From a bacterium (GTDB taxonomy: Bacteria; JAMOTN01): DNA of 43,893 bases. This document shows, piece after piece, positions 1 to 43,893 of the stretch (the first letter of the stretch is position 1; the number at the start of each line of letters is the position of its first letter). The position numbers and the translations under genes are program-made. Location of the stretch: positions 1 to 43,893 of the forward strand of contig JAMOTN010000029.1 of the NCBI GenBank assembly GCA_027062325.1. Direction: 5' to 3'. The notes under the pieces are model-generated. The model had not been told where the DNA came from. It did not search any database and saw nothing but the letters and a program-made list of their open reading frames with translations.

Positions 1-210
1 TATACCATCTTGGGCGTTTTTTTCAGCCATCTTGATACCTTTCAGCTGAGAACGCATCTTTTCAGAAATTGATAATCCCGCAGCATCATCTGCAGCACTG
101 TTGATTCTGTAACCAGAGGCCAACTGCTCATAAATTTTGCTCATTCGCTCACTAGTCGAATACAAGTAACGCTGAGCATTAATCGACGAAAGATTGTGGG
201 TAATCCTCAT
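1..210 (-). CDS. fliC: Flagellin, N-terminal part (runs off the left edge)
   Basis: Seventy codons are visible, starting at an ATG at 208-210 and continuing past base 1. The protein opens MRITHNLSSINAQRYL and continues with LASGYRINSAADDAAGLSIS, the conserved D0/D1 helix of bacterial flagellin that packs into the filament core and also carries export information. An excellent Shine-Dalgarno (AAGGGGTGA on the minus strand) lies about 6 bases before the ATG. Flagellin is the exported filament subunit. The fragment is too short to tell FliC from a minor flagellin paralogue, but the conserved LASG.RIN..ADDAAGL core makes the family assignment secure. It is separated from the upstream gene by about 220 bases and is probably transcribed alone. 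Confidence 0.95.
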   Translation of the reverse strand, partial: MRITHNLSSINAQRYLYSTSERMSKIYEQLASGYRINSAADDAAGLSISEKMRSQLKGIKMAEKNAQDGI

Positions 211-429
211 CTACTATCACCCCTTCTGCTCCTACATCTTGGAGTCTCATTCTTCACTAAAAAAGTCGTCATTATTCTGAAAAATTTAATAGATTACCAG
301 TTGCCATTAAAAAATGTTTTTACGATAAAATTGCCGGCAATAGCGAAAATATAAACATATCATCCCCTAAAACAAACGAGAAAAAATTAAAATCTAAGAA
401 TTACGATTTGAAAAATTAAACTCTTAAAA
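211..429 (-). promoter_or_regulatory. Intergenic region with presumed flagellin promoter and weak AT-rich inverted repeat
   Basis: This stretch must hold the flagellin promoter. I see no convincing sigma-28 site. The nearest resemblance is GCCGGCAA (minus strand, around 330-337), but without a correctly spaced TAAA box. The same place forms the perfect palindrome ATTGCCGGCAAT. At the acyltransferase end, a 9-base inverted repeat (389-397 with 430-438, AAAATCTAA against TTAGATTTT) is followed on the minus strand by a T-rich run. It could be a weak terminator for the long operon. Confidence 0.35.
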
Positions 430-1161
430 TTAGATTTTATTCACTAACTCAAATCTATTGTGAAACCACCAATACTGAGCAGGTTCCTGTTTTATAACAT
501 CCCACAAAGTAGAGAAATATTCTTCTAAAAATCTCTCACTACTAATTTTTTTTATCAACACTGTATGTTTCCCCAATCTTTTCCTTCTAGTAACTACAAA
601 AAACACATTATAACCGTAGCGCCTTGCCATCTTCTCAACAGCATCAGGAGCTAATACATCAAAACCTGCAAAATTAACAACTCTACCTCTTTTTACCCTT
701 TGATCAATCAAAACTCCTATATTCAACCCCTTTGAAAATCCTTTAACTATCCCCTTTCCATCTAGTTTATCTACAACTTTGGCATATTTTTTCCTTATAA
801 AATCATTGATCCAATTCAATCTATTAGCAGTTCTGGCAATTACTATAAAATCCCGTGAGAAATTTCTTCCCAACCAGTTACTCAATACTTCCCAATTACC
901 ATAGTGAGCACTCAACACCAAAACAGGTTCTGAAGAAAAAATCTCATCTGCTCCACTATTCAAATACTCAACATCAAACTCAACTGGAAAAGCAAATTCT
1001 ACAATGAAATTCACTAACTCCTCATAAAACCTACACTCTATTTCTTTCCACTTATCTGGAAACAGTTCTATCAAATTTCTACGCACAATCTTGTATCTAA
1101 AAGGAGCAATTCTTTTTATTAACCCCCTCAAAATTCCCCCCAACACAAACAACCACTCCAA
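430..1161 (-). CDS. LpxL/HtrB-type lysophospholipid acyltransferase
   Basis: This 243-aa protein belongs to the lipid A acyltransferase (LpxL/HtrB) family, which transfers a secondary acyl chain to lipid A precursors at the inner membrane. The catalytic H-x4-E box is visible as SAHYGNWE around residue 86. A second family block, GVLIDQR followed by Arg-rich sequence, matches the D-Q region that follows the active site. An N-terminal hydrophobic stretch (MEWLFVLGGILRGL) fits membrane association. The protein is somewhat shorter than the usual ~290-310 aa. It starts at TTG, 20 bases after the stop of the upstream methyltransferase, and is the last gene of the long operon. With kdsB in the same window it indicates an LPS-bearing outer membrane. 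The exact acyl donor and position cannot be read from sequence. Confidence 0.8.
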   Translation of the reverse strand: MEWLFVLGGILRGLIKRIAPFRYKIVRRNLIELFPDKWKEIECRFYEELVNFIVEFAFPVEFDVEYLNSGADEIFSSEPVLVLSAHYGNWEVLSNWLGRNFSRDFIVIARTANRLNWINDFIRKKYAKVVDKLDGKGIVKGFSKGLNIGVLIDQRVKRGRVVNFAGFDVLAPDAVEKMARRYGYNVFFVVTRRKRLGKHTVLIKKISSERFLEEYFSTLWDVIKQEPAQYWWFHNRFELVNKI

Positions 1162-1180
1162 CTACTTCAACTGAAGCCCA

Positions 1181-1870
1181 TCAATATCCGTATAGTGCAT
1201 AAACTCTTGCAATCCAAGGCATATACCTTTTACCTTCTTTAACAACAACCTCTTCTTTAAAAGGTGGCGGTGCTTTTCCTTTTACTAAAGAAGCAAAGAA
1301 AAGATACGGTGCTTCCCTTGAAGTAGCCTTCACATATACAACCCTCACAGTATTAAAACCATACTTAGTATGTATATCAAACACTTCTTCATACCTATCC
1401 ACAGGATACACAAATTCAAATAAACCACCCTTGCATAACAAAGTAGAGGCAGCCTCAAGCATTTTCTCCAAACTTATACTCTTTTCAAACATGCAAACCC
1501 TTCGTTTATCATTAAGTTCCTCTTTTCCATCACCTTTTCTATAAGGTGGATTAAAAACTATGTGCTGAAAAATCTCCTCCTTAAAAGGAGATTTTGTAAA
1601 ATCTGCAAGAACAACTTTATCATCATATCCCAAAGTTGAAATATTTCTTTTGATAAAAGGTAAAAATTCTGACTGTAGCTCTAAAAAATAAACATCAGCT
1701 TGCGCTTTTAGCCACAATGTAAGGCCAACTATCCCATTACCACAACCAGCATCAAGAGTTTTTATCTTGAAACCAGCTGTTGCCAACGCTGCCAGAATTA
1801 TAGAATCTTCATTTATCTTGTACCACTCAGGTGAGACTAAATCCACCTTTCCTCTAGCTTTTACTGCCAT
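1181..1870 (-). CDS. TrmN6-like tRNA adenine N6-methyltransferase (NPPY family)
   Basis: The 229-aa protein is a class I SAM-dependent methyltransferase. The glycine-rich SAM-binding motif DAGCGNGIVGL lies near residues 41-51, an acidic ribose-binding residue follows the second strand, and the catalytic motif NPPY appears near residue 108. NPPY marks methylation of an exocyclic amino group of adenine or of glutamine. Overall length and the short N-terminal lead are those of TrmN6 (YfiC), which makes m6A37 in tRNA1(Val). A related DNA or rRNA adenine methylase cannot be excluded. It starts at ATG with GGAGAT about 5 bases ahead, 46 bases after pilC. Confidence 0.7.
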   Translation of the reverse strand: MAVKARGKVDLVSPEWYKINEDSIILAALATAGFKIKTLDAGCGNGIVGLTLWLKAQADVYFLELQSEFLPFIKRNISTLGYDDKVVLADFTKSPFKEEIFQHIVFNPPYRKGDGKEELNDKRRVCMFEKSISLEKMLEAASTLLCKGGLFEFVYPVDRYEEVFDIHTKYGFNTVRVVYVKATSREAPYLFFASLVKGKAPPPFKEEVVVKEGKRYMPWIARVYALYGY

Positions 1871-1916
1871 ACCCTATCTCCAAACTCACCTTTATAAAGT
1901 TACTTTCTATACAATC

Positions 1917-3125
1917 TTACTTTCCTGCCACGTTAACCATCTGAACAAGTGGCATGAAGACTGCCATAACAATTCCACCAATAAGTCCACCCAAGAATAA
2001 AATCATGATAGGCTCGATAACACTTGAAAGTGCTTTAACAGATGCATCAACTTCTTTTTCATAAAAATCTGCAATCTTAGTAAGCATCTTATCAAGTTCT
2101 CCCGTTTCCTCTCCAATTGCAATCATTTGAATAACCATAGGTGGGAAAACCCCCGTTCTTCTCAAGGGGTCCGCAATACTTTCTCCTTCCGAAATACTAC
2201 TTTTAACTTTTCGAACAGCTTCTTCTATGACTTTATTCCCTGCAGCCTCAGCTGTAACTTCCAAAGCTTGCAATATAGGAACACCAGATGCAAGGAGGGT
2301 CCCCAACGTCCTAGTAAATTTTGCTATTGCTGTCTTCTTAATCATGTCTCCAAAAGCTGGCAAATTCAACATAACCTTATCAAACCAATATCTTCCAAAA
2401 TCTGTCTCAAGAAATACCTTTATACCAATAACTATTCCAACCAAAGCAAGTATAACCAAAGCAATATAATTACTGACAAAGTGAGAAAGCATAAGCAATA
2501 TACGTGTTGGAAGTGGTAAAGCATTCTCTCCACCCATATCTTTGAATATCTGCATGAATTGAGGAACAACAAAGGCAAGAATAAATATAACAACCAAAAC
2601 AGCTATTGACATAACAACAACCGGATAAGTTAAAGCTCCCTTAACCTTTCCTTTCAAATCCTCTGCATTTTCCAAATAATCTGCAATTCTTTCCAAAATC
2701 TTATCCAAGATACCACCAGCTTCTCCAGCTTTTACCAAGTTAACAAATAGATCACCGAATACCTTAATATGCGCTTTCATAGCAGCCGACAAAGAAGAAC
2801 CAGCCTCAACATCACTCTTGACCTTACTAACAACCTCTCTAAAAGTTGGATTCTCCATCTGCTCTGCCAATATTTGCAAACATCTTACAAGGGGAACACC
2901 CGAGTTTATCATAACGGCAAATTGACGTGCAAAAACAGCCACCTCTTTACTACTAACACTTGGTTTAAAAAGATCAAAACCACCACCGCGTTTTTCTTGA
3001 ATATTAACAACTATGTAGCCCTTTTTTCTCAACTTTTGGGCAGCTTCTGAAACGCTAGCTGCCTCAACCTCTTCAGTTTTCGACTGTCCTTGATAAGTCC
3101 TGACCTTACATATATAAGTGGGCAT
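1917..3125 (-). CDS. pilC: Type IV pilus inner-membrane platform protein PilC
   Basis: This 402-aa protein is the polytopic platform on which the PilB and PilT motors act to extend and retract the pilus. It has the standard layout. A soluble N-terminal segment (YICKVRTYQGQ, then RKKGYIVVNIQ) is followed by two homologous T2SF cytoplasmic helical domains. The first starts near VAVFARQFAVMINSGVPL and the second near AKFTRTLGTLLASGVPIL. The hydrophobic segments lie near residues 168-192 and 218-236, with a last one near 370-395. The length is normal for the family. It follows pilT by 43 bases with the order B-T-C, typical of pilus operons. A second, more divergent platform gene lies at 8173-9345. 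Confidence 0.95.
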   Translation of the reverse strand: MPTYICKVRTYQGQSKTEEVEAASVSEAAQKLRKKGYIVVNIQEKRGGGFDLFKPSVSSKEVAVFARQFAVMINSGVPLVRCLQILAEQMENPTFREVVSKVKSDVEAGSSLSAAMKAHIKVFGDLFVNLVKAGEAGGILDKILERIADYLENAEDLKGKVKGALTYPVVVMSIAVLVVIFILAFVVPQFMQIFKDMGGENALPLPTRILLMLSHFVSNYIALVILALVGIVIGIKVFLETDFGRYWFDKVMLNLPAFGDMIKKTAIAKFTRTLGTLLASGVPILQALEVTAEAAGNKVIEEAVRKVKSSISEGESIADPLRRTGVFPPMVIQMIAIGEETGELDKMLTKIADFYEKEVDASVKALSSVIEPIMILFLGGLIGGIVMAVFMPLVQMVNVAGK

Positions 3126-3168
3126 TCCCCATCACCTCTCAAGCTTATACTCATACCCCTTATCTACT

Positions 3169-4227
3169 CTAAACTCCCAACATTCTTGACAACTCTTCAG
3201 GATGCAACGTTCTACTCATCGCTTCTTCTAGGCTTATCAAACCACGCTTGTAAAGATCAGCAAGTGACTGCTCAAACGTTTGCATTCCAAGATTAGTTGA
3301 CGTTTGCATAACAGAGTAAAGTTGGTGAATCTTATTCTCACGAATCAAGTTCTTCACAGCTGGATTTGAAACCAAAACCTCACAACATGGAACTCTTCCC
3401 TTTCCAGAAGCCATCGGTATAAGCTGCTGAGCTACAACTCCTTGGAGAACAAAGGAAAGCTGCGTTCTAACCTGCTGTTGCTGGTGGGGAGGAAATACGT
3501 CAATTATACGGTTGATAGCCTGAACAGCATCATTGGTATGTAGAGTTGAGAAAACAAGGTGTCCAGTCTCTGCAATGGTCAAAGCAGCTTCAATCGTTTC
3601 AAGATCACGCATCTCTCCTATTAGAATGACATCCGGATCTTGACGCAACACATACTTCAAAGCATCAGTATAACTTCTCGTATCTGTCCCCAATTCACGC
3701 TGATTAACAACAGACTTTTTGTGATGATGTAGATACTCAATTGGATCCTCTATAGTAATTATATGCTTTCTAAAACTTTGATTTATCATGTCTATTATAG
3801 AAGCCAAGGTCGTTGATTTTCCAGATCCTGTTGGACCTGTAACCAGTACCAATCCCTTAGGAAGTTTAGCAAAATCTTTTATTTTAGGAGGCAAATTTAA
3901 ATCCTCAATTGCTGGAATTTTAGAAGGGATAACACGAAAAGCCGCTGCAACACAGCCACGCTGTTTGTAAACATTAACTCTGAAACGTCCAAAACCATGC
4001 AAACTGTATGAAAAATCAAGCTCATTAGTCTCTTCAAACATTTTTTGTTGTTCAGCTGTAAGAATACTGTATATAAGACTGCGCGTATCCATAGGAGTTA
4101 AAACATCCATATCTGTAGGATAAAGTTGCCCATCTATTCTAAGAATCGGGGGAACACCAACAGTTATGTGCAAATCAGAGGCATCTGAGTCAATAACCAA
4201 TTGGAGCAAGTCATTAAGAACAATCAT
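3169..4227 (-). CDS. pilT: Pilus retraction ATPase PilT
   Basis: This hexameric ATPase drives pilus retraction (twitching). From the chosen start it is 352 aa. It has an N-terminal PAS-like domain (SDASDLHITVG.PP..R.DG), Walker A GPTGSGKST at about residues 131-139, the Asp box TIEDPIEY, Walker B GEMRD, the His box STLHTND, and a variant (VKNLIRE) of the AIRNLIRE retraction motif that separates PilT from PilB. I start at the ATG at 4227, because an AGGGGTG ribosome site sits six bases before it. The GTG nine bases further upstream lies inside that site. It follows pilB by 49 bases. Confidence 0.95.
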   Translation of the reverse strand: MIVLNDLLQLVIDSDASDLHITVGVPPILRIDGQLYPTDMDVLTPMDTRSLIYSILTAEQQKMFEETNELDFSYSLHGFGRFRVNVYKQRGCVAAAFRVIPSKIPAIEDLNLPPKIKDFAKLPKGLVLVTGPTGSGKSTTLASIIDMINQSFRKHIITIEDPIEYLHHHKKSVVNQRELGTDTRSYTDALKYVLRQDPDVILIGEMRDLETIEAALTIAETGHLVFSTLHTNDAVQAINRIIDVFPPHQQQQVRTQLSFVLQGVVAQQLIPMASGKGRVPCCEVLVSNPAVKNLIRENKIHQLYSVMQTSTNLGMQTFEQSLADLYKRGLISLEEAMSRTLHPEELSRMLGV

Positions 4228-4276
4228 TCTCAACACCCCTTTATCAAATCATTTATACTTAATCATTTTGCCTTAA

Positions 4277-6007
4277 CTAATGCCCTGCGGTAACTCTCAC
4301 TACTTCCTCCACAGTTGTCAAGCCTAAAAGCAACTTTCTTATCGCGCTTTCACGCAGTGTAAGCATTCCTTCCTTTTTAGCCTGCTCTCTTATCTCAGCT
4401 GTAGTTTTAGCAGTTGTTATCATATCCGAAATAGTCTCCGTAACCTTCATAACCTCGTAAACACCAATCCTCCCTTTGTAACCAGTTCCACCACACTTAT
4501 CACAACCTCTACCTTTGTAGAAGACAATATTCTTAATATTCATATGTCCCAATCCCAAACGTACCAACAATTCAGGTGTTATCCCCAAACTCTTCAATAG
4601 CTCCGGCTTAGGACGATACTCAGTTTTGCAATGTTTACATATAGTTCTCACAAGACGTTGAGCTTGAACAAGCCTCAAACTTGTGGCAAGCATGAACGGC
4701 TCAATTCCCATGTTCAAAAGTCGCCCAACAGTAGAAGGAGCATCATTGGTATGTAAGGTTGACAAAACCAAGTGACCAGTAAGTGAAGCCTTAATTGCAA
4801 TATCCGCAGTCTCAAAATCTCGTATCTCTCCAACCATTATAATATCTGGATCTTGTCGCAGGAACGAACGCAAAGCTGCTGCAAACGTCAAACCTATCTC
4901 TGGCTTACACTGAACCTGATTTATTCCATATAACTGATACTCAACAGGATCTTCTGCAGTCATTATATTAACCTCAGGCTTATTCAATAAGTGCATAGCA
5001 GAGTAAAGAGTTGTCGTCTTTCCAGATCCAGTCGGTCCCGTAACCAAAACTATCCCATTTGGACTTTGAATTGCTTCTACAAATCTCTCAAGAGACTCAG
5101 GTTCAAATCCCAAATCCTTAAGGTCTAATTTGAGGTTACTCTGGTCAAGAATTCTCATAACAACCTTTTCGCCCCACACACAGGGCAATGTGCTAACACG
5201 CAAATCCACAGGACGCCCTGCAACTTTTATCTTGATACGTCCATCTTGGGGCAATCTTTTCTCTGCAATATCAAGTTTTGACATAATCTTTATACGAGAA
5301 ACTATGGCGTTGTATGCTTTCTTTGGAGGCTTCATAACAACATGCAAAACTCCATCTTTTCTATAACGCACACGGACCTCATGCTCAAAAGCCTCAATGT
5401 GAATATCACTTACTTTCTCCTGCACAGCTTGGGTAAGGATTAAGTTAACCAATCTTATAATAGGAGCATCATTTTCACCAAACTCTGCATCTTCCAAACT
5501 TCCTGCTGCCTCTTCTGGAGTTCCTCCAACATCACCTATCTCTTCCATTATCTCATCAGCTTTGCTGCCACCGTAAATCGACTCTATTGCTGCCTCAATT
5601 TCTGAAGGGAGAGCTATTACAGGCTTCACAACCAATCCTGTCAGGTGTTGTATATCATCTATGGCTATAACATTAAGTGGATCTGCCATAGCAACTGTAA
5701 GCTTATTTCCAACCTTGTTCAAAGGAACCACCTTATATTGTTTCGCAACATTTTCAGGAATTAATTTGGCAACCTCAGGCTCAACCATGTAGTTTTTCAA
5801 ATTGACAAAAGGCACATTAAGCTGTTTTGCCAACACCATTACTATGTCCTTTTCTGTAACAGCTCCCATTTCTATCAGTATTTCACCCAAACGCTTACCT
5901 GTTTTTTTCTGCAACATCAACGCTTTTCTCAACTGGTCTTCATTTATCAATCCCTCTTTTATGAGTGCATCTCCAATTCTCAGCTTTTTTCTTCCCATTT
6001 GCGCCAA
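4277..6007 (-). CDS. pilB: Pilus extension ATPase PilB
   Basis: This 576-aa GspE-family ATPase powers type IV pilus assembly from the cytoplasm. An MshEN-type N-terminal domain (GDALIKEGLI...L..AL, then GEILIEMGAVTEKD) covers about residues 10-145. The ATPase core has Walker A GPTGSGKT at 324-331, Asp box TAEDPVEY, Walker B GEIRD and His box STLHTND. A tetracysteine zinc site is formed by CKHC and CDKC near the C-terminus, as in PilB and GspE but not PilT. The start is taken as TTG with GGTGA six bases upstream. An in-frame ATG three codons later is the alternative. Only six bases separate it from the preceding gene, so the two are co-transcribed. Confidence 0.94.
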   Translation of the reverse strand: MAQMGRKKLRIGDALIKEGLINEDQLRKALMLQKKTGKRLGEILIEMGAVTEKDIVMVLAKQLNVPFVNLKNYMVEPEVAKLIPENVAKQYKVVPLNKVGNKLTVAMADPLNVIAIDDIQHLTGLVVKPVIALPSEIEAAIESIYGGSKADEIMEEIGDVGGTPEEAAGSLEDAEFGENDAPIIRLVNLILTQAVQEKVSDIHIEAFEHEVRVRYRKDGVLHVVMKPPKKAYNAIVSRIKIMSKLDIAEKRLPQDGRIKIKVAGRPVDLRVSTLPCVWGEKVVMRILDQSNLKLDLKDLGFEPESLERFVEAIQSPNGIVLVTGPTGSGKTTTLYSAMHLLNKPEVNIMTAEDPVEYQLYGINQVQCKPEIGLTFAAALRSFLRQDPDIIMVGEIRDFETADIAIKASLTGHLVLSTLHTNDAPSTVGRLLNMGIEPFMLATSLRLVQAQRLVRTICKHCKTEYRPKPELLKSLGITPELLVRLGLGHMNIKNIVFYKGRGCDKCGGTGYKGRIGVYEVMKVTETISDMITTAKTTAEIREQAKKEGMLTLRESAIRKLLLGLTTVEEVVRVTAGH

Positions 6008-6013
6008 CTTAAA

Positions 6014-7195
6014 TCACCAACCTCTTATCTTTTTATACCTATTATCAACAACTCTTCTCACCTTATCAGCATCAACCGGCAACATTTTCTCAATCTCTCT
6101 CAGATATTTAAGCTCGCTACTCCAATCTTCCTTTTCGAAACTTCTCCATGCTTCAAATATAAACCACGCAAGATTGTCCTTATTTTCTATTTTAAAATAT
6201 GTTTCACAACTTGCAATAAAACCATTTTTTAAATACCAAAATACCCTTTCTTCTGGCATGAAATAAGCCAACTTAAATCCTGCATCAGAATCAAAGGCCA
6301 GTATTTCCCACTTAGGGGAGTAACTAATCTTAAAAGGATAATTCACTTTAACCAAAATGTTTTTCTTCCCTTTTCTATAAACAACTATCTTATCTTCAAA
6401 CGGCAACGAATATATAGCATCTTCTACATCACCATTGTGAAATTTTAAAACTTCAAAATCATAAATTCTAGAAAACTCAGCCAAATCTATCATCTCATGT
6501 GTATCAAACTCCAACGCCACAAGTTCAGCAGCATACCAGTTCAAAATCCACAACTTGCCGAACGCCCACCTCAAAACATATGGCTCCCTTCCAAACCAAA
6601 CATACTTTCTCCTCCACCATACCTCATCTCCAACTTTATCCGCAATTGCCACTCCATAAGGAGTCAAAACAATATCACTTACCACAGCAGTAACAGGATC
6701 TTGAGTATAAACTTCTTTTAGCTCTAGGTCTTTAGCAAATACATCAAATTCCAAAATCCTAACTGAAGCATCTTCAAAACCAACAGCTAACTTCGGATAA
6801 ACATAATCAAAACAAACAGCTTTTTCATTATTAAAGATTTGATTAAAATTTAACACTCTTTCCCTCGTAGCCTCTCTAGAAAACGGATTTATTTTCCAAA
6901 TTTCAAACGAGCCCCCCTTAGTAAGGAGTAGTAAATAAAGTTCTTTTGTAGAATCAAACACCTGAAAATCTTGAACTTCAAAAGTAGCTACAGGCAGCTC
7001 AACAAGTTCGTAAGTAGCAAACCTCATTTTTTCTACAAAAGGTTCAACATCCTCCCAATCCAAATCTTTCCAAGTCAAATTTTTTTTATTACTCCACTCA
7101 TTATCCCAACTCTCAGAATAGGTAAATATTGCAATTGTACCCACTAAAATCACCAGCAACTTCATTAACCTACAAATTACCTCCCTCAAATTCAC
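6014..7195 (-). CDS. Secreted protein of unknown function, propeller-like with C-terminal helices
   Basis: I do not recognise the family. The 393-aa product has a hydrophobic N-terminal stretch (LLVILVGTIAIFTYSES from about residue 13) that looks like a signal peptide. A long beta-rich part then shows repeated short strands with aromatic and acidic residues, for example FEVQDFQVFDS, LAVGFEDASVRILEFD, VLRWAFGKLWIL and ILAFDSDAGFK. This pattern suits a WD40/NHL-like propeller. The last ~70 residues look helical (AWFIFEAWRSFEKEDWSSELKYLREIEKML), like a short TPR. The GTG start overlaps the recombinase stop as GTGA. An ATG ten codons later would give a more standard signal peptide. Its place between the pilus genes suggests a periplasmic pilus or secretion accessory, but that is inference from position only. 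Confidence 0.6.
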   Translation of the reverse strand: MNLREVICRLMKLLVILVGTIAIFTYSESWDNEWSNKKNLTWKDLDWEDVEPFVEKMRFATYELVELPVATFEVQDFQVFDSTKELYLLLLTKGGSFEIWKINPFSREATRERVLNFNQIFNNEKAVCFDYVYPKLAVGFEDASVRILEFDVFAKDLELKEVYTQDPVTAVVSDIVLTPYGVAIADKVGDEVWWRRKYVWFGREPYVLRWAFGKLWILNWYAAELVALEFDTHEMIDLAEFSRIYDFEVLKFHNGDVEDAIYSLPFEDKIVVYRKGKKNILVKVNYPFKISYSPKWEILAFDSDAGFKLAYFMPEERVFWYLKNGFIASCETYFKIENKDNLAWFIFEAWRSFEKEDWSSELKYLREIEKMLPVDADKVRRVVDNRYKKIRGW

Positions 7196-8142
7196 ATCAT
7201 CCCCTTCTCAAATCTTCTATATTCCTCTATCAACCTTTGAGGACTAACCTTTGTATAAACCTGAGTTGTTGCCACATTTGAGTGCCCAAGAAGCTCTTGA
7301 ATAGCCCTCAAAGACATTCCCCTTTCCAACAAAACCGTTGCCAATGTATGCCTGAAAACATGCGGCGTAATCTTAAATTTCGTTGCAAATTCCTTCAACA
7401 ACTGCGATAAAATAAATCGAACTCCTCTGCTACTTAAACTATCTCCCCTTACATTTACAAACACAACTTTCTTACCTCCAAATATTCCCTTTTGAAGTTC
7501 TTTGTATTTTCTGAACATTTCAGCTAACTCACAAGTGAAGAAAACAACACGTTCTTTTCTCCCTTTCCCAAAAACTCTCACTTCACATTTATCAATATTA
7601 ACATCACTCCACTTCAAACTCACCAGCTCAGACACTCTCACCCCTGTCTCAAACAAGAACCTAAACATCACATAATTCCTAATTTTTAAAAATGCTTTTT
7701 TTATTCTTCTACTTTTACCATCTTTTTCTTCCAAATTAAAAACAGCCCAAAATTCTTTTTTCAGGCTGTTTTTTAACCTGTCAATAAAATTTTTCATTTC
7801 TTCTAATTTGACCGCTTTAGGAAGATAATCTATTCCTCTAGGCTGTTTCAACTTCAAAGCCCAATTTTTATTAATTACTTCCCTCTTCCTCAGAAAAGAA
7901 AAAAAAGTCTTCAAAGCAGAGATTCTCCTTGCCACTGTTCTCTTCTCATATCCTCTCTCCATAAGGAGATAAACGTAATCTCGCAACACACGCAAATTTA
8001 CTTCTTTCAAGTCAATTTTTCTCTTTTCTAAATACTTGCAGAAATCATTCAAATCCGCAATATAAGATCTTACAGTATTTGAGGAATACTTTTTAAAAAA
8101 AGCATACCCCTTAAATAACTCCACAAAATCCTTACATCTCAT
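7192..8142 (-). CDS. Tyrosine recombinase, XerC/XerD family
   Basis: This site-specific recombinase of about 316 aa has an N-terminal SAM-like core-binding domain (FKKYSSNTVRSYIADLNDF) and a C-terminal catalytic domain. The catalytic set is complete: Arg in TGVRVSEL (about R169), HVFRH (H261 and R264), LGHSNVATTQVYT (H287 and nucleophile Tyr about 296), plus a Lys in GKGRKER. XerC/D enzymes resolve chromosome dimers at dif and can also serve mobile elements. An insertion around residues 125-155 (Lys-rich) is slightly unusual. The ATG at 8142 is chosen because GGTGA lies five bases ahead. The upstream GTG overlaps this site. It sits inside the secretion/pilus operon, with no mobile-element genes around it, so a chromosomal Xer role is more likely than an integrase. 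Confidence 0.85.
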   Translation of the reverse strand: MRCKDFVELFKGYAFFKKYSSNTVRSYIADLNDFCKYLEKRKIDLKEVNLRVLRDYVYLLMERGYEKRTVARRISALKTFFSFLRKREVINKNWALKLKQPRGIDYLPKAVKLEEMKNFIDRLKNSLKKEFWAVFNLEEKDGKSRRIKKAFLKIRNYVMFRFLFETGVRVSELVSLKWSDVNIDKCEVRVFGKGRKERVVFFTCELAEMFRKYKELQKGIFGGKKVVFVNVRGDSLSSRGVRFILSQLLKEFATKFKITPHVFRHTLATVLLERGMSLRAIQELLGHSNVATTQVYTKVSPQRLIEEYRRFEKGMM

Positions 8143-8172
8143 AACTATCACCGAATTTCTGCTTTAAAAACA

Positions 8173-9345
8173 CTATTTCCCCACACCACTGTACATGGCC
8201 ATCATAGGAGTAACAACCATAAGAGCTATGAACCCTATCATAAAAGCTATTCCTAAAATAAACGCAGTTTCTACAAATTTTAACATAAAAGCTAACATTT
8301 GATTAAAACGCCTTTCATAATACATCTTCATCGCTAAAAAACTCTCGTCCAAATTTCCACTTCTCTCTCCTATCTCTACAAAGTTTGTAAACTCAAACGG
8401 AAACCCAACTTCTTTGAAGGCATCAGATAAACTCTTTCCTTCCATAACAAGCTCTCTAACTTTTTTTATTCTATCCCTCCACACTCCCACACTCATTCGC
8501 TCCGCATTAGAAAGAACATTGGTAACAAGAACACCACTTTTCAAAGATATGTAAAAAGTAGCAGACAACTGATACAAAACGTAATAATCTATTATTCTTC
8601 CTACCAATGGAAGCTTGTTGAGGATCCTAGTTAGAAAAGCAGCCAACTTTCTAGAAAGCAATGCTGCAATTAAAAGTAACGGCAATAAAGCTGCTAATAA
8701 AAAAATCCACGTATTAACTCTTAAAACATCAAAAATCTTGAACGACACAAGCGCTATTTTAGGAATTTTTGAAGCAGCAATTCTTATTACCACACTTTTT
8801 AAACGCGGAATTGCAAATTTCGAAAGAAAGTAAACCAAACTCAATGCAACGTAGTACAAAAACAAAGGATAAGAAACATTCTTGAAAAGAGAACTCTTAA
8901 CCTGAGCTCTCATCTTCACAATTTGGGCTGCAAATTCAAAAGCCCCCTCCATATTTCCAGTTGCAAACTGAACCGCCATAACTTCTATAGCCAAATCACC
9001 AAGATAATTACTTATAACTCTAAATGCCTCTGCTGGCTCTCTTCCCTCTTCTAACAACTTCAAAACATCCTCAAATAAGTACTTTGCTTCCTTGGAAGAG
9101 CTAGCAACAATTCTAACCGCCTGAATTAAGGTAACCCCACTCCTAACAAGAAGAGCCAAATCCTCTAAAAGCTCTGCTAACCTTTCATCACCTATCACCA
9201 CAATATTCAAATCAAACACCCGAGAACATTTTAAAACAGCAATCCCTCGCCTATTCAACTCAGCTATAGCTTCATCTTTACTGGAAGCTACAACAAGACC
9301 CTCAACCTCTTTATCACCTTGCAAACCCACATATTTAAACTTCAC
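8173..9345 (-). CDS. gspF: Second GspF/PilC-type platform protein
   Basis: This 390-aa type II secretion F-family membrane protein is paralogous to PilC at 1917-3125 but clearly diverged. It has the short N-terminal segment (FKYVGLQGDKEVEGLVVASS), a T2SF domain beginning LLEDLALLVRSGVTLIQAVRI, and a second repeat (LYQLSATFYISLKSGVLVTN). Strong membrane segments lie near residues 155-175, 212-230 and at the C-terminus (AFILGIAFMIGFIALMVV). It starts at GTG overlapping the stop of the ATPase gene in a GTGA junction, so the pair is translationally coupled. It most likely forms the platform for the ATPase at 9342-10907 rather than for PilB. Confidence 0.88.
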   Translation of the reverse strand: MKFKYVGLQGDKEVEGLVVASSKDEAIAELNRRGIAVLKCSRVFDLNIVVIGDERLAELLEDLALLVRSGVTLIQAVRIVASSSKEAKYLFEDVLKLLEEGREPAEAFRVISNYLGDLAIEVMAVQFATGNMEGAFEFAAQIVKMRAQVKSSLFKNVSYPLFLYYVALSLVYFLSKFAIPRLKSVVIRIAASKIPKIALVSFKIFDVLRVNTWIFLLAALLPLLLIAALLSRKLAAFLTRILNKLPLVGRIIDYYVLYQLSATFYISLKSGVLVTNVLSNAERMSVGVWRDRIKKVRELVMEGKSLSDAFKEVGFPFEFTNFVEIGERSGNLDESFLAMKMYYERRFNQMLAFMLKFVETAFILGIAFMIGFIALMVVTPMMAMYSGVGK

Positions 9346-10907
9346 TTAAGAGTTAATACCTCCTTAATGGATATCTCACCCTTACGCGCAAGCTCTAAAG
9401 CCTTACTTCTCAAAGTCCCAATTTGGGCTCTTTTCTCAAATTCCACTTTGGATCCCGTATTTTCTATAGCTTCCCTAAGAGCTGCATCAACCTGCAACAT
9501 TTGGTAAACCAAAATTCTTCCCGCAACTCCTGTATGCCCACATTTATCACATCCTACAGCCTCACTCCACTCTCCATCTCCATACATCTCAACAATTTGT
9601 GGATCCTCTACCCTCCTCTTACAATACGGACACAATCTTTTCAGAAGTCTTTGAGCTATTAAAACATCAAGGCTTCCCGCAACTATGTATGATGGAACCC
9701 CCATTTGAATAAGCCTTATAGGAATTTCTGCAACATCATAAGTGTGAATTGTAGTCAAAACCAAGTGGCCGGTGAGAGCTGCTTCACAAGCAAGATGTGC
9801 CGTCTCAGAATCCCTTATCTCGCCAACCATTATGACATCCGGATCTGCTCTCAAAACACTACGCAAAGCTTTTGCAAAATCCAAACCAACCGCTTTATTA
9901 ACCTGAATCTGAGTTAACCAATCAAATCTGTATTCTACGGGATCTTCTATGCTTATCACTTTTCTCTTAGTAACTCCTATTAACTTCTGTAAAATTGTGT
10001 AAAGAGTAGTAGTCTTTCCAGATCCTGTTGGACCTGCCACAACTATCATTCCAGCATTTCTACCACTGTAAATTTCAAGCAACTTAGCATCATCTTTGTT
10101 AAATCCCAACACTTCCAGATCAAATTCAACATTTTGCATTCCAAGAATCCTCAACACAGCCTCTTCTCCATAAACCGTAGGTATCGTAACAACTCTAACC
10201 TCATATGTGGCAATCTTGCCAAAATTAAATACAAAACTACCATCTTGCGGAATCCTATCATCGGTGACATCCATTCCTCCAACAACTTTAACACGTCTTA
10301 TAACATTATCCGCCGTGGGCTGTTTTAAACTTTTAACAGTAGTTAAAACACCATTTATTCTAAATCTTACTCGTATATCTCCTCCTTTATCTCTTTCAAA
10401 GTGGATATCACTTGCAGTATTCTCTACAGCTGCTTCAAGTATCTCCTGCAATAAAACTGCTATATCGTCTTCATCTGCTATATCAACAGCAGAAGCTTTA
10501 GAAACAATTTCATTAAACGTGTCTTCATCTATTAAAAACAGTTGAATAGGTTTATCAAAAGCATTCGAAATCTCATTCAAATTCAAAAGACTGGTAGGAT
10601 CGTAAAAACCAACCCACACGCTCCTTGAATCCTCAAGTAATGGAACCAATCCCCACTCTTTAAGTTTCTTTTTAGGAAATCTTTGAATCAACTGCGAAGA
10701 TACCTCTTCAACCTTTCTAAGATAAGGTACTCCTATTTGAGAAGCAAGAGTTTCATACAAATCATTTTTATCTATATAACCAGCTTTTACAAGATAATCT
10801 CCTAACTTTAAGCCTTCTCGCTTAGCTTCTTTCAAAGCCTTCTCCAAAGTTTCAGGAGTTAACTTACCAGCTTTAACCAGCAGTTCTCCCAACCTCAAAA
10901 CAACCAT
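9342..10907 (-). CDS. gspE: GspE-type secretion ATPase
   Basis: This 521-aa ATPase of the PilB/GspE family shows a GspE N-terminal domain (LGELLVKAGKLTPETLEKAL then LGDYLVKAGYIDKNDL), Walker A GPTGSGKT at about 292-299, Asp box SIEDPVEY, Walker B GEIRD, His box TTIHTYD and a CPYC...CDKC zinc site. The ATG has AGGTGA nine bases upstream. Its gene neighbours upstream encode a GspL-like protein, a GspM/PilO-like protein, a GspC-like protein and a secretin. I therefore assign it to a type II secretion-like machine rather than to the type IV pilus served by the separate pilB. The two ATPases are distinct paralogues, not a duplication of one gene. Confidence 0.9.
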   Translation of the reverse strand: MVVLRLGELLVKAGKLTPETLEKALKEAKREGLKLGDYLVKAGYIDKNDLYETLASQIGVPYLRKVEEVSSQLIQRFPKKKLKEWGLVPLLEDSRSVWVGFYDPTSLLNLNEISNAFDKPIQLFLIDEDTFNEIVSKASAVDIADEDDIAVLLQEILEAAVENTASDIHFERDKGGDIRVRFRINGVLTTVKSLKQPTADNVIRRVKVVGGMDVTDDRIPQDGSFVFNFGKIATYEVRVVTIPTVYGEEAVLRILGMQNVEFDLEVLGFNKDDAKLLEIYSGRNAGMIVVAGPTGSGKTTTLYTILQKLIGVTKRKVISIEDPVEYRFDWLTQIQVNKAVGLDFAKALRSVLRADPDVIMVGEIRDSETAHLACEAALTGHLVLTTIHTYDVAEIPIRLIQMGVPSYIVAGSLDVLIAQRLLKRLCPYCKRRVEDPQIVEMYGDGEWSEAVGCDKCGHTGVAGRILVYQMLQVDAALREAIENTGSKVEFEKRAQIGTLRSKALELARKGEISIKEVLTLK

Positions 10908-10965
10908 TTAATGCCATCACCTACACAATAGAAAGCAACCTTTTTACAAGCATTCAAGTCTTAAC

Positions 10966-12333
10966 TTATTTTCCCTTTAACTTCAAACTTTTCATATCTC
11001 TCTCATCAACAATAGGACCAACTCTTAAATTTAACTTTTTAGAAGAAACCCTTTTAACCACAACTTTAGACTTATGATTCAATTTTTTCGCTGTCTCCTT
11101 TTTACCTTCTCCTCCAACCCTTTTTACAAATAAAAACAAGTAAAGATTAGTCCAACTATAGCTTTTTTTCTTTTTTCTAAAAGCATTAGAAATTAGTGGT
11201 AAATCTCCAAAAAATGGAACCTTTTTGGTATAAAGTGTAGCCACTTTTTTGAATAATCCCCCTATAACAATTCCCTCTCCATCTTTCAACCATAAAGTTG
11301 TCTCTGCCTTTCTCGAGGACACTATGGGAGAGGAATTTACTCCCTCTCCAACTACCTCACTAACCTCCAACGCTAGATCAAGATTTATCTTATCTCCCTC
11401 AACAATCGGAGTAACATTCAACTTTATTCCAACATCCATGTACTCAACATCTGTTGAGGAAACTCCATTGTTAACAATTGTTGACTTGAGATAAGGTACT
11501 CTCTTACCAACCTCCAACTTAGCACTTCTCCCAGAAGATACAACCACACTAGGCTCAGAATAAGTTTTAGCTATACTCTTATCCTCTAGTAACCTCAACA
11601 ACGTTCCAAAATTTTCAAAATTCAATTCTCCTGGCGATGAAGACAAAGAAGTATCTCTCTCAAACTTTTTAAATGGCCAGAAAGTATCAATTCTAGAAGG
11701 CGCTTGATAAAGCGCTTCAAAATTCCAATCAAATCCTTCTTCTTTCATTTTACTTATGTCTATTGCTACAATGTAAGCCTTTATCATAACTTTATCAGTC
11801 ATTTTAGTCTTAGGCTCTTTCTTTTGTTTATTCCTCTCTTTCTCCTCTTTTTTCAAAACAAGATTGACGACTCTGTCAAATTCTCTCACCAACTTAGCCT
11901 CCAATGTAGCAAAGGCTATTCCGCTGGCTTTATCGTACTTCAAAACCACCTTTCCCTTCCAACCAAAAGTTTTTACTGCACTCAAAACCTTTCTGTAAAC
12001 TTTGTAATCCATAGAGTATATCAGAGTTTTAAAACCACTAATGCCAGCTGCATTTTTTTTCTGGCGAGAATATATAAAATAGACACCATCTTTTTTCTTC
12101 CAATCAAGCTTATCCGCCAATTTATACAGTGCTTCTTCAAAACTCTTACTTAATAACAAGCTAGACGGCACCTTTAAAGCATAAAGAGTCTTATCTTCAA
12201 TCTTATACTTTACCTTACTATCAGCTGACAACATATCCAAAACATCTGGCAAATACATAGTTTTGGCAGCGTTAACCACTAATAGCACAACAAAAACAAA
12301 AAACAATGCCAGCAATCTAACATTCATCCTCAT
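10966..12333 (-). CDS. gspD: Secretin (GspD/PilQ family), short form
   Basis: This 455-aa outer-membrane secretin forms the exit pore of a type II secretion or pilus machine. A signal peptide covers about residues 1-22 (RLLALFFVFVVLLVVNA). Short periplasmic domains follow. The C-terminal secretin domain is recognised by VGKRVPYLKS, DVGIKLNVTPIVEG and WLKDGEGIVIGGLFKK, and ends with VPFFGDLPLISNAFRKK. The protein is much shorter than classical GspD (~650 aa), with few N-domains, and it has a Lys-rich tail of about 60 residues after the secretin domain. It lies 22 bases after the GspC/PilP-like gene and 58 bases before gspE, the expected operon position. Confidence 0.9.
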   Translation of the reverse strand: MRMNVRLLALFFVFVVLLVVNAAKTMYLPDVLDMLSADSKVKYKIEDKTLYALKVPSSLLLSKSFEEALYKLADKLDWKKKDGVYFIYSRQKKNAAGISGFKTLIYSMDYKVYRKVLSAVKTFGWKGKVVLKYDKASGIAFATLEAKLVREFDRVVNLVLKKEEKERNKQKKEPKTKMTDKVMIKAYIVAIDISKMKEEGFDWNFEALYQAPSRIDTFWPFKKFERDTSLSSSPGELNFENFGTLLRLLEDKSIAKTYSEPSVVVSSGRSAKLEVGKRVPYLKSTIVNNGVSSTDVEYMDVGIKLNVTPIVEGDKINLDLALEVSEVVGEGVNSSPIVSSRKAETTLWLKDGEGIVIGGLFKKVATLYTKKVPFFGDLPLISNAFRKKKKSYSWTNLYLFLFVKRVGGEGKKETAKKLNHKSKVVVKRVSSKKLNLRVGPIVDERDMKSLKLKGK

Positions 12334-12355
12334 TCTAACTCTATCACCACCACGT

Positions 12356-12802
12356 TTACCTTCTCTCCCTAAGCTCCCTCACTAAATCTCTCCAATCTTT
12401 TAACAAAATCTTCTCTCCTCGTTCTAATACGTATTCCCCTTCGAAAGTTCCTCCTCTATAGCTATACGGCACTTCAAATAATTCTACCTCTAAACTAGAG
12501 TTAATCAAAACAGCCATTCTTTTCCCTGCTTTGTTGAACACTCCTCTCAAATACCACGTCCACCACAAAGGTCTTTTAAAAAAATCAATGATTCGATCCT
12601 TATCTTCATCACCGTCGTTAGAAATTATCACTTCTTCTTTAGGAATATATTTCAACCACTCTTCAGGCGAAAAATTAACCTTCCTAGCATAAACCCTTAC
12701 CGCGCTAAAATAACACACATAAGCCCACACTACAAACAAAACTCCGAATAATATCCCAACTGCCACCTTCAAGTGTTTCATCTTCATACTAAACAACTCC
12801 AC
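12356..12802 (-). CDS. GspC/PilP-like inner-membrane linker
   Basis: The product is 148 aa, with one membrane helix (VAVGILFGVLFVVWAYVCYF, about residues 13-32) and a periplasmic part. The last ~60 residues (YLRGVFNKAGKRMAVLIN... then GEYVLERGEKILLKDW) have the strand pattern of the homology-region domain shared by GspC and PilP: a product-side strand, a turn with Gly, and a closing GxxL. In known machines this domain docks on the first periplasmic domain of the secretin. Here the secretin gene is next. No PDZ domain is present. Stop and start codons are adjacent to the upstream gene, showing tight coupling. The assignment is from domain pattern plus position. Confidence 0.55.
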   Translation of the reverse strand: MELFSMKMKHLKVAVGILFGVLFVVWAYVCYFSAVRVYARKVNFSPEEWLKYIPKEEVIISNDGDEDKDRIIDFFKRPLWWTWYLRGVFNKAGKRMAVLINSSLEVELFEVPYSYRGGTFEGEYVLERGEKILLKDWRDLVRELRERR

Positions 12803-13408
12803 TTATTTACCTGCAGTTGACCTATTAACCACATTGGGCTTTTCTCTCACCGCAAAACGCCAAACGCCCTTTAGCCATAAAGCAATTTTTTCTCCATTTG
12901 ACAATATCTTAAACTCCTCTATATTTACTCTTCCCCTAAGTAATTTTAGAAGTTTTAACCATACAAAGTCAGTCTCACTTTCAAAACTCAGCTCAAATGG
13001 CAAAAATACAAACTCTGATATTCCAAACTTTTTAACTCTCCTAACTCTTAACCCTTTCCAAGCTACTTTTAAAGAAAGTCCCTCTACAACATTACCCAAA
13101 TTACTCCTCAATTCGTAATCCATACGCTCCTTGACATCCGAAACCCCATTGGAAAAGTCAAAGTACTCCCTTGTCTTATTTTCCAACTTATTCTTTCTCT
13201 TTGATAACTCGGTAAAAATTTCCTTCAAGACTGGTGAAGAGTACTTAAGTTTTATCAACTCAAACTCAGTTTTCAAATCTTCCACTTCTTTTCCTAAGCT
13301 GTTGTACTTCTTAAACCACTCGATAAAAAATCTTCCATAAATCAATGAAATAACTATCAATAATGTTAGCACAACTTTATCTATATCTTCTCTACTCAAA
13401 CAGCTCAC
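12803..13408 (-). CDS. PilO/GspM-like inner-membrane protein
   Basis: This 201-aa bitopic protein has one membrane helix near residues 11-28 (VVLTLLIVISLIYGRFFI), then a coiled coil (LGKEVEDLKTEFELIKLKY to LENKTREYFDF), and a C-terminal alpha/beta part (GLSLKVAWKGL, LPFELSFESETDFVWLKLLKLL, NIEEFKIL) of the ferredoxin-like kind found in PilO and GspM. Such proteins pair with PilN or GspL to form the inner-membrane assembly platform. The start overlaps the upstream gene by four bases. Sequence identity to named families is low, so the call rests on topology and operon order L-M-C-D-E-F. Confidence 0.6.
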   Translation of the reverse strand: MSCLSREDIDKVVLTLLIVISLIYGRFFIEWFKKYNSLGKEVEDLKTEFELIKLKYSSPVLKEIFTELSKRKNKLENKTREYFDFSNGVSDVKERMDYELRSNLGNVVEGLSLKVAWKGLRVRRVKKFGISEFVFLPFELSFESETDFVWLKLLKLLRGRVNIEEFKILSNGEKIALWLKGVWRFAVREKPNVVNRSTAGK

Positions 13409-14469
13409 CTCTTAACATCAATCTCAAACATTATCTCTCCATTGTCCCCATCATAATTAGCCGACAATATCTTGTATCCCTCCTCACTCAACCAATCACT
13501 CAACCCTCTGTAAGCTTTAAAACCTTTAGTCATAACCACAAAAGTAAACTTTCCTCCTGAAAATTCAACTTTTTTCACCCATGAATTAAGTGGAAGATTT
13601 TTAAAAACTTTTTTCATAACCATCATAATAGCACTAACATTAGAAAATTTTGTCATACTAACTAACTCTTTGTAAAGCTCTGCTTCTTTTTTCAAATCAT
13701 CCTCTACTTTTTTAAAAATGGGAAAAGCCCCTTTCATCCTAATCAATTCATCGTACATGATTTTCCTAACCACCAAAGCTTTATTCATCAACAGATAGGC
13801 ACCCACTAAGGAAATCAAAAAGAACATAATCAACAAAATATCCCGTGATACAGAAAACTCATCTTCTAATATCCCAATAAAATTCAAATTCCAAATGTTT
13901 AAACACTCGTAACCCTCAACTTCAGTATCAGAGTATATTGTTATACTAGAGATTCCGCTGTTTCTAGCTAAAACAACTATTTGAGGTAACCTAAGTATAA
14001 ACTCAGTTGAGGATATTATAGGAATGGTAGTTATTTTAACATTATCCTCATTTAACTCCACATAAACAATTGGAACGGCCTTTAAAACATATCCTACATT
14101 ATTCTTCTTATAATCAAGACTTTTCAAAAATGTGGCAGGTAAAGAAGACACTTTTTTAACTTTTATCTCTTTTTTCCCCAAGTCATTTATCAAATTTTTA
14201 ATGCTACTTTCTATATGAGCTACTGCAACCCAATTATTTTTCAGTTTGAATATGGTATATATTAAATTTTCCTTTGTTCCAAATATAAGCTGCTTATTCC
14301 TCTCCAAAAAATCCTCATCTAATTTCTTTAACTCTTTCACAGGTTTAGAATAAATGTAGAAATCGGTATCAACAACTAACTCAATCCTTTTTCCCTTAAG
14401 CTCATCCAAATCTACGGAGCCAGCATTTATTTCACTTACCAAAAGTCTCCTTATATCTTTCCCTAACAT
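13405..14469 (-). CDS. gspL: GspL-like assembly protein (PilM-PilN type fusion)
   Basis: The product is about 354 aa. A cytoplasmic actin-like part of ~210 residues (short strands such as YVLKAVPIVYVELNED and ITIYSDTEVEGYECLN) is followed by one membrane helix (DILLIMFFLISLVGAYLLM). A coiled-coil periplasmic part then ends in a ferredoxin-like domain (NSWVKKVEFSGGKFTFVV). This is the GspL layout, equivalent to PilM fused to PilN, and it recruits the secretion ATPase. I prefer the ATG at 14469 with GAGGAG ten bases ahead, which makes a 38-base overlap with dxr. A TTG at 14442 behind AAGGAG is the other candidate and would shorten the overlap. Co-transcription with dxr is clear. Confidence 0.65.
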   Translation of the reverse strand: MLGKDIRRLLVSEINAGSVDLDELKGKRIELVVDTDFYIYSKPVKELKKLDEDFLERNKQLIFGTKENLIYTIFKLKNNWVAVAHIESSIKNLINDLGKKEIKVKKVSSLPATFLKSLDYKKNNVGYVLKAVPIVYVELNEDNVKITTIPIISSTEFILRLPQIVVLARNSGISSITIYSDTEVEGYECLNIWNLNFIGILEDEFSVSRDILLIMFFLISLVGAYLLMNKALVVRKIMYDELIRMKGAFPIFKKVEDDLKKEAELYKELVSMTKFSNVSAIMMVMKKVFKNLPLNSWVKKVEFSGGKFTFVVMTKGFKAYRGLSDWLSEEGYKILSANYDGDNGEIMFEIDVKR

Positions 14470-15544
14470 ATTTGTCAAACTCCTCTATCTCGCGGATAGT
14501 GGTAAATTCCTGTTTTAACTCTACTCTTTCAACCACATCTATAATTCGATCAATCACTTCCCCAAATCTTATACTCCCCCTCAAGAAATCCTCAACTGCA
14601 CACTCATCAGCCGCATTCAAAGCTACCATAGCACTTTCTCCGTAACTTTTAAACTTATCAAGCGCATAAAAAAACAAAGGATATTTTTCCTCATCTATAC
14701 GGCAAAACTCCATATCTCCATTCACATTGAACTCTTTTCTAAAACTACCCCTAACTTCTGGATATGTAAGAGCATAGTTTATAGCAAACCTCATATCCGG
14801 ATCAGAAACAGCAAAAATCAAAGATCCATCAACCAACCTTAAAAATGAGTGAACGTAACTCTGCCTATGCAAAACAACCTCAACATCCTCCACATCTACA
14901 TCAAAATACCAACAAGCCTCTACCACTTCCAAAGCTTTATTAAACATTGTCGCAGAATCAACTGTTATTTTAGCTCCCATATTCCAATTTGGATGCCTTA
15001 ATACTTCCTCTGCACTCAAATCCCTAGGATTATCAACATCTCTTATAGCTCCACCCGAAGCCGTTATCCCAAACCTTGCTATGTATGGCCTCTTCACAAA
15101 TTCAGAAAGCATAAGTAGGGATGTGTGCTCACTATCTATAGGAACAATTTCAGCCTTAACTCCTTTAAGCAATTTTCCCCCACAAACAACACTTTCTTTG
15201 TTAGCCAAGGCTATCCTCTTTGAAGTATTAGAAAAAGCAATTGTTATCTCCAAGCCCGCAAATCCCGAAACAGCATTTACAACAACATCAGCTTTTTCTT
15301 TTGCTACTTCAATAGCCTCTGCAAAACTTATGAGCTTATTTCTTTTTACCAAATCATCAGCCAGCTCATTTTTTAAACTTCTAACAGCTATTTGCGGAAT
15401 AGAATATTTATAAGCCAACTCTTGTAAAAGATGTAAATTACTCCCAGCTGTTGCAGCAACAACCTGCCAACCAAGTTTATCTATGACATCCAAAGCCTGC
15501 TTTCCTATGCTACCAGTTGCTCCAAAAACAGCCACCTTTTTCAT
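14432..15544 (-). CDS. dxr: 1-deoxy-D-xylulose 5-phosphate reductoisomerase
   Basis: This 370-aa enzyme is the committing step of the MEP isoprenoid pathway, converting DXP to MEP with NADPH in the cytoplasm. The NADPH-binding GATGSIG motif is at residues 8-14. The substrate and metal site is visible in VPIDSEHTSL, ITASGGAIRD and HPNWNMGAKITVDSATMFNKALEVVEA (quoted here in part). The usual length is 380-400 aa. It is the first gene of the long secretion/pilus operon and overlaps the GspL-like gene. No strong Shine-Dalgarno precedes its ATG. The 81-base divergent region to miaB must hold the promoters of both directions. Confidence 0.97.
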   Translation of the reverse strand: MKKVAVFGATGSIGKQALDVIDKLGWQVVAATAGSNLHLLQELAYKYSIPQIAVRSLKNELADDLVKRNKLISFAEAIEVAKEKADVVVNAVSGFAGLEITIAFSNTSKRIALANKESVVCGGKLLKGVKAEIVPIDSEHTSLLMLSEFVKRPYIARFGITASGGAIRDVDNPRDLSAEEVLRHPNWNMGAKITVDSATMFNKALEVVEACWYFDVDVEDVEVVLHRQSYVHSFLRLVDGSLIFAVSDPDMRFAINYALTYPEVRGSFRKEFNVNGDMEFCRIDEEKYPLFFYALDKFKSYGESAMVALNAADECAVEDFLRGSIRFGEVIDRIIDVVERVELKQEFTTIREIEEFDKYVRERYKETFGK

Positions 15545-15625
15545 AGTTTATAGATTACCAAACACCCAAGCAAAATTTAAAGGGTTAGGTGTAAAATATT
15601 TTTGTAAGAAAAAGGAGGGTAGCAA

Positions 15626-16960
15626 GTGAATCAAAACAAGTTCCATAGCATTAAAGTAGCAATAATAACTTTTGGTTGCCAAGCAAATGTCTTTAACGCC
15701 TCACAATTGAAAACACTTCTCTTAAGCTCAGGATTCGAAATTGTGGACGAACAAATAGCTAACGTGGGAATAGTCATATCTTGTGCTGTCCGTAAAAAAC
15801 CAGAAGATATAGCACTAGCAACTGCTCAAAAGCTTGCCTCTTCCGGCAAATTAGCCATATTAACTGGCTGCGCTCCACACTTTGTAAAAGACAGAATTTC
15901 GCCCGACAGTAACATTATCCTTGTTCCCATAACCGAGATGTACAAAATACCAAATTTAATTCGCACATATTATATGAAAAGTGAAAATCTAGATAACAGT
16001 GCTTTTCTCCTAAACACAGAATCTTTGACTGAACCAAAGCTAAATATCTACACTCCAGAAGAATTTCCTTCAGCTTTTGTAGCAATTTCTGAAGGATGCA
16101 ATAATTTCTGCTCATACTGTGCCGTTCCTTTTGCAAGGAGCCGTGAGCGCAGTGTTAAGCCTGACGAAATTTGCAAATTCATCGAAAAACTCGCTTCTAG
16201 CGGGTACAAGCTCATAACAATAATTGGTCAAAACGTCAATTCTTACGGAAAAGACATAGGCTATTCATTTCTTAAATTGTTAAAAGACATTGACTCCATA
16301 CCCCAAAATTTTTGGTGTTTTTTTACAACATCTCATCCCAAAGACCTATCTCTAGAAGTTGTAGATTTTGTAATGAATTCTAGAAAGATCGGACGCTGGT
16401 TCCATCTCCCTCTTCAAAGCGCAAGCAATAGAATTCTCTCCAAGATGAATCGCCCCTATACTTTTGAAAAGTACTTAGAGATTGTAAATTATATAAAGGA
16501 GCTGGATAAAAACAACTTTGCAACTATAACCACAGACTTGATGGTTGGTTTCCCAACAGAAACAGAAGACGACTTCACAAAAACCTTGGAAGCAGTAAAA
16601 ATTATAGGATTCGATGGAGCTTATACCTACTACTATCAAGAAAGGGCAGGCACATTCGCAACGCGCCTTCCTCAACTTCCTATTGAGCTGAGAAAAAAAC
16701 GCCTCGAAAAACTCGTAGAAACTGTAATGACACTTTCTAAACAACAGAGCAAGCGTTTTCTCAATCGTTCATTCGAAGTAATTATTGAAAAGAAAGCTAA
16801 AAAAGGCGGATGGCAAGCTAGAATGTTCAATAATAAAGTTGTTGTTATAAACAAAAGCCACAACCTACAATTGGATAAAATCGCTCCATCTGATAAAATC
16901 AGCGTTAAGATAACAGACTCAAGAGGCTGGATCTTGTTAGGCATCGTGGAAAAGGAGTGA
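15626..16960 (+). CDS. miaB: tRNA-2-methylthio-N6-dimethylallyladenosine synthase MiaB
   Basis: This 444-aa radical-SAM methylthiotransferase adds the 2-methylthio group to i6A37 in tRNA. The N-terminal cluster-binding cysteines are C18 (TFGCQANV), C53 (ISCAVRKKPED) and C82 (LTGCAPHF). The radical-SAM triad CNNFCSYC gives C158, C162 and C165, followed by VPFARSRERSV, and a C-terminal TRAM-like domain is present. The variant SCAVRKKPED replaces the usual NTC.VREKAE, so the related MtaB or RimO was considered. The PFARSRERS block and the overall length favour MiaB. Translation starts at GTG behind AAGGAGGG. The stop overlaps an upstream GTG option of lepB as GTGA. Confidence 0.9.
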   Translation: MNQNKFHSIKVAIITFGCQANVFNASQLKTLLLSSGFEIVDEQIANVGIVISCAVRKKPEDIALATAQKLASSGKLAILTGCAPHFVKDRISPDSNIILVPITEMYKIPNLIRTYYMKSENLDNSAFLLNTESLTEPKLNIYTPEEFPSAFVAISEGCNNFCSYCAVPFARSRERSVKPDEICKFIEKLASSGYKLITIIGQNVNSYGKDIGYSFLKLLKDIDSIPQNFWCFFTTSHPKDLSLEVVDFVMNSRKIGRWFHLPLQSASNRILSKMNRPYTFEKYLEIVNYIKELDKNNFATITTDLMVGFPTETEDDFTKTLEAVKIIGFDGAYTYYYQERAGTFATRLPQLPIELRKKRLEKLVETVMTLSKQQSKRFLNRSFEVIIEKKAKKGGWQARMFNNKVVVINKSHNLQLDKIAPSDKISVKITDSRGWILLGIVEKE

Positions 16961-16965
16961 TTGTT

Positions 16966-17697
16966 TTGTCAAACCTCGAAGACAAACAAGAACAGCAAGA
17001 CGTTTCTACTGATAACAAAACTAAAACTCCCCAAGGAACTTCCAAATTTATCTGGGAGATACTTCAAACTCTGTTGATAGCATTCTTAATAATAAAATTC
17101 GTAACTCAGACATCTCTAGTTGTTGGTGAATGTATGCTTCCTTTGTTGAAGGATGGAGACAGGATTTTAGTTAATAAGTTTGTCTACCACTTTAAGCCAA
17201 TCAAACGCGGTGACATAATAGTATTTAAATTCCCGAAAGATCCTAGCAAAGAATTTATAAAGCGAGTTATCGGACTTCCCGGAGATCACATTAAAATAGT
17301 AAACGGCCAAGTTTTCATAAACGGGAAAAAACTTAATGAACCGTATGTAAAGTTTCGTTCCTCAGAGGTATTTCCGCCTGGTAGAAGCGAATTTGTCGTC
17401 CCAGCTAACTCTTTCTTTGTTATGGGAGACAATCGCCCCAACAGTTTAGATAGCAGATTCTGGGGAACAGTACCTAAAAAGTTGATAGTTGGAAAAGCTT
17501 TTTGGAGATTTTGGCCATGCTTTGAAAACGCTTCGTTTGTCAAAAATTTAGTAGCATTTTTAAACCCTATCCCACGAACTAGTTGGAGTTGTAAGAGAAG
17601 AATATGGTTAGATGGAGGAGAAAAGTGGCGAGAAGCTTACGGTGAACTTGCTGCTGAATTTCCTCCTTCTAAAACTTCACCAAAAAGCAAACAATAA
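16966..17697 (+). CDS. lepB: Signal peptidase I with Cys in place of the catalytic Ser
   Basis: This type I leader peptidase anchored in the inner membrane removes signal peptides from exported proteins. One membrane helix (IWEILQTLLIAFLIIKFV) precedes the active-site box, which reads VVGECMLPLLKDGDRILVNK where the family has G-x-S-M-x-P-T. The nucleophile codon at 17131-17133 is TGT (Cys). The general-base Lys is intact in EFIKRVIGLPGD, and the GDN box is present as FVMGDNRPNSLDSR. The length of ~243 aa is normal, with a charged C-terminal tail. I start at the TTG at 16966, eight bases after AAGGAG. A GTG at 16957 overlapping the miaB stop is possible but too close to that site. The Ser-to-Cys change is discussed under findings. 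Confidence 0.88.
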   Translation: MSNLEDKQEQQDVSTDNKTKTPQGTSKFIWEILQTLLIAFLIIKFVTQTSLVVGECMLPLLKDGDRILVNKFVYHFKPIKRGDIIVFKFPKDPSKEFIKRVIGLPGDHIKIVNGQVFINGKKLNEPYVKFRSSEVFPPGRSEFVVPANSFFVMGDNRPNSLDSRFWGTVPKKLIVGKAFWRFWPCFENASFVKNLVAFLNPIPRTSWSCKRRIWLDGGEKWREAYGELAAEFPPSKTSPKSKQ

Positions 17698-17717
17698 TCT
17701 TAATTGGAGGGATCAAT

Positions 17718-19115
17718 ATGAAGATCAAAGAACTAAAAGAAAAGTACAATCTTGAAGAGCTTGCCTCCAATGCTTTAAAGTCACTTGAAGATTTTGAATT
17801 TGCTGAGTTTTTCTTCGAAGAGGCAAGCGAGGAAAGTATAACCGCAGAAAACAAGAGCATAACTGCAGCAACCTCCTCCTTAAGACGTGGCGTAGCCATA
17901 AGAGTATTTAATAAAGGTTCAATTTTTCACGCTTATACAACCGATCTATCAAAGCGTGGAATTGATGAACTTGTTGAATTCGTAAAGAGTATGGTTCGTA
18001 ACTATTCAACATCGAAGATAGGAATAGAACTTACCTCCCCTGCTGAAGAAAAATTTACTCATGAAGCAGTAATATCATCTCCGGAGATTAAAGTCAGCAA
18101 ACTAAGAGAAGCCATAGACAAAGCTTTCTCTTACTCTTACACACAGTCATTTATGGGCTTGGTAAGAGAAAGTGCAAGGAGCATATTCATCAAGAACTCA
18201 CTCGGAGTAACAGCAGAGGATGATTATGTAAAAACAGGATCCTTCGTTAAAATTATTGCCACAAAAGATGGATATACAGACTTTTCTTATAAAACTCGGG
18301 CATTTTCAAAACCGGCATCAGAGCTTGACCTCGTCGAACTAGTAGAAGATGCTATAAGAATTGCCGAGGTAAACTTCTCTGCACGTCCCACACCTGCAGG
18401 AAACTTTCCAATAGTTGTTGCTCATGGACAAGGCGCCATAGTCTTTCACGAAGCGTGCGGCCATGCACTTGAAGGAGACTCAATTGCCAACGAAACCTCC
18501 GTCTTTTCCAAAAAATTAGGAGAAAAAATCGCTGTTGAAAATTTAAACTTAATAGACGATGGAACCGTTCCTTTATCTTATGGAAGTTACAATTTCGACG
18601 ATGAAGGCATCCCCTCACAAAAAACTCCTCTCATTGAAAATGGAATCTTAGTTGGATACATGTTAGACCTAAAATCATCTCTTCAACTGGGCATGAAGCC
18701 CACAGGCAATGGTCGTAGACAAACTTACAAGCACTTTCCAATTCCAAGAATGAGAAACACCATAATTACCCCAACAAAACCGGACGGAAGCGCAGAGGAC
18801 ATAATAGCCTCTGTCAAAAAAGGTATATACGTAAAGTACCTAGGAGGCGGACAAGTTGATGTTATAACAGGTGACTTTGTTTTCTCCATGCGCGAAGCTT
18901 ACATGATAGAAAATGGTAAGATAACGCATCCAATAAGAGGCGGAACAATTGCGGGAAATGGTCCCGAAGTTTTGAAGAGTATTGTAGCATTTGGAGATGA
19001 CTTTGAGATGGATTCTGGTGGAGGCATGTGCGGTAAGGAAGGCCAGGGAGCACCAGTTTCTCAGGGACAACCAACAATAAAGATAGCCAAGCTTCTTGTT
19101 GGCGGAGTTGGATAA
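17718..19115 (+). CDS. tldD: TldD-family metalloprotease
   Basis: This 465-aa zinc metalloprotease of the TldD/PmbA family in other bacteria works as a TldD-TldE heterodimer, cutting unfolded or leader peptides. The metal-binding HExxxH is at residues 244-249 (FHEACGHALEGD). The C-terminal block GGMCGKEGQGAPVSQGQP, which carries further conserved residues of the active subunit, is present, so this is the catalytic TldD rather than the inactive TldE. No tldE partner lies in the window. An ATG start is preceded by TGGAGGG, 20 bases after lepB, and it is probably in the same transcript as miaB and lepB. Confidence 0.95.
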   Translation: MKIKELKEKYNLEELASNALKSLEDFEFAEFFFEEASEESITAENKSITAATSSLRRGVAIRVFNKGSIFHAYTTDLSKRGIDELVEFVKSMVRNYSTSKIGIELTSPAEEKFTHEAVISSPEIKVSKLREAIDKAFSYSYTQSFMGLVRESARSIFIKNSLGVTAEDDYVKTGSFVKIIATKDGYTDFSYKTRAFSKPASELDLVELVEDAIRIAEVNFSARPTPAGNFPIVVAHGQGAIVFHEACGHALEGDSIANETSVFSKKLGEKIAVENLNLIDDGTVPLSYGSYNFDDEGIPSQKTPLIENGILVGYMLDLKSSLQLGMKPTGNGRRQTYKHFPIPRMRNTIITPTKPDGSAEDIIASVKKGIYVKYLGGGQVDVITGDFVFSMREAYMIENGKITHPIRGGTIAGNGPEVLKSIVAFGDDFEMDSGGGMCGKEGQGAPVSQGQPTIKIAKLLVGGVG

Positions 19116-19188
19116 ACTACAAGAAGGAGTCTTGGAGCAGTGGGGAGAAGAGGAGTTAAAATTAAATATAAGAAAGGGGTCGATTGAT

Positions 19189-19485
19189 ATGGTAAAAATT
19201 GGAGCTGTAAGTGGGACAGGTAATTACTATCAAATCAAATCGCAACCACCCCAAAAAACTCAACCAACACAGCAAAATCGCCTACAAAATCAGCAAATGC
19301 AGCGAGATAATGCACAAAATCAACCTCAAATAGACACTCAAGTCAGGAGACGGATGCACGTAAGAGCAAATCAAGAAGTACAAAATCAAACAATTCAAAA
19401 GGCTGGCAATACTCAGGATACAGTTAACACTCAAACCGCAGGAACCAGCTATTTAGTAGGTCAGTATTTAAATATTACAGTTTAG
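19189..19485 (+). CDS. Small Gln/Asn-rich protein of unknown function
   Basis: The 98-aa product is not recognised. It has a conserved-looking N-terminus (MVKIGAVSGTGNYYQI), a low-complexity middle rich in Gln, Asn and Pro (QPPQKTQPTQQNRLQNQQ), and a hydrophobic end (GTSYLVGQYLNITV). There is no signal peptide or membrane helix. The reading frame stays open upstream into tldD from a TTG at 19096. The ATG at 19189 is preceded by AAAGGGG and gives the compact protein. It lies 73 bases after tldD and directly before a strong terminator, so it is the last gene of the miaB-lepB-tldD transcript. Confidence 0.6.
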   Translation: MVKIGAVSGTGNYYQIKSQPPQKTQPTQQNRLQNQQMQRDNAQNQPQIDTQVRRRMHVRANQEVQNQTIQKAGNTQDTVNTQTAGTSYLVGQYLNITV

Positions 19486-19498
19486 GTCAACTAAAAAA

Positions 19499-19520
19499 CC
19501 CCCCGCTTGCAAGCGGGGGG
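19499..19520. terminator. Bidirectional hairpin terminator between the small Gln-rich gene and bpsA
   Basis: A perfect 22-base palindrome (six C, GCTTG, CAAGC, six G) is flanked on the left by AAAAAA. On the minus strand it is therefore a GC hairpin followed by six T, an intrinsic terminator for bpsA. In the plus direction it is followed by TAAAATCTTC, a weaker tail, but it probably also ends the tldD transcript. Confidence 0.9.
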
Positions 19521-19568
19521 TAAAATCTTCTATTATTACTACTCGAGTAAGTAGCGTTCTCTTCTAAA

Positions 19569-20630
19569 TTAAGTAGTGCTACCTTCCTCATCCAAATAGA
19601 ACACTTCATCAGAAATTGGATCATTCACTCTTTTGAATCCCGGCAATAGCTCAATCCTATACCATGCAGACTTATACCAAATAAAATCTGGAACCTTTTG
19701 CTCGGTCAAAGCCACACGAGCTGCAACGGTATTCCCGTGGTAATCCCAGTTCATGTAGTGATTGAAGTCCTGAATTATATCAGTAATTACTGCACCGTAA
19801 AATTCAACTAACTCCTTCTGGAATTGTTTCCACCTGTAAATAGAAGAGTCACGAAGAGTAAGACCAAAGTATCCCACTCCTCCTCTATCTTTAATAGTCG
19901 CTATACCACGCCCAATAAAAGCTTTAAAAGCAGCTGGAGTCTCCGGAGGATCAGTTACAAACACATCAAACTTGCCCAAAAACTCTTCTGTGTAAGGATT
20001 TCTCAAATCCCAAACGCGAGCTTCAGCATTTTTCAAACCAAGCTCTTTAATCCACTTGTTGTCAAATTCTATTAAGCGCTCATCTATATCAATAATCAAA
20101 ACTTTTTTAGCCTTCTGAGTCAACGCAATAGCAAGCCCTGTCAAATCATCTTCTGCTCCCATGACAATTATCTCTTTACCCTCAATATCACCACGGCTGT
20201 GCATGTGAAGAACACGAGAAATTGTAGTTTCAGGAGTAACTGCTCCTTGATCAAAATCCTGGATTGCACCTGGCCTATCTTTTGCAATTTCAACAAACTT
20301 TCTATAAAACTCTTTATCCTGCCAAAAAGCAACTCCCCTGCCTTCACAAGCAGGACACTTATACTCCACGTGAGGAGCCACTCCTGCTTCCTTAGCAAAT
20401 TCTTTTCCTTTATCAGTAAGGTAAATACCATCAGCCTCTACCCTTACAAGTCCCTCATCCGACAAAACTTCCAACACAACTTTCAAATAAGGAACTGGCA
20501 TATCAGCATGATCTACAAGCCTCCAAAAATTACTTGTGTCAAACAAACCAGCCAACACTCTCTCTATGTTTTTCCAGTAAATCCTTTCAACACCCTTTTG
20601 ATGCACTTTTTCCACTAATTTTTCAAACAC
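19569..20630 (-). CDS. bpsA: N4-bis(aminopropyl)spermidine synthase (branched polyamine synthase)
   Basis: This 353-aa aminopropyltransferase adds two aminopropyl groups from decarboxylated SAM to spermidine, giving a quaternary branched polyamine that stabilises nucleic acids at high temperature. An N-terminal winged-helix domain (about 1-85) precedes a small zinc-like CPACEGRG turn. The Rossmann domain carries GAEDDLTGLAIAL in place of the spermidine-synthase GGG motif, followed by DIDERLIEF and the family signature DPPETPAA. These motifs define BpsA and separate it from SpeE. It starts at GTG behind AAGGGGGTG. BpsA is restricted to thermophiles (Thermus, Thermococcales, Aquificales and some others), so its presence supports a hot habitat. 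Confidence 0.93.
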   Translation of the reverse strand: MFEKLVEKVHQKGVERIYWKNIERVLAGLFDTSNFWRLVDHADMPVPYLKVVLEVLSDEGLVRVEADGIYLTDKGKEFAKEAGVAPHVEYKCPACEGRGVAFWQDKEFYRKFVEIAKDRPGAIQDFDQGAVTPETTISRVLHMHSRGDIEGKEIIVMGAEDDLTGLAIALTQKAKKVLIIDIDERLIEFDNKWIKELGLKNAEARVWDLRNPYTEEFLGKFDVFVTDPPETPAAFKAFIGRGIATIKDRGGVGYFGLTLRDSSIYRWKQFQKELVEFYGAVITDIIQDFNHYMNWDYHGNTVAARVALTEQKVPDFIWYKSAWYRIELLPGFKRVNDPISDEVFYLDEEGSTT

Positions 20631-20669
20631 TCAAGACACCCCCTTTAAAAATTTTGGCTCAATATACCT

Positions 20670-21299
20670 CTATTTAGCTCTCTGTGTCAAAATGTTACAC
20701 GAAAATTGAAAATTATCCAATATTTTCGCACTAAAAGAATCCCAAAATACACATGTTCCGTATATCTCAAGCAAACCTTTGCCCACTTTTTTACCAGCTG
20801 CTATTACACGTTCATCTTCTGTCTTAGCTATCACATAACCATCACTTAATTCTATACTAGCAGTACAAGGAAAACATATCTTACTGACACCCTCACTGTA
20901 TTCTCTCAACTCACTGGTAACCACATAATATGGATCTCCTTGCCAATTGCTCTTATCATCCTTAACATGATCGTAGTTAAACTTCAACCCATATTTAGCA
21001 ACAACGTCATTTATAAGTTCTGCTACCCTATCTTCATTCTTGTAGTAAGCGAGAAACATTATCTTTTTACCATAATTTAGCCACTTATCTATCATATTTT
21101 TCTCTTCATCCGAAAACCAAATCTCTGGATAGTTGAACACTATCACATCGTAATTTTCAAGCCTCTCAAATTCATCAACTTCATCAATTACTATCCCTTT
21201 TTCTCTTAGCTTTTTATCAAACCAACCAAAATAGTAATAATCAGAAATTATAAACTCTTGATGCGACGCACTCCAAGCTATTTTTAAATTAACTTCCAT
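20670..21299 (-). CDS. Unknown alpha/beta protein, possibly GATase-like or DUF4350-type
   Basis: This 209-aa protein has alternating strands and helices. LKIAWSASHQEFIISDYYYFGW opens the fold (quoted in two halves, LKIAWSASHQEF and IISDYYYFGW). It is followed by YDVIVFNYPE, KKIMFLAYY and a late block GYVIAKTEDERVIAAGKKVGKGLLEIYGTCVFW (read as GYVIAKTED, ERVIAAGKKVGKG and LLEIYGTCVFW). The pattern of a sensed surface strand, VIVFNYPE turn and final GKKVGKG...EIYG resembles the class I glutamine-amidotransferase-like domains of IFT52/DUF4350 type, which have no catalytic Cys-His-Glu. No signal peptide is present. It lies between kdsB and bpsA in the same direction, 24 bases from kdsB. A role is unknown. 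Confidence 0.5.
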   Translation of the reverse strand: MEVNLKIAWSASHQEFIISDYYYFGWFDKKLREKGIVIDEVDEFERLENYDVIVFNYPEIWFSDEEKNMIDKWLNYGKKIMFLAYYKNEDRVAELINDVVAKYGLKFNYDHVKDDKSNWQGDPYYVVTSELREYSEGVSKICFPCTASIELSDGYVIAKTEDERVIAAGKKVGKGLLEIYGTCVFWDSFSAKILDNFQFSCNILTQRAK

Positions 21300-21323
21300 A
21301 CTATCACCCTCCTGTTTAAACTC

Positions 21324-22061
21324 TCATTTCTGGTTCTTCTCTACAAACATTTTAAAATGCTCAAAATCCTCAAGAGTATCAACACCAAACGGTTTATAAC
21401 TTGTATAAACAACCTTTACAGGATAACCATGCCACATCCATCTTAGCTGCTCTAGCTTTTCAGTTTCTTCCAGATCACAAACCTCAAGTCTTGAAATTGC
21501 TCGTAACGTTGAAACTCTGTAAGCATATATCCCAACATGAAGCAAAAAACCCTCTTTTCTCTCTTCCCTTGCAAAAGGGATCGCTGCACGCGAAAAGTAC
21601 ATAGCGTACCCATCTTTATTCAAAACAACTTTTACTTTAGCAGGGTTCTGAGCCTCATCCTCTGAAAGGTAGGTGGCAGCCGTAGCTATAACTTTATCTT
21701 CTAGCCCTGCAACCTCTTCTGCTACATCCTTTACCAATTCTGAATCAATAAAAGGCTCGTCCCCTTGAAGATTTACTACGATCACTTCATCACCTACTCC
21801 CAACATATCTACAGCCTGAGCAACTCTATCTGTTCCACAGCCTGCAGGACCAGTGATAACAACCTCTGCCCCAAACTTTTCAAGCTCTTCCTTTATCAAC
21901 CCACTATCAGTTGCTATGACCACTCTAAATCCACTTTTTACAGCACTCTTCCATGTATAATACAAAAGTGGTTTTCCCTTCACTTCTAGAAGCATCTTCC
22001 TAGGAAGCCTTTTAGATTCAAGACGTGCAGGAATAATTACTATCTTTTCCACTTTCTCCAT
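21324..22061 (-). CDS. kdsB: 3-deoxy-manno-octulosonate cytidylyltransferase
   Basis: This 245-aa enzyme couples Kdo to CMP, giving the activated sugar for the LPS inner core. The nucleotide-binding start IIPARLESKRLPRKML, the TDRVAQA block and VVNLQGDEPFI are the diagnostic motifs of KdsB. The start is the ATG at 22061, five bases after GAGGTGA. A GTG three codons upstream overlaps that site. It follows the adenine deaminase gene by 19 bases. With the LpxL-type gene at 430-1161, it supports an LPS-containing outer membrane. Confidence 0.95.
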   Translation of the reverse strand: MEKVEKIVIIPARLESKRLPRKMLLEVKGKPLLYYTWKSAVKSGFRVVIATDSGLIKEELEKFGAEVVITGPAGCGTDRVAQAVDMLGVGDEVIVVNLQGDEPFIDSELVKDVAEEVAGLEDKVIATAATYLSEDEAQNPAKVKVVLNKDGYAMYFSRAAIPFAREERKEGFLLHVGIYAYRVSTLRAISRLEVCDLEETEKLEQLRWMWHGYPVKVVYTSYKPFGVDTLEDFEHFKMFVEKNQK

Positions 22062-22080
22062 AAAATTCACCTCAAAAACT

Positions 22081-23694
22081 CTATTTCAAGTACTCAAACT
22101 TATCAACATCAAACAAACCTCTATCTGTCAATTTAAGATGAGGGATGACCTCCAAAGCCATGAAAGTCAAAGTTGAAAATGGATCAGTTAAACTACTTCC
22201 AAGCAGACGAGCGTGATCTTTCAAGTTTCTAACTTCGCTTGCCACAATAACCGGCTCCTTTTCGGAAACAACTCCTCCAACACGTAGAGGCAACTCGTAA
22301 ATTTTCTCACCATCAAACAGAGCCTGCCCCCCCTGCATATCAATTACTGCATTAATCACTTTCAAAATAGCCTCATCCGAGGTTCCAACAGCCAAAATGT
22401 TATGACAATCATGTGAAAGAGAAGTAGCTATCGCTCCCCTTTTCAAACCAAACCCTTTTATAAAACTTGCTGCTTTTCTTCCATGCCCGTAACGCTCATA
22501 AACAACTATCTTTAGAATATCATTTTCCAAATCGTAATCTTCCTTCATACTTTCTCCAAGATCTAACTTGTGAGTTATAAGTGTACCATCAGAAGCCACC
22601 ATAGCAACATCGCGCAAATCAGGAGTAGGCACATCCTTTTGTTCAGGCAAGTTGAATGTATTCAGAAACTCAGCCGGTATATCAAATCCAACGCTCATCT
22701 GCCTCATAAATTTCCCATCAACAACTACCTCAACAGGATCAAAATCCTCATCAAACAAAACCACCCATGCTTTATTCCCAACTTTTATCTCTGCATACTC
22801 TTCAAGCCCATAGTACTTAAGCCCATTGTAAGTGGCCGCTTTTACAGCTAAAATCTCAGGTATACCATTTCTAATAGCTTTTTTAACGTTGTAGTTTATA
22901 TGGCCTTTCTTTAAAATATCCTCGATTGTTTTATCATCCGTGCAAAACATCACATCATCAGGATACTCTCTCAAAATTCTATAGGCATCAGGCCTTGTTT
23001 TTTCAGGACTTCCCTCTCTTATAAAAACCTTCATTCCAAGTTCTATCTTTTTTTTCAATTCTTCGTAAGAATAACTCTCGTGATCATCTTCCGCCCCTGC
23101 AGCAACGTATCTCTTCAAAATTTCATCATCCAAATGAGGTGCATGCCCATTAACTCTCTTTCCCAACTCTTTCGCTCTCTTTATAATATCTGGATAAAAA
23201 CTTAATCCCTGGACAACTCCCGGAACATTCATGAGCTCACCTAAAGCCACAACCTCCTGCAACTCTAGAAGTTCAAAAATCTCTTCTTTTCCAAGCCTAC
23301 CACCACTTGTATTGAATTCTGTAGCGGGAACACATGAAGAAACCGCAAATTTAATATTGGCAACACCATGTTTAGCATTCTCAACAAAGAATAGAAATCC
23401 CTCTTTACCTCTAACATTGGAAATCTCGTGCGGATCTGCAACAACGTGAAGCGTCCCAAACGACGCCACTACTTTTGAAAAATTAGCAGGAACAAGGTAT
23501 GAACTCTCAATATGACAGTGACAATCTATGAGCCCCGGAGTTAAAAACTTCTCACGCGCATTGATCACTATTTTACCATTCAAAGGCTTATCACTGATGC
23601 GAGAAATTACACCATTTTCTATACCAACACTCACCTTTCTCCATTTCATCTCAAAGAAATCCGGAATAAGGCAGTTATTAAAAACTATATCCAT
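22081..23694 (-). CDS. ade: Adenine deaminase
   Basis: This 537-aa amidohydrolase converts adenine to hypoxanthine in purine salvage. The metal-binding start LIDCHCHIESS, the strand VVADPHEISNVRG and later NGHAPHLDD and CTDDKTIEDI (zinc/manganese ligands) are those of the AdeC type. The C-terminal domain holds LSHDCHNILAVGTSDEAI and ends in PHLKLTDRGLFD. The length is typical. An ATG with GAGGAGGG ahead starts the gene, making it the first of the ade-kdsB-unknown-bpsA series on the minus strand. The 178-base region upstream separates it from the divergent chemoreceptor gene. Confidence 0.96.
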   Translation of the reverse strand: MDIVFNNCLIPDFFEMKWRKVSVGIENGVISRISDKPLNGKIVINAREKFLTPGLIDCHCHIESSYLVPANFSKVVASFGTLHVVADPHEISNVRGKEGFLFFVENAKHGVANIKFAVSSCVPATEFNTSGGRLGKEEIFELLELQEVVALGELMNVPGVVQGLSFYPDIIKRAKELGKRVNGHAPHLDDEILKRYVAAGAEDDHESYSYEELKKKIELGMKVFIREGSPEKTRPDAYRILREYPDDVMFCTDDKTIEDILKKGHINYNVKKAIRNGIPEILAVKAATYNGLKYYGLEEYAEIKVGNKAWVVLFDEDFDPVEVVVDGKFMRQMSVGFDIPAEFLNTFNLPEQKDVPTPDLRDVAMVASDGTLITHKLDLGESMKEDYDLENDILKIVVYERYGHGRKAASFIKGFGLKRGAIATSLSHDCHNILAVGTSDEAILKVINAVIDMQGGQALFDGEKIYELPLRVGGVVSEKEPVIVASEVRNLKDHARLLGSSLTDPFSTLTFMALEVIPHLKLTDRGLFDVDKFEYLK

Positions 23695-23872
23695 AAAAAT
23701 CCCTCCTCATTCTTTTATGTTTTAGTATATCAAATCTTATAATTTTAGAACTGCAAACCCCTACAAAAGCTAGAAAAATATATAAATCACTTACTTTCAA
23801 AATTTGCTAAACTAGTAGTGTACCTAACAAAAGCACTCTAAAATCTTTAAGTACATATAAGGGGGTATGTCT

Positions 23873-25810
23873 ATGAATTTTTTCAGAAAAATTTCTCCCG
23901 AATTTCAAATTAGGGCATGTTTGATTGTACTATTTCTATCGATCGTGGCATCAGTTTTATGGGGTAGCAAATTTATTTTCTTAAACTACATTCCATTGCT
24001 GCTATCCTTTATTGCGATTTTCCACATCCCAATTCAGATCAAGAAAAAACAAGAATTACTTAATAAGCACTCCAATGCAGCCATAGAAGAGATCCGACCA
24101 TTTGAACTTTTCGTATTTAACAAATTCCCAAACCTTGAAAAATTTCCAAAATTTATAAAACCGCTTCTTAAATTTGCTGCTCGATTTGCTGCAGCCACTG
24201 TGGCTCAGTTGAAAGCATTCACCAGCCAATCACAGGTTATTCTAGAAATAAGAAATTTCATGGAAAACCTACAAAACAAAATCCAAAAACACTCTGAAAC
24301 ATCAAATGAAGTTTCTCAAACAATGCTTGAAGTATCAGAAGAGGCAAACCGCACCATCAAAAATACTCTTAATTCCTTTAACGAATTCAATATCGCAATA
24401 GAAGACATAAACAAGAGCATACTCCACACAGTAGAAAAAACAGCCATAGCACGTGATAAGGCTGAGCATGTAAAAGGAAGAATTGAAAAATTATTCGAGA
24501 GTTCTCAAAACATTCTGGAAGTATCACATGTTATAGAACAAATAGCTGAACAAACAAACCTTCTTGCTATAAACGCCTCCATTGAAGCTTCCAGAGCTGG
24601 AGAAGCTGGAAAAGGATTTGCAATAGTAGCCCAGGAAGTTAAAAATCTTGCTGAAGAAACAGAGCAAGCTACAAAACGCATATCCGAAATCATAAGCTCA
24701 ATCCGTGAGGAAATAACTGCAAGTGTAAAAGCTGTTGCAGAAATTGCAGAAGACGTCGTAGATATCGACAAATACGCTAATAATGTCGCAGCTGCAAGTG
24801 AAGAACAGTATGCAACTCTAGCTAACGTCAAAGAACAAATGAACGCTATGTCAAACATAATAGAAGCCGTAGCAGAAAAAGCTGTTCAATTAAATGAACA
24901 CATTAAAGACTTTGAAAAGCTCGATAAACTTCTCAAAACTTCCACTAACGTTCTAAGTATCATCGCAAACCAGAATACGGCAATGTTAGCTAACATCTCC
25001 ATAAGCAGCGACTTTCAAGATGTTGTCCTTAAAGAAGCTTCTCGCTACACTGCATTTAAAACAGCCTTTACGAAACACTATGAATGGATTAATGAAGTCA
25101 TAAGCGCCCTCATTCAAGCTAAACCACCAGAGGTTGAAGTTGATCCAAATAAGTGTTTCTTAGGTAAGCTCCTTGCATCTTACACACCAAGCAATGAAAA
25201 AGAACGTGAAATTTTACTTATAATTGAAGATCTGCATTCCACTCTTCACCGCTCTGTAGCTGACATCCAGCAGCTACTCACAAGTGGAAATATTGAAGGA
25301 GCTCATGAAATTCTAACAACTGTAACTCTCAAGGCATTCTATGAACTTTCTACCACCTTCAATAAACTCCTTACGATTTTTGAAGAAAAAGAGGGTATTA
25401 ACCGTGATTTTATGCCTTGGGGTCCACAGTTCACACTGGGCATCTCAATAATCGATTCCCAGCACAAAAAATTATTTGACCTGGTAAACAATCTATACAA
25501 AGCTTTCAAAACTGGCAAAGACCACGCTGTATTGGAAAGCATTTTAGAAGAACTCACTTCATATACAGATTACCACTTCAAAACAGAAGAGGAACTATTT
25601 GAGAAATACGGTTATCCAGAAACAGACATTCACAAAGAAATTCACAAGAAACTTGTCGACAAAGTAGTAGCGTTTTTACATAACTTTAAAGCTGGAAAAG
25701 CTACGGTTAACTTTGAAGTTTTAAACTTCTTAAAGAATTGGCTGACAAACCACATTGGGGTAACTGATAGAAAATATGCACCATTCCTCAAATCCAAAGG
25801 TGTGAAGTAG
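23873..25810 (+). CDS. Methyl-accepting chemotaxis protein fused to CZB and bacteriohemerythrin domains
   Basis: This signal transducer of 645 aa (numbers below count from an ATG two codons earlier) has two membrane helices (about 16-32 and 40-57) and no visible periplasmic sensor or HAMP. It continues with the MCP signalling coiled coil, whose hairpin tip reads EQIAEQTNLLAINASIEA (about 224-241). A CZB zinc-sensing domain follows, with ligands H404 (KHYEW), C430 (KCFLGK), and H457 and H461 (LHSTLH). The C-terminus is a bacteriohemerythrin with all expected di-iron ligands: H533, H570, E574, H589, H593, H629 and D634. It probably senses oxygen or redox state, and zinc or oxidants, from the cytoplasm. 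The second ATG is chosen because AAGGGGG is seven bases ahead. No che gene is adjacent. Confidence 0.9.
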   Translation: MNFFRKISPEFQIRACLIVLFLSIVASVLWGSKFIFLNYIPLLLSFIAIFHIPIQIKKKQELLNKHSNAAIEEIRPFELFVFNKFPNLEKFPKFIKPLLKFAARFAAATVAQLKAFTSQSQVILEIRNFMENLQNKIQKHSETSNEVSQTMLEVSEEANRTIKNTLNSFNEFNIAIEDINKSILHTVEKTAIARDKAEHVKGRIEKLFESSQNILEVSHVIEQIAEQTNLLAINASIEASRAGEAGKGFAIVAQEVKNLAEETEQATKRISEIISSIREEITASVKAVAEIAEDVVDIDKYANNVAAASEEQYATLANVKEQMNAMSNIIEAVAEKAVQLNEHIKDFEKLDKLLKTSTNVLSIIANQNTAMLANISISSDFQDVVLKEASRYTAFKTAFTKHYEWINEVISALIQAKPPEVEVDPNKCFLGKLLASYTPSNEKEREILLIIEDLHSTLHRSVADIQQLLTSGNIEGAHEILTTVTLKAFYELSTTFNKLLTIFEEKEGINRDFMPWGPQFTLGISIIDSQHKKLFDLVNNLYKAFKTGKDHAVLESILEELTSYTDYHFKTEEELFEKYGYPETDIHKEIHKKLVDKVVAFLHNFKAGKATVNFEVLNFLKNWLTNHIGVTDRKYAPFLKSKGVK

Positions 25811-25841
25811 AATTGTTATGAGTATGAAACAAATAAAAAAA

Positions 25842-25860
25842 GGGGGCTTTAAAAGCCCCC
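25842..25860. terminator. Bidirectional terminator between the chemoreceptor and FecR-like genes
   Basis: The hairpin GGGGGCTTT / AAAGCCCCC has a very short A loop. An A run lies on its left and CTTTAAATTTT on its right, so it can act in both directions for the convergent pair. Confidence 0.88.
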
Positions 25861-25888
25861 CTTTAAATTTTCTACACACATTTTCACA

Positions 25889-26602
25889 TCACTTTCCAAA
25901 CCGCAAGCTTTTTAACTTCAACCTCAAATAAACTGTATGCCAATACTCCGCTTTATTCTCATCTTTACCACAGTAACTCATCCAATTATCATAAGCTTTT
26001 TTTACAAGGTAATCGTTCCAATTATTAAAAGCTGCAAAATCAAGCACTGCAGAATCAAAATCTGTGTACTTTAATGTACCACTTTTATATTCAACTGCTT
26101 CCTTTTCTCCAACATAGCGCTTCTGCTTGCTACTCCTTACAACAACTAATCCTCTCCAAACAACTGCCTTACCACTTCTAGATTTATAACTATAATCAAC
26201 ACCAAAACAGGTTCCTTTAACTGCAGCAACAAAAGAAGGCGTGACTACTCTAAAGCCCTGATCAGTCTTGACAACATTCAACCATACCTTTCCCCTCTTG
26301 AGCTTAACAGTGGTTGGATAAAGTTTTAAAAGTGCAGGTCCTGCTACTCGTAAAACGTGTCCTTTATCAAACCTTAACTCTAAATTAGCCCCCTGAGCCA
26401 ACTTCAATACATCTTTACTCTCAAGTGCAGCTCCTTCCTTCAACTCAAACTCATTGTGCCCTCTTTTTACCTTAATCTCCCCAAATACAAGCGTAGCAAT
26501 TGCCAGTCTATTGCTCCCGGCTAAAACCTTCAAAGAGGTAACTGCGAAGACCACCACTACTAATAACAACTCCAACTTCCTCACTAACTTCTTCTCTATC
26601 AT
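25889..26602 (-). CDS. Secreted FecR-domain protein
   Basis: The 237-aa product has a signal peptide (LELLLVVVVFAVTSLKVLAG) and a FecR-type beta-strand domain of about 100 residues. The domain shows VFGEIKVKRG, LKLAQGANLELRFDKGHVLRV and RGKVWLNVVKTDQGFRVVTPSFVAAVKGT, read in segments. The segment VTPSFVAAVKGTCFGVDY is the family hallmark (VRTPTAVAAVRGTEF). No anti-sigma region or TonB partner is nearby, so this is probably a free periplasmic FecR-domain protein rather than a true iron-citrate regulator. The remaining C-terminal 80 residues are Tyr/Trp/Lys-rich. It follows the C11 peptidase gene by 57 bases and may be co-transcribed with it. Confidence 0.8.
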   Translation of the reverse strand: MIEKKLVRKLELLLVVVVFAVTSLKVLAGSNRLAIATLVFGEIKVKRGHNEFELKEGAALESKDVLKLAQGANLELRFDKGHVLRVAGPALLKLYPTTVKLKRGKVWLNVVKTDQGFRVVTPSFVAAVKGTCFGVDYSYKSRSGKAVVWRGLVVVRSSKQKRYVGEKEAVEYKSGTLKYTDFDSAVLDFAAFNNWNDYLVKKAYDNWMSYCGKDENKAEYWHTVYLRLKLKSLRFGK

Positions 26603-26659
26603 AATTTATACCGCCTCCTCTCTTAATTTTCTTTCTACTTCTACTCAACTGAGCTAAAC

Positions 26660-29299
26660 TTATATTCCATCAGCTAAAGTTGGAACATAAACTTTTTCTG
26701 CAACACTTTTTACAAACTTAGCAGCCTCATCAACACGAGCGAAATTCTCAAGCCCAACACCACTTATCACACGCACGCTGCGTTTAGTCTTTGTCAAAAT
26801 CACAGCTGCTCCAATAAAATTAGTACCTTTATCCCCACTAACATATTCTCCAACAACCTCAGTCTTGGCTCCCCCACTTTTCACCACATCAAACACCGTA
26901 GGAAGAGCCATCGCCGTATTGGCTCCAGCTGTTCTCAAAGCAAAAACCTCATCTTCCAAGCGCAATTTAACTCCTTCTACATCCCTAGCAAATTCAACTT
27001 TGAATATACGTCTCAAAGCATCATCTGCCAACTCAAGCTGCTCCACTCCTACTCCCATCATAACAACTCTACCGCCACCTCTTAAAAACTTATAAAGTTC
27101 TGCCACTTCAAATCTACTAATACTAGCAGGATTTCCTCCGACACTCCAAAACACCACTGCGTCTCTGTAATTTTTCAAAACTTTAGCATTAACCGGCCCA
27201 AATACCTCTGGAATCCAAATATCCACTACGTATCCTGCTCCTCTCAATATCTGGGCATAGTACTTACCGTAAACCATATTGGCATACAAACTCCCTTGAT
27301 TCATCACTAACAATGCATTTCCATTCCTCACAAACTTTGGCTTCAAACTTATCAACTCATCCCAGTGAGTAGCAGCTGCCCAATCAAGGTTTTTATAAGA
27401 TATCATGTAATTTAAAACCGAAGGAACATACACACTCAAACCAAAACTTCCCGCCATTTCCGGCGTATGCCCTTCTGCAAACACAACACCTGAAGAGTAA
27501 ACAACACTGGCATTCTTTATTTTACCTTCACTCGACCAACTATCATCATCTAAGTAATGAATCACATAGTTTATTTCATCAACTCTTTCATCACCTATGA
27601 ATGGCCCAATCTCAACAACCCACTTATTTCCCTCTTTCCTAAAAGGAGTCACAACACACTTTTTATCTTCACGCAACTTGCTGCCAAAAGGCCAGTACTT
27701 TTTATCAGGTACTTTCCAACCGTTTATCCCCCAATGAATCTCTGCAGGTCTGGAGAACTCAATGTGGATTGGATCATTAAAAATTTTTTTATTCTTATCT
27801 TGTAAAGATGTCACCAACTCTATTCCTTGAGTTTTGATAACCTCTAAGGCTAATCTGCCTATCTCCTGATCTTTACTCTTTAAAAGTTGAGATACATTGT
27901 ACACAAAACCTAAAAGATCACAGTAATCTGGATCATCGTAGTCTCTTGTTTGAAGCCTTGCCTTTGCAATTAAACTTAAAACTTCAGGACTCTTTTTAGC
28001 TAATTCAAGAATACGCACAGCAAAATTATCTACAGCCTTGGCTAACTCGTCTATTCTATCCAAATCAATCGCAGCCTGGGTAACCTTTCCCCATCCTTGA
28101 ATTCCACCCTCATAAGACTTAACATAAGCTTCAACCACATTTTTGGCAAATTCCCTACCATCCATATCTGGCTTCTTTTTGAGACGCGCCAAAATCTCAT
28201 CATACGGCCAACCATCACCCGGCTCTGTCTGTTCACTTCCTATCATCACATGAGCAAAATCTTTAAGCTGATAAGCAACCTCTATCATCCCCATCAAACA
28301 AGCATCAAAAGCAATTACATCTAACTTCCCACCATGAACATCTCTTATTTGTCTTAAAGCACTCTTCAAAGCCCAAAAATCCAGATTATTTCCACTCGAT
28401 TCATCGTAAGAAACTCCCTTGTGAATTGGTGCCTTCCAACCAGCACCGTGATTCCATATAACAAGTGCTACACGCTCAGCTGGGAAATTCTTCATTCCCC
28501 ATTTAGCAAAGTCAACGAGAGTGGATGCTGCCCCCATATCCACTTCTCCTAAATCTGCAAGTAATCGAGAACCTATCTTTTTATTATCAATATCCAAAGT
28601 TATGTAATAACGGCGTGCTCCAGTCCAGTCTCCATTTGAGGCATCATAACCTTCTGCTCTGTCTATTTGAACCACAATCTTAACATCGTCGTCGCTTCCC
28701 ACTCTTTCCATCTCATTTATATCGTCTATTCCAGCACTTTCCAAGTCATTATCTGCATTTATATAAACGAGCACAAGCCACTTAGCCTTTTTAGTGGTCC
28801 CCCCCGTATTTTGAGATTGACTCGAACCAACAATCTCATCATCTTTTTTCCCATTTTTCCACCTGCTAACAGCATCCTGAATATAAGCTTCAACATCAAC
28901 ATTTCTGAACTCGTACTCAATCTGCTGAACCAAAACCAAAACTTTAGTCAACTGCCAATCAGACATCGTCAATACCTTTGATTTCAACAATTTTTCTATC
29001 TCTTTCACAAGATCCATAATTACAATTAAATCTTGGTTGTAGCGAAAGTACATCTGCTTTACAAAATTCTCAATTCCTTCGTAATCTTTCTTCTCTATCA
29101 TTTTCTCTGTATACTTCAAAATCCTATCCTTCAATTTTTCAGCCTTTTCTCTATACATCTCTTTTTCTTCTGTCGTTTTAGCAGCATAAAATGCTATTTT
29201 GGTAAAGAAATACTTATCAACCTTTTTCAAAAGAATATCCACATAAGCAAAGCTGAAAACAAAAGTTAGAACTACAAACAGCAGTATCCATCTCTTCAT
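26660..29299 (-). CDS. Secreted C11 (clostripain-family) cysteine peptidase
   Basis: This 879-aa exported protein has a signal peptide at residues 1-19 and a helical region (20-150). The C11 caspase-fold domain contains WLVLVYINADNDLE, the catalytic His in WNHGAGW (H284), the nucleophile Cys in FDACLMGMIE (C334) and SEQTEPGDGWPYDEIL downstream. C11 enzymes cut after Arg or Lys and self-process. The last ~230 residues form a separate alpha/beta domain (ALLVMNQGSLYANMVYG, AVVFWSVGGNP, GGRVVMMGVGVEQL) resembling a non-catalytic GATase-like fold. Cellular role and substrates are unknown. It is not a CHAT protease and lies 5 kb from the CRISPR genes, so I do not link it to them. Confidence 0.88.
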   Translation of the reverse strand: MKRWILLFVVLTFVFSFAYVDILLKKVDKYFFTKIAFYAAKTTEEKEMYREKAEKLKDRILKYTEKMIEKKDYEGIENFVKQMYFRYNQDLIVIMDLVKEIEKLLKSKVLTMSDWQLTKVLVLVQQIEYEFRNVDVEAYIQDAVSRWKNGKKDDEIVGSSQSQNTGGTTKKAKWLVLVYINADNDLESAGIDDINEMERVGSDDDVKIVVQIDRAEGYDASNGDWTGARRYYITLDIDNKKIGSRLLADLGEVDMGAASTLVDFAKWGMKNFPAERVALVIWNHGAGWKAPIHKGVSYDESSGNNLDFWALKSALRQIRDVHGGKLDVIAFDACLMGMIEVAYQLKDFAHVMIGSEQTEPGDGWPYDEILARLKKKPDMDGREFAKNVVEAYVKSYEGGIQGWGKVTQAAIDLDRIDELAKAVDNFAVRILELAKKSPEVLSLIAKARLQTRDYDDPDYCDLLGFVYNVSQLLKSKDQEIGRLALEVIKTQGIELVTSLQDKNKKIFNDPIHIEFSRPAEIHWGINGWKVPDKKYWPFGSKLREDKKCVVTPFRKEGNKWVVEIGPFIGDERVDEINYVIHYLDDDSWSSEGKIKNASVVYSSGVVFAEGHTPEMAGSFGLSVYVPSVLNYMISYKNLDWAAATHWDELISLKPKFVRNGNALLVMNQGSLYANMVYGKYYAQILRGAGYVVDIWIPEVFGPVNAKVLKNYRDAVVFWSVGGNPASISRFEVAELYKFLRGGGRVVMMGVGVEQLELADDALRRIFKVEFARDVEGVKLRLEDEVFALRTAGANTAMALPTVFDVVKSGGAKTEVVGEYVSGDKGTNFIGAAVILTKTKRSVRVISGVGLENFARVDEAAKFVKSVAEKVYVPTLADGI

Positions 29300-29403
29300 A
29301 CTACACCCCTCCTTTGTTTAATATTATAAGGGAGAAATAAACAGCTGCTTCTATAAAATTCCTTTTGTTAAAACATAAACCGTGTCTTAAGGAGGCGATC
29401 AGA

Positions 29404-29904
29404 ATGATCAAGGAATGGCAGGGAATCACTCCAGAAATTTCAGAGGATGCATTTGTTGCAGAAACCGCCATCATTATTGGAAAAGTCAAAATAGAAAGTA
29501 AAGCAAGCATATGGTTTGGAGCCGTACTGCGTGGAGACATAGAGGATATTGTAATAAAAGAAGGAGCCAACATTCAGGATAATTGTGTAATACACACATC
29601 ACCAAACCTCCCCGTTGTGGTTGGTGAAAACACAACTGTTGGACACCTTGCAATGCTTCACGGATGTAAAATTGGTAAAAACTGTCTCATTGGTATGAGT
29701 GCAGTTATTCTAGATGGAGCTGTAGTTCCTGATAATACAATTGTTGCTGCAGGAGCAGTAGTCCCACCGGGAAAAAAATTGGAAAGCGGCATCATTTGGG
29801 CAGGCAATCCTGCAAAACCATTGCGTGAGATTCGCCCTGAAGAGATAGAAATGATAAAGAAAAATGCAGCTCACTACATTGAGCTTGCAAACAGCCACAA
29901 CTAA
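29404..29904 (+). CDS. Gamma-class carbonic anhydrase-like hexapeptide protein
   Basis: The 166-aa left-handed beta-helix protein has repeated I/V-G-x-x-A-x turns (IGKVKIESKASIWFGAV, VIKEGANIQDN, VVGENTTVG). The residues needed for activity in gamma-carbonic anhydrases are all there: Arg43 and Asp45 (LRGD), Gln58 (NIQD), and the zinc ligands His64, His81 and His86. A carbonic anhydrase activity is therefore plausible, although many homologues of this YrdA/PaaY type are only metal-binding. The ATG follows AAGGAGGCGATC, nine bases away. An upstream in-frame start would lack this site. A terminator follows at once. Confidence 0.88.
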   Translation: MIKEWQGITPEISEDAFVAETAIIIGKVKIESKASIWFGAVLRGDIEDIVIKEGANIQDNCVIHTSPNLPVVVGENTTVGHLAMLHGCKIGKNCLIGMSAVILDGAVVPDNTIVAAGAVVPPGKKLESGIIWAGNPAKPLREIRPEEIEMIKKNAAHYIELANSHN

Positions 29905-29928
29905 AGTTTCACTAGTACGAATAAAAAA

Positions 29929-29953
29929 GGGGGCTTATTTTAAGTAAGCCCCC
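29929..29953. terminator. Bidirectional terminator after the carbonic anhydrase-like gene
   Basis: A nine-pair stem GGGGGCTTA / TAAGCCCCC has a seven-base loop, preceded by an A run and followed by CTTATC. It is suited to stopping transcription of the convergent pair in both directions. Confidence 0.85.
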
Positions 29954-29992
29954 CTTATCATTAATTTCAAATCCAAAATTTTGATTCTTTAT

Positions 29993-31105
29993 TTATTTTG
30001 AACTTATTGGTCTCACTCCCCTGAAATTTCTATAACCCGGTATAAAGCGCGCATTAGATTTGAATGTTGGCACCGATGGAGTAGGAACCGTTGGTATTCC
30101 CGGCAAAGTTGGCAGAGTCGTTGGAGCAACCACTGGCAAAGCTTTTGGCAAAGCTGCCGCTGGGACTTTTGTCTGACCAGGAAACCTAACTGCCCTCTTA
30201 GTAGGATAAGGCAACACACGCTCACCAGTAGCTGCAGGCATATTTCTCATTTTAGAGATCAATCTTTTTTGCATAATAAGCTTCTGTCTGATTACACTGC
30301 GCAAATTCTTACGACTCGTTTTAACTCTTCCAATAACATTTTCATGAGTAACTTTCATCTCTCCAGTAGCTTTTACCAATCCTCGCGGAGTTTTTACAAA
30401 TTTTTTAACAAGAGTTGGCACTATTGACCTCCTATTTCTTCTATTCCTTCTAACAATCGGATTAACTCCAACAGCAACAGTAGCAAGTCTATTCGTAGTT
30501 ACACCAACAAATTTTTTTCCTCCAGTAACAGCTATTGATCTTCTCCTAGTAAACAACTTCTTCAATATTAAGCTCTTTTTAACAGTATTAACCCTGACTT
30601 CATTAGAGGAAACCACCACTTCAGCAGAACCTCTCCTGTTAATCATACTTATCCTTTTCAATCTGTTTATAAGCACTTCTACAGTGGAGGTTCTAATCCT
30701 ACTCTCATAAGTACTCGTTGAAATTACTGTGCCCTTATCAGTTTCAACAGTAGCATTATTCCCTACCACCTCAACAGTAGCATCTCGGGTAACTACAGAC
30801 GTCTCTGCACTTGAAGCAGTAATGGTATAATCATCACCTCTAACAGTTGAATTGACAGCTTCAGTAGCATTAATCTCATTAGGTTCATAAGTAGCCGTAT
30901 CGTAAGGATAATATGAAGGGTAAGACTCTACAGATGACTCTGTAGATGAATAATAACTTTCGTAACTTGCATAACCATAAACTGCTTCATTAGTAGGATA
31001 ATTAGTAGGATAAGAGTAATAGCTACCTCTAGTAAAATCCCTTGCTAAACTAACAAAATACACTCCACACATCAAAACCACTATCAAAACAAGCGCTCTT
31101 CTCAT
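29993..31105 (-). CDS. Secreted low-complexity protein: Tyr/Ser-rich, then basic, then Pro-rich
   Basis: This 370-aa protein is not recognised. A signal peptide (RRALVLIVVLMCGVYFVSLA) is followed by three distinct zones. Residues ~25-90 are rich in Tyr, Ser, Pro and acidic residues (SYYSYPTNYPTNEAVYGYAS). Residues ~95-300 mix Val/Thr-rich beta-like runs (SVVTRDATVEVVGNNATVET) with many Arg/Lys clusters (VRRNRRNRRS, KKLFTRRRS). Residues ~315-350 are Pro/Val/Thr repeats (TTLPTLPGIPTVPTPSVPT). There is no enzyme motif. It could be a surface or cell-wall-associated structural protein that binds polyanions. It has a good GAGGGGA site before the ATG, a terminator behind it and no obvious operon partner. 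Confidence 0.6.
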   Translation of the reverse strand: MRRALVLIVVLMCGVYFVSLARDFTRGSYYSYPTNYPTNEAVYGYASYESYYSSTESSVESYPSYYPYDTATYEPNEINATEAVNSTVRGDDYTITASSAETSVVTRDATVEVVGNNATVETDKGTVISTSTYESRIRTSTVEVLINRLKRISMINRRGSAEVVVSSNEVRVNTVKKSLILKKLFTRRRSIAVTGGKKFVGVTTNRLATVAVGVNPIVRRNRRNRRSIVPTLVKKFVKTPRGLVKATGEMKVTHENVIGRVKTSRKNLRSVIRQKLIMQKRLISKMRNMPAATGERVLPYPTKRAVRFPGQTKVPAAALPKALPVVAPTTLPTLPGIPTVPTPSVPTFKSNARFIPGYRNFRGVRPISSK

Positions 31106-31222
31106 AATAATCCCCTCTTTAAAATAGTATTCTCTCCTTTTCTCCCACCACCTTCCTTATTTTTTAGACGCACATAAAAGCATTCTTAGTACTAATTAAA
31201 TCCTTATCCTCAATCACCTTTC

Positions 31223-31690
31223 TTAAAATCCATTTTTTCCCTTTCCTTTACTATTATCCCTAAATGTAAACCCTTTGTGTCCTCTCCTAAAAAATCTTTT
31301 CTCAAGCACTGGCAAAACACTAGGATCCTTAACTATCTTTAACAAATCCTGCCGGGCTTTCCAATTTAAATCTATTATTTTCCTATTCAAATCATTTATC
31401 TTGTCATTTATTGCCAATACATCCTCTAATTTTGCCTGCGGATCAAAGTACTTTTTTCTAAGTTCTCTTCTCAATTTAAAAATTTCACGTAAAATCTCCC
31501 CAACATTTTTTCTCAAATTTATAAATATTTCTCTAATCTGCTGTTTTTGCTCCGGCGTTAAATTTTTCAAAACAGCCCTAATAGCCCCTTTATTTCCTGC
31601 ACCATTACCAATGCCTCCCTCATTAGCTGCAAACCCTACAAATGCCAAAAACAACAGCAACATTCCACTTAGCAACACTTTTCTTTTCAT
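31223..31690 (-). CDS. Spy/CpxP-like periplasmic protein
   Basis: The 155-aa product has a signal peptide (VLLSGMLLLFLAFVGFAA) followed by an all-helical basic domain. The stretch LKNLTPEQKQQIREIFINLR carries the LTxxQ motif of the Spy/CpxP/ZraP family, and a second helical hairpin follows (LEDVLAINDKINDLNRKIID). Family members are ATP-independent periplasmic chaperones or metal-stress sensors. Only one clear LTxxQ copy is seen. The C-terminus is Gly/Lys-rich. The start is the ATG at 31690 behind a GGGGGTGGTGG run. A GTG three codons upstream is possible. Confidence 0.65.
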   Translation of the reverse strand: MKRKVLLSGMLLLFLAFVGFAANEGGIGNGAGNKGAIRAVLKNLTPEQKQQIREIFINLRKNVGEILREIFKLRRELRKKYFDPQAKLEDVLAINDKINDLNRKIIDLNWKARQDLLKIVKDPSVLPVLEKRFFRRGHKGFTFRDNSKGKGKNGF

Positions 31691-31699
31691 CTCCACCAC

Positions 31700-32535
31700 C
31701 CCCTAAATTTCATACAATCCTCAATTTAATCATTCAATTTTTCTTCAATCTTTTATTTAAATTTTAACACTTTTTCCCCAATTTGGCGCATGTTTAGCTC
31801 TTTCCTATTCAACATTCCATCTAATTACTTTGCTCAATGACACTGGGTAATTTTTACCGCAATCGTGAAACTCTTCAAACAAGAAGGATACGAAAAATCA
31901 CCGATAAAAATCTATGAATTTTCCGTAGGAGCAGTTATTGCACTTCACATAGGAATCGAGCAGGTTTTAAAGTAAAAGCCGTTTTTCAAAAGCAGCATAC
32001 GGAAGACTTGACAAAGTCATACTTCACTATGCAACAAATATCTTGAAGATGCCCCCTTTTTGGAAAGTTGGGGCTGTTTTTTTTACAACCTTTTGAGGAA
32101 AAAAACTTCTAATGTAGCAACTGTCAACGCTACCACCAACGCCAACAGCAGCGTAAAATTTACACCTGCACAAAAATTTGCACTAAACGACGACTCCCCT
32201 AATTGATGGCTATTTTAAACTCATTTAAAATGCCCTTCCGGCTTGTCCGCACAAGGATAAAATGGGGAAGCATATCTATATCTGCTAAATTTTATTTTTG
32301 AGGCAGATGGCCTCTCCTTATTGCTTATTTTTCTTATTCTTTCCAATTTTCCCAAGCAACTACTTAATAATACTTTTTTCATCAATATTTCCTTAACTCC
32401 CCGCCAATTAATAATTTACACCACAGATATTTCTCGCTTTCATAGTAAGTTGGACAAGTCTTAGCAATAGTTCAGAGCCCAAATAAATAGACTCCCAAAA
32501 AGCAAAACAAACACTAAAAAAGAAGCATTTAAAAA
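31700..32535. other. Gene-poor region with decayed-looking short frames
   Basis: No intact gene is found in these ~830 bases. A plus-strand frame from 31857 encodes IVKLFKQEGYEKSPIKIY continuing to EFSVGAVIALHIGIEQVLK and stops near 31975. It reads like the end of a real protein but has no proper start. Another open frame without a proper start (about 32014-32206, ending FTPAQKFALNDDSPN) follows. A plus-strand terminator at 32051-32083 lies within them. These look like relics of a lost gene or genes. A compact hairpin element at 32230-32273 is described under findings. Confidence 0.35.
32051..32083 (+). terminator. Plus-strand intrinsic terminator inside the gene-poor region
   Basis: GCCCC (32051-32055) pairs with GGGGC (32070-32074), followed by TG and eight T. 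No intact plus-strand gene precedes it, so it probably belongs to a relic gene or an unannotated small RNA. Confidence 0.6.
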
Positions 32536-32557
32536 GGGGAGGTGAATTCACCTCCCC
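32536..32557 (-). terminator. Terminator behind the P5C dehydrogenase gene
   Basis: A perfect 22-base palindrome (GGGGAGGTGAA / TTCACCTCCCC) lies about 100 bases beyond the stop of the dehydrogenase gene. On the minus strand it is followed by TTTTTAAATGC, as expected for an intrinsic terminator. Confidence 0.85.
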
Positions 32558-32604
32558 CGCTTATCACCTTCTCCAACACAGTTATCCACTACCCTAATCC
32601 GCAA

Positions 32605-32642
32605 CCTTAACTTAACCTAACTTAACTTAACTTAACTCTTAA
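32605..32642. repeat. Pentanucleotide tandem repeat CTTAA
   Basis: About seven imperfect copies of CTTAA lie directly behind the dehydrogenase stop codon, one copy reading CCTAA. It is a simple-sequence tract that may vary in length by slippage. I see no coding role. Confidence 0.7.
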
Positions 32643-32654
32643 CTTCCAAACCAC

Positions 32655-34274
32655 CTATCCTAGGAAAGGATACCTCCAATCCTCTGGTGGCAAGAACGTC
32701 TCTTTGATCGTGCGTGGCGTCACCCATCTATAAAGATTCAACTTACTTCCAGCCTTATCATTAGTTCCACTTGCCCTGCTTCCCCCAAACGGCTGCTGTC
32801 CAACAACAGCGCCAGTGGGCTTGTCATTAATGTAGAAGTTTCCGGCACTCCAACGGAGAACTTTTTCTGCCTTTTCCACAGCCTCCCTGTCATTGGCAAA
32901 CACAGCACCAGTCAATCCATAAGGACTCGTCTCATTGCACAACTCAAGCACTTCCTCATACTTTGCATCTTCATAAACATAAACCGTCAAAACCGGACCA
33001 AATATCTCTTCTTGCATAAGTCTATGCTTTGGATCTTTCACCTGCACCACATAAGGCCATATAAAGTATCCCTTGCTGTCATCATACTTTCCTTCCACAA
33101 CAATCTCTGCGTCTTTATCTTCTTTTGCAAACTCAACATAACTTACTATTTTATCGAACGCTGCCTTATCAATCACAGCATTTATAAAGTTAGAAAAGTC
33201 CTCTGGTCCCCCAACTTTCATCTGTGCTACCTCTTCTCTCATCAACTTCAAAACCTCATCCCACTTGCTTGCAGGTATATAAGCACGCGAAGCTGCACTG
33301 CACTTCTGTCCTTGATACTCGAAAGCTCCCCTCAAAAGTGCAACAACCGTTGCCTTCACATCAGCAGATGGGTGCATCACAACAAAATCCTTACCACCTG
33401 TCTCACCAACAATTCTTGGGTAATTCTTGAACTTATTTATATTGCGCCCAATCTCTGTCCAAATATAATTGAAAGTACTGCTTGATCCAGTAAAGTGAAC
33501 TCCTGCCAAATCAGGATGCGAAAATGCAAACTCTCCAAAATCGCGTCCGCGAGATGGTACAAAATTAATAACACCAGCTGGCAATCCAGCTTCCTGCAAT
33601 ATTTTCATAACAAAATAGTTAGAATAAATAACATTTGTAGCAGGTTTCCACAATGCGACACATCCCATCATTGCAGGAGAAGTAGGCAAGTTTCCTGCAA
33701 TGGATATAAAGTTAAACGGAGGAATGGCCGCAACAAAACCCTCTAACGGCCTGTATTCAACACGATTCCACGTTCCAGTTGGCGAATACATCGGCTGCTC
33801 CGAATAAATCTCTGCCGCATAATAAGCATTAAATCTCCAAAAATCTATAAGCTCTGCTATATCAATCTCTGCCTGAAAAGGATTCTTAGAGTGAACAAGC
33901 ATTGTCACAGCATCCATAAAGTAACGATATTTCTTACTGAGAAGCTCTGCCGCCTTCAAAAACACAGCAACTCTTTGATACCAAGGCAACTCAGCCCAAA
34001 CCTTGTGAGCCTCCTTAGCAGCCTCAACTGCCTCTTCAAGCTCCTTTTCCGTCGCAAGATGTGCAATCCCTATCACCTTTTTATAATCAGAAGGAAGCGT
34101 AAGCTCAACAGTCTTTCCAGTCTTTACTTCCTTTCCTCCAATAATAAGCGGAATCTCAATAGGCTCTCCATTTAAAATCTTTTCAATTTCCCGCAAAGTT
34201 TCATCTCTTTCCTTTGTCCCGGGTGCGAAGCTCAAAATCGGCTCATTCACCGGTGTCGGTACTTTATATATCAT
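32655..34274 (-). CDS. pruA: L-glutamate gamma-semialdehyde (P5C) dehydrogenase
   Basis: This 539-aa NAD-dependent aldehyde dehydrogenase of the ALDH4 type oxidises glutamate semialdehyde to glutamate, the second step of proline degradation. The catalytic Glu lies in VGETGGKDF and the nucleophile Cys in YQGQKCSAASR. The NAD-binding region FTGSSSTFNYIW and the EEIFGPVLTVYVY block are typical. The N-terminal arm (PVNEPILSFAPGTKERDE) is that of stand-alone P5C dehydrogenases. No proline dehydrogenase (putB) is in the window. The ATG is preceded by GGAGGTGGGGAG. Its upstream region shares a module with the one in front of the CRISPR signalling cassette (see 34364-34410). Confidence 0.92.
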   Translation of the reverse strand: MIYKVPTPVNEPILSFAPGTKERDETLREIEKILNGEPIEIPLIIGGKEVKTGKTVELTLPSDYKKVIGIAHLATEKELEEAVEAAKEAHKVWAELPWYQRVAVFLKAAELLSKKYRYFMDAVTMLVHSKNPFQAEIDIAELIDFWRFNAYYAAEIYSEQPMYSPTGTWNRVEYRPLEGFVAAIPPFNFISIAGNLPTSPAMMGCVALWKPATNVIYSNYFVMKILQEAGLPAGVINFVPSRGRDFGEFAFSHPDLAGVHFTGSSSTFNYIWTEIGRNINKFKNYPRIVGETGGKDFVVMHPSADVKATVVALLRGAFEYQGQKCSAASRAYIPASKWDEVLKLMREEVAQMKVGGPEDFSNFINAVIDKAAFDKIVSYVEFAKEDKDAEIVVEGKYDDSKGYFIWPYVVQVKDPKHRLMQEEIFGPVLTVYVYEDAKYEEVLELCNETSPYGLTGAVFANDREAVEKAEKVLRWSAGNFYINDKPTGAVVGQQPFGGSRASGTNDKAGSKLNLYRWVTPRTIKETFLPPEDWRYPFLG

Positions 34275-34363
34275 TATCTCCCCACCTCCAAGTAAAGAAA
34301 ATTACAAAAACATCACCCCGACCAGCCCACCCCTATTTTATCAAAATATAAACCCATATAAAA

Positions 34364-34410
34364 TGTCACAAATTCTTTCAACCTCCCTTCTTATTCAATA
34401 AGGAGGTGGT
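34364..34410. promoter_or_regulatory. Shared upstream module, copy A
   Basis: The order of elements is TGTCACAAA (34364-34372), AACCTCCC (34380-34387), ATTCAA (34393-34398) and AAGGAGGTGGT (34400-34410). The same elements in the same order recur at 38888-38946. ACCTCC can pair with GGAGGT across a 15-base loop, which would cover the ribosome site of the small plus-strand gene at 34415. Read on the minus strand, GTGACA is a good -35 box followed 16 bases on by TATTTT, placing a possible promoter for the P5C dehydrogenase here. Confidence 0.5.
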
Positions 34411-34414
34411 CAAT

Positions 34415-34618
34415 ATGATCATGCTAAAATTGCGCTGCCCTTATAACCCTACTATCAAGTGTCCATGGTATAATCGAAGTTTTGGTAAATGTGAAAGCTG
34501 TCCTGTGAAGAAAGGGAGCAAAAACTCTACAATTGGAAAACTCATCGATACACTAATTGAGATAATATTCAAAGATCCTCAAGTAATATTTAGAGATCCA
34601 CCTTTTCCTTTCATTTAA
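34415..34618 (+). CDS. Small four-cysteine protein of unknown function
   Basis: The product is 67 aa, MIMLKLRCPYNPTIKCPWYN onward. Cysteines at 8, 16, 26 and 29 (C-x7-C-x9-C-x2-C) suggest a small zinc-binding knuckle. The C-terminal half is an amphipathic helix (IGKLIDTLIEIIFKD) and a Pro/Phe tail (DPPFPFI). The perfect AAGGAGGTGG ribosome site lies about five bases before the ATG and can be masked by an upstream ACCTCC. The next gene follows after 20 bases in the same direction. Nothing similar comes to mind. It sits directly behind the 3' end of the CRISPR signalling cassette on the opposite strand. Confidence 0.65.
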   Translation: MIMLKLRCPYNPTIKCPWYNRSFGKCESCPVKKGSKNSTIGKLIDTLIEIIFKDPQVIFRDPPFPFI

Positions 34619-34638
34619 TAAGTCAAGGGGGTGGAAGT

Positions 34639-34959
34639 ATGAAAATATCCCTTTATGAATTTATAGAGAAGTTATTCAACTCAGAATTCAAACTCACTGT
34701 CGTATTCAAAGGTGAAAACGAAGAAAACACCTATTACGCTTTCGTTCACAACAGAAAAAATATACTCATACCCGTTACCAAACTTCCAAAATTATTTGTC
34801 GAAGCTTTCGAATATTTCTTAGAATTTAGAGGACTTGAAGAACCACCAAATCCAATTTTAGACCTAGCCGATTACTTTCAATTCGTAGTAGAAGAATTCA
34901 AAATAAAAAATGTCCCAATTTACGCAGAGATGCAGCTCATCTATCCCGACAAAACGTAA
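34639..34959 (+). CDS. Small acidic protein of unknown function
   Basis: The 106-aa product is not recognised. It has a mixed alpha/beta composition: ISLYEFIEKLFNSEFKLTVVF, a strand pair TYYAFVHNRKNILIPV, and helices KLFVEAFEYFLEF and DLADYFQFVVEEFK, the first read in parts. It has no signal peptide, cysteine or catalytic pattern. The ATG follows AAGGGGGTGG. The 3' end overlaps the Lon-SAVED gene tail to tail by 23 bases with no terminator between, so transcripts would collide. It is probably in an operon with the four-cysteine protein. Confidence 0.6.
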   Translation: MKISLYEFIEKLFNSEFKLTVVFKGENEENTYYAFVHNRKNILIPVTKLPKLFVEAFEYFLEFRGLEEPPNPILDLADYFQFVVEEFKIKNVPIYAEMQLIYPDKT

Positions 34960-36175
34960 GAACAATCTCGTACTTATCATTGCTACTAACATAGTTCAAG
35001 AGGTGAACCACTAATTCTGTCTTATATTTTACCATTAAAGCACTATTTACCCCGTGCAACTCTTTCCACAAACCAGCAACAAACCATCCACCTAAGTATA
35101 CTGCACCATCAACTCCAAGCATCAAATGAACAGTTTGCACTCTATTATTTCCTAAAATGCCTTTTATTAATTCACTCAATTCGTTAAAATACTTTGGAAA
35201 ATTTTTCAGGCAGCTTTCATGTAAAGCATCGCCACTTTCAAACCTGTAAATTTTCACATTTTCCTCTGGAAAACCATCTGGTGGGACATAAGCATTCATA
35301 CCTACCTTCTTATCACCATCTCCCCCAAAATAAACCCCAACAGGCTTTTTTTGTACTATACTAGGGTTAACACTCTTTCTCTCTTTTGACCTTAAAAGAA
35401 TAAACAACTCGTTCCTTTCAAACTTAACTAAAAATTTACCTATCCACTCCAACAAAAAATTCAATTTGACCCCTTTTCTCACTGTCCATTCATAAGTTTT
35501 TGTAAAATAAGTTAAAAGCGAAATGAATCTTCTTTCTTCTATTTTTCTACATTCAGGCAACTTTTTTAACAACTCAGCTTTCTTCTCATCGTGAGCTCTC
35601 TTCAAATACCCATCCTTTAAAACCCCTGTAAAGGCAAACTCTTCTAAATCTTCTCTTACTTCCAAACCTAAATTCTCAAAAATCGCAGAAACAAATCCTA
35701 TCAAAAATGCCAAATTCCATGACATACCTGTCAGTATCTTATGCAAACCAATATCAGTCAATTCAAATCCTAAAATCAACTCCATTTCTAACTCTTCAAA
35801 ATAATTGCTTTTTAAAACATCTATCCAAACCCTCTTATATCCCTTTTCCCTAAATAAAACTTTCTCCAATTCATCTCTTAACTTTTCCAGACCTCCCTCA
35901 AGCTCTTTTAACCATGAAAGTTTCTCTTTTCCTACATTAATTTTTTCTAAAATTCGCCCCAACTCTTTCTTATTGGCAACATTAAAAACCCATATCTTGT
36001 AAATATCCAACTCTTCATCCACAATTACTGGAAAATTCACCTTAGTAATACAGTTAGTCTCTAAAAAATCTATAAAATCTGCCCTCTCAGCTTTAAGTTT
36101 CCACAAACCGCCATTTTTAATCTTACCAGTAGTAAAATCACATTTCCATTCAAGGAAAATTAATCCACGTTCCAT
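34937..36175 (-). CDS. calpL: CalpL-like CRISPR-associated Lon-SAVED protease
   Basis: The 412-aa product shows two recognisable parts. Residues ~105-215 fit a Lon (S16) protease domain. GMSWNLAFLIGFVSAI around S152 matches the Lon GPSAGLAF nucleophile turn, and EFAFTGVLKDGYLKRAHDEKKAELL matches TGE...G...V...K..AA with K198 or K199 as catalytic lysine (quoted parts FAFTGVLKDGYL and HDEKKAEL). Residues ~275-412 fit a SAVED sensor: VGVYFGGDGD, then RVQTVHLMLGVDGAVYLGGW, the usual iHLFlA.P.alA..lG strand-helix. Known CalpL binds cyclic tetra-adenylate made by Cas10, oligomerises and cuts CalpT. It is last in the four-gene cassette, 19 bases after the MazF-like gene. Neither domain has been checked by profile search, but both patterns plus the neighbours agree. 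Confidence 0.72.
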   Translation of the reverse strand: MERGLIFLEWKCDFTTGKIKNGGLWKLKAERADFIDFLETNCITKVNFPVIVDEELDIYKIWVFNVANKKELGRILEKINVGKEKLSWLKELEGGLEKLRDELEKVLFREKGYKRVWIDVLKSNYFEELEMELILGFELTDIGLHKILTGMSWNLAFLIGFVSAIFENLGLEVREDLEEFAFTGVLKDGYLKRAHDEKKAELLKKLPECRKIEERRFISLLTYFTKTYEWTVRKGVKLNFLLEWIGKFLVKFERNELFILLRSKERKSVNPSIVQKKPVGVYFGGDGDKKVGMNAYVPPDGFPEENVKIYRFESGDALHESCLKNFPKYFNELSELIKGILGNNRVQTVHLMLGVDGAVYLGGWFVAGLWKELHGVNSALMVKYKTELVVHLLNYVSSNDKYEIVLTFCRDR

Positions 36176-36194
36176 CTCTATACCTCATAAATCC

Positions 36195-37226
36195 CTATAC
36201 TTCTTCAATATCAATCACAACTTCCCCTGCCTTCATAAGAGCAAACATAACTTTTAGTTCTTCTCCTTTTTGGGCATCTCCTTTATTATCTAAAATCAAT
36301 GGTAACATATCAATCTCAAACTCTAATTCATCTCTTTGATTATTCCTCTTGTTAATAAAAACCAACTTATATTTTCTTCCTCTCTCAAGTTTTTCCATAA
36401 CTTCGTCTAATATATCAATAAACAAACTAACCTTTTCTTTATACTCAACTAATTTAACCATCACCTTTTCAAATTTTTTAACTTTTTCTGGTCCTTCTGC
36501 AGCAGCCGCTAACACTATCCGTTCCTGTGGAGGACATAAGTAACTCTTTAAAACTTCATAAACTTTATTTAATACAATAACTTGAGCAGATTTACCCGAT
36601 AAAACAACCTGCTCTTTTTTTTTAACATCTGCAATTTCTAATAATTCGTCGAAATACACCAATTTCCAATTTATTTCAGCTAAGATTGATCTAACTTCTA
36701 ACCGAAAGTCTCCTTTTTTAAGGTACGGTATGCCCCGAGACAGAATAAAATGTTTTAGATCTACTGATAAAATTAAATTTGAAGCTTCTCCAACTCCTGT
36801 TAATTTTTTTATTACTTCCGCCACCTCTTCAGGAACATAAGAAACTAAATAGCAAATTTTCCTTATCGAATTCAAACTTAACGTGCAGACAGCATCTGTA
36901 AATACTGCCCACACTCCTCCTTTCATATCTCTTACCACCCAATCCTGCATATCCGCAAGAATGTGATATTTACTCACAAGCACCACATCTGCCATTTCTC
37001 CATCTTCATCTAATATCAAAATCCCAAAATCCTCAGCCCCCTCGAATACATATAAATCTCCTTCCGAAAAAATTACTGGATAATTTTTCTTCTCCTTCTC
37101 ATTTAACACTTCTAAATATTTTCCTTCAAACATTTCTTTCAAACTTCGTGCTTTTTCTAATATTTCCTCCTCATTATATTTTCCTAATATTTCCTCAACC
37201 TTTCTCTTTAATGCTTCCAACTTCAT
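36195..37226 (-). CDS. calpT: CalpT-like protein with MazF-like domain (putative anti-sigma target of the protease)
   Basis: This 343-aa protein has a helical N-terminus (about 1-45). The second zone resembles MazF/PemK: EGDLYVFEGAEDFGILILDE near 54-73 for the opening strand, and VFTDAVCTLSLNSIRKICYL followed by VPEEVAEVIKKL near 108-142 for the MazF ending (DqirT.s..rl..k.g.ls.ee..ev...L). The remaining 200 residues are mixed helices and strands, with a helical stretch KKFEKVMVKLVEYKEKVSLF. In the characterised pathway, CalpT combines a MazF-like part with a segment that holds the sigma factor inactive until CalpL cuts it. Here the gene lies between the sigma-like and protease genes, exactly as that role requires. 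No MazF toxin residues are claimed. Confidence 0.6.
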   Translation of the reverse strand: MKLEALKRKVEEILGKYNEEEILEKARSLKEMFEGKYLEVLNEKEKKNYPVIFSEGDLYVFEGAEDFGILILDEDGEMADVVLVSKYHILADMQDWVVRDMKGGVWAVFTDAVCTLSLNSIRKICYLVSYVPEEVAEVIKKLTGVGEASNLILSVDLKHFILSRGIPYLKKGDFRLEVRSILAEINWKLVYFDELLEIADVKKKEQVVLSGKSAQVIVLNKVYEVLKSYLCPPQERIVLAAAAEGPEKVKKFEKVMVKLVEYKEKVSLFIDILDEVMEKLERGRKYKLVFINKRNNQRDELEFEIDMLPLILDNKGDAQKGEELKVMFALMKAGEVVIDIEEV

Positions 37227-37281
37227 CGCTGACCCCTCCCTGCTTAGTAGTTTGTCTTAAAGCTTCTCCATTTTGTAGGAC

Positions 37282-38127
37282 CTATGTAACTACCTTCTTG
37301 TGACAAAACAATTTTTTAATTTTTTCCCAGCACAACTTCGCACTTTCAAACTCCAACTTATCTAACTCTTCTTTGGCAATTTCTTGCATCTCCTCACTAC
37401 ACAAATACAAAGCAATTAAACATTCCTCGACTACTTCAGATAATTCTTCTTCTGCTAAGAAAAACTCTTTCCATTCTTCTTCAACAGTTTTCCAAAACTC
37501 CTTTAACTTTTTCTCAGCTCTTGACTTCTGCTTTCTAGCAACCGCAGGCATAGAAAATTTATAAATTTCTCTGCACTCATCAACAACACTGTGAATACCT
37601 CTCACAATATTTTTTAACATCGTCCAAAACATTCCTACCAATTCAGCAGGAGTAAAATTTAGGAACTTTTTCATCTCTTCAATAAATGCTTCATAGTAAT
37701 CAAGCTGAGGAATAGAAAACTTCTTATTCAAATTCTCTAATTTCTCAATATCCAACTTTTCATTATCATCCAAACTATCAATCTGTAGCTGATACTTTTT
37801 CTTCTCTTCTTCCAAATAGCTTGACCAACTATGAATAACAGTGGTTTTGAAATAATTATAATATTTACCCCACTCTCCAGATTTCGGATCAAATGCCAAG
37901 GTTTTATTTTTCATTGCTTTCTCAATTTTATGCAAGTACTTATCAATAAAATCCTCTATTATTAAGAATGGCAAATCTGGAAATTTTTTTCTGATAATTT
38001 TAACCATAATTTTTTCAACACTATTTTGCAACTCTGCTACTGCCTTCAGACTAACACCAGCATTTTCATCATGCAAAATCCTAAAATAATAGTAGAGTAC
38101 ATGAGCCGGAGTTTCCTTCCTATTCAC
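37282..38127 (-). CDS. calpS: CalpS-like sigma-70 family (ECF-type) factor
   Basis: This protein of about 281 aa looks like a two-domain sigma factor with a long C-terminal helical extension. Region 2 is suggested by LIIEDFIDKYLHKIEKAM, then AFDPKSGEWGKYYNYFKTTV and IHSWSSYLEEEKKK, parallel to the ECF pattern (D..qe.fl.........FDp..G.f..wl..ia.n...d.lR). Region 4 ends in FSMPAVARKQKSRAEKKLKEF, the familiar SxxTVKSRLxRARKKLRE recognition helix (quoted as MPAVARKQKSRAEKKL). I choose the GTG at 38127, eight bases after AAGGAG. The GTG at 38136 overlaps that site. If correct, release of this factor would redirect RNA polymerase after phage sensing. The promoter it reads is unknown. Confidence 0.6.
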   Translation of the reverse strand: MNRKETPAHVLYYYFRILHDENAGVSLKAVAELQNSVEKIMVKIIRKKFPDLPFLIIEDFIDKYLHKIEKAMKNKTLAFDPKSGEWGKYYNYFKTTVIHSWSSYLEEEKKKYQLQIDSLDDNEKLDIEKLENLNKKFSIPQLDYYEAFIEEMKKFLNFTPAELVGMFWTMLKNIVRGIHSVVDECREIYKFSMPAVARKQKSRAEKKLKEFWKTVEEEWKEFFLAEEELSEVVEECLIALYLCSEEMQEIAKEELDKLEFESAKLCWEKIKKLFCHKKVVT

Positions 38128-38155
38128 TGTAATCACTCCTTCAAAATAGTACTAT

Positions 38156-38827
38156 TTATTCAACAGCTAAAACTCTCTCAATAAACTTCAAAGCTTCCCT
38201 TCTCCCTCCAAACATTTTTATCAAATCAACTCCATGTTTTCTCGCGCATTCTCTAAATACGCTTTCACTTTTTCTAATATAATTCCAATATCTACTATTC
38301 AAGTAAATTTTCCTCACCCTTTTCTTTTTAGGATTAATTCCTATGTAACTAGCATTTTCCATCAAATACTCCCTACATTCTCCCTCAATACTAACCATAT
38401 CCCATTTAACAGATAAAAGATCAATTTTCAAATTTTTTACTCCTAGAAATTTAGGATAACTTGTAAGAAACAGTAATCGCTCTCCTTTTAAAAACCTCCA
38501 CCTTAAAACTGGTCGCCTGTCTTTATTCCCTAACCATCTCTCTACAACCTCTCTCAACTCTTGAGGCAAATTTTTATCAAACCTCCAGAAAATCTTATTT
38601 TTCAAATACCCAAACGTCACTGTTGAATTTTTCTCAACAATTCTAATAATCTCATCATCTGACATCTTTTTCTTAAACTTAAACTTTCTCCTATTCCTAA
38701 ATTTAACATTCCTTTTATTCTTACTTCTCTTAGTAGTTTCTCCATCCTCACTATCGCCACTTGAGCTAAAAATAAAATAACCAGCCGCCATTAACATCCC
38801 CAAAATTACTCCACCTAAACCGTTCAT
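38156..38827 (-). CDS. Membrane-anchored basic protein, first gene of the Calp-like cassette
   Basis: I do not recognise this 223-aa protein. A single N-terminal membrane helix (LGGVILGMLMAAGYFIF, about residues 4-20) is followed by an acidic spacer and a very basic stretch (KRSKNKRNVKFRNRRKFKFK). The globular part of ~165 residues is rich in Arg, Lys, Trp and Tyr (VLRWRFLKGERLLFLTSYPK, IYLNSRYWNYIRKSESVF). The strong positive charge suggests contact with nucleic acid or lipid headgroups. GGGGGGA precedes the ATG. It is followed at 28 bases by the sigma-like gene, so it is co-transcribed with it. It is not part of the published three-gene pathway and may be an added membrane component. Confidence 0.65.
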   Translation of the reverse strand: MNGLGGVILGMLMAAGYFIFSSSGDSEDGETTKRSKNKRNVKFRNRRKFKFKKKMSDDEIIRIVEKNSTVTFGYLKNKIFWRFDKNLPQELREVVERWLGNKDRRPVLRWRFLKGERLLFLTSYPKFLGVKNLKIDLLSVKWDMVSIEGECREYLMENASYIGINPKKKRVRKIYLNSRYWNYIRKSESVFRECARKHGVDLIKMFGGRREALKFIERVLAVE

Positions 38828-38887
38828 AACTTATCCCCCCATATTTTCCAACAAAAATTCACTATCTATATTTTACTTCTTTGAAAC

Positions 38888-38946
38888 TGTCACAAAAAAC
38901 AAACCTCCCCCATCTTTCTATAAATACCCCAATTCAAGGAGGTGGT
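38888..38946. promoter_or_regulatory. Shared upstream module, copy B (in front of the Calp-like cassette)
   Basis: This is the second copy of the module seen at 34364-34410: TGTCACAAA (38888-38896), AACCTCCC (38902-38909), ATTCAA (38932-38937) and AAGGAGGTGGT (38936-38946), with a longer middle (30 bases). On the minus strand it provides GTGACA, 17 bases, TATAGA, a plausible promoter for the cassette that starts at 38827. The ACCTCC/GGAGGT inverted repeat lies upstream of that -35 box and could be an operator. Confidence 0.5.
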
Positions 38947-38950
38947 AACA

Positions 38951-39013
38951 ATGATGATCCTCATCTTTTGGATATTTCTTAATTTAAAAAACAAAACAAA
39001 AAACCTCCCTTAA
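38951..39013 (+). CDS. Possible 20-residue ORF behind module copy B, or relic
   Basis: The ATG-ATG start of MMILIFWIFLNLKNKTKNLP follows a perfect AAGGAGGTGG at the right distance. The product would be one hydrophobic segment with a basic tail. The start region resembles that of the four-cysteine gene behind copy A, so this may be a truncated relic of such a gene rather than a working peptide. The end of the frame contains ACCTCCC, which could also pair with the ribosome site. Confidence 0.25.
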   Translation: MMILIFWIFLNLKNKTKNLP

Positions 39014-39037
39014 TCTCACTTATCATCTCCAAAACCT

Positions 39038-39361
39038 CTACGCAATAATACCAGAAAACTTATTCTTAAAGTAATTCTCAACTTTCCTTAAATTTGCCTT
39101 AACTTTATTCAACACTTTGTCTTCAACAGATGTTATAAACAAATTGTCATCCTCATCCAATATTTTCTCAAGCTCTTTTAACACCTTATCAAGTTGCCTC
39201 TTTGACAAGTAACATGCAAACACACTGAACTGAACATCAACACCATACCTTCTAAGTAACTCCAAAATTTTTCTATCCTTTTTAGAATACCTAGTCCTAT
39301 CTTTCGCTCTAATATCATAAGATATGATGTAAATCTTTTTAGAAACCGTCATACATATCAC
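39038..39361 (-). CDS. cas2: Cas2, divergent second copy
   Basis: This 107-aa ferredoxin-like Cas2 is the non-catalytic dimer that bridges two Cas1 dimers during spacer integration. The first strand YIISYDI with its conserved Asp, the ELLRRYGVDVQFSVFACYL helix-strand and the LITSVED-like ending (read FITSVED) are typical. A basic C-terminal tail (VKANLRKVENYFKNKF) is longer than usual. A GTG start with AGAGG close ahead, or an ATG three codons later, are both possible. It lies downstream of the 473-aa gene and is clearly different in sequence from the Cas2 at 40890-41153, so it is not a recent duplicate. Confidence 0.85.
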   Translation of the reverse strand: MICMTVSKKIYIISYDIRAKDRTRYSKKDRKILELLRRYGVDVQFSVFACYLSKRQLDKVLKELEKILDEDDNLFITSVEDKVLNKVKANLRKVENYFKNKFSGIIA

Positions 39362-39423
39362 TTGTCCTCTTGGTAGTCATAAGACTCCCTTACTAACACA
39401 ACTCTCCCTAAAAATTCATCTTT

Positions 39424-40845
39424 TCACTTTAACACTTCAAGCACATCCTTGTACAAACGCTTCAACTCATTACTCCTATAGTAAAAACCTGCTAAATTAA
39501 GCAAAACGTTCCCAGGAACAACGTAACTAACAAACCAATTAATAAAACTTTTGATCTGACCATTTAAAATTATCCTATAAGAAAACACCTCATCATCTAT
39601 CCAGTTCACTAATTCCTGAGCAAACGAAGAGAAAGTTTTGCTCCCCAACTCTTCCGCCAAGAAAAAGTTTGCTTCCCACAAACTTGAATCACCCTCACTC
39701 CACGAAGGAACATCTAAAAATCTAAATGCCACCATTAAAGCCAAATACTCCAACAAATCATCTCTAAACTCTGTATCCTTTAGCATCTGCTCTATAAATC
39801 CCACAACCAAGATTAGCAATGAAAAGTAAGCAAATCCAAACATATCAAATGCATTAACGTGGAAAAACCAAAGTTCTTTTTTACTCATATCATCGTAATG
39901 ACTCTGTCTAACAACACGTTTAATTTCGTTAACAAATCCTCTTAAAAATCTGTTAATTCCATAAGCCGAAAAAGTACCATTTCCAAGTGTATCCAGCTCC
40001 CCCAAAAACCATTCCAACTCATGTCTAACTTTCAACTCCCACTTAAATAACCCTATCAAATCAGAGCTCTTGTTTAGAGAATGCCTAAAAACTTTATTGT
40101 AACCTCCCCAACTGAACACCTCATCGGAAAACGCAGTATAACACCTACCAATCAACTTTTTATATTCATACTTATATTCATCAAGTATCCTCAACATCTG
40201 CTCTTCAGCAGGAGATAAATTGTGCTTCCCCCTTAAGAACTCGTAAAACGGCTTTCTGTAGTTCGCCCACCACTGCTTACGTATTCTCTCTTTCTCCTTA
40301 GCCCTGCCTCTCTTATCCAAAACCTTTTTCAACTCTCCATAGCTCATTTCATTCCACGTAACTTTAGCAACAATACTCTTTACCCGCCTCAAAAAAGTAT
40401 CAACTTTTTTTCTCATAGGTGTTACTGCCTCAGTCAAACTTCTGAACAAATCCGCTATATTTGGAGTTTTTAATCTATCAAGCATAAACATGTAATTTAA
40501 GCAATCAAAATTCACACAGTAGTTGTAAAACTCCCTCGCCAAATCAACGTTCTGCTTCAAAAAAGCATTTTTTAACTCTTCACGTTCTCTGCTGCTCACC
40601 CTCCTACTAATAGGAGTTACACGCTTAAATAATCCCAAGCAATTTCCAGCAAATTCCCACCTAGCATCAACTTCCCAAAAAACATCATCCGTCAGCCTAA
40701 ATTTATACTTTCCATCATCTCTTTTAACCAATAAACGTTCTATTTGCGGCACTACAATTTTGACAGTTCGAGGTTTAGTTCTTTTCTTACGATTTATAAG
40801 AACTCCAGCAACTTTTCCTAGAAACTCCAATATTCCCATTCTCAT
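39424..40845 (-). CDS. Unrecognised 473-aa protein lodged between two cas2 genes
   Basis: I recognise no Cas family here. The protein begins with a short amphipathic stretch (MGILEFLGKVAGVLIN) and a strongly basic segment (RKKRTKPRTVK). It is then largely helical, rich in Trp, Phe, Tyr and Arg: SSREREELKNAFLKQNVDLA, RIRKQWWANYRKPFYEFLRG, KELWFFHVNAFDMFGF. A hydrophobic helix (FAYFSLLILVVGFIEQML) lies near residue 350. I see no HD, GGDD, RuvC, HNH, PD-ExK or helicase signature, no RAMP glycine loop, and no reverse-transcriptase motif. It is transcribed with cas1 and cas2, 44 bases after the first cas2. Its place inside the adaptation genes suggests a helper of spacer capture or processing. Confidence 0.7.
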   Translation of the reverse strand: MRMGILEFLGKVAGVLINRKKRTKPRTVKIVVPQIERLLVKRDDGKYKFRLTDDVFWEVDARWEFAGNCLGLFKRVTPISRRVSSREREELKNAFLKQNVDLAREFYNYCVNFDCLNYMFMLDRLKTPNIADLFRSLTEAVTPMRKKVDTFLRRVKSIVAKVTWNEMSYGELKKVLDKRGRAKEKERIRKQWWANYRKPFYEFLRGKHNLSPAEEQMLRILDEYKYEYKKLIGRCYTAFSDEVFSWGGYNKVFRHSLNKSSDLIGLFKWELKVRHELEWFLGELDTLGNGTFSAYGINRFLRGFVNEIKRVVRQSHYDDMSKKELWFFHVNAFDMFGFAYFSLLILVVGFIEQMLKDTEFRDDLLEYLALMVAFRFLDVPSWSEGDSSLWEANFFLAEELGSKTFSSFAQELVNWIDDEVFSYRIILNGQIKSFINWFVSYVVPGNVLLNLAGFYYRSNELKRLYKDVLEVLK

Positions 40846-40889
40846 CTCTTCCTAAATCAACATATACCCCTTGACTATACAAACATTTC

Positions 40890-41153
40890 TTAAACTATCA
40901 TCCATCTAAAAAATTTTCTATTTCCCAAATAAATTCGCCCCTTGCAATCATTATCAGTTTGGGGAATAAAAAGCAACCTATCCCCTTTATTCAAAAGCTG
41001 AGAACAATCCCAATACAAATCATTCACTTTCTTAAAAGGGATTTCTATTTCAAAAATACTGTATTGAATCCTACAACCGTATTTTAAGAGCAAAGCAGAA
41101 ATTTTCCTCCTAATTTTATCATCTGAAATATCAAAAGCCACTAACCACTTCAT
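40890..41153 (-). CDS. cas2: Cas2, canonical
   Basis: This 87-aa Cas2 has the first strand WLVAFDISDDKIRRKISALL containing the conserved Asp8, the LLKYGCRIQYSIFEIEI block and a late GDRLLFIPQ strand. These match Cas2 closely. AAAGGAG lies nine bases before the ATG, and the gene is 34 bases behind cas1. With Cas1 it forms the integrase that inserts spacers. Confidence 0.93.
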   Translation of the reverse strand: MKWLVAFDISDDKIRRKISALLLKYGCRIQYSIFEIEIPFKKVNDLYWDCSQLLNKGDRLLFIPQTDNDCKGRIYLGNRKFFRWMIV

Positions 41154-41187
41154 TTCCAGATACTCCTTTAGTAGTTATATTGGCTCC

Positions 41188-42795
41188 TTAACCATTAACT
41201 TTTCTCTCTCCAAACTTTCTCAATGCTTTTTCAAAGGAGCTTATATCCTCCTTCAAAAATCTCTCCACAATTCTCAATAATCTAAACTCAAACCATTCAG
41301 AAACTACTCGCACCACCAATGAAAAATCCAGATCAAATCTTTCCTTATTCAACAACGCCCTAAGAATTCTTTCAAATTCATCTTCCTCTCTATTCTTCTG
41401 GCCATCCTCTTCGCCATCCTCGGCAGCAACATCTTTAATTACCTGCAATCTCCTAAGCTCTTCCAACAAACTTACCCATATATTATATCTCAAACTTTCC
41501 AACAAACTCTCCAACTTCTCATCCTTGCCATAAAGTGCCGTGTTCAATTCTTTATATTTACTCCTAAAAGGATGCTTTACCTCTTCTGTCCATTCCAAAT
41601 AAAGCTTTAAAATTGAACTCAATACATCAGAATCTCCCAAATCCCCATCTTCCTCACAAGCCTCATTGATAGCAATATCATTTTTAGAACAAGATTCACT
41701 ATTAGAGTTACAATTGCGTCTTTCATTTTTTTCATTATTGCCTACATTTTTACCAGCATCCGTAAATCCTTTCAAAAATCTTTCTAAGTCACCCCTTTTA
41801 TCATCCAAAAACCTATTAAAAACAACGGTATCAAAAACCACATGTTTTATGAGTAGCACACGCACTCTTTCCATAATATCCGACGCTAAAGCATAGTGTC
41901 TCCCCCTCTTTATGTGCATCACACCGAGTGAGGGATTGAAATTTTTTATCAAGAGTATGCAAGTTGTAAGGTTGTATATGAGAGTATATGCATAATTAAA
42001 GAATAGATTTAAGAAATCATTTGACTTCCTGTCACGCCTTTTAAACGCCGGATCCAAACCAAAAGTTCCTAACACATTCTTCATCAAATCAAACATGAAT
42101 ACACTAGCTCTTCCTTCATAACCCCTTAGAGTATTAATCTGCGAATCCAAGACATTTACATAAGTTTCCAGATTCCTAGCTATCCTCTTTTTATAGCTGC
42201 CTAACTCTTTCAAAAAATCATGCAGTCGCTTTTTGGTATTTTTCAACCAATTTAACAATCTAAGTCCATTATATTCACTATCAGCCTCCCCATTCTCATC
42301 AGTCCAGTTTCCATGTTCCGTCTTCACTTTCAAAAACAGTAGTTCTGTTAGCTCAAAAAGACTTACCATTTCCTGAATTTTGTCACGCACTATCTTAATA
42401 ATAAAATTTAATCTCCAGGGTGAGTTAGTCAATAACATTTGAAGTTCTCGTAATTTGTAAGCACTAAAGTAAGAAGACGGTAAAATAACCGACTTTATAC
42501 TCAAATTTCTTCCTACAATTATTACTTTTTTCTCATAGTTCGCTAATAATCCTAAAGCTTGCGTTGTTAATTGAACATTCTGTGAAACTATAAGGTAATC
42601 AATTGCAGCTATTGGAATTTGAATTTTTTCAGGATAAGAACGAGCATCACTAACTCCGCCAATATCAATTTTTTTGCTAATTCCTCCTGTAGAAACAGTA
42701 AGATTAGTAGAAGTTAGTGATGTAAGAACAGAAAAAGGCCGAAACAATAAACTTCCCTTCTCTACTCTCAACTTACCGGGTTTAAGGATTATCAT
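41188..42795 (-). CDS. cas1: Cas1 integrase with large insertion and C-terminal extension
   Basis: This 535-aa Cas1 is far longer than the usual 300-350 aa. The beta-rich N-terminal part (IPIAAIDYLIVSQNVQLTTQ) and helical catalytic part are present with the metal ligands E227 (RGYEGRAS), H294 (GVMHIKRGRH) and E309 (SDIMERVR), spaced 67 and 15 residues as in typical Cas1. The FLNLFFNYAYTLIYN helix is also clear. A Lys/Glu-rich helical insertion lies near 140-215. Beyond about residue 330 there are ~200 extra residues with two low-complexity linkers (NNEKNERRNCNSNSESCS and EDGEEDGQKNREEDE) separating helical blocks. The family usually ends soon after the last ligand helix. No reverse transcriptase motifs are seen in the extension. 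The gene starts the cas operon and has no ribosome site (see 42803-42808). Confidence 0.92.
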   Translation of the reverse strand: MIILKPGKLRVEKGSLLFRPFSVLTSLTSTNLTVSTGGISKKIDIGGVSDARSYPEKIQIPIAAIDYLIVSQNVQLTTQALGLLANYEKKVIIVGRNLSIKSVILPSSYFSAYKLRELQMLLTNSPWRLNFIIKIVRDKIQEMVSLFELTELLFLKVKTEHGNWTDENGEADSEYNGLRLLNWLKNTKKRLHDFLKELGSYKKRIARNLETYVNVLDSQINTLRGYEGRASVFMFDLMKNVLGTFGLDPAFKRRDRKSNDFLNLFFNYAYTLIYNLTTCILLIKNFNPSLGVMHIKRGRHYALASDIMERVRVLLIKHVVFDTVVFNRFLDDKRGDLERFLKGFTDAGKNVGNNEKNERRNCNSNSESCSKNDIAINEACEEDGDLGDSDVLSSILKLYLEWTEEVKHPFRSKYKELNTALYGKDEKLESLLESLRYNIWVSLLEELRRLQVIKDVAAEDGEEDGQKNREEDEFERILRALLNKERFDLDFSLVVRVVSEWFEFRLLRIVERFLKEDISSFEKALRKFGERKVNG

Positions 42796-42802
42796 GATTT
42801 AT

Positions 42803-42808
42803 ATTATA
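42803..42808 (-). promoter_or_regulatory. TATAAT box directly before cas1 (leaderless start likely)
   Basis: A perfect TATAAT on the minus strand ends seven bases before the cas1 ATG, where transcription would begin at or near the start codon. No Shine-Dalgarno is present, unlike almost all other genes here. The -35 region is not recognisable. Confidence 0.5.
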
Positions 42809-43223
42809 AAATAATATTCGAGATAACGATGGATATATTCTGTTTGTAATCAAAAAATTGATGAGGGGGGAAGTTATAGAAATAAATTTAGGGATATGTA
42901 GCTGAACCGTCTTAATCGAAAAATTAAACGGAACTTTAATATATCTCTAGGTTTTCTATGAGTATTAGTTAAAAGTAGCAGCTGTAAATTGAAATCAACA
43001 TTAATGACAAGAGTAAATACTGCAATAAAGTAGAATAAGAAGAGGGAGCTGTTTAGTGTAAAATTGTTCAAATAATTAAAAATTTTGAAAACGAGGGCTA
43101 TTCAAGAAAGAGCTAATTTGAAGTATACTAATTGTGCAATTTAAAATTTGAAAAAGAAGTGTACAAGCGTCTTCCCCACTAGTGGGTTAAAATTGCCTAT
43201 TCAGAATATATATGATAAGTAGT
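42809..43223. other. AT-rich region between cas1 and the CRISPR array
   Basis: There is no credible gene in this ~415-base stretch. It holds the remaining cas1 upstream sequence, a hairpin at 42907-42931 (CCGT.TTAAT against ATTAA.CGG) and a perfect palindrome CCCACTAGTGGG at 43175-43186, 37 bases before the first repeat. It could be the trailer of the array (if crRNA is read on the minus strand) or its leader. Confidence 0.5.
43175..43186. repeat. Perfect 12-base palindrome near the array
   Basis: CCCACTAGTGGG is the only strong GC-containing palindrome in the AT-rich flank. It may be a protein-binding site tied to the array, or the remains of a terminator, though no T run follows in either direction. 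Confidence 0.4.
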
Positions 43224-43893
43224 GTTTCATTGCCGAACACTTACTAACGGATTACGACATATATCGCCCTCGTAGAGGGCTACGGAAATTCTCACAGTTT
43301 CATTGCCGAACACTTACTAACGGATTACGACCGAGTTCCCCTCGCTTCGGGTGTCCCCCCTTTGGGTTTCATTGCCGAACACTTACTAACGGATTACGAC
43401 AAACTAAACACTCTAGGTTTTACGGCAAAAGCATTTGTGTTTCATTGCCGAACACTTACTAACGGATTACGACGGGCTCGGGCGGGGTCCCGGGGCTTTT
43501 GCCCCCGCGCGGTTTCATTGCCGAACACTTACTAACGGATTACGACCCCCGACGCCCCAGTTGGGGGTGTTGGGGGCTCGTCGGTTTCATTGCCGAACAC
43601 TTACTAACGGATTACGACCGGTTTCCTTTTTTATGTTCCCTTTTGCAGCTGTGAGAGCCCGGGCCCCGCACCCGAGCTCCCATACGACCGGTTTCCTTTT
43701 TTATGTTCCCTTTTGCAGTTTCTGTTTCATTGCCGAACACTTACTAACGGATTACGACGAGTCTTCGACTCCCTTATTTATTTATAATGAAAAGTTTCAT
43801 TGCCGAACACTTACTAACGGATTACGACGTGAGGTCGCGGCCGCGGTCCTCAGGCCTAAGCCTGAGTTTCATTGCCGAACACTTACTAACGGA
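43224..43893 (-). CRISPR. CRISPR array, eight full repeats plus one cut by the edge
   Basis: Identical 35-base repeats begin GTTTCATTGCCG and end CGGATTACGAC. They start at 43224, 43297, 43366, 43439, 43512, 43584, 43724, 43794 and 43866 (the last partial, 28 bases). Spacers are 34-38 bases, except the interval 43619-43723, which is 105 bases and contains a rearrangement. Read on the minus strand the repeat ends in AATGAAAC, a form of the ATTGAAAC tag typical of crRNA 5' handles. I therefore infer that the crRNA is transcribed right to left and that the leader lies beyond the window. The array is next to cas1 and probably belongs to it. The type cannot be fixed without the effector genes. Confidence 0.97.

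Follow-up and report, generated by a model that had tools for sequence, protein, structure and literature searches.

The characterised Calp systems are described, in the accounts examined, as comprising three proteins with a transcriptional output: the protease CalpL, once activated by a messenger, cuts CalpT and thereby frees the sigma factor CalpS (PMC11417357, PMC12751052). Two of them serve as references here, namely the system from Sulfurihydrogenibium sp. YO3AOP1, whose CalpL has been crystallised (PDB code 7QDA), and that from Candidatus Cloacimonas acidaminovorans, with the protease CCaCalpL (PDB codes 9EYI, 9EYJ and 9EYK). The cassette described below, carried by a bacterial contig of 43,893 nucleotides (JAMOTN010000029.1, assembly GCA_027062325.1, hereafter referred to as the window), is a new, divergent Calp variant in which a fourth gene, termed X, precedes the three usual ones. 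It represents a Calp module that has diverged far, in a lineage devoid of close relatives, and yet stays recognisable by its gene order and by profile searches.

The cassette consists of four adjacent open reading frames on the minus strand, in the order X, S, T and L (Table 1), and both the frames and their close spacing, with gaps of 19, 55 and 19 bases, are as described in the first-pass annotation. The calpS-like frame opens with a GTG at position 38136, but the GTG at 38127 has a better Shine-Dalgarno sequence and is probably the real start, in which case the first gap amounts to 28 bases. The location next to cas1 and cas2 in a CRISPR locus was also correctly perceived: the nearest cas2 gene ends 210 bases upstream of the cassette, with cas1 and a CRISPR array further up. 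The repeat of this array recurs at the end of another contig of the same genome (C76), and a gene coding for a CARF-HEPN (Csx1/Csm6-like) RNase lies near that end, beyond the array. CARF-HEPN RNases are the usual kind of CalpL companion (PMC12751052).

Table 1. Features of the cassette and of its CRISPR surroundings, in coordinates of the window.
Feature	Coordinates	Strand	Remarks
calpX-like gene (family X = PADLOC C3a162)	38156..38827	-	223 aa
calpS-like gene, divergent ECF-type sigma factor	37282..38136	-	weak assignment, together with the position between X and T
calpT-like gene, putative anti-sigma factor with a degenerate MazF fold, presumed protease target	36195..37226	-	343 aa
calpL-like gene, Lon-type protease	34937..36175	-	412 aa
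cas2, immediately upstream of the cassette	39038..39361	-	Pfam CRISPR_Cas2, E 2.6e-15
gene of 473 aa flanked by the two cas2 genes	39424..40845	-	no Pfam, PADLOC or NCBIfam family
second cas2	40890..41153	-	Pfam CRISPR_Cas2, E 1.4e-16
cas1, 535 aa, with a long acidic C-terminal extension	41188..42795	-	Pfam Cas_Cas1, E 1.7e-28
CRISPR array with a repeat of 35 bases, truncated at the contig end	43224..43893	+	

None of the four cassette proteins is recognised by a family of Pfam, PADLOC or NCBIfam, and a sequence search of the PDB with the two largest ones returned nothing usable. For the protease, searches of 386 genomes, plasmids, phages, IMG/VR and GTDB contigs brought up no direct relative, and the window genome has no close relative among the genomes compared. 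Since the libraries give no match for the four proteins, the earlier readings could be tested only with profiles made from real Calp proteins. The reference set was seeded with five Lon-SAVED proteins obtained by a SAVED search in the 386 genomes; a GTDB scan with a second CalpL alignment yielded three loci, and two Desulfurellales loci were added to the set. CalpL occurs in 65 of the 136 genomes of one phylum. The set comprises both reference systems, i.e., the crystallised Sulfurihydrogenibium CalpL 7QDA, matched over its full length by the protein of locus L111, and the locus of the Cloacimonas CCaCalpL 9EYI (L055). Iterative profiles for the four families X, S, T and L were derived from the neighbourhoods of the CalpL loci, and the operon order rebuilt from about 60 relatives is X-calpS-calpT-calpL on one strand; most of these relatives come from one phylum, and counts over them are not independent. 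For the placement test, the window sequences were kept out of the profiles, with which 78 proteins of the window genome were then searched; among these, each window frame ranks first for the family expected at its position. Together with the standard order of S, T and L, these ranks bear out the view that the cassette is a divergent member of the Calp group.

The T protein is the most readily placed: it leads the 78 proteins with 33.9 bits and an E of 8.7e-11, the next one reaching 2.8 bits, its hhalign probability is 85%, and not one of 2000 composition-preserving shuffles scores as well. The MazF-like protein announced from the sequence was thus recovered with a custom profile, and the alignment argues strongly for its membership of the MazF-like CalpT family, as a putative anti-sigma factor. 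The T family aligns with MazF (E 0.002) but is devoid of the catalytic arginine. The sigma-70-like character attributed to S is more faintly traced, as the custom profile recovers the protein in first rank among the 78 by hhalign only, with a weak E of 0.013. Its signal is swamped by composition; with the composition correction turned off, the match is colinear over positions 31-219 of the profile and takes first place in the genome, at a level that 20 of 2000 shuffles also attain. Window S is weakly assigned as a putative ECF-type sigma factor.

The fourth gene had been considered an undescribed component of the system. It does belong to the operon, but it is no local novelty: the idea of a gene private to this genome was rejected, since family X directly precedes calpS on the same strand in 48 of the 53 operons with enough sequence, as it does in the window. 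In most cases X overlaps calpS by a few bases, and it is found upstream of calpS at the locus of the crystallised CalpL (L111). The operons without X before S are those of the Cloacimonas type (L055 and L057), one on a Myxococcota contig (L058), one in genome G095 (L059) and a last one (L151). In Cloacimonadota X was not found, a search of 118 genomes giving one spurious match. Because the Cloacimonas operon, which encodes a characterised CalpL, does without it, X is dispensable for the protease and ring-nuclease activities. The co-occurrence check proposed at the outset gave a strong association across the 136 genomes of one phylum, with X and CalpL together in 53, X only in 5, CalpL only in 12 and neither in 66, these genomes being related and the counts not independent. 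An existence of X apart from Calp was rejected as well, as in four of the five X-only genomes the operon is truncated by a contig end, while the remaining one has a fragment of X.

No relevant Pfam or NCBIfam family covers the X proteins, whereas 16 of 47 match the PADLOC entry C3a162, annotated as of 'unknown function' (best E 2.3e-60). The family has thus been catalogued in PADLOC earlier, but without fold, function or role in the operon. An AF2 model of the family, calculated from 47 sequences, reaches a pLDDT of 91, and all 50 PDB entries listed in its structural comparison are toxins of the MazF/Kid/CcdB type, with Z-scores of 5.8-7.6. Since all of these scores lie below 8 and Foldseek gave no significant match for the model (no E under 0.6), the resemblance to MazF was tested independently by profile alignment. 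The X profile aligns over its whole length with 31 genome-derived PemK/MazF proteins (E 4e-4), and its Arg-Pro and Thr/Ser fall onto the Arg-Pro and Thr of MazF. In the Bacillus enzyme, the catalytic pair consists of Arg25 and Thr48 (PMC7354611). The Arg-Pro is invariant and the Thr/Ser kept in all 47 X proteins. The family also possesses four conserved cysteines, located outside the catalytic pair and not a feature of MazF. Taken together, alignments and model suggest that the operon encodes two MazF-fold proteins, X with the catalytic arginine and T without it.

The window copy of X is linked to this family by the profile (15.1 bits, E 6e-5, rank 1 of 78, the next protein reaching 3.8 bits; none of 1995 shuffles as good). 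A BLAST comparison with one X homologue shows no link, the family profile alone connecting the two, and C3a162 is not matched. Window X keeps Arg105-Pro106 and Thr122 of the MazF-like core but only two of the four family cysteines, and it is therefore termed X-like. The membrane-anchored, basic protein seen in the first-pass annotation is real in both respects: a hydrophobic N-terminal segment (residues 3-21, Kyte-Doolittle mean 1.76) is followed by a basic linker, and the protein contains 51 K+R vs 26 D+E. The same crude hydrophobicity threshold is passed by only two of 48 other X proteins, so that the anchor seems to have arisen locally, and by it X is probably tethered to the membrane in the window organism.

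With respect to its function, X would most likely be an RNase-type effector, since it keeps the arginine and the Thr/Ser of MazF, while T has lost the arginine. Such an effector would be restrained within the module, T being the best candidate for the restraint, and would be released upon cleavage of T. In its fullest form, where X is an active RNase toxin neutralised by pairing with T, and a single cut frees both the sigma factor and the RNase, this scheme is put forward tentatively and is rather doubtful. The main alternative, with a minor claim, is that X is a catalytically silent structural partner, which would hold S together with T as an additional anti-sigma subunit or as an assembly factor of the MazF type, and the Calp output would then be purely transcriptional. 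T itself offers a precedent for a MazF fold reused as an anti-sigma factor, the overlap of X with calpS in most operons suggests a coupled production of X and S, and the position of the four conserved cysteines outside the catalytic pair suggests an added structural role. Yet a structural protein need not keep an invariant arginine and a Thr/Ser at the catalytic positions of MazF in 47 of 47 sequences, when T has lost this arginine.

Compared to T, the protease L requires a more detailed reading. It ranks first of 78 (hmmsearch E 0.0019, hhalign 1.8e-4) and one of 1814 shuffles beats the real sequence; with the composition correction off, it drops to third rank, which means that the assignment is carried by the Lon domain. 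The Lon part taken alone gives an hhalign E of 8.6e-5 and is beaten by none of 77 proteins and none of 100 shuffles. Ser152, the catalytic serine of CalpL, is kept in window L and invariant in a 54-sequence alignment, as is Gly184, and Lys198 is the probable catalytic lysine of window L, as judged from spacing only. Of the Lon-SAVED architecture initially attributed to the protein, the Lon half is accordingly well founded, whereas the SAVED half finds no counterpart by sequence, neither part of SAVED giving a significant match. The C-terminal part measures roughly 177 residues, vs about 265 in CalpL; the N-terminal domain of CalpL has no sequence match in window L, and the ring-nuclease motif SHNP (Ser391-His392) is not seen, in a region where the alignment is unreliable.

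The structure prediction suggested along with the initial reading agrees with the Lon assignment and matches CARF/SAVED domains weakly. In the AF2 model of L, built with CalpL homologues as input alignment and hence possibly favouring their fold, the mean pLDDT is 60, with values of about 70-89 for residues around 30-110, for 146-210 and for the greater part of 320-412; residues 234-320 are poorly modelled and the confidence in the C-terminal part is moderate. Residues 41-254 match Lon-type domains, with Z-scores of 8.4 for ComM and 6-7 for Lon proteases. Residues 253-412 match Rossmann-like domains such as those of CCaCalpL (9eyk, Z 5.5), Cap5 and Cap14 (5.4), and beta-carbonic anhydrases score equally. 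Against CalpL 7QDA the whole model gives a Z-score of 6.1 over 252 residues with an rmsd of 14.8, which indicates that the domains are arranged differently, and Foldseek returned no significant match for the model. We read the model as a Lon protease whose putative C-terminal sensor, Rossmann/CARF-like, has been shortened, and for which the sensing of a cyclic oligoadenylate, such as the cyclic tetra-adenylate of known Calp systems, is plausible.

A source for such a messenger exists in the same genome. The first-pass annotation had seen no Cas10, but a search of the genome uncovered one on contig C25, where a type III-A set comprises csm3, csm2, a probable csm5, cas6, cas10 (L016:13999-16263), csm4 and a second csm3-like gene. 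The GGDD cyclase motif of this Cas10 is intact at residue 526, and the HD pair looked for in it is missing, so that signaling is expected to be a main output. The association of the operon with a CRISPR array and with a cyclase-bearing Cas10 weighs against a further possibility, namely that the cassette derives from Calp but that L has lost the sensing of cyclic oligoadenylate and answers, through its reduced C-terminal domain, to another signal or to a protein partner. This is unlikely, even though neither SAVED half is detectable in L by sequence, its C-terminal part is shortened and its N-terminal domain is unrecognisable: residues 253-412 of the model do resemble CARF/SAVED-type domains, though the beta-carbonic anhydrases score alike. 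A chance resemblance of four unrelated genes from a CRISPR neighbourhood, to which the silence of the standard libraries and the weakness of S and of the sensor half might point, is highly improbable and largely refuted by the fact that each of the four frames comes first of 78 proteins for the family of its position, by the scores of T and of the Lon domain (with 0 of 77 proteins above the latter) and by the absence of any equivalent among 1995 shuffles of X.

The cassette is thus probably a Calp operon of four genes, X-S-T-L, that has diverged strongly, and it would work as follows. Upon recognition of viral RNA, the type III-A complex, to which the GGDD-bearing Cas10 belongs, would make cyclic oligoadenylate. 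The messenger, presumably bound by the short CARF-like domain, would activate the Lon-type protease L, which in turn would cut the MazF-like T and leave the sigma factor S free for a transcriptional response, as in the characterised homologues. To this chain X may add a concrete candidate for a second Calp output, which is testable with existing proteins. It matters in this respect that X stands before calpS in almost all operons of the phylum in which Calp is most frequent. Neither the MazF assignment of X nor its position as first gene of the operon is mentioned in the Calp literature examined, which did not extend to the founding reports in Nature, Mol Cell and RNA Biology (Rouillon 2023, Smalakyte 2024, Shah 2019).

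Among the known systems, the CalpL-CalpT-CalpS system of Sulfurihydrogenibium sp. YO3AOP1 (7QDA; PMC11417357; L111) shares with the window cassette the order S-T-L on one strand, a Lon protease with Ser152, a MazF-fold T and an X gene immediately before S. In contrast to the Sulfurihydrogenibium CalpL, neither an N-terminal domain nor a SAVED in two parts can be recognised in window L; moreover, window T is longer (343 vs 271 aa), window S is barely recognisable, window X possesses a membrane segment and the genes of the type III-A complex lie on a different contig. The CCaCalpL system of Candidatus Cloacimonas acidaminovorans (9EYI/9EYJ/9EYK; L055) has the same S-T-L core, but its operon contains no X, nor does X occur convincingly in 118 genomes of its phylum. 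Finally, X resembles the MazF/PemK toxins (PF02452) by its predicted fold and by its aligned catalytic Arg and Thr, and differs from them in staying below the level of the Pfam family, in its four additional conserved cysteines, and in that its gene accompanies those of a sigma factor and an anti-sigma factor instead of one for a recognised MazE-type antitoxin.

The cas1 gene of the window encodes a protein with a long and acidic C-terminal extension, and the 473-aa protein contains a single strong hydrophobic stretch. G+C-rich palindromes, e.g., GAGTCTTCGACTC and CTCAGGCCTAAGCCTGAG, occur inside several spacers of the CRISPR array. The array has the same 36-base copy at both 43613 and 43683, and between the two an unrelated G+C-rich sequence takes the place of the expected repeat. 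Since the end of C76, another contig of the same genome, bears this array's repeat, the CARF-HEPN gene is probably located beyond the array.

Features of the window and of other loci
Feature	Coordinates	Remarks
473-aa protein	window 39424-40845	family unknown; between two cas2 genes
cas1	window 41188-42795	
CRISPR array	window 43224-43893	
CARF-HEPN (Csx1/Csm6-like) gene	L018:13833-15365	contig C76; RNSLAH motif
X fragment	L185:4992-5240	G414, single-contig genome
Tandem X genes	L127:5554-6491	
Tandem X genes	L137:5159-6096	
Long CalpL	L147:3885-5600	C-terminal domain scanned
Long CalpL	L148:1655-3358	
Long CalpL	L149:7929-9620	C-terminal domain scanned
Long CalpL	L150:6936-8717	C-terminal domain scanned
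Long CalpL	L151:7860-9569	C-terminal domain scanned

Among the relatives, some operons contain two X genes in tandem upstream of calpS. The X fragment of genome G414, close to which no S, T or L gene was found, is perhaps the remnant of a decayed Calp operon.

At five loci, CalpL is a long protein of about 563-593 aa, which ends with a STIV B116-like domain (PF08960) in all four of those scanned (E 1e-19 to 5e-24). We take this domain to belong to the AcrIII-1/Crn2 ring-nuclease family. No prior description of a Lon-SAVED-ring nuclease fusion was found; such a protein would limit its own activity, as does the known self-limiting Csx1-Crn2 fusion.

Follow-up and report, generated by a model that had tools for sequence, protein, structure and literature searches.

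A divergent four-gene operon beside cas1, cas2, and a CRISPR array probably encodes a CalpL-like Lon protease

The window, the whole stretch of DNA analyzed here, comprises 43,893 nucleotides of a bacterial contig (JAMOTN010000029.1). It ends in a CRISPR array (43224–43893) with eight identical 35-base repeats and one repeat cut by the window end. The array lies upstream of cas1 (41188–42795, minus strand, 535 aa; PF01867, 1.7e-28), which is followed by cas2 (40890–41153, minus strand; PF09827, 1.4e-16), a gene for a 473-aa protein, and a second cas2-like gene (39038–39361, minus strand; PF09827, 2.6e-15). The 473-aa protein, encoded between the two cas2-like genes at 39424–40845 (minus strand), has no match beyond chance in Pfam, NCBIfam, or PADLOC. 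Within the array, at 43613–43718, two adjacent identical spacers surround a degenerate repeat that is reduced to its TACGAC end.

Beyond the second cas2-like gene come 4 co-directional genes on the minus strand, separated by gaps of 19, 55, and 19 bases. They encode proteins of 223 aa (38156–38827), 284 aa (37282–38136), 343 aa (36195–37226), and 412 aa (34937–36175). The last, here called P0001, is the focus of this study: a CalpL-like Lon protease candidate, with a Lon-like region at about residues 44–205 and a C-terminal region of unproven kind. The preliminary description gave this frame without a strand; the 412-aa frame is confirmed on the minus strand, and stops occur throughout the plus strand of the same interval. 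Scans for promoters (27 sites against 30.5 in shuffles) and terminators (2 sites against 2.8) remain below the shuffle level.

Database searches place P0001 in no family. There is no match in Pfam (at E<=1), NCBIfam, or PHROGs, and nothing in the PDB at E<=10; the sole PADLOC match, PDC-M42B (0.0067), is at chance level. Peptide patterns reveal no close relatives on contigs of 84,980 species, and viral contigs and phages yield none. Among 386 whole genomes, relatives are confined to the genome of P0001 itself, apart from 2 matches judged to be chance (stretches of G167 and G261, E 0.003–0.008), and plasmid matches, all at E>=1, are likewise attributed to chance. Since close relatives are absent from the searched sets, P0001 stands as a single sequence without a family, which counts against assigning it to a Calp system. 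AlphaFold2 models built from the single sequence (pLDDT 32) or with 4 CalpL-related rows taken from one MAFFT alignment, A4 (pLDDT 35), are uninformative, both being below usable confidence, and were rejected as evidence; that neither gave a confident structure counts against the Calp assignment as well.

To assemble a comparison family, a Pfam SAVED search of the 386 genomes was made; it gave 21 positives, and 5 of their open frames are Lon-SAVED proteins. The profile of these 5 matches CalpL structures in the PDB (7qda/8b0r, 5e-94; 9eyi, 2.9e-216) and recurs in two phyla, in 65 of 136 genomes of the first and in 8 of 25 of the second. The first is apparently Aquificota, because L103 reads as the Sulfurihydrogenibium CalpL and the named matches are Persephonella and 'Aquificota bacterium'. 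The resulting CalpL cluster holds 43 members, from which 36 proteins of 390–600 aa were kept; 4 frames of 248–300 aa (CalpT by size and place), 2 of 331–332 aa, and one 640-aa fusion were dropped, and the first 4 were included among the 35 CalpT sequences. Extra C-terminal domains are lacking in 28 of the 36 CalpLs, and the SAVED statistics rest on these 28. For gene order, we hand-picked 40 places (L073–L112) from the Pfam SAVED and Lon-SAVED profile matches and tallied the 37 in which our gene calling gave a CalpL gene that encodes more than 390 aa.

In 30 of these 37 loci, CalpL is immediately preceded by CalpT, and CalpT in turn by CalpS. A further gene, which we call X, or its homologue occupies the next upstream position in 22 of the 30 (17 from one cluster, 5 from a second); the 2 clusters are homologous (hhalign P=7e-14), and in 4 further loci X is present but the arrangement is disturbed or fused, for a total of 26 of 37. 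The order in the window, 223, 284, 343, and 412 aa on one strand, is that of X, CalpS, CalpT, and CalpL. Each of the 4 family profiles, compared by hhalign with 42 window frames, ranks the syntenic frame first: P=5.1e-5 for the 223-aa protein with 23 X proteins, 0.011 for the 284-aa protein with 32 CalpS, 6.6e-6 for the 343-aa protein with 35 CalpT, and 4.5e-4 for P0001 with the CalpL profile. When the 4 families are compared with the 4 window proteins, the matches fall on the diagonal, and the best of 29 control window proteins of at least 150 aa reach 0.0081, 0.0095, 0.051, and 0.037 for CalpL, CalpT, CalpS, and X, respectively. This context is the strongest evidence for the Calp identity of P0001. 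Two results count against it: every single match is weak, with hhalign probabilities of 33% for CalpL and 4% for CalpS, and one of 60 shuffles came near in hhalign score (30.9 vs 35.6). The CalpS-like call for the 284-aa protein is the weakest of the 4 assignments; the match is confined to a C-terminal stretch (residues 202–239), and Pfam sigma domains give no match to this protein at E<=1. A CalpS relative, that of L107, does reach the Pfam cut-off for sigma-70 region 2.

Gene X itself encodes about 140–240 aa, often with a CGxC motif at the end, and lies upstream of calpS. The 3 members scanned have no credible Pfam match, and a MazF/PemK-like identity is unsupported, with no such match at E<=1 in the same number of members. 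The Introduction of PMC11417357 describes Calp as a tripartite system; our comparison of Calp loci reveals a fourth conserved gene where that text has 3. Judged from the parts of the open-licence literature that bear on it, including sections of PMC11417357 and PMC12751052, gene X may be undescribed.

Within P0001, the Lon part carries the likeness. A profile built on the Lon region of 28 CalpL proteins gives P0001 15.5 bits in 2 collinear pieces, residues 44–92 and 147–200, a score that none of 5000 shuffles of P0001 reaches (3617 gave a score, the best being 9.7); the runner-up among the gene-called frames of the window and their reversals has 4.8 bits. With a profile of 36 sequences the score is 17.2 bits, which none of 487 natural 143-aa decoys and none of 4000 shuffles of the P0001 C-terminus attains. 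These scores show that residues of about 44–200 are homologous to CalpL's Lon part and retain both the serine and the lysine. One could hold instead that P0001 is unrelated to CalpL and that the motif match and the gene order arose by chance, as the missing database matches and the weak individual scores would allow. We consider this highly improbable, given that 4 of 4 profiles pick the syntenic gene among 42 frames and that the shuffles of P0001 all fall short. The choice of the syntenic frames by all 4 profiles supports both a divergent Calp operon and the reading of a Ser-Lys enzyme.

P0001 does contain the 2 active-site motifs claimed beforehand, GMSWNLAF (S152) and TGVLKDGYLKRAHDEKKAEL (K198/K199), and the serine and the lysines lie 46 or 47 residues apart as claimed. 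The profile alignment pairs S152 (codon 35720–35722, minus strand), the predicted nucleophile, with a serine found in 36 of 36 family members, and K199 with a lysine found in 36 of 36. One of K198 and K199 (codons 35579–35584, minus strand) is the predicted general base. Both are candidates: K198 is preceded by glutamate, the E-K context of most relatives, whereas K199 is the better fit to the TG-to-K spacing (16 in P0001, 16–18 in the family). The proposal that P0001 is a Lon-type Ser-Lys protease belonging to a Calp-like system draws backing from the Lon-region profile and the four-gene synteny alike.

The same description had called the nucleophile pocket altered, because SWNLAF replaces AGLAF. 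The nucleophile turn of the housekeeping Lon is AGLAF, and against that enzyme the difference stands. It does not stand for CalpL: in all 36 proteins examined the serine is followed by an aromatic residue (F in 23, Y in 11, W in 2), with SWQLA in L109, whose sequence is the same as PDB 9eyi, and SYNLA in L083. SWNLA is therefore typical of CalpL, and the pocket is not altered. Housekeeping Lon (S16) would share its Ser-Lys proteolytic core with P0001 by way of CalpL; it has an AAA+ ATPase, whereas P0001 has no Pfam Lon or AAA match at E<=1.

The unusual feature of P0001 is its spacing. The serine and lysine are 46–47 residues apart, against 37–42 in the family and 41 in SsCalpL, where S152 and K193 (the L103 positions) are the catalytic residues. 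The FP motif stands at residue 48 (63–104 in the family), 104 residues before the serine (49–66), and the serine stands 31 residues before the TG motif (21–25). All of these spacings fall outside the family range, except T-to-K with K199, and count against the Calp assignment. The CalpL of Sulfurihydrogenibium sp. YO3AOP1 (PDB 7qda, 8b0u, 8b0r; homologue 9eyi) shares with P0001 the Ser-Lys dyad and the aromatic residue after the serine, and its loci share with the window the CRISPR association and the order of sigma factor, anti-sigma factor, and protease on one strand; the N-terminus of P0001 is about 40 residues shorter.

Such divergence, with large insertions and loss of the sensor signature discussed below, would also fit a dead or decaying CalpL that merely holds CalpT, and a Lon half encoded by a phage, in which neither dyad residue is preserved, shows that such forms exist. 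We regard this as improbable for P0001, where the frame is intact, S152 and a lysine are retained, and the 4 operon genes are kept with short gaps. The phage-borne example, a 222-aa protein (L117:2487–3155, plus strand; IMG/VR contig IMGVR_UViG_3300035661_000192), has 49% identity to the Lon half of SsCalpL and, by alignment, Asp at the dyad serine and Met at the dyad lysine. Its contig is that of a phage, with tail tape measure, tail sheath, and head closure genes. AcrIII-2 is a borrowed SAVED half, and by analogy the Lon half could serve as a decoy against CalpT/CalpL that mirrors it.

Other variants were seen in the family. Eight CalpLs of 560–593 aa (L073–L080) have an extra C-terminal part; that of L073, the only one scanned, matches STIV B116-like (PF08960, 5.7e-21), the fold of the AcrIII-1/Crn2 ring nuclease. 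L073 would then combine a protease with a domain that destroys the alarm molecule. A 640-aa frame (L084:4238–6160, plus strand), with a masked stretch inside, appears by eye to be a CalpT-CalpL fusion.

The C-terminus of P0001 is where the likeness to CalpL fades. The preliminary description took it to fit the SAVED core, a claim that the profiles fail to sustain: residues 270–412 (34940–35368, minus strand) score at decoy level, and the signature residues are absent. Its 4.3 bits with the second SAVED half are equalled or exceeded by 8 of 4000 shuffles and by 12 of 487 natural decoys; with the first half it has 0.5 bits, a level that 76 of the 487 decoys attain. The Pfam SAVED profile (PF18145) finds nothing at E<=1 in P0001 or the rest of its genome. 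Among the 28 relatives, R361 is found in 28, K364 in 27, and H392 in 26 (SsCalpL numbering), residues that a section of PMC11417357 links to cA4 cleavage; P0001 has no counterpart of any of them, with no R-x-x-K and no SH anywhere, and this absence of the SAVED signature also counts against the Calp assignment. MAFFT alignments of the region are mutually discordant and were not taken as evidence.

The P0001 C-terminus may be a SAVED that is compact and has drifted, one lobe by itself, or a sensor of another kind. The first of these, an ordinary two-lobed SAVED that has drifted past recognition, with P0001 switched on just as CalpL is by cA4 or some other cyclic oligoadenylate, would refine the reading of a Calp protease, and we deem it quite possible, if somewhat short of an even chance. 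The best C-terminal matches are collinear with the second SAVED half, and few shuffles reach their score; equal scores among natural decoys and the missing R-x-x-K (for R361 and K364) and SH (for H392) weigh against it. Length could still be compatible: 214 residues follow K198 in P0001, compared with 243–338 in relatives, and L083 of genome G520, a short CalpL of 397 aa with a CalpT-like gene (262 aa) upstream, holds a SAVED in 243 residues (PF18145, 1.3e-12). Since L083 fits a full SAVED in little more space, we dropped a firm claim of a half SAVED in P0001. L083 differs from P0001 in its Pfam-recognised SAVED and its S-K spacing of 42.

The genome of P0001 encodes 2 Cas10 proteins with GGDD and palm matches over the cut-off, on other contigs, so a cyclic oligoadenylate could be made; this favors the Calp assignment and a drifted SAVED alike. 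The window's CRISPR repeat is absent from either Cas10 contig at up to 3 mismatches, which counts against the Calp assignment, and is confined to the window's own contig. We also entertain, with more doubt than belief, a Calp cascade with a changed sensor, in which the cA4 site would be lost together with the first lobe of SAVED. What is left would be either one CARF-like lobe that needs a partner subunit or a sensor for a different alarm, and the cascade would be wired to a cas1-cas2 locus instead of a Cas10 operon.

We conclude that P0001 is very probably the protease of a divergent Calp operon, with X-, CalpS-, CalpT-, and CalpL-like genes beside cas1-cas2 and a CRISPR array, a reading built on gene order and profile comparison. 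In the CalpL/T/S system, as set out in parts of PMC11417357 and PMC12751052, an alarm signal leads to assembly, cleavage of the anti-sigma factor, and release of the sigma factor. By this model, a CRISPR alarm signal would cause P0001 to assemble and turn active; S152, with K198 or K199, would cleave the 343-aa CalpT-like (anti-sigma) protein, the predicted substrate; and the 284-aa CalpS-like sigma factor would be freed and alter transcription during infection. If this is true, the CRISPR-to-sigma-factor switch reaches a lineage that shares only its domain with the nearest genomes compared, which suggests that the module of protease, anti-sigma factor, and sigma factor can persist while the alarm sensor gets replaced.

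Follow-up and report, generated by a model that had tools for sequence, protein, structure and literature searches.

An orphan gene amid the tandem cas2 genes of a divergent CRISPR module linked to type III-A: a tentative candidate for an accessory adaptation factor

In the 43,893-nt stretch of DNA analysed here (the window), which comes from a deep-branching bacterium, the orphan gene orf473 separates two cas2 genes in a CRISPR adaptation operon. This operon is an adaptation module of the type III-A-linked kind, and a divergent one. Our preferred reading, held tentatively and at somewhat under an even chance, is that orf473 is a lineage-specific, optional accessory adaptation factor that became inserted between the cas2 genes of this module.

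On the minus strand the genes run cas1 - cas2a - orf473 - cas2b, beside a CRISPR array (Table 1), and the Pfam matches bear out an earlier note on this DNA, which had put orf473 behind cas1 and between two cas2 genes. The window is one contig (C29) of an assembly of 1.65 Mb in 81 contigs, 84% complete, whose single cas1 and two cas2 genes all lie at this locus; cas2b and cas2a are 25% identical. The genes are separated by gaps of 34 nt (cas1/cas2a), 44 nt (cas2a/orf473) and 62 nt (orf473/cas2b), with no terminator predicted between any of them. A single transcript carrying all four is plausible; the earlier note had asserted one outright, which is too firm for what is a prediction, although the lack of predicted terminators agrees with it. 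Its description of the position as tight was overstated, since the 44-nt and 62-nt gaps compare with genes that abut or overlap by 4 nt in the two nearest relatives. No repeat pair was found flanking orf473, nor is there an adjoining gene for a transposase or integrase.

Table 1. Features of the adaptation locus and its surroundings, with positions in the window
Feature	Positions	Strand	Evidence and remarks
orf412, ORFan	34937-36175	minus	context; no family or PDB match, nor a relative in viruses or plasmids
orf343, ORFan	36195-37226	minus	context; no family or PDB match; no viral relative
orf284, ORFan	37282-38136	minus	context; no family or PDB match
orf223, ORFan	38156-38827	minus	~210 nt downstream of cas2b; no matching family or PDB entry
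cas2b, 107 aa, second divergent Cas2	39038-39361	minus	Pfam PF09827, 2.6e-15
orf473, orphan	39424-40845	minus	473 codons; ORF call, composition and start context
cas2a, 87 aa	40890-41153	minus	Pfam PF09827, 1.4e-16
cas1, 535 aa	41188-42795	minus	Pfam Cas_Cas1 PF01867, 1.7e-28
CRISPR array, 35-nt repeat GTCGTAATCCGTTAGTAAGTGTTCGGCAATGAAAC	43224-43893	minus	cas1-proximal end; cut by contig end

The 473-aa gene of the earlier note, to which a strand can now be added, is one uninterrupted reading frame; on the plus strand, 21 stops fall within these positions. Chance would not produce a frame of this length: in shuffled 8-kb sequence the longest stop-free run had a mean of 119 codons and a maximum of 222. 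A Shine-Dalgarno-like AGGA suits Met3 better than Met1, so that the product is probably of 471 aa. Codon usage is host-like (codon score 0.202, within the range of resident genes) and, together with the intact long frame, argues against a recent foreign import. The protein is basic (pI 9.4), with a net charge of +11 in residues 1-50 and again +11 in residues 151-200, and aromatic residues make up 15.4% of it. It has one hydrophobic helix at residues 333-351, whose 19-residue Kyte-Doolittle mean of 2.11 is within the range of the membrane proteins of the window. The basic N-terminus, many aromatics and hydrophobic helix described earlier are thus all confirmed. Single-sequence structure predictions had pLDDT values of 37.3 for the full protein and 44.0 for residues 255-473, too poor for fold comparison; these low-confidence models are nearly all-alpha.

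The module was compared with two type III-A loci that likewise carry a single cas1 with two cas2 genes after it, all on one strand: L107, from a Desulfurellales MAG and found by a Cas1 profile scan built from two sequences, and L063, from genome G298. The window Cas1 groups with these two in a tree of 41 Cas1 proteins (95/89), a placing made unsure by its end branch of 3.13. Cas2a groups with the Cas2 proteins of L063/L107 (90/93), and cas2b could not be placed in the Cas2 tree; Cas1 and both Cas2 proteins of the window have very long branches. The catalytic residues E227, H294, D306 and E309 are kept in the window Cas1 (alignment A1). It is longer than its relatives by about 200 aa (535 aa, compared with 315-333 aa in L107 and L063), having an N-terminal extension and internal insertions. 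The insertions include a low-complexity stretch near residues 345-390, GNNEKNERRNCNSNSESCSKND, which is missing from the relatives. The link to type III-A csm genes is also shared, but in L107 and L063 these lie beside the adaptation genes, whereas in the genome of the window they are on other contigs. Type III modules with RT-Cas1 or Cas6-RT-Cas1 align weakly with the window Cas1 core (best PDB match 7kft, 3.1e-06); they have an RT domain, whereas the window Cas1 has none and its genome gives no RVT_1 match.

The relatives also differ from the window in gene order. In L063 and L107 the cas1-cas2-cas2 genes are contiguous, overlapping by ~4 nt or abutting, and lack orf473, whereas in the window orf473 is present and the gaps are 34-62 nt. 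Among 40 fetched cas1 loci, 25 had a detected cas2 next to cas1, and the only gene ever found to intervene was a second cas2. All three cas1-linked tandem cas2 pairs (L063, L107 and L083) are contiguous, whereas the window pair is split by orf473; we therefore call the window module a variant, rather than a plain member, of the type III-A-linked cas1-cas2-cas2 modules. Because orf473 interrupts an otherwise contiguous trio, a later insertion in the lineage of the window is the simplest history, and orf473 was probably added late to the module. The arrangement of a lone cas1 with tandem cas2 genes is seen repeatedly, in genomes unrelated to one another (L063, L107 and L083). The two Cas2 proteins of a pair are different, suggesting either Cas2 heterodimers or a division of tasks.

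Effector genes are on other contigs of the assembly. Contig C25 encodes Csm2, Csm3, Cas6, Cas10, Csm4 and a second Csm3, and contig C49 a second Cas10; the cas10 genes carry GGDD motifs. The effectors of C25 (L026:7350-15084) form two opposite-strand blocks, with Csm3 and Csm2 on the minus strand and Cas6, Cas10, Csm4 and the second Csm3 on the plus strand. The repeat of the window array also ends contig C76, and from this shared repeat C29 and C76 appear to join at the array. Adjoining the other end of the same repeat, C76 encodes a 510-aa protein (L012:13833-15365) that weakly matches Csx1/Csm6 (CARF-HEPN) and has a motif resembling RNxxxxH. No match to reverse transcriptase (PF00078, RVT_1) was found in this 84%-complete genome, and the earlier proposal that orf473 might serve the choice of RNA-derived spacers is left unsupported.

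Searches with orf473 itself were negative throughout. Profile searches against Pfam, NCBIfam, PADLOC and PHROGs gave no credible match and a PDB sequence search gave nothing, in keeping with the earlier view that the protein has no known Cas signature; chance-level matches to YukC (0.013) and ribosomal L30 (0.0026) were rejected. Plasmids, phages, viral contigs and GTDB genome contigs (a close-relative scan, 85,000 species) likewise yielded nothing in protein scans, which rely on exact short peptides and so detect close relatives only. No credible homologue was found in whole genomes (59, then 386), all of them related to the source at domain level only; chance-level matches there, e.g. to aminopeptidase and guanylate kinase, several with stops, were rejected. 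A phmmer match to the Csm3 of L063 (0.009) was rejected as well, as it pairs 58 residues of a RAMP protein with a predicted-helical segment. The earlier note had proposed conservation in cas1 neighbourhoods as a test: L063 and L107 are without orf473, and a homologue beside cas1 was found in 0 of the 40 fetched loci and 0 of the 386 genomes, none of the compared genomes being closer than the same domain. Since the lineage is poorly sampled and the contig scans see close relatives only, the missing homologues are weak evidence.

In our preferred reading, orf473 would be made together with Cas1, Cas2a and Cas2b and would act as an optional accessory of the Cas1-Cas2 integrase. In its likeliest form, a basic protein made of helices, it would hold prespacer DNA or present it, or else link the complex to some further component, without carrying out a catalytic step. 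Prespacer capture by Cas1-Cas2 and integration at the repeat, the core of the reaction, would run as they do in other type III systems. This reading is supported by the place of orf473 between the cas2 genes and behind the only cas1, on the same strand and with no predicted terminator between; by its protein, which is basic, rich in predicted helix and positively charged in the N-terminal and 151-200 segments; and by the kept catalytic residues of Cas1 and the presence in the genome of type III-A effectors and a CARF-HEPN-like protein. In a large survey, varied unexpected genes, among them genes for transmembrane-domain proteins, turned up in linkage with adaptation modules (PMC10910872), and orf473 is like the adaptation-linked genes of that terascale CRISPR survey, which are unexpected and some of which have transmembrane domains. 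According to a review, direct type III adaptation needs no more than Cas1 and Cas2 in all tested systems (PMC9048733). Our reading is weakened by the sister modules L063 and L107, which manage without orf473, by the loose spacing (44 and 62 nt), and by the lack of a homologue, domain, motif or usable model of the protein. Orf473 may have a dedicated role in spacer capture. The case for such a role is at present its position, and the comparisons at hand lean against one that is conserved.

The positional argument is further weakened by what lies downstream. Four consecutive same-strand ORFans (34937-38827) follow the cas genes, and the site may simply gather unrelated genes. No Pfam match was found for any of the five non-cas ORFs of the block (orf473 and these four), compared with 7 of 30 genes lacking a match elsewhere in the window (hypergeometric 0.002), which favours a site that gathers fast-evolving or acquired genes. 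Orf223, the first gene downstream of cas2b, is at most a candidate member of the module. Orf284 has by eye a partial look of sigma-70 region 2, which no profile backs. A similarity between orf473 and orf343 (E 0.012-0.018 in a nine-protein comparison) was judged to be chance among the pairs tested.

The same ORFan neighbours speak for a CRISPR-linked ancillary defence gene, with orf473 working in the immune response, e.g. as a membrane-associated effector or abortive-infection protein of the type III locus. The hydrophobic helix, with its membrane-protein-like Kyte-Doolittle mean, would suit such a protein, as would the presence of a CARF-HEPN effector (weak matches) beside the same repeat and of cas10 genes with GGDD motifs. 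However, a lone hydrophobic stretch can be a buried helix, profile searches found no CARF, SAVED, HEPN or nuclease signature in orf473, and the gene lies inside the adaptation genes, not beside cas10. We regard this explanation as unlikely, though by no means negligible.

Orf473 might instead be a passenger, an unrelated gene that landed by chance between the cas2 genes and was retained as harmless. Such an origin fits its absence from the two nearest modules with their overlapping or abutting trio, the loose spacing and ORFan cluster at the window locus, and the failure to find a relative anywhere searched. It fits less well with a frame that is intact over its full length, is read from the operon's coding strand and has resident codon usage, or with the lack of a flanking repeat pair and of an adjoining transposase or integrase gene, and breaking an overlapping trio should carry some cost. 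We think this improbable but worth serious consideration, to the same degree as the defence-gene reading.

A bolder version of an adaptation role is that orf473 founds a new family working with the two-Cas2 integrase, e.g. selecting folded (hairpin) DNA as prespacers; we give this only a slim chance. Type III-A systems that lack a reverse transcriptase reportedly favour hairpin-forming DNA, and whether type III Cas1-Cas2 alone recognises hairpins or needs a further element is left open in the same review (PMC9048733). Spacer hairpins occur in the window array (within 43259-43865), e.g. GCCCTC-TAC-GAGGGC and TCAGGC-TTAG-GCCTGA, and the G+C content of many spacers is far above the 37% of the window. 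The longest stems of the eight spacers sum to 38, compared with 32.7 in shuffles (p 0.037) and 31.9 in host segments (p 0.031), a marginal excess, suggestive at most, for which orf473 is not required. The array also has an odd unit at 43584-43751, in which the spacer CTGCAAAAGGGAACATAAAAAAGGAAACCG is present twice; between the copies the repeat is replaced after GTCGTA by a ~34-nt G+C-rich, partly palindromic sequence. This unit is either an assembly error or an aberrant integration.

That orf473 is a known adaptation component diverged out of recognition (a Cas4-like nuclease, a Csn2-like clamp or reverse transcriptase remains) is very unlikely: fast evolution, as in the very long branches of Cas1 and both Cas2 proteins, could erase homology, and the best solved-structure match of the Cas1 core is a Cas6-RT-Cas1 chain, if a weak one, but the protein is predicted to be all-helical without a nuclease or polymerase core, finds no Cas4, Csn2 or RT profile in Pfam, NCBIfam or PADLOC at E values up to 1, and lies in a genome with no PF00078 match, while Cas4, Csn2 and RT are missing from the nearest modules. 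Taking HYDD (residues 316-319) for the mark of a divergent reverse transcriptase was rejected, as it is not YxDD, its region is predicted to be helical and the genome has no RVT_1.

Should orf473 indeed act in adaptation, a two-Cas2 type III integrase would have a new accessory, one that bears on prespacer choice in type III systems. As a passenger or a linked defence gene, orf473 would instead add one more case of CRISPR loci gathering orphan genes.
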